Origin: Candidatus Poribacteria bacterium
GTDB taxonomy: Bacteria > Poribacteria > DTPJ01 > WJIO01
DNA length: 36,248 bases
NCBI GenBank assembly: GCA_014730235.1
Contig: WJIO01000116.1
Coordinates: forward strand, 1 to 36,248
Direction of reading: 5' to 3'
In this document: piece by piece, positions 1 to 36,248 of the stretch
Numbering within the stretch: the first letter of the stretch is position 1
Layout: each line of letters begins with the position of its first letter
The notes under the pieces: model-generated
What the model saw: the letters and a program-made list of their open reading frames with translations, nothing else
The model's database searches: none
What the model was told of the DNA's origin: nothing
Made by a program: the position numbers and the translations under genes

Positions 1-1
1 A

Positions 2-1060
2 ACCCTGTTTATAGTCGAAAGACGATGGTGGATAGAAAAAGACGGCAAGTGGATGAGAAATCCAAGCCGGGAGTTTCTAACAAGGGAAGATGCTTTTGCT
101 ATCAGAAATCAATGCCCATCTGTAAAACAGGTCATACCGGAGATAATGGGAGATGCTCATTCACAGGTAGGGCGTGAAAGCAGGACATACATGATGGAAG
201 CAACTGAACCTGAATTCCCCGAAAGTCAAAACTGGGCTTTGGACTTTGGACGTTTTTTAACAAATGACGACATGAGCAGTTGGAGAAAAGTCTGTGTTAT
301 AGGCGCTAAAGTATGGGAGGAGATGTTTAATAAAATAAACCCCCTTGGACGGGAAATAAGGATCAATAACGAAACATTTACAGTCATAGGTGTTATGGAG
401 GAAAAAGGACGTATATTCAATGATTTTGATCGGGATAGACAGGTTCTTGTTCCTTTGACGACAATACAGCGACGTTTCCGGGGAAATGATTATGTAGATA
501 TATTCTGGTGTAAGGCCAAAAGTTTTGAAGTTGCTGATCAGGCTGTGGAAGAAACAAAAACTGTGCTCCGCCGACGACATAACGATGAGGAATTCTTTGA
601 GATCCATTCCGTCAAAAGTGCCCTTGATGAGATAAATAAAGTTGTTATGATAATTAAAGTCATGCTGGGTGGAACAGCCACAATTGCACTGATAGTAGGC
701 GGCGTCGGTATCATGAATATAATGCTGGTATCGGTTACAGAAAGAACCCGGGAAATAGGCCTGAGAAAAGCAATCGGTGCTAAACGTCGCGACATATTGC
801 TTCAATTTCTTGTCGAATCCGTTTTTCTCTGCATAGTAGGCGGTGCTATAGGTATACTTGCTGGCTTTGGTATAGGGATCGGTCTGGCCAGAATTATAAC
901 TATAGTAATTATAAGGGATGTAACCTGGCCTGCTACAATATCATTGAATTCATTATTAATGGCCGTAGGTTCAGCCAGTGCTATAGGTATGCTCTTTGGT
1001 CTATATCCCGCAGGCAAAGCCGCAAAACTTCAACCCGTTGAAGCCCTTAGGTATGAATAA
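2..1060 (+). CDS. ABC transporter permease, MacB/FtsX-like (5'-truncated by window edge)
   Basis: Frame stays open to the window start (TLFIVERRWWIEKDGKWMRNPS...) before the listed ATG at 53; C-terminal FtsX signature GGVGIMNIMLVSVTERTREIGLRKAIGAKRRDI and GLYPAGKAAKLQPVEALRYE. Confidence 0.9.
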   Translation, partial: TLFIVERRWWIEKDGKWMRNPSREFLTREDAFAIRNQCPSVKQVIPEIMGDAHSQVGRESRTYMMEATEPEFPESQNWALDFGRFLTNDDMSSWRKVCVIGAKVWEEMFNKINPLGREIRINNETFTVIGVMEEKGRIFNDFDRDRQVLVPLTTIQRRFRGNDYVDIFWCKAKSFEVADQAVEETKTVLRRRHNDEEFFEIHSVKSALDEINKVVMIIKVMLGGTATIALIVGGVGIMNIMLVSVTERTREIGLRKAIGAKRRDILLQFLVESVFLCIVGGAIGILAGFGIGIGLARIITIVIIRDVTWPATISLNSLLMAVGSASAIGMLFGLYPAGKAAKLQPVEALRYE

Positions 1061-1081
1061 ATTATATTTTCGAGGCAGGAC

Positions 1082-2326
1082 ATGAACATAACAGAGGGAA
1101 TTGTATTAGGACTTTCCGCATTACGCAAAAACAAACTGCGATCACTCCTTACCATGTTAGGTATTATTATAGGCATATCCGGGGTAGTTGCGGTTGTATC
1201 GGTGGGTTCTGGAGCAAAAACCCTTGTCCTCAGCGAGCTTGAGCGTATCGGTCAATCCAATATGATTATTGTATGGCGGAAGCATCGGGAAAGAGTGGAC
1301 GGCCGTTGGCAAAGGGTACAGAGCAACGAATATCTGGAATATGCTGACGGCTATGCCATACAGGAAAATTGCCCCAGTGTAGTTAGCTTGTCACCGGAAA
1401 TATGGGGGGTAAATGTCCATTTCAAATATAGGGATAAGGATAGAAACATAAAATCCAATGCCACAACTCCCGATTATCAGGAAAATAGAAACTGGTATGT
1501 AGAGCAAGGTCGTTTCTTATCCGACGAAGATATAGAAATTGGGGCCAAAGTCTGCGTATTGGGCTATAAAATATGGGATGAATTGTGCGACAGAAATCCC
1601 ACTATAGTTGGTGATGAAGTTCAGATAAATGGCATCAGGTTTACTGCAATAGGTATAATGGAAGAAAAAGGTGACAGCATGGCCAGTCAGGGATGGGATG
1701 AAATGGTTATTATGCCTATAACGGCCATGCAGATGAGAATACTAAATTCCGGCAACCGCGTTGGTGCTTTCCTTATAAAATCAAAAAGTTTTGAAACCCT
1801 TGAACAGACTGAACAGGAAGTAATGCGAGTTCTCGGATGGAGACATAAAGACGCAGACAGGATTTTTGAGATCTGGTCAGCAAAAAAAGAAGTTAAAAAC
1901 GTAGAAAGAGTCAGTAATATCATCAAAGGCCTGCTAGGAGGTGTTGCCAGTATTGCCCTTGTTGTGGGCGGTATTGGAATAATGAATATAATGCTGGTGT
2001 CAGTAACCGAGAGAACATGGGAAATCGGTCTCCGAAAGGCCGTGGGTGCAAAACGCCGGGATGTTTTATTCCAGTTTCTTATAGAATCAGTAGTAATAAG
2101 TGTCGCCGGTGGAATCATAGGAATTCTCATCGGTGTAGTTTTTGGAATGGGAGGAGCCAAACTCTTCTCTACCTTTGTAGCAAAAGGCACAAACTGGCCT
2201 TCTGTTGTATCTATCAGTTCCATTATTATAGCAACCAGTGTATCCTTTGTAATAGGTGTTGTTTTTGGTCTCTATCCAGCCAATCGAGCAGCAAAGCTCA
2301 TGCCCACCGAAGCATTAAGAAAATAG
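1082..2326 (+). CDS. ABC transporter permease, MacB/FtsX-like
   Basis: MacB-PCD N-terminus (LRSLLTMLGIIIGISGVVAVVSVGSGAK) and FtsX C-terminus (VSVTERTWEIGLRKAVGAKRRDV, GLYPANRAAKLMPTEALRK); tandem paralogue of the preceding ORF. Confidence 0.92.
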   Translation: MNITEGIVLGLSALRKNKLRSLLTMLGIIIGISGVVAVVSVGSGAKTLVLSELERIGQSNMIIVWRKHRERVDGRWQRVQSNEYLEYADGYAIQENCPSVVSLSPEIWGVNVHFKYRDKDRNIKSNATTPDYQENRNWYVEQGRFLSDEDIEIGAKVCVLGYKIWDELCDRNPTIVGDEVQINGIRFTAIGIMEEKGDSMASQGWDEMVIMPITAMQMRILNSGNRVGAFLIKSKSFETLEQTEQEVMRVLGWRHKDADRIFEIWSAKKEVKNVERVSNIIKGLLGGVASIALVVGGIGIMNIMLVSVTERTWEIGLRKAVGAKRRDVLFQFLIESVVISVAGGIIGILIGVVFGMGGAKLFSTFVAKGTNWPSVVSISSIIIATSVSFVIGVVFGLYPANRAAKLMPTEALRK

Positions 2327-2464
2327 TTGCAAAAAAGAATTCATCCCAGTTTATTAAGGTCTGTCACTTGTTAAATAAAATGCCAAAGAATAATTGAGCA
2401 TGCCCTATAGAAATCAACTCAAGAAAATTTATTCAGCTTTCCTCTTTATGGGCTTCACCCATTA

Positions 2465-2824
2465 TTACCCCTTAATAATAACAGCTTTTCCTGTTGGCAA
2501 GCCATCTGGATATTGGATTTTGCGAATCTGCCTGCATTCCTCCACAAGTTCTGGACCTGCGGCTCTATGGATGGCACCATCCACACCACCGCCGCCTAAA
2601 AGAGAGCTGTTAGCAGCGTTAACCCAATTGCAGCCAGGATAATCGCTCTTGTAGCCAGCCATCCTGCCTGCTTCACCGGCATGTAGTTTGGTGTCATCAA
2701 GCATATGCTGGATTATTTGGGCAAGCTGGACTAAGCGCATTGCTTGTGTACGGGAAGAAGCTAGTTCACGTGTTTGTTCTGCTTCTTCCTGAGATCCTTC
2801 GCGAAGTTTTAATATTTTTGACAT
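2465..2824 (-). pseudogene. Chimeric ORF: IS630-like transposase HTH fragment fused in frame to a truncated macro-domain fragment
   Basis: N-terminal [44 protein letters not shown]...[17 protein letters not shown] resembles IS630-type HTH; C-terminal [33 protein letters not shown]...GLPTGKAVI is the macro-domain ADP-ribose-binding core, stopping well before a full macro domain. Confidence 0.6.
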
Positions 2825-2885
2825 ATTTACACCTCCTGAATGATGTATTTTCCCAAGAGGTTATAACATAAATCATTTGCCAATA

Positions 2886-3199
2886 GAACCACTAAACCCG
2901 GAAGACCAAGCATAAATTTTACATCCCTGTGTTATTGCGAAGAACGGAGTAACAAATAAAGTTTTTAGTCTGTATCAGAAGTTTTGGCTCATCCAGTTTG
3001 AGTGTGGAAGTATAAAAAACATTGTCCAATTAAGAAAAAAACATCCTCCATTTGTCATTCCTGCTTCAAGCTTTTTGAAAAAGCTTGAGCAAAAAGGAAT
3101 AAGAGTTTCGCAGGAATGACGAGTTGAGAGAATTCTCAATTATAACCACACTGAAACCGGAAGAGCCAAATTCTTCACGGACATAAATTTTATGCTTGC
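2886..3199. repeat. Composite nested inverted-repeat element (CATTCCTGC family), long form
   Basis: Contains core GTCATTCCTGC(3054)...GCAGGAATGAC(3120), flanks related to the 17341-17637 copy in opposite orientation, and outer arms AAGCATAAATTTTACATCCC / GACATAAATTTTATGCTT. Confidence 0.75.
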
Positions 3200-3242
3200 G
3201 ATAGAATTTTTAACTGGAAAATGCCTGCAAAAACTTGTAAAA

Positions 3243-3251
3243 TGATATAAT
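3243..3251 (+). promoter_or_regulatory. Putative extended -10 promoter of ABC-F gene
   Basis: TGATATAAT (TGn-TATAAT) about 50 nt upstream of the ABC-F ATG; no strong -35. Confidence 0.35.
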
Positions 3252-3303
3252 ACAAATGTTTTTAAATTCCTTGCCAAAATATATATTGAGGTGAATAGAC
3301 CAA

Positions 3304-5040
3304 ATGCCGTTAGTTAGACTTGAAAATGTAACAAAATCTTACGGTGCTGAATTAGTGCTGGATAAAATAAACTGGCAGGTTTCTGAGGGTGAAAGGATCG
3401 GTTTGATAGGTAATAATGGAACGGGCAAGACAACCCTGTTTAAGATTATGACCGGTGAGATGAAAGAATACCGGGGAACAGTAGATCGGGCAAAGAAAGC
3501 CATCATAGGTCATCTGCATCAGGAACCTCAGTTTGAATACGGTATGAAACTAAGAGAAGCTGTTAAGCTGGCAGCTTTTCAGCATATGACGGAACTCGAA
3601 CGGGAAATGGAAGAACTGACGGTGAAGATGAGTCAACTTGATCCCGATGAAGATTCCTCAGATTTGCTGGATAAATATGCAAAACTTCAGGAAAGACATG
3701 AAGCTTATGGTGGATACAATTATGAACATCAGATAGATGCAGTTTTGGGCGGCTTGGGTTTCAGTCAGGATGATATGAAGTTAAAAGTAAGGGTGTTAAG
3801 TGGTGGTCAAAAGGGTAGAGCTGCCCTGGCCCATTTACTGCTAAAACAACCTGAACTTCTACTGCTTGATGAGCCTACAAATCATCTGGATCTTGAAGGT
3901 ACTGAATGGCTTGAGGGGTTCCTTAACACCGAGTTCAAAGGTGCGGTAGTAGTAGTATCCCATGATCGATATTTCCTTGATAAGGTGGTAAATAAAGTTG
4001 TGGAACTCCATGATAATATATTGGAGGAATACAGCGGAAATTATACAAGTTTCATGGCCCAAAAAGAGCGAAGGCTTCTGGTTCAACAACGTCAATATGA
4101 AAGACAACAGGAAGAAATAAAAAAAGATCTGGATTTCATAGCGCGTTATAAAGCAGGTCAGCGATCTAAAGAGGCCAGAGGGCGGGAGAAAAAACTGGAC
4201 CGTATGGAATTAATCGAAAAGCCCAGGCTTAATGAAAAACAGATTAAGCTGGATTTTGATACAGATATAAGAGGAGGTGACGATATACTCCTTCTCAGGG
4301 ATGTAAGTAAAGTCTATGGTGACAAGGTGCTCTTCCAAAATCTGACTGCGGAGATATACAGACATGACCGGGTCGGCATTATCGGCCCCAATGGCATCGG
4401 CAAAACTACCCTTTTAAAACTAATACTGGGCGAGGAGGAACCAACTTCCGGGGTTGTGTGGGTTGGACATAATCTGAGAATTGGTTACTACGATCAGGAG
4501 CATGCAAGCCTGAATCTGGAAAATACGGTTCTGGATGAAATATGGGAACTTCGACCTGATGACACCCAGGGTGAAGTCAGGTCATATCTGGGTAGATTCC
4601 TTTTCAGCGGAGAAGAGGTATTTAAAATCATCGGTGACCTGAGCGGTGGTGAACAAAGCCGAATTGCCCTGGCAAAACTTCTGATGGAAAAAGCAAATTT
4701 CCTGGTTTTGGATGAACCTACAAACCATCTTGACATAAGCTCAAAAGAAGTATTGGAAGAGGCCTTACTGGATTATCCTGCCACATCTCTAATAGTGTCC
4801 CATGACCGATATTTTCTGGATAAGATTGTAAATAAAATATTATTTATCGAGCAGGACAAAGCATGGCTCTGGACAGGAAATTACACCGAGTATCAGAATT
4901 GGAAACAGCGTAAAAAGGCTGAGGAAGAAAAAAAAGCCGCCGAAGAGCGAAAGCGAATTGTCCGGGAAAAGAAAAAAAATGAAGCAGGTAAGAAAAAAAA
5001 GAAGAAAAAGAAAAAGCCCAAAAGATGGGTGGGTATGTAA
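3304..5040 (+). CDS. ABC-F family ATP-binding protein (Uup/EttA-like)
   Basis: Two ABC domains with Walker A (GNNGTGKTTL, GPNGIGKTTL), signatures LSGGQKGR and LSGGEQSR, Walker B LLLLDEPTNHLD and FLVLDEPTNHLD, ABC-F linker between; Lys-rich C-terminal tail. Confidence 0.95.
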   Translation: MPLVRLENVTKSYGAELVLDKINWQVSEGERIGLIGNNGTGKTTLFKIMTGEMKEYRGTVDRAKKAIIGHLHQEPQFEYGMKLREAVKLAAFQHMTELEREMEELTVKMSQLDPDEDSSDLLDKYAKLQERHEAYGGYNYEHQIDAVLGGLGFSQDDMKLKVRVLSGGQKGRAALAHLLLKQPELLLLDEPTNHLDLEGTEWLEGFLNTEFKGAVVVVSHDRYFLDKVVNKVVELHDNILEEYSGNYTSFMAQKERRLLVQQRQYERQQEEIKKDLDFIARYKAGQRSKEARGREKKLDRMELIEKPRLNEKQIKLDFDTDIRGGDDILLLRDVSKVYGDKVLFQNLTAEIYRHDRVGIIGPNGIGKTTLLKLILGEEEPTSGVVWVGHNLRIGYYDQEHASLNLENTVLDEIWELRPDDTQGEVRSYLGRFLFSGEEVFKIIGDLSGGEQSRIALAKLLMEKANFLVLDEPTNHLDISSKEVLEEALLDYPATSLIVSHDRYFLDKIVNKILFIEQDKAWLWTGNYTEYQNWKQRKKAEEEKKAAEERKRIVREKKKNEAGKKKKKKKKKPKRWVGM

Positions 5041-5144
5041 TAAGTCAGTAATTTCTGTTATTTCAGCCAGTAAATATACTTTGATCTGGTAATTAATATT
5101 CTGGTATAATATTTGATAGTAAGTTTATAATATCATTAAGCACA

Positions 5145-5275
5145 ATACCTTCGCACTTTTTAAAAGACATATTATTTATACGCTTGTAGGAACACGGCAT
5201 GCCGTGTTCCTACAAGCCAATAACCCCTATGAAATTTGTATTTACCGTTTTGATATATAAAAAGTGCGAAAGTAT
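5145..5275. repeat. MITE-like element with terminal inverted repeats and central perfect 36-bp palindrome
   Basis: ATACCTTCGCACTTTTTA (5145-5162) vs inverted TAAAAAGTGCGAAAGTAT (5258-5275), 1 mismatch; centre GCTTGTAGGAACACGGCATGCCGTGTTCCTACAAGC at 5182-5217. Confidence 0.75.
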
Positions 5276-5289
5276 ATTAAGCATTATCG

Positions 5290-5481
5290 TAATCGTTAAA
5301 AAATAAATATACTGATATTTCTAAAATTAACTAAAACCAGATGTTGCAGTGCTTAAAGAGACACTAGCAAATGAAAATGCTATCAGGCTGTCATTCCTGC
5401 TTCCGCAGGAATGACAAATTCTACAATTGACTATAGAAAAAAGCGACTATTGTAAACGCATTTTTCATTTTTTAACGATTA
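5290..5481. repeat. Element bounded by 15-bp perfect inverted repeats TAATCGTTAAAAAAT, containing a CATTCCTGC-family copy
   Basis: TAATCGTTAAAAAAT (5290-5304) and ATTTTTTAACGATTA (5467-5481); interior 5311-5415 carries the ACTGATATTTCTAAAATTAACTAAAA... repeat ending in GTCATTCCTGC...GCAGGAATGAC. Confidence 0.75.
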
Positions 5482-5507
5482 CCTAAACATAATAATTGAG
5501 GAGTTAA

Positions 5508-6434
5508 ATGAAAAAAGTAAGTATAATAGGGGCTGGAAACGTAGGGGCAACAGCCGCTCTTTTTATTGCCCAGAAAGAATTGGCTGATGTGGTTTTGCTG
5601 GATATTGTAGAAGGTATTCCCCAGGGTAAAGGTCTTGATATGTCAGAGGCTTCTCCTATTCAGCGATTCGATGTAAAAGTAAAAGGAACAAATGATTATG
5701 CAGCCATTGCTGATTCAAATATAGTTGTGGTAACAGCCGGTATGGCCCGCAAACCCGGTATGGATCGTCTTGATCTGATGCATAAAAATGCAAAAGTAAT
5801 AGAGGATGTATCCAGAAATATAGCGGAGACTTGTCCTGAAGCTATCATAATTATGATAACCAATCCGGTTGACGTTATGACATACCACGCCTGGAAGATA
5901 ACTGGATTTCCCAAAAAACGGGTAATAGGTCAGGCTGGTGTGCTGGATTCAGCCAGGTTTGCAACTTTTATCTCCATGGAACTCGATGTATCTGTAGAGG
6001 ATATTTCCCCTATGGTTCTGGGTGGTCATGGTGATGAAATGGTTCCCTTACCCAGATATACCACAGTTTCCGGCATACCCATAACGGAACTTTTATCTCA
6101 AGAAAAAATAGAAAAGCTTATTGAACGTACAAGAAAAGGCGGCGCGGAAATAGTTGGATTACTCAAGACCGGAAGCGCGTTTTACGCTCCAGGAGCTGCC
6201 GTAGCCCAAATGGTAGAAGCCATATTAAATGATAAAAAGCGTATACTTCCATGCTCTGTTTATCTCGATGGAGAATATAATATAGATGATATTTTCATAG
6301 GAGTACCTGTTAAATTGGGTTATAAGGGAGTTGAAGATATTATACAGGTTAATTTGAATTCAGATGAACTCTCAGCACTTCAGAATTCTGCTCAAATTTA
6401 TAAAAATGGTATAGCCAATTTATATAAAAAATAA
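5508..6434 (+). CDS. mdh: Malate dehydrogenase
   Basis: Rossmann GAGNVGA, D-acceptor [35 protein letters not shown], catalytic [18 protein letters not shown]; typical length of LDH-like MDH; SD GAGGAG upstream. Confidence 0.95.
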
Positions 6435-6578
6435 TTTCCGATATATTTATCTCGATTTTTAATTTGATATATCGTTTTTAATATGATAAACTGGCAACAG
6501 TGGTAAAAACTATTACTCTTAGCGACAATATGGAGGTGTGTTAAGAAAAAATAAGTGTTATTATGAATTTAAATTCTT

Positions 6579-6719
6579 GGTTCTTCCGGGTTTAATGGGG
6601 TTATAATTGAAAATCCTCTCAGCTTGTCATTCCTGCTTCAAGCTTTTTGAAAAAGCTTGAAGCAGGAATGACAGCATAAAAAACTTTCTTATCTTTACCC
6701 CACTCAAGCCGGAAGAGCC
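6579..6719. repeat. CATTCCTGC-family repeat, medium form
   Basis: Outer arms GGTTCTTCCGGGTTTAATGGGG / CCCCACTCAAGCCGGAAGAGCC; inner palindrome GTCATTCCTGCTTCAAGCTTTTTGAAAAAGCTTGAAGCAGGAATGAC (6626-6672). Confidence 0.85.
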
Positions 6720-6874
6720 AAATTCTTGAATTTATTGAAGTTCGGATAATTTAAATTCCGAACTTCAATTATCTTTAAAAACAATCATAAATAAGTCTGA
6801 TTCAATTAACTTTTACATTGTTGAAGACAGACTAAGTAACAAAAAAATGTAAAAACAAATCGAGCTGGAATATC

Positions 6875-9043
6875 ATGGATAATGTGAAAGATAAAATAGT
6901 AAAACAGATTGCCGACGACTTATCAGTAAAAAAGAAACAGGTAGCAAGCACTATAAAGCTTCTGCAGGATGATAATACAGTACCATTTATCGCCCGGTAT
7001 AGAAAGGAAGTAACCGGTTCTCTAGATGAAGTCAAGATATATGACATTCAGAAGCAGTTGGATTATTATTCAGAACTGGAGGAAAGAAAAGAAACTATAC
7101 TTAAAACAATTGAAACCCAGGATAAACTTACTGATGAACTGCGGGAAACTATAGAAAACTGTATGAATAAAAAAGAGCTGGAAGATATATATCTACCGTA
7201 TAAACCAAAGCGTAGGACAAAAGCATCCGTAGCTATTGAATCAGGTCTGGAACCTTTCGCACAGCAGATGCTCTTGTTTCAGAATGTTACTTCCGGTTCT
7301 GTTGATGAATATGCAGTAAAATATGTTGATCCCGAAAAAAATGTTAATACAGTTGAAGAAGCATGTCTTGGTGCAGAACATATAATATGTTCATGGGTAT
7401 CTGAAAATGCCGAAATAAGAAAGATGGTTCGTCGTATATCTTATCGCATGGGAAACATAGTCACAAAGGTTAAGGATGAATACAAAGATAAACGCAGTAA
7501 ATACGAGATGTATTACGACCATATAGAACCGGTGAAAGACATACCACCCCATAGGGTTTTAGCTATAAATAGAGCAGAACGGGAAAATTTTATCAGTGTA
7601 TCAATACAAACCCTTGACGACCACATCCTGGAATTAATCCGCAGACACTACATCCAGAATCAAGATAGTATTTTCCAACCACATATCGAATCGGCAATAG
7701 ATGATGCTTTTAAAAATTACATCTTCCCATCCATTGAAAATGAAATCCGCAACGAGTTAACCGAATCCGCCGACCAGTCTTCCATCAGCGTTTTTTCCGA
7801 AAATCTAAGAGAGTTGCTTTTACAACCTCCTGCCGCAGATAAAGTTATCATGGGAATAGATCCGGGACTTCGCACAGGATCAAAAGTAACTGTTATTGAC
7901 AAAACGGGTAAGTATCTTGGACATGCGGTAATTTATCCCTTAAAACCCCAGAATAAAGTAGAAGAATCCGATAAAATACTAAAATCACTAATTGAAAATT
8001 TCGGTGTTGATATTATAGCTATAGGAAACGGAACAGGTTCAAGAGAATTAAGTACCTACATAAGGGAAATGCTTGAAAGAATTGATAAAAAAATTCAATG
8101 CGTTACAGTAAACGAGTCCGGCGCGTCGGTATATTCCGCTTCCGAGATAGCCCGGGAAGAGCTTCCGGATATGGACGTAAGTATAAGAGGTGCTGTTAGC
8201 ATCGCCAGGAGATGGCAGGATCCCCTGGCCGAACTGGTAAAAATCGATCCAAAATCCATCGGAGTTGGCCAGTATCAACACGATGTTAATCAAGGCGTTC
8301 TATCCCAGGCACTGGACAACACTGTTGAGTCAGTGGTAAATTATGTTGGTGTTGATTTAAATACTGCATCTTATTCTTTATTGAAATACGTGGCAGGTAT
8401 CGGCCCCAGCCTGGCCAGAAATATAGTAGAATATAGAAATGAAAAGGGGGGATTCCAGGATTTGAAAAATCTTATGGAGGTACCCCGTTTAGGTGATAAG
8501 GCCTTTCAGCAGGCGGCAGGATTTCTCAGGATTCGCAATGGTATCAATCCCCTGGACAATTCTGCAGTACATCCTGAGTCTTATGAGTTTGTGAAAACTA
8601 TTTGCAATAATAAAAGCGTATCAGTAAATGATCTCATAGGTAATCAAGAGCTTATTTCTACCCTCGTTCCAAAAGACCTGATTAGTGATAATATAGGTTT
8701 GCCAACTATCCGGGATATTATTGATGAACTTAAAAAGCCCGGTAGGGATCCCCGTATGGACTATGTTGATGTGGCTTTCAGCCCCGATATTATAGAGATG
8801 GAAGACCTATCCGAGGGAATGATACTCAACGGTGTGGTTACAAATGTAACTCATTTCGGCGCGTTCGTTGATGTAGGTGTTCACCAGGATGGTCTTGTGC
8901 ATGTTTCTGAGATGGCCAACAGATACATCAAGGATCCAACAAAATTCTGTAAAGTTGGTGATCGTATTAAAATAAAAGTTATTTCCATTGATATGGATCG
9001 TAAACGTATTGGCCTGAGTATGAAGCAGGTTGGTAAGTCATAA
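6875..9043 (+). CDS. tex: Tex family protein (RNA-binding transcriptional accessory protein)
   Basis: Tex N-terminal VPFIARYRKEVTGSLDE, YqgF-like VIMGIDPGLRTGSKVTVIDKTG, HhH region (LMEVPRLGDKAFQQAAGFLRI), C-terminal S1 domain GVVTNVTHFGAFVDVGVHQDGLVHVSEM. Confidence 0.96.
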   Translation: MDNVKDKIVKQIADDLSVKKKQVASTIKLLQDDNTVPFIARYRKEVTGSLDEVKIYDIQKQLDYYSELEERKETILKTIETQDKLTDELRETIENCMNKKELEDIYLPYKPKRRTKASVAIESGLEPFAQQMLLFQNVTSGSVDEYAVKYVDPEKNVNTVEEACLGAEHIICSWVSENAEIRKMVRRISYRMGNIVTKVKDEYKDKRSKYEMYYDHIEPVKDIPPHRVLAINRAERENFISVSIQTLDDHILELIRRHYIQNQDSIFQPHIESAIDDAFKNYIFPSIENEIRNELTESADQSSISVFSENLRELLLQPPAADKVIMGIDPGLRTGSKVTVIDKTGKYLGHAVIYPLKPQNKVEESDKILKSLIENFGVDIIAIGNGTGSRELSTYIREMLERIDKKIQCVTVNESGASVYSASEIAREELPDMDVSIRGAVSIARRWQDPLAELVKIDPKSIGVGQYQHDVNQGVLSQALDNTVESVVNYVGVDLNTASYSLLKYVAGIGPSLARNIVEYRNEKGGFQDLKNLMEVPRLGDKAFQQAAGFLRIRNGINPLDNSAVHPESYEFVKTICNNKSVSVNDLIGNQELISTLVPKDLISDNIGLPTIRDIIDELKKPGRDPRMDYVDVAFSPDIIEMEDLSEGMILNGVVTNVTHFGAFVDVGVHQDGLVHVSEMANRYIKDPTKFCKVGDRIKIKVISIDMDRKRIGLSMKQVGKS

Positions 9044-9888
9044 TGCGGGAAATTCATGCCACAAAAATAATTGATATTGTATCAAAACTTTGTCAGGAAG
9101 CCAATTATAATCTTGGTGAAGACGTAATCCAGGCCTTGAAAAAAGCCTGCGAATCAGAAACCAAACCTATTGCCAGAGATGTCCTTCAGCAGCTAATAGA
9201 TAACGCCAGCCTTGCAAAAAGTGAAAATATACCTATGTGCCAGGACTGCGGCGTTGCTGTAGTATTTGTTTATGTAGGACAGGATATTCATGTTGTTGGC
9301 GGAGATATAACCAAAGCTGTAAATGAGGGAGTAAAAAAGGGATATAATGAAGGATACCTGAGAAAATCAATGGTAAAAAATCCCATCATAGAACGCATTA
9401 ACACAGAAGATAACACCCCTGCTGTTATTCATTACCGTATTATACCCGGTGATAAGTTAAAAATCATTTTTACGCCCAAAGGTGCTGGCAGTGAAAATAT
9501 GAGCTCATTGAAAATGATGAAACCTGCCGATGGTGTAGAGGGGATAAAAAAATTCGTTTTGCAAAAAGTCTCCAATGCAGGCCCTAACCCATGTCCACCA
9601 ATAGTTTTAGGTATAGGTATAGGTGGGAATTTTGAAAAAGCTGCAATCCTGGCCAAGGAATCCCTTCTCCGTCCTATAAATCAGCATAATCCAGATCCAA
9701 AAATTGCATCCCTGGAAAAAGAAATACTTAACGAGGTAAATCTTCTTGATATAGGTCCGGCTGGATTTGGCGGGAAAACTACAGCTTTAGCTGTAAATAT
9801 CGAAACCTACCCATGTCACATAGGCAGTCTGCCTGTGGCGCTGAATATTAACTGTCATGCCGCAAGACACAAAGAAGTTATAATATAA
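9043..9888 (+). CDS. Class I fumarate hydratase, alpha subunit (TtdA/FumA N-terminal-type)
   Basis: CQDCGVAVVFVYVG, GAGSENMS, GPNPCPPIVLGIGIGG, NINCHAARHKE with the Fe-S cysteines; about 280 aa as in split class I hydratases. Overlaps the tex stop by 1 nt (TAATG). Confidence 0.92.
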   Translation: MREIHATKIIDIVSKLCQEANYNLGEDVIQALKKACESETKPIARDVLQQLIDNASLAKSENIPMCQDCGVAVVFVYVGQDIHVVGGDITKAVNEGVKKGYNEGYLRKSMVKNPIIERINTEDNTPAVIHYRIIPGDKLKIIFTPKGAGSENMSSLKMMKPADGVEGIKKFVLQKVSNAGPNPCPPIVLGIGIGGNFEKAAILAKESLLRPINQHNPDPKIASLEKEILNEVNLLDIGPAGFGGKTTALAVNIETYPCHIGSLPVALNINCHAARHKEVII

Positions 9889-9925
9889 AGGCACGCATTT
9901 ATAAATGCGTGCCTTTATATTATAA
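9878..9925. terminator. Perfect 48-nt palindrome, bidirectional intrinsic terminator between convergent genes
   Basis: TTATAATATAAAGGCACGCATTTATAAATGCGTGCCTTTATATTATAA; the fumarase stop codon (9886-9888) lies within it; the LamG gene converges from the other side. Confidence 0.8.
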
Positions 9926-9945
9926 TTCACAATTATCGGATAATC

Positions 9946-10743
9946 TTATTTCTGGCTTTTCAAAGCTCCCCATAACGCAGGCATGGAATTAACATGATAC
10001 ATAACATCCTGCGGGCCTTCCAGGTTTGGACTTAATTCCTCCGGCATCCTGGCTACTGAACTGATCCTTACCTCATCAATAAGCCCATTCCAGTTAAGCT
10101 CTCTGCTGGATTTACTTCCGATAATTACATCATGCTCCGGATTCCCCGGGTCAAAATCTCCACCGTGATTTACTGCATCAGTCTCTACCCCGTTAACATA
10201 AACCCGGATTGTCTCTGAATCGTAAGTACCAGCCACATGCTGCCATTCCTGAAGTGCCAACTGCTGACTTCCGGCGAATCCTGTTCCTGCATCTGTATTG
10301 ATGTGGAGTTTCAAGGTACCGGCCTCCACGCCAAAATGCCAGCTTCCTACAACAGCCCCACCCCAATGGGTGCAGATGAGTTTCCAGCCATCCAGGCTTT
10401 CAGGATATACCCAGGCTTCAACGGTAATTTCTTCCGGGAATATCAGATCTTCTTGAGGCCCGATATTGATAAGAGTATTTCCATCAAAGACAAAGGAACT
10501 ACCGGGATTACCATCAAATTTCCAATCTTCTTCGCCCCAGTTGGGGTTACCTTCGACAACACCAGTAAAACCATTAGGTGATTCATCGGCTAATTCATCA
10601 CCGCCACCTTCATCCATATGCCATAGAGCAAGGGTGTGAGCATCAGGAATGTACTCAAATCCCTGGGCGGCATAGGATTGGGATACAGCATATATGAACA
10701 ACAATAACATTACTATGCAAATTGAATACAATTTTTTTCGCAT
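9946..10743 (-). CDS. LamG-like/concanavalin A-like lectin domain protein, secreted
   Basis: Signal peptide MRKKLYSICIVMLLLFIYAVSQSYAAQ; LamG motifs ALWHMDEGGG, VEAWVYPE, WQHVAGTYDSETIRVYVNGV, GLIDEVRISSVARMPEE. Confidence 0.85.
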   Translation of the reverse strand: MRKKLYSICIVMLLLFIYAVSQSYAAQGFEYIPDAHTLALWHMDEGGGDELADESPNGFTGVVEGNPNWGEEDWKFDGNPGSSFVFDGNTLINIGPQEDLIFPEEITVEAWVYPESLDGWKLICTHWGGAVVGSWHFGVEAGTLKLHINTDAGTGFAGSQQLALQEWQHVAGTYDSETIRVYVNGVETDAVNHGGDFDPGNPEHDVIIGSKSSRELNWNGLIDEVRISSVARMPEELSPNLEGPQDVMYHVNSMPALWGALKSQK

Positions 10744-10850
10744 TTTCTTTACCTCCGTGATCTGCCATTATCACATAAATTATTAACTCAAAAATAATAA
10801 TATCATATTAATAGCTCTTGTTACAAGTTGTTTTTTACTGAAATAATTAA

Positions 10851-12770
10851 TTAAACAAAAAAACTATAGGTCAATTTGTTAAAAATAATCCCTACAAGAC
10901 TCCATATACTTCCGCTGATAAACTGTCCTAACATCAATCCAAGGAAAAAAGGTATACCTTTTCTGTATTGTTTCAGTCCACCACCTCTGAGAAGCGCATA
11001 TTTTATCATCCAGCTTAAAAATACAGAAAACCACATCCAGCTCATAGTCCAGCTTCCCGCTACGGCAAATCCCACAGGATGAAAAGGAAATCCCAGAAAC
11101 CTTCTCCTCATAATCATTAAGAATATAGTTAGACCCATACCAAAACCCACCTGCTGAAGTATAGACGGATCGGATTTTGTGGGATAATTCATCCAGTTTT
11201 CCATGCGGTTAAAAGATTCCGCAGCCACTCCCAGGGCATACCCTCGAACTCGGGATGTTGCACCGTTTTCGTAAAAGAGGTGCAGTATAGACCAGAATGT
11301 CACAATAATCCCAAATATAGTCGCTATCATTATGCCTATCAACAGCTTTCTGCTGTTGATACCGGTTCTTTCCGCTATCTTGAATCCCTCCAGTTGATGG
11401 GGCATAGCATGACAGCGATAATCCCTGGTAATCCAGAAATAAAGCGTAAATACTGATAAATTTTTATTACCAAGTCTACGGGTTCCAGCCAAAGCCGGTA
11501 TCAAGCGATCCGGACCTCCATAGTAAAGGTCATGAGTAGGAGGGCCCAACTCGGCTCGCATTCTGGTTGCAGCCAGAACTGTGATAAAATAGAGTATAAA
11601 GAAGCTAACAGCTACCCATATAGACATACCTGCAGCGCGAGAGAATAAAACCAGCAGTCCAAAGCCTATTACAACACCAGTCACAGCCAATGGATAAGGT
11701 AACGGTTCCCTGGAATCATCAATTTTCTCCCTGGACCAGAGGGAGCGAACAGCCCTGAAAATACTCTTTCTGCTTAACCATAAAGACAATATACCCAAAC
11801 CGAGCCATGCACCCATAGACTGATCACCAAGGTAAGGCCCAGAAAGCCTGGTAAAACCCAGAGCCGCTCTTAAAACCAGTTGAGCCTTCCAGAAAAGATA
11901 AAAGAACCACGTGGAAAAGGATAAATCCAGCGGCATAAAGTAGGCCAGACCGATAACAAAGGGATAAAAACATATAGGCAACCATCCTATAGCGTTCCAG
12001 GGGTGCTGATTAAATAGCGGGGCTAATTCAAATCTGGTTTTGAAGGTCGGTATAAATGGATAGAATCTATTGAAACCATGAAGCATATCAATCGCAAAAA
12101 CAATGCTAAAACCCAGCCACATGGACTTATTTCTGAAGAATTTTCCCGAGTTAAGAGTCATTTCCATGGGTAATTGAATTATTGGATAACTAAGCTTCTC
12201 CTCCTCTGTCCATCGCTTTCGTATTAGGGTAACAATGCAGATCATTGTAAAATACAAAACAAATGTAAAACCGGTCCAGAGCAGGATCGGCTTAAGCCAT
12301 GCGTTAAGGATTTCAGGATCATAAAAATTGGTATTACCCTCGTAGTATCCCCGAATAATATCTTTATCATTAACCACAAGCCATTCGGGAATATGGCTTC
12401 CAAAAAGATCCGCCCATTCATTTTCAGGTGTAGCAAACCACGTTCCATAAGTCATCACCGGAACCAGTATCTGCATCATATCCCAACCCAGCAGTGAAGT
12501 TCCGATACAAAGCATGACATAAATGGTCAATAGCTCTCCCGGTGAAAGTTCTCGACCTGGAAAATATTTTTTTATAATCAGATTTATTATAGTGAAGACA
12601 AAAATTATAAAGATAACATTGAAGAAAAGAGATAGGGTAGTTGCGTGGGTAATAGAAAGCACTACCTCGGATTTGGTAATCCAGTAGGCATTTAGAGGTA
12701 GAAGAAGTAATCCAATAAAAATAGCACGTAAAGTTACACCAGAATCATTAATACCAGACGAATTATCCAT
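10851..12770 (-). CDS. Multi-pass membrane protein, DUF6785/DUF6784-like
   Basis: 639 aa with many hydrophobic helices; motifs such as RMRAELGPPTHDLYYGGPDRLIPALAGTRRLG and FHPVGFAVAGSWTMSWMWFSVFLSWMIKYALLRGGG recalled from this uncharacterised family. Confidence 0.65.
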   Translation of the reverse strand: MDNSSGINDSGVTLRAIFIGLLLLPLNAYWITKSEVVLSITHATTLSLFFNVIFIIFVFTIINLIIKKYFPGRELSPGELLTIYVMLCIGTSLLGWDMMQILVPVMTYGTWFATPENEWADLFGSHIPEWLVVNDKDIIRGYYEGNTNFYDPEILNAWLKPILLWTGFTFVLYFTMICIVTLIRKRWTEEEKLSYPIIQLPMEMTLNSGKFFRNKSMWLGFSIVFAIDMLHGFNRFYPFIPTFKTRFELAPLFNQHPWNAIGWLPICFYPFVIGLAYFMPLDLSFSTWFFYLFWKAQLVLRAALGFTRLSGPYLGDQSMGAWLGLGILSLWLSRKSIFRAVRSLWSREKIDDSREPLPYPLAVTGVVIGFGLLVLFSRAAGMSIWVAVSFFILYFITVLAATRMRAELGPPTHDLYYGGPDRLIPALAGTRRLGNKNLSVFTLYFWITRDYRCHAMPHQLEGFKIAERTGINSRKLLIGIMIATIFGIIVTFWSILHLFYENGATSRVRGYALGVAAESFNRMENWMNYPTKSDPSILQQVGFGMGLTIFLMIMRRRFLGFPFHPVGFAVAGSWTMSWMWFSVFLSWMIKYALLRGGGLKQYRKGIPFFLGLMLGQFISGSIWSLVGIIFNKLTYSFFV

Positions 12771-12941
12771 AAATCTAGTTTTTCTTACCGCACATAAAAT
12801 TTAACAAAAATAATTCACTCCACTCAGAATAAGTGGTTTTAAATAAATCTTTTCAACTTTCTCCTAATGGGGAAAGCCCATTATTCCCCCTCCATAAGAG
12901 GGCGAAGGGGATTTTTAGCGCGACTGAAAATATCAAAATCA

Positions 12942-13868
12942 TTATTCTTTCTTCTCTGCATCCTTTTCAGACTTCCCAGCCTTCTTCGATAAAAGTCTTT
13001 GACCCAATTCTACTATATAAGGTTTCAATTCGGAACCAATTTTTTCATTTTGAAGGGCAAATTCAATAGTAGTTTTAAGGTGTGATATGGGATCACCGAC
13101 GGTATGCCAGTTTCCTCTTATTTTACGTGCATAGACGGCTTTTCTTTTGGCCAATTCCTGTATTGCATCTGTAAGTTGTATTTCCCGTCTATCTTCAGCA
13201 GGTTTAGTCTTTTCCAGTATATCGAATATTGCGGGGTCAAGTATACATCTACCTAAAAAGGCCAGGTTGGAGGGCGCGTTTTCCGGGTTTGGTTTTTCCA
13301 CCAGTCGGTCTACAAGATATACCTCCCCATTTACCCCTCGACCCTCTATGATACCATAACTGCTGACTTTTTCCTGCGGTACTTCCTGAACAGCCAGAAT
13401 AGTGCAGCTATATTTTTCATATAAATCCATCAATTGCTTGATACAGGGAATATCGGAAATCACCAGATCATCACCATATAAAACGGCAAATGGTTCATTT
13501 GCTATATGGTCTCTTGCCTTAAGTATAGCATGACCTGTACCCAGGGCCTCTTTCTGACGTAAATAGTGTATATCTGCCATTTCTTCTATGTTCTCAAGAG
13601 TTTCCAGTCTGGCGTGATCCCCTTTTTCTTTTAACACCTCGTTCAGCTCAAAGGATTTATCAAAATGATCTTCAATAGCCCTTTTTCCACGACCTGTTAT
13701 AATTAGCACATCCTTAATACCTGAACCAACTATCTCTTCTATTATATATTGTATTGCAGGTTTGTCAACAACCGGGATCATCTCTTTCGGTAAAGATTTA
13801 GTAACAGGTAAAAATCTGGTTCCAAGACCAGCCGCCGGTATAACTGCTTTGCGAACTTTCATTGTCAT
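12942..13868 (-). CDS. galU: UTP--glucose-1-phosphate uridylyltransferase
   Basis: AVIPAAGLGTRFLPVTKSLPKEMIPVVDKPAIQYIIEEIVGSGI, VLYGDDLV, VEKPNPENAPSNLAFLGRCIL; SD GAAGGAG upstream. Confidence 0.96.
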   Translation of the reverse strand: MTMKVRKAVIPAAGLGTRFLPVTKSLPKEMIPVVDKPAIQYIIEEIVGSGIKDVLIITGRGKRAIEDHFDKSFELNEVLKEKGDHARLETLENIEEMADIHYLRQKEALGTGHAILKARDHIANEPFAVLYGDDLVISDIPCIKQLMDLYEKYSCTILAVQEVPQEKVSSYGIIEGRGVNGEVYLVDRLVEKPNPENAPSNLAFLGRCILDPAIFDILEKTKPAEDRREIQLTDAIQELAKRKAVYARKIRGNWHTVGDPISHLKTTIEFALQNEKIGSELKPYIVELGQRLLSKKAGKSEKDAEKKE

Positions 13869-13888
13869 ACTCCTTCGTAAATTTCACA

Positions 13889-14656
13889 TCAGCTAATGTC
13901 TTTCTTTTCCTTGCATAATGGACATTCTGGTGACACCTTTAACTCGATTTCCTGAAAATCCATATTTAAAGCATCATATATTAACATTCTCTTTGCAAGA
14001 AAGGTACCAATGCCCAGGATTAATTTAATAGTTTCTGTAGCCTGTATTGTTCCGATCACTCCGGGTAATACTCCTAAAAGACCGATTTCATTATCACCAG
14101 GTATTAAATCTTCCGGTGGCCTCTCAGGATAAAGGCATCTATAACAAGGTCCCTGCTCTGGAATAAATACAGTCGTTCTACCCTCAAATTGGAAAATACT
14201 GCCGTGAACAAGGGGTTTATCCAGTTCATAGCATATATCATTCATAACATATCTCGTCTCAAAATTATCGCAGGCATCAACAATTATGTCATAATCGGAC
14301 ACAAGCTGACGGGCATTTTCTGTTGTCAATCTTTCGTTATGTTTTATAATTTTAACATCAGGATTAAGATTTTTAAGCGTTCTTCTTGCTGATTCTGTTT
14401 TCAGAATACCTATAGTATCAGATGAATGTAGTATTTGTCTTTGAAGGTTGGTTATGTCAACTCTGTCTGAATCAGCAATCCCAAGAGTTCCAACACCCGA
14501 AGCCGCAAGATAATACGCAACAGGTGATCCTAGTCCACCCAAACCCACGACAAGAACCTTCGCCTGCAAAAGTTTTTCTTGACCTGATTCTCCTATTTCA
14601 GAAAGCATAATATGCCGCTTGTATCTATTCCTTTGTATTTGTGTAAGTTTAGTCAT
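13889..14656 (-). CDS. HesA/MoeB/ThiF family adenylyltransferase
   Basis: RYKRHIMLSEIGESGQEKLLQAKVLVVGLGGLGSPVAYYLAASGVG, DSDRVDITNLQRQILH, DACDNFETRYVMND, Zn CxxC pairs CYRCLYP and CPLC. Confidence 0.93.
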   Translation of the reverse strand: MTKLTQIQRNRYKRHIMLSEIGESGQEKLLQAKVLVVGLGGLGSPVAYYLAASGVGTLGIADSDRVDITNLQRQILHSSDTIGILKTESARRTLKNLNPDVKIIKHNERLTTENARQLVSDYDIIVDACDNFETRYVMNDICYELDKPLVHGSIFQFEGRTTVFIPEQGPCYRCLYPERPPEDLIPGDNEIGLLGVLPGVIGTIQATETIKLILGIGTFLAKRMLIYDALNMDFQEIELKVSPECPLCKEKKDIS

Positions 14657-14688
14657 GTTACTATCATATAATCTATAGATATAATATC

Positions 14689-14795
14689 ACTGATATTTCT
14701 AAAATTAACTAAAAACAGATGTTGCAGTGCTTAAAGAGACACTAGCAAATGAAAATGCTATTAGGCTGTCATTCCTGCGAAACTCTTATTCCTTT
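14689..14795. repeat. CATTCCTGC-family repeat, half copy fused to the 3' end of the DAGK gene
   Basis: ACTGATATTTCTAAAATTAACTAAAA...CAGATGTTGCAGTGCTTAAAGAGACACTAGCAAATGAAAATGCTAT..GGCTGTCATTCCTGC shared with 5311-5400 and 29019-29108; then CGAAACTCTTATTCCTTT shared (inverted) with 3093-3120. Confidence 0.85.
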
Positions 14796-15701
14796 ATCTT
14801 TTTTGTCAGGTACTATAACTTTTAATGCTTTGGGAATTGTTTTGAATACTATCTCTGAATATTCACCTATTGCTTCACCATCCACATGAGCAGGCAGTGG
14901 TTTTATTGAATTTATAGAAATGCTATTTCCCCGGTATACATGAACATAAGGAAGCTCAATATGTTCCCCGGTAAAAAGCTTGGGAAGGTTATATAGTAAT
15001 CTTAGAATATTTATTTTCTGTATCACACAAACGTCGAGGAAACCATCATCTGGTAAAGCTCCCGGAACAACCAGAGCTTCGCCGCCGTATCTCCCTGTAT
15101 TTGTTACGGATATTAGTAGGGGTTTAAATTGAACTTTTTCCGAGTCTATATCTATATCTACTAAGGGTGGCAGATACTTAATAAAGGCCAAAAAACCGGT
15201 AGCAAAATAGAGCCACATGCCCCTTAAGGGGCCAAATGTTTCACCGGAAAATTTGGATATCATGGCATCAAAACCAACTCCAGCAGTATTCAGGAAATAC
15301 CTGCCGTTTACTTCACCTATATCCATCTCTACAACAGCACCCTTTTTAAGTATTTCACAGGCTTCTTCTGGATCTACAGGGATTCCCATTTGTCTGGCAA
15401 AACCATTTCCCGTACCTGCTGGCAAAATACCGAAGGCACATTCTGATCCCACTATACCATTAAGCACTCCGTTTATAGTACCATCTCCGCCCACAGCTAC
15501 TACCGCGCTGTATTCTGACGAAACTTCTCTGGACATGGATATAGCATGATCCTTACCCTCAGATATACAGAAATCATATCGTATTTCAGAATATCCCAGA
15601 GTTTGGTCAATTATGTCAATGATATTCTGATAGTTTCCTTTTCCTGCTTGTGGGTTTATTATAAAAAATAGGCTTGTTATATTACCATCTCTGGTAATCA
15701 T
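14769..15701 (-). CDS. Diacylglycerol kinase family lipid kinase (YegS/BmrU-like)
   Basis: FFIINPQAGKGN, VVAVGGDGTINGVLNGI, FGILPAGTGNGFARQMGIP, GVGFDAMI, HVDGEAIGEYSEIVFKTIPKALKVIVP. Confidence 0.93.
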   Translation of the reverse strand: MITRDGNITSLFFIINPQAGKGNYQNIIDIIDQTLGYSEIRYDFCISEGKDHAISMSREVSSEYSAVVAVGGDGTINGVLNGIVGSECAFGILPAGTGNGFARQMGIPVDPEEACEILKKGAVVEMDIGEVNGRYFLNTAGVGFDAMISKFSGETFGPLRGMWLYFATGFLAFIKYLPPLVDIDIDSEKVQFKPLLISVTNTGRYGGEALVVPGALPDDGFLDVCVIQKINILRLLYNLPKLFTGEHIELPYVHVYRGNSISINSIKPLPAHVDGEAIGEYSEIVFKTIPKALKVIVPDKKDKGIRVSQE

Positions 15702-16324
15702 GCGCGAATGCCATGAAATTCTTTTAACGCAAAAGCCACCCTCTGTAATACAGTTATATGTGATAATATTACCAGTATCCAGAGTGCCACTATTAGAAAG
15801 CTGCTGTTAAAAGATTTGAATGTCATATCTCCAAGTAAAACACCCAGGGCCAGAATTATTATACGTTCAGGACGTTGCATCAATCCTACTTTGCATTCTA
15901 CTTTCAATCCCTCGGCTCTGGCTCTTACATAACTAACTAAAAATGAGCTTATTAAGGCAAGTCCAGTTAAAGCTAAACCTGTAACCATTCTGGATCCACC
16001 GTTTATAGAAAAATATATTGCTAATCCAAGGAAAATAGCCCCTTCTGAATACCTGTCAACAACAGAATCCAGAAGCGCACCAAAGGGATTTGTTACTTTG
16101 CTTACCCTGGCCACCGCGCCATCCATCAGGTCAAAACTTCCGCCCACCAGGATTAACACCCCTGCTAATTTCAGGCGACCAATCGCTATACATATACCAG
16201 CAATTATTCCAAAAATCAATCCTGTAATTGTTAGCATATTAGCTGTTATACCTATGGCTGCTATACCTTTAGCGACAGGCTGAGTGATATAACTTAACCA
16301 TCTTCTTATTGTAGCATGGAACAT
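15698..16324 (-). CDS. CDP-alcohol phosphatidyltransferase family protein
   Basis: Signature GSFDLMDGAVARVSKVTNPFGALLDSVVDRYSE (DG..AR...G..D...D); multi-TM; 4-nt overlap with the DAGK start. Confidence 0.92.
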   Translation of the reverse strand: MFHATIRRWLSYITQPVAKGIAAIGITANMLTITGLIFGIIAGICIAIGRLKLAGVLILVGGSFDLMDGAVARVSKVTNPFGALLDSVVDRYSEGAIFLGLAIYFSINGGSRMVTGLALTGLALISSFLVSYVRARAEGLKVECKVGLMQRPERIIILALGVLLGDMTFKSFNSSFLIVALWILVILSHITVLQRVAFALKEFHGIRA

Positions 16325-16342
16325 TTTGTTACATCCTAACTA

Positions 16343-17107
16343 TCAATTGATTTTATCTGTAGCATTTTGAGAAGACCTAAATACACCAAAATTCAAAAAC
16401 TGGTTTTGAAGTCTTTTAAGTCTTTCTTTTATAAGAACATCTGGATCAATATTTGACAAATGGCGTAATTCCTCCAGTATTGCTTCCTTTAATTGAGTTG
16501 CTACAGAAGCCTGTTCTTTCTGGGATAAAAATGTAAAAGCCTTGTGAACTATATTCATATCCAGTAATTGTTGTGTATTTAAACATAAAGACTCGTTACC
16601 AAAATCAATAATCCAACCCTTTTCTGATGATGAAGTATGACAGGTTCCATCATCCAGAACAAAAATACGATCTCCGGCACATAAATCTATAGCTTTAATA
16701 TCATCAGATTCGCCCATTATTACATTAACAACAGGAACTTTTATTTGAGACATATTTCTCACGCTTCGGGCTATAGATTCATCTACTATTTGCTGTTCTG
16801 AGATGGACAATGAAGGCAGAACAGGGACATTGACAAATGTTACAACTGGTTTATTAAAATCCTTTGCAAGTTTCATAAGGCGTATAATTTTTCGATATCC
16901 TGCCGAAATAGAAAAATTGGATTCTGAGTGTTTATCTGATGACTGATAATTAACAACCACAATTTTATATTTACCTATACGGCCTAATCCTCCAACAACA
17001 GCAGGATCATCACCTGATTTACGGTCACCGTGTAATTCTATAAATTTATCAAATATTAATTCAAAAAATTCCATATTATTACTTGTATCAGCCAAAATAT
17101 CACTCAT
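16343..17107 (-). CDS. AccA-like (acetyl-CoA carboxylase carboxyltransferase alpha) protein with degenerate active site
   Basis: FIELHGDRKSGDDPAVVGGLGRI, GYRKIIRLMKLAKDFNKPVVTFV, ESIARSVRNMSQIKVPVVNVIMGE and C-terminal KERLKRLQNQFLNFG match AccA; DTPGAYPG and GEGGSGGALA motifs replaced. Confidence 0.8.
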   Translation of the reverse strand: MSDILADTSNNMEFFELIFDKFIELHGDRKSGDDPAVVGGLGRIGKYKIVVVNYQSSDKHSESNFSISAGYRKIIRLMKLAKDFNKPVVTFVNVPVLPSLSISEQQIVDESIARSVRNMSQIKVPVVNVIMGESDDIKAIDLCAGDRIFVLDDGTCHTSSSEKGWIIDFGNESLCLNTQQLLDMNIVHKAFTFLSQKEQASVATQLKEAILEELRHLSNIDPDVLIKERLKRLQNQFLNFGVFRSSQNATDKIN

Positions 17108-17340
17108 GAAACATTACTCCAGAAACCAGATAAAATATTTGGTTCTTCAGATTTAGTTTGGCAATGAAGAAAAATCACAAATTATATAGGAAAAACCATA
17201 TATTTTTAACCTTCATAATTATGTTTCCCTTTTTCCAAAGGTTTATTTCTGTGGAATATGACAATATCTTCTGCTAACGATTTATATAATATCATAAATA
17301 TATCCAAAATGCAACGAGTTCTTTAATTATAAATTATAGT

Positions 17341-17637
17341 ACCTGTTTCAATTTAGTAGGTTGAAATTTTTGGTTATTCCGGGTTCAGTGTGGCTATAAT
17401 TTGAAAATTCTCTCAGCTTGTCATTTCTGCGAAAGCAGGAATCCAGATGCATCAGCACAAATAATGGATTCCTGCTTTCGCAGGAATGACAAATGGAGGA
17501 TGTTTTTTCTTAATTGGACAATGTTTTTTACACTTCCACACTCAAACCGGATGAACCAAAATTTCTGATACAGACTAAAAACTTTATTTGTTATTCCGTT
17601 CTTCGCAATGACACAGGGATGTAAAATTTATGCTTGG
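17341..17637. repeat. CATTCCTGC-family composite repeat, long form
   Basis: ACCTGTTTCAATTTAGTAGGTTG...GGTTATTCCGGGTTCAGTGTGG...GTCATTTCTGCGAAAGCAGGAATCC...GGATTCCTGCTTTCGCAGGAATGAC...CCACACTCAAACCGG...GGGATGTAAAATTTATGCTTGG; reverse complement relationship to 2886-3199. Confidence 0.85.
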
Positions 17638-17738
17638 TATTCAGCTTACCACCGTTGACAATACTTACAAAAAGAGGTAAACTAGGTTCAGAAAATTATA
17701 TAAATTCCCATAATCATAATGTTAAGAGAGGTAAATAT

Positions 17739-18767
17739 ATGTATAAAGTTGGTATTATTGGTCTGGGGAGTATCGCAGCGCGTTATGCAAAGCCGGAAGA
17801 TCCATATCCCTACTGCCATACAGGAGGAATCCGTTACTGTGAGTCCACAGAACTGGCGGCTGTGGCTGATCTATCTCAGGAGCGAAGGGATGAGTTTAAA
17901 CAGATCTGGGGATCAGCTTTTCCGGAAGATTCGATAAACTACTACGAAAGCGACATCCAGATGTTGGATAACGAAGAATTGGATATAATAGCCGTATGTG
18001 TCCGGGGACCGCATCATTACAAGGTTATGATGGAAGTATTGAAATATGACATAAAGGCCATATTTCTGGAAAAACCGGCTGGTTGTTCTCTTAAAGAAGT
18101 AGACGAAATGACAAAAAAAGCCAAGGAAAAATGTATACCAATTGTAGTCAGCTATTCCCGTCATTGGGCACCACACCTGCTTAGGCTTCAGGAATTGGTT
18201 AAAGATGGATTGGTGGGAGAAGTCCAGTCTGTCATTGGTTACTGCGGTGGCGGGGTTCTATCTTTCGCCATTCATACCACAGACCTGATATGCCAGTTTG
18301 CCGGATATGATCCTGTTTCGGTAACGGGCTTTGTTCGGACATCCCAGGGGCAGGTTCCTGAAGGTTACGAACCTGAACCGCCTGTTATCGGTGCGACTAT
18401 AAGATACTCAAGCGGTGTTATAGGATACCACGTCGGTCAGCATGGAAAAATCGGGGGATTTTCTGTTGATGTTTTAGGAAGTGAGGGCACACTTAAAACT
18501 GGTATGTATACAGGAACAGTATTGCAAAAAGACGGTGAAATAGTTGCTAACAGTGCTCTGGATCTTCCCGAAAACGCCAGTGTTTTTAAAGTAGCTTACC
18601 AGCAGATAGCAGATTATTTGGATGGCGGTCCTTTACCCCACTGCTCAGAAAAAGATTATATGGCTGTCAACGAAATAGGATTTGCCATGATCGAAAGTAG
18701 TATTACCGGAAAAAATATTGATATTCCATGCCAGAACCGGGAAAGGTTGATATACGCAAACGGATAA
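17739..18767 (+). CDS. Gfo/Idh/MocA family oxidoreductase
   Basis: MYKVGIIGLGSIAARYA Rossmann start, AVCVRGPHHYKVMMEVLKYDIKAIFLEKPAGCSLKEVDEM; SD AGAGAGG precedes ATG 17739. The longer ORF from 17634 begins in the repeat. Confidence 0.9.
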   Translation: MYKVGIIGLGSIAARYAKPEDPYPYCHTGGIRYCESTELAAVADLSQERRDEFKQIWGSAFPEDSINYYESDIQMLDNEELDIIAVCVRGPHHYKVMMEVLKYDIKAIFLEKPAGCSLKEVDEMTKKAKEKCIPIVVSYSRHWAPHLLRLQELVKDGLVGEVQSVIGYCGGGVLSFAIHTTDLICQFAGYDPVSVTGFVRTSQGQVPEGYEPEPPVIGATIRYSSGVIGYHVGQHGKIGGFSVDVLGSEGTLKTGMYTGTVLQKDGEIVANSALDLPENASVFKVAYQQIADYLDGGPLPHCSEKDYMAVNEIGFAMIESSITGKNIDIPCQNRERLIYANG

Positions 18768-18795
18768 ACTCAAATACAAAGGCAAGGAGCGATAA

Positions 18796-19620
18796 ATGCA
18801 AATCGGAATAATGGCCAGAACTTTTGTTCGTCCCACCCTTGAAGAAGTCCTGGACGCAGTAGCATCCCATGATATACACTGTATCCAGTTCAGCTTTACA
18901 TGCGCGGGATTGCAGGAAATGCCTGTGGATATCGAACCCGAGATATCCGATTACATAAGATCTGAAATGCAAAAAAGAGACATAGTAATGGGGGCAGTAT
19001 CAGGCACATTTAACATGATCGACCCAAATGTTGGCAAAAGATACGATGGTCTGCAAAGGCTTGAAACGCTTGCTGCTGCATGTGAAAGGCTGGGTACTTC
19101 AGTCATAACCCTCTGCACCGGAACCAGAGATCCAGAAAGTATGTGGAAATGGCATCCCGAAAATGACACACCGGAAGCCTGGGATGACCTGGTAAAAGTT
19201 ATGACAAAAGCCGTAAAATATGCAGAAAAATATAAAGTCAACATGGCCTTTGAACCAGAAGTATCCAATGTGGTAGATTCTGCCAGCAAAGCTCGAAGGC
19301 TTATTAACCAAATCAAATCCCCATACCTGAAAGTCGTTATGGATCCAGCCAATATATTTCATAAAGGCGAATTAGTCCGTATGAATGAGATGATCGATGA
19401 GGCTTTTGTGCTATTGGGTGACTATATAGCCCTGGCCCATGCAAAAGACCTGGATCACGACGGTGAAGCCGGACACCTGGCGGCAGGTAAAGGACTTCTG
19501 GACTATAAACAATATTTATCATGGCTAAAAAATTATGATCCAGACCTGCCGTTAATACTCCACGGCCTGAGCGAGGACGAAGTTGATGACTGTGTGGATT
19601 TTCTTAAAGTCCATGGATGA
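18796..19620 (+). CDS. Sugar phosphate isomerase/epimerase (xylose isomerase-like TIM barrel)
   Basis: AFEPEVSNVVDSASKARRLINQIKSPYLKVVMDPANIFH, ALAHAKDLDHDGEAGHLAAGKGLLDYKQYLSWL; 28 nt downstream of the oxidoreductase. Confidence 0.88.
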   Translation: MQIGIMARTFVRPTLEEVLDAVASHDIHCIQFSFTCAGLQEMPVDIEPEISDYIRSEMQKRDIVMGAVSGTFNMIDPNVGKRYDGLQRLETLAAACERLGTSVITLCTGTRDPESMWKWHPENDTPEAWDDLVKVMTKAVKYAEKYKVNMAFEPEVSNVVDSASKARRLINQIKSPYLKVVMDPANIFHKGELVRMNEMIDEAFVLLGDYIALAHAKDLDHDGEAGHLAAGKGLLDYKQYLSWLKNYDPDLPLILHGLSEDEVDDCVDFLKVHG

Positions 19621-19793
19621 TTAATGTTGAAAATCAAAACCTTTTCAGAATTAAACTTTATTTTGATTTTTTACCCCATTCAATTCTGGAGAGCCACAAA
19701 TATTGTCAAACAAATACACAAAACAGACGTTATATATTTCAGAATCAGAAATATATATTAAAATAAGCATATTTTTTCACCAGGAGGATCATA

Positions 19794-22700
19794 ATGAAAA
19801 TTTCACATGCCTTTATGTGTATAATTCCCATGCTAAGTCTGTTTATTATTACCCAATCATCCAATGGCAGCGTTTCAATCAAACAGGTAAGACAGGCCCT
19901 TCAGAACAAAAAATTCACCGAAGCCGCCGAGTTTGCCGAAGAATCCTTAAAAGTCTCTGACAAAGACAGGGGTACCTTGACATACTACAAGGCCCTGACC
20001 CTCTTTCATATTGAGAAATACAACGAATCTGCTAAAGCCTGTCAATCAGTCATTGAACAACACAAAGATTCCACCTGGTACAGAAAAGCCTTTTTCCTGA
20101 AAGCTCAATGCCATATACGTCTAAAAGAATTCAAAAAAGCCGAAGACATCTATGATTCGGAAGTCCGTAGACTCCTTTCAAAATCCAGGAAAGAGGATAT
20201 AGCCCGAATATACTTTCGTTTTGCCGAAGCTGTATCCCGTAAACCCGGCAATGATGAACTTGGCACGCCGCCGCCTGATTACCAGAAGGCCTACGAGTTA
20301 TACAGAAAGGTTCTGGAACTCGAGATCAATCGAGATTTAAAAGATGAGACCATGTTCCTTATGGGACGCATGATGCAGATGGTGGGTAATCACAACCAGG
20401 CCATTTCTGAATATCGAAGTTATCTTCATGAATTCGATCCATCGTGGTTAGGGCCTGTAAATTCAACTCGTCGGGAAAGGCAGGATTCAGCAAGCGTTAT
20501 TCCCGGTAAATATATACACCAGGTCAGGTATTATCTAGCCCAGAGTCAGATTGCTCTGGATCAGGTTCAATGGGCAAGGGTTAATCTGGAAGACCTGATA
20601 AAAATGCTTGAAACTATTTCAACCCAACTGCCTTTAGAATTAACCCCTGAAGCCCGTTTCCTCATGGTAAAAACATATCATTTCCCCGAACCCAGGAATG
20701 ATGATGAATTAAACAGGGGCATAAAGGCTGCACAGGAATTCATTGATGATTACCCAAATGATCCCCGCTCTGTAAAACTTGGCTATGATATAGGTTCGGC
20801 TTATAGCTCAATGGGTAAAAGCCACCAGGCTCTGGAAGCCTATAAAACCTTTCTGGAAACAGAATTTAACCAGGAAAACATGGGTGAAAAATGGGATAAT
20901 CTGGGTAAATCTCAATATATCAAACTGGATATTATAGGATTTAATCCCTCATCAGAAAACTTGTCCAATTATATCCAGAAACTCCGTATGTTAGCCACAT
21001 ACAGAAGGGCTGAAATTCTATTCTCCCAGAAAAATTACCCGGAAGCCATAAACGTCTGGAACAGCTATATAGCACAGTTCCCCAATGGCCCCCGGTGGAA
21101 TGATGCCCAGCAGGGAATTGTTAATGCCGAGTATCAGAAAGGCCTGGATCTGATAGCTGAGGAGAAATACGATGAAGCCGTCGCAGTATGGGACAACTTT
21201 CTTAAAGAGCATCCCCTGGACGGCAGATCTCGCCAGATAATGTTTATTTATGGCCTGATTCACTACTACAAAGCCAAAGAACAAAAAGATAAAGGCAATT
21301 CACAGAATTACAGGATGGCCATATCCGAATGGGAAAAGCTGGTTAATAAATATCCCAATACCGAGGAATCATCCCTGGCCCTCTTCCGAATTGGTCAGAT
21401 ATATGAAGAGAAAATCGGTGATCTGGAAAAAGCCCTGGAAGCTTACCGCAGGCTGACCTGGGGAGGCTGGCATGACGATGCTCAGAACCGCATAAAATCT
21501 ATGACAGAGAAAAACCTTAGACTGGTTACTGAGAGGGTTTTTCGGACAAATGAACCGGCAAAAGTAAAGTTAAACCTGCGGAATATAAAGAAAGTCACTG
21601 TAAGTGTTTACAAGGTTGACCTGGAAGCTTACTGGCGCAAGATGAACGGCATAACAGGCGTTGAAAATCTTGACATCGCCCTTATTTCCCCTGATGAAAC
21701 TTGGGAATACGAAGTTCCTGAATACGAGAAATACAAACCCTTTGAGCAGGAGATCGAAATTCCCTTTGATAAAGCCGGTGTGTGCGCTGTCCACATAAGC
21801 GAGGAAGACCTGGAAGCCACTACAATGGTCATAAGAAGCGACATTGATGCCATAATTAAGGCCTCTCGCCGGGAAATATTGATATTTACCCAGGATATGA
21901 TTAATAATCAACCTGTTCCCGACGCAAAGGTTCTGGTAAGCGATGGTAAAAGCATTATTAGCGAGGGTAAAACGGGCCCGGATGGTGTTTTTTATGAAAA
22001 AGCGAATGAGCTTAAAAATGCCTCTAATGTAACGGCTTTTATCATCAAAGACAACAGTGCCTCTTCTAATGTGTTGCAGTTGCAGGGGTTAGGATTAGCT
22101 CAGGGGTTGTCCCCAAGGGGATACATCTACACCCACAAACCCGTATACAGGCCCGGACAAAAGGTGTATGTAAAAGGTATCATCCGGGATGTCACCGACG
22201 GCAGTTACTCAGTATCTCCTGAAGCCCCTTATAAGGTTTCCATTATAGATCCCCGGGGTCGTCTTATATACTCGGAAGAACTGAAATTATCCAGATTCGG
22301 TACGTTTGACATGGAGATGCTTCTGGACGACAGCTCATCAGTGGGGGAATATCGCATTACAGCCCAGTCCACAAAAGAAAAAGATAAAATCTTTAACGGC
22401 GTTTTTTCAGTTGAACAGTATCAGCTTGAAAAAATACGCCTTGCCCTGGAATTTCCTCGGAAAGTCTATTTTCGAGGAGAAAAGGTGGAAGCCACCTTTT
22501 CAGCCAGCTATTACTATGGTCAGCCGCTAAAGGAACGCACCATCCGGTATGTATTGCCTGATGGTCGCAGTTACACAGGTAAGACAGACGCAGAGGGCAA
22601 ACTTAAGATCGAGTTTGACACAACCCCCATGCAGCCCGGAACTGTTCTGAATTTCAACGGCAGTATAGATGGCGAAAACGTGCAGGTATATGATACGGTG

Positions 22701-25700
22701 TTTCTGGCCCTTCTGGGCTTTAATATAAATGTAAAACCGTCTTCCAATGTGGTTATATCCGGCGAACCTTTTGAGGCAATGGTAACAACCACCAGGGCTG
22801 ATGGCGAACCCACAGGTAAAGACCTGACATTAAAGGTTTATCGCCAGACGGAACGCAAGGTTCACCCTATATTTTCCCAGATTCCCTGGATCGGTGACGA
22901 TTCAAAACCCGGCGGTGAGGTGGAGATAGAGGAACATAAGATCACAACAGATCAGAAGACCGGTAAAGGAAGAATAAAGCTATCCCTGGAACAGGGCGGC
23001 AGGTATATTCTTCGGGTAAAGGGTGTTGATAGATTTGACCAGCCGGTTTCCGGCGAGGGAAGTATACAGATTTCCGATGACAGCGACTCGGTCAAGTTGA
23101 GGGTTTTTTCCGACACATCAGAGCTTAAAGTAGGTGAAAAGCACATTGTGCGTATACACTCCCGGTTAAAGCCCACGTTGGCCCTGGTGACATTTGAGGG
23201 TGAGGGCATCATAAGCCATCAGGTATTGTCATTAAAAGAAGGCTGGAACGAAATGGAATTTGAAGCTGGAAATGAGCATTTCCCCAATTTCCATCTTTCA
23301 GTTGTTGCCATAGACGGACAGCATCTTAGAACTGCTGGAAAAGATTTCAATGTCTTAAGACGTATCATGGTGACTATGACACTTAATGATACATACAAGC
23401 CCGGTGAAGAGGCAGAGGTAACTGTAAAAACTCTGGATCAGATAGGCAATCCTGTAGAGGCTGAAATGGCAATGGTCCTGGTGGATGAAGCCCTTTACTC
23501 CATTTATGATGAGAATGTTCTACCTATAAATGACTTCTTCAATGAAGGCATACATCGGGATGCACCCATGCGGACAGTCTCTAGCTGCACATTCAGCTAC
23601 AAACCACCTACACGCAAAGTCTCCAAAGAGGTGCTGGAAGAACTGAGCAGGATGGAAATAGCAGAGAAATATGCCAGGGACAAAGCCGGTGTGTTAAAGG
23701 AATTAAATGGTACTATATCTTTGGGTATACCTGTTGAAAGTGCTGAACTGCGCGATAGACAAATGTTAGATGAAGAAGTAGTCGCTGAAGATGCTCTCAG
23801 TCTTAATAGAAAACGCTATGCTGGCAGATCATCCAAACAGCTCAGGGCACAGGAAACCCCTGCTGCTCTGATGAAGTCAGATATGGATTTTGCATACTTT
23901 GCTGATTCTCCTGCCTTAGCGCCATCGGGTGGAGGTGGTGTGGCATTTGGTGAGGAACTTACCGCTGGTTATGGTCTTGCACCGCAGATCAGGCGGGAAA
24001 TCGCAGGTCTTGGATACTGGAATCCGTCGGTGATTACCGACAAGAACGGTGAGGGCAAAGCTGTTATAACTATGCCGGAACGCACAACCCAGTGGAGATT
24101 AACAGCGCGCGGATGCACAGTTGAAACCCTTGTAGGACAGGTCTTTGAAAAAACAGTTATCCGCAAGGACTTCTTTGTGGATGCAAAAGTTCCGTCAATC
24201 GTTACAGAAGGGGATAAAATCAGGGTTCATACACGAATACACAACCTCACAGACTTTGCAGGAAAAGCACAGTTGAATCTGAAAATAGAAATTGACGGTG
24301 CTGGAACAAAAGGGATTCAAGAAACAGTAGACGTTTCAGGTAACGACACTGTGGAATTCGTGTTCCCGGAGGTGGAGATAACATCAGGTCGGGAAGTACA
24401 GTTGGAACTTACAGCAAAAGCCGGTGAGATGTCCGATGGAATATCCCGAAAGATACCTATCAGACCCTGGGGCATGGAATATTCCCACAGCAGTTCAGGC
24501 GTATCCAGTGGAAACGAAACGGTGTTCCTGGAACTGACGAAGGGCATAGAGTATATAAGCAACAGGCTTAACATAAGCATTGGCCCGGATGTAAACCGCA
24601 TGGTATTTGACATGGCCATGAATACCATAAGACCGATGGATATGTCTTTCTCCAGCCGTATACATCCTGTTCCCGGAGACGTGGGAAGCGATCTCCTGGC
24701 CCTGGCCTATGCGCTGGATTACCTGGAGGCAGTTGGCGGCGATTCGGAAGACAGCAGGCAACTGGTTTCACAGGCTCGCAGCCTGTCGGCTTTGCTGGTT
24801 ACAAGACAGAGAGACGACGGCGGCTGGTGGTGGTGTGAAAATGCAGAACAGAGCGACATTCACGTCAGTGCCAGAAACCTGTGGGCCCTGCTGCATGTGC
24901 AAAAACAGGGCATTGAGGTGCATTCTGAAGCCATCGAAAAAGGCATCGCATACATGAAAGAAGCCTTTGCGCGGCTGGAACAACAAAAAGACTACGACAA
25001 ATCGGTGGTACTGCACACCCTTTCTGCGGGTGGAGAAGCGGATTTTGCCTACGCCAACAGGCTTTACAGGAATCGCAACAATCTTAATCCCGCCGCTCTT
25101 GCCTATACGGCTTTGATCTTCGCCAATCTGGACAGGAAAGAGATCGGCGGTGAGATGCTGGAAGTATTGGCTTCAAAGAGCGATAAGAAAGCATCTAAAG
25201 GTTTATATGAAAACGTAGAAACGGCAGCGTTGGCAATGCTGGCCTGGGAGATGATACAACCTGAATCGCCTGTTGTAGACGAGATACTGAACTTTATCAT
25301 GTCTCAACGGACATTCTATGGTTATTCACCCTATAAGGCCAAGGGTCCTGTTGTTGCAGCCCTGGCGATGTACTACGGAAAATCTCAATATTCCAGCAGT
25401 GATTATAATCTTGAAATAAAAGTAAACGGTAAATCCATCAAAGTAATAGATGCAAAGGATAAACAGCCAGCCGTTATGGTCAAGGTGCCATTAGACATGG
25501 TAAAAGACGGACAGAATAAGGTGGAATTCCAGCTTAAAGGCAGCGGCAATTACGCTTATACAGCCACGTTAAGCGGCTTTTCACCGGAATTCAAAGATCC
25601 GGAATCGTGGAAAAACCCACATATCCGGTCGCGGAACTATTATCACGCGCCTATTGAATACAAAGGTCGCCAGATAGCATCCAGCACCACGCAGATCACC

Positions 25701-27797
25701 CAGCTTGAAGCCGGGGCCCAGACGTATGTATCTGTAGATATAAAAGACCAGTGGTCAGATCGTTACTTTGTGGTTCATGAATACTTACCGGCGGGAACAA
25801 CCCTGGTGAACGATTCTGTATCGGGCAATTTCCAGCATTATGAAGCGGGATATGGTATGATTACATTCTATTATCCCCCCGGCAGGCATGTCAGGGATTA
25901 CAGGTATCAACTGGTAAGCTACGCACCGGGCACATACAGGGCTATGCCTTCAGTGATAATGGACAGCCGCAGACCTGGACAAATGCGGCTGGGTGAAGCA
26001 AAGTCTCTGGAGGTACTGGCACCGGGAGAAAAGTCAAAGGACGAATACCAGATGAATGACTCGGAGCTTTACGAGCTGGGAAAAGCCTACTTTAATGATA
26101 ATAAATATGCCGATTCTCTGGAACTGCTTACAAAGCTGTATGACCGAAACAAGACCTATAATCAACGGGAGTCGGCCCGGATGCTTCTATGGATATGCAC
26201 AGAAGAAGAGCATTATAATGCTAAAAATGTAATCGAATACTTTGAGATACTCCGGGAGAGATTCCCTGAGCTTTATATACCCTTCGACAAAATACTGGTG
26301 GTTGGTCGCTCATATCGGGAGATAGGTGAATTTGAAAGGGCTTATCTAGTTTATAAGGCCACCATAGAGGCCAGCTTTGTCAACGATTCCAGAGTCAGCG
26401 CGGTGCTGGAAGACGAAGGGCAGTTCCTGAGTTCCATTGATTTCCAGGAAGATCTGTGGAGAGAATATCCTGATCTCCCCCAGGTTGTTTCGGCATACTT
26501 TGCACTTTCCCAGGCCTTATATGCCAAAGCACCGGAAGCCCGGGAATTGGCAAAAAATCAACGTCAGATACCAATACTCAAAGGGCAGTCAAAATCTGAT
26601 ATTAAGAAAATAACCAAACTTGATCTGCTGAAGGAAACTGCCTTGATGCTGGCTGAATTCCTGACTCTATATTCAACTGATCCCCTGGCTGATGATGCGA
26701 CTTTCTCAATGGCAAATGTCCTGCTGGATTTAGAAGACCATCAGCAGGTTGTTAAGCTGTGTAAAGGGGCACAATACCTTTATCCTGAAAGCGATTACCT
26801 GGCCAGTTTCCAGTATGTTGAGGCTCTGGGATTCTTCTCACAGCGAAAATATGACGAAGCTGTGGAAGCGGCTAAAGTCGTGGCTGATGGTAAAAGCGAC
26901 GACAGAGACCTGGCCCGATACATCCTGGGACAGATATACCATTCAAGAGGCAAGCCGGAAATGGCTATAGACTGGTATGAAAAAGTAAAAACCATATATC
27001 CCGATGCGGGAGAATCCATAAACTACTTCAGGAAGAAGCAGGTATCTGTGGATGAAGTAAAGGTATTTCAGCCAACAGAGGAAGCCAGCGTTAAGATTAA
27101 ATACAGGAATATACAGGAAACCTCATTGCAGGTATACAAGGTTGACCTGATGAAGCTTTATCTGCGGGAGAAAGACCTGAGTAAAATCCGTTCTATCCAA
27201 CTGGCAGGCATAGAGCCGGAGTTCAGCAAGACAATAAAACTGGGCGACGGCAAGGACTATGTGGACAAAGAGCATATAGTACCACTGGAAATAAAGGACG
27301 AAGGCGCTTACCTGGTTATCTGCCGGGGAGATGAGCTATTCACAAGTGGTCTGGTGCTTTTGACTCCGCTCAAGATGGAAGTCCAGGAGGATGCGGTCAG
27401 CGGCAGGATCAGGGTGAATGTCCGGGATGTAGTGGATGATCTATACAAAGAGGACATCCATGTAAAGGTTGTTGGCTCTGAGGATCAGATATTTAAATCC
27501 GGTGAAACAGATCTGAGGGGTATTTTCACAGCCGATGATATCCGGGGTAAGGCTACAGTGATCGCCCGTAGCGGAAAGGATCAATATGCCTTTTATCGGG
27601 GTGAGCAGTGGCTTGGAAAGCAAGTAACCCATGAGGGTGTTGTTCAGCAGGAAAGAATGCCAGAAAGACAGCAGCAGGCTGACTACAGGTCTAATATAGG
27701 AATAATGAACCAGGCCATCCAGGGAAAGAATTTCAGGGGATTTGATGAAATGCGCCGGGGTGGCAAAAAAGGTGTGCAGGTGCAGTATACACAGTGA
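19794..27797 (+). CDS. Giant alpha-2-macroglobulin-like protein with N- and C-terminal TPR modules
   Basis: Signal peptide MKISHAFMCIIPMLSLFIITQSSNGS; TPR-like repeats; MG2 region YTHKPVYRPGQKVYVKGIIRD; A2M region GYWNPSVITDKNGEGKAVITMPERTTQWRLTARGCT; TED-like helices; RBD-like VHEYLPAGTTLVNDSV; C-terminal TPR and repeated MG-like module. Confidence 0.9.
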   Translation: MKISHAFMCIIPMLSLFIITQSSNGSVSIKQVRQALQNKKFTEAAEFAEESLKVSDKDRGTLTYYKALTLFHIEKYNESAKACQSVIEQHKDSTWYRKAFFLKAQCHIRLKEFKKAEDIYDSEVRRLLSKSRKEDIARIYFRFAEAVSRKPGNDELGTPPPDYQKAYELYRKVLELEINRDLKDETMFLMGRMMQMVGNHNQAISEYRSYLHEFDPSWLGPVNSTRRERQDSASVIPGKYIHQVRYYLAQSQIALDQVQWARVNLEDLIKMLETISTQLPLELTPEARFLMVKTYHFPEPRNDDELNRGIKAAQEFIDDYPNDPRSVKLGYDIGSAYSSMGKSHQALEAYKTFLETEFNQENMGEKWDNLGKSQYIKLDIIGFNPSSENLSNYIQKLRMLATYRRAEILFSQKNYPEAINVWNSYIAQFPNGPRWNDAQQGIVNAEYQKGLDLIAEEKYDEAVAVWDNFLKEHPLDGRSRQIMFIYGLIHYYKAKEQKDKGNSQNYRMAISEWEKLVNKYPNTEESSLALFRIGQIYEEKIGDLEKALEAYRRLTWGGWHDDAQNRIKSMTEKNLRLVTERVFRTNEPAKVKLNLRNIKKVTVSVYKVDLEAYWRKMNGITGVENLDIALISPDETWEYEVPEYEKYKPFEQEIEIPFDKAGVCAVHISEEDLEATTMVIRSDIDAIIKASRREILIFTQDMINNQPVPDAKVLVSDGKSIISEGKTGPDGVFYEKANELKNASNVTAFIIKDNSASSNVLQLQGLGLAQGLSPRGYIYTHKPVYRPGQKVYVKGIIRDVTDGSYSVSPEAPYKVSIIDPRGRLIYSEELKLSRFGTFDMEMLLDDSSSVGEYRITAQSTKEKDKIFNGVFSVEQYQLEKIRLALEFPRKVYFRGEKVEATFSASYYYGQPLKERTIRYVLPDGRSYTGKTDAEGKLKIEFDTTPMQPGTVLNFNGSIDGENVQVYDTVFLALLGFNINVKPSSNVVISGEPFEAMVTTTRADGEPTGKDLTLKVYRQTERKVHPIFSQIPWIGDDSKPGGEVEIEEHKITTDQKTGKGRIKLSLEQGGRYILRVKGVDRFDQPVSGEGSIQISDDSDSVKLRVFSDTSELKVGEKHIVRIHSRLKPTLALVTFEGEGIISHQVLSLKEGWNEMEFEAGNEHFPNFHLSVVAIDGQHLRTAGKDFNVLRRIMVTMTLNDTYKPGEEAEVTVKTLDQIGNPVEAEMAMVLVDEALYSIYDENVLPINDFFNEGIHRDAPMRTVSSCTFSYKPPTRKVSKEVLEELSRMEIAEKYARDKAGVLKELNGTISLGIPVESAELRDRQMLDEEVVAEDALSLNRKRYAGRSSKQLRAQETPAALMKSDMDFAYFADSPALAPSGGGGVAFGEELTAGYGLAPQIRREIAGLGYWNPSVITDKNGEGKAVITMPERTTQWRLTARGCTVETLVGQVFEKTVIRKDFFVDAKVPSIVTEGDKIRVHTRIHNLTDFAGKAQLNLKIEIDGAGTKGIQETVDVSGNDTVEFVFPEVEITSGREVQLELTAKAGEMSDGISRKIPIRPWGMEYSHSSSGVSSGNETVFLELTKGIEYISNRLNISIGPDVNRMVFDMAMNTIRPMDMSFSSRIHPVPGDVGSDLLALAYALDYLEAVGGDSEDSRQLVSQARSLSALLVTRQRDDGGWWWCENAEQSDIHVSARNLWALLHVQKQGIEVHSEAIEKGIAYMKEAFARLEQQKDYDKSVVLHTLSAGGEADFAYANRLYRNRNNLNPAALAYTALIFANLDRKEIGGEMLEVLASKSDKKASKGLYENVETAALAMLAWEMIQPESPVVDEILNFIMSQRTFYGYSPYKAKGPVVAALAMYYGKSQYSSSDYNLEIKVNGKSIKVIDAKDKQPAVMVKVPLDMVKDGQNKVEFQLKGSGNYAYTATLSGFSPEFKDPESWKNPHIRSRNYYHAPIEYKGRQIASSTTQITQLEAGAQTYVSVDIKDQWSDRYFVVHEYLPAGTTLVNDSVSGNFQHYEAGYGMITFYYPPGRHVRDYRYQLVSYAPGTYRAMPSVIMDSRRPGQMRLGEAKSLEVLAPGEKSKDEYQMNDSELYELGKAYFNDNKYADSLELLTKLYDRNKTYNQRESARMLLWICTEEEHYNAKNVIEYFEILRERFPELYIPFDKILVVGRSYREIGEFERAYLVYKATIEASFVNDSRVSAVLEDEGQFLSSIDFQEDLWREYPDLPQVVSAYFALSQALYAKAPEARELAKNQRQIPILKGQSKSDIKKITKLDLLKETALMLAEFLTLYSTDPLADDATFSMANVLLDLEDHQQVVKLCKGAQYLYPESDYLASFQYVEALGFFSQRKYDEAVEAAKVVADGKSDDRDLARYILGQIYHSRGKPEMAIDWYEKVKTIYPDAGESINYFRKKQVSVDEVKVFQPTEEASVKIKYRNIQETSLQVYKVDLMKLYLREKDLSKIRSIQLAGIEPEFSKTIKLGDGKDYVDKEHIVPLEIKDEGAYLVICRGDELFTSGLVLLTPLKMEVQEDAVSGRIRVNVRDVVDDLYKEDIHVKVVGSEDQIFKSGETDLRGIFTADDIRGKATVIARSGKDQYAFYRGEQWLGKQVTHEGVVQQERMPERQQQADYRSNIGIMNQAIQGKNFRGFDEMRRGGKKGVQVQYTQ

Positions 27798-27834
27798 TTA
27801 AGACTATCCCTATAATATAACCCAGACCTATATC

Positions 27835-27884
27835 TATCATTCCTGCTTCAGGCTTTTTTAAAAAAGCCTGAAGCAGGAATGATA
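27835..27884. repeat. CATTCCTGC-family minimal copy; perfect 50-nt palindrome downstream of the A2M gene
   Basis: TATCATTCCTGCTTCAGGCTTTTTTAAAAAAGCCTGAAGCAGGAATGATA, perfect 25-bp arms; may also terminate transcription. Confidence 0.85.
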
Positions 27885-27982
27885 ATACAAATAAGTTTTC
27901 TTAACTTAACTCTGAAAAGCCTAAAAGGAAAGTTTAGCGGCTATTTTTCACAAATCCCTAAAATAGATGCCATTTATTCAAT

Positions 27983-28726
27983 TTACTTGCCAGTAACTTC
28001 AAGTCCTTCTATATCAAAAATTACATTGACACTGGCTTTAAAATTTGCAGGATCTCTCACGAATTTTGTATATTGTTCTAATCTTTTAGCGGCGTTTACA
28101 CTGTTATGGGCCATTATAACACTTCCCGGTGGCATTTTATCATAAGCACCTTGTAATATTTCCAGATAGATACCTTTACCTCTTGCCTTATCACCATCTG
28201 CATCAAGATAAAGGGCTTGAATTTGATCAGGGAAGTTTTTTACTGTATCTACAGCATCTTCGGCAATCACCCTGGCAACTCCGGTGGGATCAATGGTCCT
28301 TACATTGCGTTCCGCCCTTTCAGCTTCTTCGGGCTTTATTTCAACACCGATAAGATTTTTGGCTTTATAGACAGCACCAGGGCCTGCTCCTGCACCGGCA
28401 TTTGAGATAAACGTATTTCCACAAAAAACCCCTGCGGCGATCATATTTTCTGGCTGAATTATCGCATTGATGGCATAAAGAAGCCTTTGCATACGGGGAG
28501 TAATGGCTGTCCAGGGAATTTCAAAATTTTCTGCAACAGCTTTACGATGGGCCAGCATCTTTTCATGATCATAATCAGTATGAGGTAAAATACCCACTTC
28601 TTTAAGTACATTCAGAGCTTCATCAACTACTTCTATTTCCTTTTCCAGGGGTTCTAGCTGGCGATGCGGTTCGCCATATACCATTTTATAACTATTCCAA
28701 TCATCACTGCGATATTCTCGATGCAT
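27983..28726 (-). CDS. Class I SAM-dependent methyltransferase-like protein
   Basis: AAGVFCGNTFISNAGAGAGPG, NLIGVEIKPEEAERAERNVRTI, QALYLDADGDKARGKGIYLEIL. Start placed at internal ATG 28726 with SD TTGAGGAG; the longer ORF (to 28837) enters an inverted repeat. Confidence 0.65.
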   Translation of the reverse strand: MHREYRSDDWNSYKMVYGEPHRQLEPLEKEIEVVDEALNVLKEVGILPHTDYDHEKMLAHRKAVAENFEIPWTAITPRMQRLLYAINAIIQPENMIAAGVFCGNTFISNAGAGAGPGAVYKAKNLIGVEIKPEEAERAERNVRTIDPTGVARVIAEDAVDTVKNFPDQIQALYLDADGDKARGKGIYLEILQGAYDKMPPGSVIMAHNSVNAAKRLEQYTKFVRDPANFKASVNVIFDIEGLEVTGK

Positions 28727-28802
28727 TATATACTCCTCAACTATTACAGGTTTCTCAGGGTGTGTGATACAACCATATAAGTAAAATATCTTTTGATAAT
28801 AG

Positions 28803-28891
28803 TAATCGTTAAAAAATGGATATAATTTGGTTGTCATTTACCATCATTATAAAGGTATTTTCTAAACACATTTTCCATTTTTTAACGATTA
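28803..28891. repeat. Inverted-repeat (MITE-like) element, TIR TAATCGTTAAAAAATGG
   Basis: TAATCGTTAAAAAATGG (28803-28819) and CCATTTTTTAACGATTA (28875-28891), perfect 17-bp arms; right flank resembles the right end of the 5290-5481 element. Confidence 0.75.
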
Positions 28892-29018
28892 TATAATAAT
28901 AAAAATATTGGACATTAATCTATCATAAACTTGACTTAAGGTCAATACATTCTTAACGTTTGGTAAGAATTATCTTTAATTCCTTGCCAAATTATTGTAA
29001 AATGCAGAAAATAAATAA

Positions 29019-29170
29019 ACTGATATTTCTAAAATTAACTAAAACCATATGTTGCAGTGCTTAAAGAGACACTAGCAAATGAAAATGCTATCAGGCTGTC
29101 ATTCCTGCTTTTGCAGGAATGACAGCATAAAGAAGTTTCTTATCTTTATCATACTAAATCCGGAAGAACC
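29019..29170. repeat. CATTCCTGC-family repeat ending just upstream of the sulfatase
   Basis: ACTGATATTTCTAAAATTAACTAAAACCATATGTTGCAGTGC...GTCATTCCTGCTTTTGCAGGAATGAC...ATACTAAATCCGGAAGAACC. Confidence 0.85.
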
Positions 29171-29230
29171 TTTAAACATAATAGACGAGAATTTGTAAAG
29201 CTAATAAGTATAGGAGGTATAATACCAGCA

Positions 29231-30535
29231 ATGTTGCAAAATCCAAAGGATAAACCTAATGTTGTATTGATACTTGTTGATGACCTGGGGTATGGCGACC
29301 TGGCCTGTTGTGGTTCGGATGATATGAGAACTCCGAACCTTGATAACATGGCAGCTTCTGGCGTCAGGTTCGAAAATTTCTACGCCAACTGTCCTGTATG
29401 TTCACCTACAAGGGCATCTGTAATGACCGGCAGGTATCCCGATATGGTAGGTGTACCGGGGGTAATAAGAACCCATGCCATGTCAAATTTCGGTCGCTTA
29501 TCCCAAAATGCGGTAATGCTGCCAGAGGCGTTGGATAAAGCCGGATATAATACGGCTATAATCGGTAAGTGGCATCTAGGTCTGGAACAACCCAATACTC
29601 CTAATATTCGGGGATTTGATCATTTCAACGGCTTTCTTGGTGATATGATGGATGATTATTACACTCACCGAAGGCATGATATAAATTACATGCGCCTGAA
29701 CGAAAAAGAGATCGATCCAGAAGGACACGCCACAGACCTTTTCTCAGATTGGGCTTGTGAATATATCAAAAAGCAGGCAGGTAAAGAAAATCCCTTCTTT
29801 ATGTATCTGGCCTATAATGCACCTCATACACCTATCCAGCCGCCTGAAGAATGGTTCGTCAAAGTCAGAGACCGGGAACCGGGAATTGATGAAAAACGGG
29901 CAAAACTGGTGGCTTTGATCGAACATATGGACTACGGTATAGGTAAAGTATTAAAAGCCCTGGAAGAATCCGGACAGAAGGAAAACACCCTTGTTATCTT
30001 TACATCGGATAACGGGGGTCAACTAAATGTAGGTGCTAATAACGGCCCGTTAAACGGCGGCAAGGGCCAGATGCTTGAGGGTGGTATAAAAGAACCTATG
30101 TTCGCAGTATGGCCCGGTCATATTGAAGCTGGTTCTCATAGAAAAAGGGTGGGATTGACAATGGACCTATTCCCCACTATATGCGACGCAGCCGGGGTTG
30201 ATTTCAGTCATGAAATTGACGGGTTTAGCATTTTGCCCGATATGCTTAATGCAGGGAAAGATGAATTTGATGAGCGCATGCTGTTCTGGGTGCGCCGCGA
30301 GGGAGGTATGCAGTTTGGGGGGCAATCTTTTTACGCCGTCAGATGCGGTCAATGGAAACTCCTGCAAAATACACCCTTTGAACCACCCAGGCTTTATAAT
30401 CTGAAAGAAGACCCAAAAGAGATTAATCCCATAGGAAAAGAACAGGATGAATATGGCATGCTTTTCAATGAGATGCAAAAACACGTCATAAGAACAGGAG
30501 CGATCCCATGGCAGGAGTATCCTGTGGATTTGTAA
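29231..30535 (+). CDS. Sulfatase (arylsulfatase family, Cys-type)
   Basis: NVVLILVDDLGYGDLACCG, formylglycine motif CSPTRASVMTGRYP, GKWHLGLEQPNTPNIRGFDHFNGFLG, FTSDNGGQ. Frame extends upstream without canonical start (HNRREFVKLISIGGIIPA-M). Confidence 0.93.
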   Translation: MLQNPKDKPNVVLILVDDLGYGDLACCGSDDMRTPNLDNMAASGVRFENFYANCPVCSPTRASVMTGRYPDMVGVPGVIRTHAMSNFGRLSQNAVMLPEALDKAGYNTAIIGKWHLGLEQPNTPNIRGFDHFNGFLGDMMDDYYTHRRHDINYMRLNEKEIDPEGHATDLFSDWACEYIKKQAGKENPFFMYLAYNAPHTPIQPPEEWFVKVRDREPGIDEKRAKLVALIEHMDYGIGKVLKALEESGQKENTLVIFTSDNGGQLNVGANNGPLNGGKGQMLEGGIKEPMFAVWPGHIEAGSHRKRVGLTMDLFPTICDAAGVDFSHEIDGFSILPDMLNAGKDEFDERMLFWVRREGGMQFGGQSFYAVRCGQWKLLQNTPFEPPRLYNLKEDPKEINPIGKEQDEYGMLFNEMQKHVIRTGAIPWQEYPVDL

Positions 30536-30550
30536 AAACGGAGCACAGAC

Positions 30551-31972
30551 ATGTTTACCATAATACTGGAACAAGAACAGATAGAGCGCATCCACGAAAA
30601 ATCCCTGGAAATACTCCAGCATGTAGGCGTGCAAATTCCCCATGAAGAAATGCTGAATATCTTCCATGATGCCGGCACAGATGTGGATTACAAAAAACAG
30701 ATTGTCAAAATTCCACCGGAGTTGGTGCAAAGGTCAATAGAACAGGCAGGTAAAAAGTTTACTATATACGGCCGGGACAAATCAAAATGTGCCCGGTTTG
30801 GTTACTCAACAAGAAATTATAACAGCATCGCCGGAGAAGCACTATGGATAGATGAACCATGCCAGAAACGCAGATATGCCACCCTGGAAGACGTGGCCAC
30901 TGCATCTCGATTTGCTGATGCCCTTGAGAATATAAACGTGGTAGGGGCCATGTCCGACCCCCATGAACTGCCTGTTGACATGCGCTGTGTCAGCGTTATG
31001 GTTACCATGATTAAAAATACCACAAAGCCTATACATTTCTGGTATCATGACCGGGCATCGGCCCGATACCTGAACGAAATTATGATCGTCCTCAGAGGAA
31101 GCGCAAAGGCTGCATCTGAATTTCCCATCTGCTATCCGTTCCTTGAACCTATAAGCCCTCTAAGGTTTTCATTTAATGGTGTGGATTTGCTCTTTGAAAC
31201 AGCAAGGTTAAATCTACCTGTGCCAATTGGCCCTATGGCCCAGATGGGTTTATCCGCCCCGGCTACCATCGCCGGTACAATGGCCCAGGAAAATGCTGAA
31301 ATATTAGCTGGAGTCTGCATAACACAGCTTATACGACCCGGTATGCCTGTATGTTACGGGGGAATATGTCATGCCTTTGACATGGGAACAACCCAGTTGA
31401 TATTCTCCGGCCCTGAGCAGGCCATATTTGGCGTTTGTATGACCCAGATAGGAAAATACTATGGTTTACCTGTTTATATCAATGTAGGCCTTACAGATTC
31501 AAAGAGACCAGATGCTCAAGCAGGTCTGGAAGCTGGCATAACTTTAATGGCAGGAGTAGCCGCAGGGGCGGATATATTTGGTCACATGGGCATCAGCGGT
31601 GTGGATCAGGCTTCATCCCTGGATATGTTGGTCTTGCAGGACGAGGTAATCAGTTTCGTAGAAAGCGTTATGCGTCAGGTTGACTTCAGTGATGATAAAT
31701 TTGGTCTTGATGTTATAGAATCAGTAGAACCCGGTGGATCTTTTATTGATAAAGACCACACCCTGGAACACTTTCGAAAAGAATTGTGGTTCCCGAAAAT
31801 TCTGGACAGGAATTATTACGATTCATGGCTTGATAACGGTGCTTTTGATACAGAGAAACGCTGCCAAAGGGTCAAGGAAAAAATTCTCTCAAAACATAAT
31901 CCAGAGCCAATTTCTCCTGATCTGGAAAAAGAACTGGACAAAATTGTAAAAAAATTACCTGTCTCAAATTAG
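30551..31972 (+). CDS. Trimethylamine methyltransferase (MttB) family protein, non-pyrrolysine type
   Basis: EKSLEILQHVGVQIPHEEML, RYATLEDVATASRFADALENINVVGAMSDPHELP, GPMAQMGLSAPATIAGTMAQENAEILAGVCITQLIRPGMPVCYGG, FGHMGISGVDQASSLDMLVLQDE; uninterrupted frame. 15 nt after the sulfatase. Confidence 0.92.
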   Translation: MFTIILEQEQIERIHEKSLEILQHVGVQIPHEEMLNIFHDAGTDVDYKKQIVKIPPELVQRSIEQAGKKFTIYGRDKSKCARFGYSTRNYNSIAGEALWIDEPCQKRRYATLEDVATASRFADALENINVVGAMSDPHELPVDMRCVSVMVTMIKNTTKPIHFWYHDRASARYLNEIMIVLRGSAKAASEFPICYPFLEPISPLRFSFNGVDLLFETARLNLPVPIGPMAQMGLSAPATIAGTMAQENAEILAGVCITQLIRPGMPVCYGGICHAFDMGTTQLIFSGPEQAIFGVCMTQIGKYYGLPVYINVGLTDSKRPDAQAGLEAGITLMAGVAAGADIFGHMGISGVDQASSLDMLVLQDEVISFVESVMRQVDFSDDKFGLDVIESVEPGGSFIDKDHTLEHFRKELWFPKILDRNYYDSWLDNGAFDTEKRCQRVKEKILSKHNPEPISPDLEKELDKIVKKLPVSN

Positions 31973-32166
31973 TAGGTTGTAATTTTTGATTTTTCCGGGT
32001 TTAGTATGGTTATAATTGAAAATTCTCTCAGCCTGTCATTCCTGCTTCCGCAGGAATGACAGCATATAGAAGTTTCTTATTTTTAACACATTGAACCCGA
32101 AGGAACCAAACTTTATTTGTTAGCCAGTTCTTCGCAATAACATAGGAACATAAATTTTATGCTTGG
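31957..32166. repeat. CATTCCTGC-family composite repeat, overlapping the MttB-family 3' end
   Basis: ACCTGTCTCAAATTAGTAGGTTGTAATTTTTG...TTCCGGGTTTAGTATGG...GTCATTCCTGCTTCCGCAGGAATGAC...CATAAATTTTATGCTTGG; same order as 17341-17637. Confidence 0.85.
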
Positions 32167-32290
32167 TAAAAAATTCTAGTTGACGAAATTTCCATTTATG
32201 GTATCATTAATACTTGAGGTTTTTATATGCGGTGGCAAAAATAAAAAAAACAGGAAAATTCTATCAACTTTTTATTTTGAGGTGCTGCAT

Positions 32291-33019
32291 ATGAAAGCAA
32301 GTGTTTTTTTATTAGCCGCTATATTGTTTATCTCAATATGTATATGTGGTTGTAGTTCTAAAAGTAGTGAAATAGAATATAACTCAGTCCAGAAAATAAG
32401 TGTTATCGTCTTTGCAGACAAGATGCAGATAGCTGAAAAAGTGGCTATGTATCTTGAAGATGAACCGGGATTTAATATTTTTCCCACTGACGATATTCAG
32501 GATCTCGATTCCATAAGACTTCGTGAGACGGATGTTGTAATCCTTGTTCCTCTTAATATACCAAGTATACCCAATTATATAGCCTTAAGCCTGGAAGATT
32601 TTGTTGATAAAGGAGGCGGCGTAATAGGTATAAATAATATTGTATTTAACGGGAGCAAACTGGGTAAAATCTTTGGTGAAAGAGGTTATGTATTCCCTGA
32701 AGATGCCCGTCACCAAAAACTACATATAAAACTTAACAAGGAATATTCATCACCTATTAGTGATGGTTTACCTGTAAAGTTTGCTCTGGTAGGGGAAAAA
32801 CCTATAGGTGTCAACTGTGAATCGAAAGTCCAGAGAATTGTTGATATGTTTTACGAAACATCCGACGGTAGTATTAAAAGTTATTGCGCTGCCTGGTCAT
32901 ATAACTATGGGGATGGCAAGACCTTTGCCTTCGTGCCCGGTATTACAGAGGAAACCCGGTATAACCCATATGTGCTCAGGATGATAGCAAACGCGACGTT
33001 CTGGATGACGAAGAATTAA
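32291..33019 (+). CDS. Lipoprotein with ThuA-like/class I glutamine amidotransferase-like domain
   Basis: Lipoprotein signal MKASVFLLAAILFISICICGCSSKSS; YCAAWSYNYGDGKTFAFVPGITEETRYNPYVLRMIANATFWMTKN resembles a ThuA C-terminus; SD GAGGTG before ATG 32291. Confidence 0.6.
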   Translation: MKASVFLLAAILFISICICGCSSKSSEIEYNSVQKISVIVFADKMQIAEKVAMYLEDEPGFNIFPTDDIQDLDSIRLRETDVVILVPLNIPSIPNYIALSLEDFVDKGGGVIGINNIVFNGSKLGKIFGERGYVFPEDARHQKLHIKLNKEYSSPISDGLPVKFALVGEKPIGVNCESKVQRIVDMFYETSDGSIKSYCAAWSYNYGDGKTFAFVPGITEETRYNPYVLRMIANATFWMTKN

Positions 33020-33034
33020 ACAGGAGGGTTATTC

Positions 33035-34042
33035 GTGGCGGAAAAAAACAACTATCTGGATATTCACAGGGATTGTCTGGTATGTGATACCCATTGTGAT
33101 ACTATTCAGCGAGTATTGGACAGCGGAATTGATCTGGGTGTTAAGTCAGACAAAGGACATATTGATATACCCCGGTTATTTGAAGGAGGTGTTGACGCTC
33201 AGGTGTTCGCCTGCTATATAGGAAGAGCTGGGGAACCTGATGGATACTATGTAAAACGCGCATTAAGGATGATTGACGCCTTTTATAGCCAGTTGGATAA
33301 ATATCCGGATAAGATAACCCCCACTTTAAAAGCTGATGAAATAAAACAAAACTCGGATAAAGATAAAATTTCTGCCATACTATCCATCGAAGGTGGACAT
33401 GCTATAGAGGATGACCTGACCCTGCTCAGGGATTTTTACCGTCTGGGTGTCAGGTTAATGACCATCACATGGAACAGCACCAACTGGGCAGATGCGTCTC
33501 GGCAACCAGAAGAACATAACGGCCTTACAGACTTTGGTCGAGATGTGATCCGGGAGATGAATAATCTGGGAATGATGGTGGATGTTTCCCATTCATCGGA
33601 CAAAACAACATGGGATGTACTGGAAACAAGTAAACACCCTATAATTGCTTCCCATTCATGCGCCAAATCGTTAAGTGAGCATCCGCGAAACCTGAATGAT
33701 GATCTTATCAGGGAAATAACCCGAAAAGATGGTCTAATCTGCATCAACTTCTATTCCCTGTTTCTGGACGTAAATTACGAATCCAATCCGGAATCAAAAC
33801 CTCCCAGCTTCCGGAAAATAATAGATCATATAGATCACATTATTAATTTAGGTGGGGTAGATTGTGTAGGCCTTGGTTCTGATTTTGACGGCATGGGCCC
33901 TGCCCCTGTGGGTATGGAAGACGTAACTAAAATGCCGATGATAACAAAAGAGCTTTTAGAACGGGGATATTCTGTAGAGGATGTAAAGAAAATTATAGGG
34001 GGAAACTTCATCAGACTTTTCGGTGAGGTGTGCGGAGATTAA
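33035..34042 (+). CDS. Membrane dipeptidase (peptidase M19, renal dipeptidase-like)
   Basis: CDTHCDTIQRVLDSG, SIEGGHAIEDDLTLLRDFYRLGVRLMTITWN, DVSHSSDKTTWDVLETSKHPIIASHSCAKSLSEHPRNLNDDLIR, GLGSDFDGMG; GTG start with SD AGGAGGG. Confidence 0.95.
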   Translation: MAEKNNYLDIHRDCLVCDTHCDTIQRVLDSGIDLGVKSDKGHIDIPRLFEGGVDAQVFACYIGRAGEPDGYYVKRALRMIDAFYSQLDKYPDKITPTLKADEIKQNSDKDKISAILSIEGGHAIEDDLTLLRDFYRLGVRLMTITWNSTNWADASRQPEEHNGLTDFGRDVIREMNNLGMMVDVSHSSDKTTWDVLETSKHPIIASHSCAKSLSEHPRNLNDDLIREITRKDGLICINFYSLFLDVNYESNPESKPPSFRKIIDHIDHIINLGGVDCVGLGSDFDGMGPAPVGMEDVTKMPMITKELLERGYSVEDVKKIIGGNFIRLFGEVCGD

Positions 34043-34044
34043 CC

Positions 34045-34758
34045 ATGAAAAACAAAATTTCTCACAGCGGAGAGATAATTAAAAAAGCTCTGAATGAAAA
34101 AGATATGACTCAGACGGAACTTGCCAATCGTATTGGCAGAAACCAGACTCTGATAAGCCGTTATATACTGGGTCAGATCGAAATTTCCGATAAAGCCGCC
34201 CGGGCCATTGCCGATGTACTTGATCTGGACTTCGAGGAATTATCAAATCTGCTTCAGAGGGATAGGCTAAGGCGACAACAGGAAAAGCTCAACGCTGAAT
34301 TTAAGGACATTATTGATGATGAAGATGATACCCCGACCCATGAAGTAGGTGGAGCTACCTTAATGGAGGAACTGGATATAGTAACAGTTCCCCTGCTGGA
34401 TTCAACACCTATAAATCCGGATCAGCTTACTGGCAGCTACGAAACATTCCCTGTATCAACAAGAATTATCAAAGAATCCCAAAAAGTTTTTGCCCTTGAA
34501 GTCAAACAGGAAAGAATAACTGACGATAAAGTCGATCCGGGAGATATATTGGTCGTGGAAATATCACCTGAAATAAAAGACGGTGACAGAATTATAGCTA
34601 TAATTCACGACGAACCTGTTTTAGGCAAAATATATCACATGGATGAAAATTTTGCCTTCCAGCATTTGGACGCGCAGAAAAAACAGACTATGCTTTTATC
34701 CAGGAAAGACAAACTGGTTATTATTGGTAAGGTTTTAGTTTGCATTAAGCTTTTTTAG
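34045..34758 (+). CDS. XRE-family HTH regulator with LexA/S24-like C-terminal domain
   Basis: HTH GEIIKKALNEKDMTQTELANRIGRNQTLISRYILGQIEIS; S24-like fold FALEVKQERITDDKVDPGDILVVEISPEIKDGDRIIAIIHDEPVLGKIYH; likely start 34045 (MKNKISHS). Confidence 0.8.
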   Translation: MKNKISHSGEIIKKALNEKDMTQTELANRIGRNQTLISRYILGQIEISDKAARAIADVLDLDFEELSNLLQRDRLRRQQEKLNAEFKDIIDDEDDTPTHEVGGATLMEELDIVTVPLLDSTPINPDQLTGSYETFPVSTRIIKESQKVFALEVKQERITDDKVDPGDILVVEISPEIKDGDRIIAIIHDEPVLGKIYHMDENFAFQHLDAQKKQTMLLSRKDKLVIIGKVLVCIKLF

Positions 34759-34807
34759 TTGTTAAATGGTATTGGTTCTGATATTTCTTTTATCCCTTCA
34801 GTTTAAA

Positions 34808-35833
34808 TTATGCAAAAACCTTTGTTATCTCATCAATGCCAAAAACAGGCAGAGGAATAATCTCTGATTCTTTTTCCATTTTTACCCCAGCTTCTGGTTT
34901 TAATACTTTACCTATCTTTAAGCATTTAATACCTTCCCGGGATAATTCCTTTATTATCGCGTTGCTACATTCTGGTTTTGATACGATCAACAGTGCGCCT
35001 GAAGCTATAACTCCCAGTATATCAAGATCAAAATCATGACACAAAATCTGGCATTCAGGAAAAACTTCAATCTCCGATTGCCATATAATCATACCCACAT
35101 CAGAACACCGGGCAATTTCATGAAGACCTGTGGCAAGGCCTCCTTCGGTAGGATCGTGCATGGCATTCACTCCACCGGTTTTGGCAGCTACCAGGGCATC
35201 TTTTAAAACGGAAATACCGGGATTTTTAAGATATTGCTTCGCCCTGTCTATATACTGGGGTGAATAGTTCCTTTCCAGCAGATAATCTTCTTTTTCCCTG
35301 GCTATTATGGATACAGCTTCTATTGCAATGCCCTTGGTTAGCAATATATCATCATCAACCTGTGCCCCTGAACTGGTGATAAGTTTATCCTTATCCACCT
35401 GACCAAGCATTTGCCCCACGATAATAGGTCGATCAAGACCGTAAGTTACCTCAGTATGACCTCCGCATAAAGTTATTCCAAACTGATCGCATGCCCGGGT
35501 TATCTGCAAAAAAATATTTTCAACATCATGCTGAGATGTTTTATTTTCGGGCAGAAGCGCTGTAACCAAAAGCCACCTGGGATTAGCCCCCATACAGGCA
35601 ATATCATTGCTGTTTATACATACAAGATACCAACCTATTTCATCAGTGGCAAAAGTTATGGGATCCGTCTTTGCCACAAGATAACTATCTCCCACATCAA
35701 TCACCGCCGCGTCTTCTCCAACTTTGGGACCTATTAAAACAGATGGATCATTAACCTCGTAGCCTGAAAATAATGAACCCATAAGTTCTGGAGGTAATTT
35801 GCCTGCTGGCAAAAATTTATTCAAGACAATCAC
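34808..35833 (-). CDS. AIR synthase-related protein (PurM/HypE/ThiL-like)
   Basis: GPKVGEDAAVIDVGDSYLVAKTDPITFATDEIGWYLVCINSNDIACMGANPRWLL, CGGHTEVT, MHDPTEGGLATGLHEIA. GTG start at 35833, or TTG at 35824 with AAAGGTGA SD. Confidence 0.9.
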   Translation of the reverse strand: MIVLNKFLPAGKLPPELMGSLFSGYEVNDPSVLIGPKVGEDAAVIDVGDSYLVAKTDPITFATDEIGWYLVCINSNDIACMGANPRWLLVTALLPENKTSQHDVENIFLQITRACDQFGITLCGGHTEVTYGLDRPIIVGQMLGQVDKDKLITSSGAQVDDDILLTKGIAIEAVSIIAREKEDYLLERNYSPQYIDRAKQYLKNPGISVLKDALVAAKTGGVNAMHDPTEGGLATGLHEIARCSDVGMIIWQSEIEVFPECQILCHDFDLDILGVIASGALLIVSKPECSNAIIKELSREGIKCLKIGKVLKPEAGVKMEKESEIIPLPVFGIDEITKVFA

Positions 35834-35852
35834 CTTTCGTTAGTGAATATAA

Positions 35853-35881
35853 TTGCTAATTTCACGTAGAAATAATACAAT
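35853..35881 (+). promoter_or_regulatory. Putative sigma70 promoter driving a short intergenic transcript
   Basis: TTGCTA (35853-35858) - 17 nt - TACAAT (35876-35881). Confidence 0.4.
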
Positions 35882-35984
35882 AATAAGGTATAATCGTCAA
35901 TACTCAATCATAAAATAATATTTTCAGGAATAACCTGACAATTTATAGCGTTAAAGAAATTAGAATCATAGAGGCGTGTGAAAA

Positions 35985-36028
35985 AGAGCGTAGTTGGGAT
36001 TTAGGGTTTCCCCTGCGCTCTATTTTTT
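35985..36028 (+). terminator. Putative intrinsic terminator
   Basis: AGAGCGTAG (35985-35993) pairs with CTGCGCTCT (36013-36021), one G-U pair, possible inner GGG/CCC, followed by ATTTTTT. Confidence 0.6.
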
Positions 36029-36055
36029 GTCTGTTATGTAACTGTTAAAAAATGA

Positions 36056-36175
36056 GGTTCTTCCGGATTTAGTGTGGTAAAGATAAGAAACTTCTTTATA
36101 CTGTCATTCCTGCTTCCGCAGGAATGACAAGCTGAGAGCGTTTTCAATTATTACCACACTAAACCCGGAAGAACC
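36056..36175. repeat. CATTCCTGC-family repeat, medium (MITE-like) form
   Basis: Terminal arms GGTTCTTCCGGATTTAGTGTGGT / ACCACACTAAACCCGGAAGAACC; core GTCATTCCTGCTTCCGCAGGAATGAC (36103-36128). Confidence 0.9.
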
Positions 36176-36248
36176 AGAAGTTTTTTATCTTTACCACATT
36201 TTCAGGAATAATAAAGAAAAAATTTGGTTTGATATAATATATGAAGAC

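Follow-up and report, generated by a model that had tools for sequence, protein, structure and literature searches.

The window, by which we mean the whole 36,248-nt stretch of poribacterial DNA analysed here, contains a sulfatase gene that is preceded, in the same reading frame, by a Tat signal without a start codon, directly at the boundary of a repeat. This arrangement raises the question of whether the sulfatase is still exported, at which codon its translation starts and what part the repeat may have played in the loss of the start codon. The features that bear on this question are collected in Table 1.

Table 1. Features at and upstream of the start of the sulfatase gene (window coordinates).
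Feature	Position	Strand	Remarks
Left half of MITE family 2 (ACTGATATTTCTAAAATTAACTAAAACCA...)	29019..29111 (end approximate)	+	Core pattern and flank comparison
28-nt palindromic core common to both MITE families, junction inside	29097..29124	.	Limits of exact identity
Right half of MITE family 1, left half absent	29112..29170	+	Comparison with intact copies
In-frame stop TGA bounding the extended frame	29120..29122	+	Inside the repeat
Presumed right copy of the 8-bp target duplication, TTTAAACA	29171..29178	+	Position inferred from the family-1 end
Tat signal relic NRREFVKLISIGGIIPA, without start codon, probably untranslated	29180..29230	+	
Shine-Dalgarno sequence AGGAGG (AGGAGGTA)	29212..29217	+	-11.2 kcal/mol
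Sulfatase, 434 aa, C-S-P-T-R formylglycine motif intact	29231..30535	+	Probable real start

The sulfatase frame itself is unbroken over 1305 bp. In a profile search, the product of the frame starting at ATG 29231 matched the sulfatase domain PF00884 with 215 bits (curated cut-off, 25), and the maturation motif C/S-x-P-x-R is present as CSPTR, which is conserved across the aligned homologues. Over the whole domain, the protein is 70% identical to that of L029, another poribacterial locus. A Poribacteria-like source is also what its nearest named homologues and the relatives at phylum level suggest. Conceivably, the gene could be a decaying and unexpressed pseudogene that lost its promoter, Shine-Dalgarno (SD) sequence and start to the repeat; a promoter scan of the repeat and the region upstream of the sulfatase gave five sites where 4.3 were expected, which is chance level and agrees with that possibility. 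The intact frame and catalytic motif, the identity to L029 and the strong SD sequence in front of ATG 29231 argue against it, and we regard a pseudogene as improbable.

Behind the TGA stop codon in the repeat, the frame is open from position 29123 up to ATG 29231. The codons following the stop are CAG CAT AAA GAA GTT TCT TAT CTT TAT CAT ACT AAA TCC, after which the frame continues with GGA AGA ACC TTT AAA CAT AAT AGA CGA GAA TTT GTA AAG. It thus reads K-H-N-R-R-E-F-V-K, and the residues N-R-R-E-F-V-K-L-I-S-I-G-G-I-I-P-A immediately precede the Met encoded by ATG 29231. An earlier note on this DNA had reported that a start codon is missing here, and indeed not a single ATG, GTG or TTG is present in frame between this TGA and ATG 29231. 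The codons CTG, ATT, ATA and ATC are likewise absent in frame upstream of the RR motif.

The same note had suggested that translation may start non-canonically or within the repeat. This was not supported, as there is no near-cognate codon before the RR motif and the same MITE end, where it lies at another Tat sulfatase of this genome (L113, see below), leaves an ordinary ATG. An exported form that is still made in this way would be in line with the frame being open from 29123 and with the perfect RR motif. Besides the missing codons, however, the SD energy at 29178 is only -3.5, the signal is shortened and is not recognised by TIGR01409, and a stable hairpin is predicted just upstream, at about 29096-29125 (no known RNA family was found in the repeat). 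Continued export by this route is therefore highly improbable.

The upstream segment had also been described as a textbook Tat signal, which goes too far. The RR motif (first Arg codon at 29183) is perfect, but the segment as a whole is short, has no A-x-A site and did not match TIGR01409, either as a fragment or with a Met added in front. TIGR01409 matched eight of nine other homologous or paralogous signals tested; the one that it missed, L114, is from the same genome, and hence this test by itself is not decisive. The genome encodes the Tat translocase component TatC (214 bits), and roughly a dozen further Tat-like ORFs were found in it (L113, L114, L203, L205-L212 and L214). All of these have an in-frame ATG or TTG before the RR motif, and only that of the window has none. 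A translated signal with its start codon ahead of the RR motif, which we took as one mark of Tat export, was not found in the window.

Homologues were compared for an MNRREF-type start, as proposed in the earlier note. An RR Tat signal of the pattern M-x(0-8)-[TN]RR-[DE]-F-L-K, in which a start codon precedes the RR motif, was found in 43 of the 79 homologous loci L030-L108, and these 43 are mostly planctomycete. Tat-exported sulfatases of planctomycetes and Phycisphaerae such as L033, L041 and L044 (about 62% identity) belong to the same subfamily over their full length, and have C-S-P-T-R and RR-[DE]-F-[LV]-K in common with the window. Their start lies shortly before the RR motif and the stretch from RR to the PN motif is 27-37 residues long, whereas the window has no start, a stretch of 24 residues and no A-x-A site. 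The poribacterial sulfatases L029/L010 (70% identity) and L062, cytosolic by prediction, are sisters of the window gene; L029 and L062 are signal-less, and they start just ahead of the PN motif and mature domain, close to the position that corresponds to ATG 29231.

In a tree of 94 rows, from which the N-terminus was left out, the window gene, L029 and L062 form one clade (SH-aLRT 97) that is nested in a Tat-bearing clade. Because the window gene and its signal-less sisters sit inside the Tat-bearing clade, the Tat signal is, judged by sequence, ancestral and was lost in this group, with the window retaining a remnant. The NRREFVK segment is still perfect in this relic, and the predicted loss of export must therefore be recent. 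L029/L010 and L062 have no detectable Tat remnant upstream and no repeat was noted at their starts, unlike the window; at the DNA level, the relic showed no homology to the region upstream of L029 (local score 6, a value that 90% of shuffles reached). The sisters L029 and L062 would thus have lost their signal separately from, or earlier than, the window gene, which counts against the explanation that we favour below.

The AGGAGG sequence, the presence of which had been noted before, is located 13 nt before ATG 29231. Among the starts examined, this ATG has the strongest SD sequence, and an SD of -8 or better is found for just 2.8% of the 718 plus-strand ATGs in the window. The gap of 13 nt is longer than usual and counts against this start.

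About 50 sulfatase-domain matches are present in the genome (G000), nearly all of them signal-less and starting right at the mature domain, which makes the set as a whole strikingly cytosolic. Of the approximately 45 own sulfatases that were examined, most have their start just ahead of the PN motif or the mature domain and are cytosolic by prediction. An RR motif is present in just three of them, the window gene, L113 and L114. In both L113 and L114, an ATG behind a strong SD sequence (-10.3 and -8.6) lies in frame between the signal and the mature domain, and their 70% orthologues in the related genomes G001 and G058 (L266; L264 and L276) are signal-less and start at those internal Mets. This internal-start pattern is based on three RR sulfatases, a small sample; outside this genome, a strong internal SD-ATG was found in only 3 of 43 Tat homologues. 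As a general trait of the Tat proteins of the genome it was rejected, since none of the non-sulfatase Tat ORFs reached -8 or better, L209 coming closest with -7.9. The strong SD sequence, the internal starts of L113 and L114 and the mostly signal-less own sulfatases make a predicted cytosolic product translated from 29231 the natural reading. The suggestion that the window gene yields such a product is thereby supported, also by its two signal-less sister genes.

What had been taken for a single repeat turned out to consist of parts of two MITE families that are joined. Intact copies in the same genome define family 1 as a 120-bp element with terminal repeats GGTTCTTCCGGG/CCCGGAAGAACC that generates an 8-bp target duplication; direct repeats of 7-8 bp flank 29 of the 60 intact copies sampled (24 of exactly 8 bp), against 1.1 obtained by flank shuffling. 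Family 2 starts with ACTGATATTTCTAAAATTAACTAAAACCA and ends with GGTTTTAGAGATTTTTTAGAATTCTCAG, and its core pattern is present in 58 copies in the genome and in none in the reversed control. Both families have the palindrome GTCATTCCTGC...GCAGGAATGAC in their middle. In the window, exact identity to family-2 copies extends to 29124 and exact identity to family-1 copies begins at 29097, which places the join inside the common 28-nt core. In agreement with the earlier observation that the repeat stops close to the RR motif, the last base of the conserved end CCGGAAGAACC is 29170, which leaves 12 nt up to the first Arg codon at 29183.

As a member of family 1, the window copy has its right end only, instead of both ends and a target duplication. 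A left copy of TTTAAACA was not found beside the repeat; seven of its eight bases match at 28861, probably by chance. Insertion of a whole MITE as the simple explanation was therefore rejected: neither the left end of family 1 nor a left target copy is present, and what stands on the left comes from family 2. In its A+T-rich target duplications of 8 bp and its GGYTCTTCCGG termini, family 1 resembles ISL3-family elements. Unlike ISL3-type MITEs, the window copy comprises half of such an element, joined to a second family. Three fragmentary ISL3 transposases are encoded in the genome, one of which has a similar end at a distance of about 350 nt; an intact ISL3 element with family-1 termini was not found in it.

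Chimeras of this kind make up 8 of the 29 family-2 copies sampled (window 29019-29170, L173, L174, L189, L191, L192, L194 and L199). Because several of the others have their own cores and flanks, the chimeric form probably arose in the organism and not during assembly. The rival of this conclusion is a sequence or assembly error, in which either the start codon lacks a base or the MITEs were wrongly joined at the common core; the true gene would then keep its start and Tat signal. The genome is a MAG of 451 contigs with 4.8% contamination, and short-read assemblers can misjoin repeat boundaries with a 28-nt common core. Moreover, CAT-AAT before the RR motif differs by a single base from a sequence with ATG directly in front of N-R-R, and a base lost at 29178-29180 would explain the missing ATG with no role for the repeat. 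Against this stand the seven other sampled chimeras, several with their own cores and flanks, which point to real recombination. In addition, a final assembly k-mer would usually be longer than 28 nt, and a single error leaves the shortened signal without A-x-A unexplained. We consider an error of this type unlikely, although less so than a pseudogene.

The explanation that we favour, and hold to be probable, is that the window encodes a working C-type sulfatase, a cytosolic protein of 434 aa translated from ATG 29231, behind an untranslated Tat relic that lost its start when MITEs recombined. The ancestral gene would have had a Tat signal with a start codon and encoded an exported sulfatase. 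A family-2 MITE would have been present upstream, and a family-1 MITE would have inserted at or near the start of the sulfatase gene. The two neighbouring MITEs would then most likely have recombined through their common palindromic core, deleting the stretch between them and, with it, the start codon and the native upstream region. This would have left the NRREFVK segment in the 5' untranslated region, with translation from ATG 29231.

The missing start, the chimeric repeat, the intact domain, the strong SD sequence, the nested signal-less sisters and the shortened signal are read directly from the DNA; the deletion step, the cytosolic location and the continued expression and function are what we infer from them. 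Because the chimera lacks the left half of the MITE that abuts the gene, deletion by MITE recombination fits better than one insertion. The earlier proposal that the repeat removed the ATG is thus supported in so far as the start is missing and the repeat ends at the break, and an insertion alone probably does not account for everything. Possibly, the start codon was instead lost to an independent point mutation or to a base dropped at this site.

L113 (G000:C399, about 25661-25740, minus strand) shows that family-1 MITEs do land at starts of Tat sulfatases. A family-1 MITE is inserted exactly at its upstream start codon, the first two letters of which, AT, come from the 8-bp target duplication AGATTTAT. 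This upstream start has a weak SD sequence (-3.5) and the internal start is still strong, which illustrates how export could weaken while the enzyme is retained. The idea that MITE ends commonly create start sites was rejected: CCGGAAGAACC is followed by an ATG within 3-10 nt at 28 places, and a long ORF follows only at L113. Somewhat more speculatively, the few Tat-type sulfatases of this lineage may have two starts, a weak upstream one for an exported form and a strong internal SD-ATG for a cytosolic form. The window gene would then have been pushed to the cytosolic form alone by the MITE event, with a second MITE already on the upstream start of L113. We put this forward tentatively, as a possibility that is rather doubtful, if less so than an assembly error.

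Signal-peptide loss by a shift of the gene start has been surveyed in orthologues across Enterobacterales, where indel-type losses were almost seven times as frequent as losses by mutation (PMC5952966). In that survey, groups with Tat predictions were discarded and ISEScan found no transposable element near the N-termini (PMC5952966). As in those cases, an N-terminal signal was lost in the window and the mature domain was kept; unlike in those cases, a MITE junction is present at the break. The window is therefore a candidate for the event that the survey sought, and a concrete one for a mobile-element event that would shift an enzyme from outside to inside the cell in one step. Otherwise, this is an ordinary case of gene decay and relocation in one uncultured genome, for which no new mechanism is needed. 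For gene callers and signal predictors it is a caution that an intact-looking in-frame Tat motif may go untranslated.

A gene of the trimethylamine-methyltransferase (MTTB) family, at window positions 30551-31972, begins 16 nt past the sulfatase stop codon, and the two genes probably form one operon. Speculatively, the pairing of a cytosolic sulfatase with a methylamine-type enzyme could hint at a small intracellular substrate. Elsewhere in the window, the listed TTG starts of the ORFs at 17634-18767 and 32180-33019 are located in or just past repeat-derived sequence; their likelier starts are ATGs near 17740 and 32291, each of which follows an SD-like purine run. Finally, the ORF at 19794-27797 encodes 2667 aa; in a scan of the first 1635 aa, TPR repeats precede alpha-2-macroglobulin domains on the same chain.
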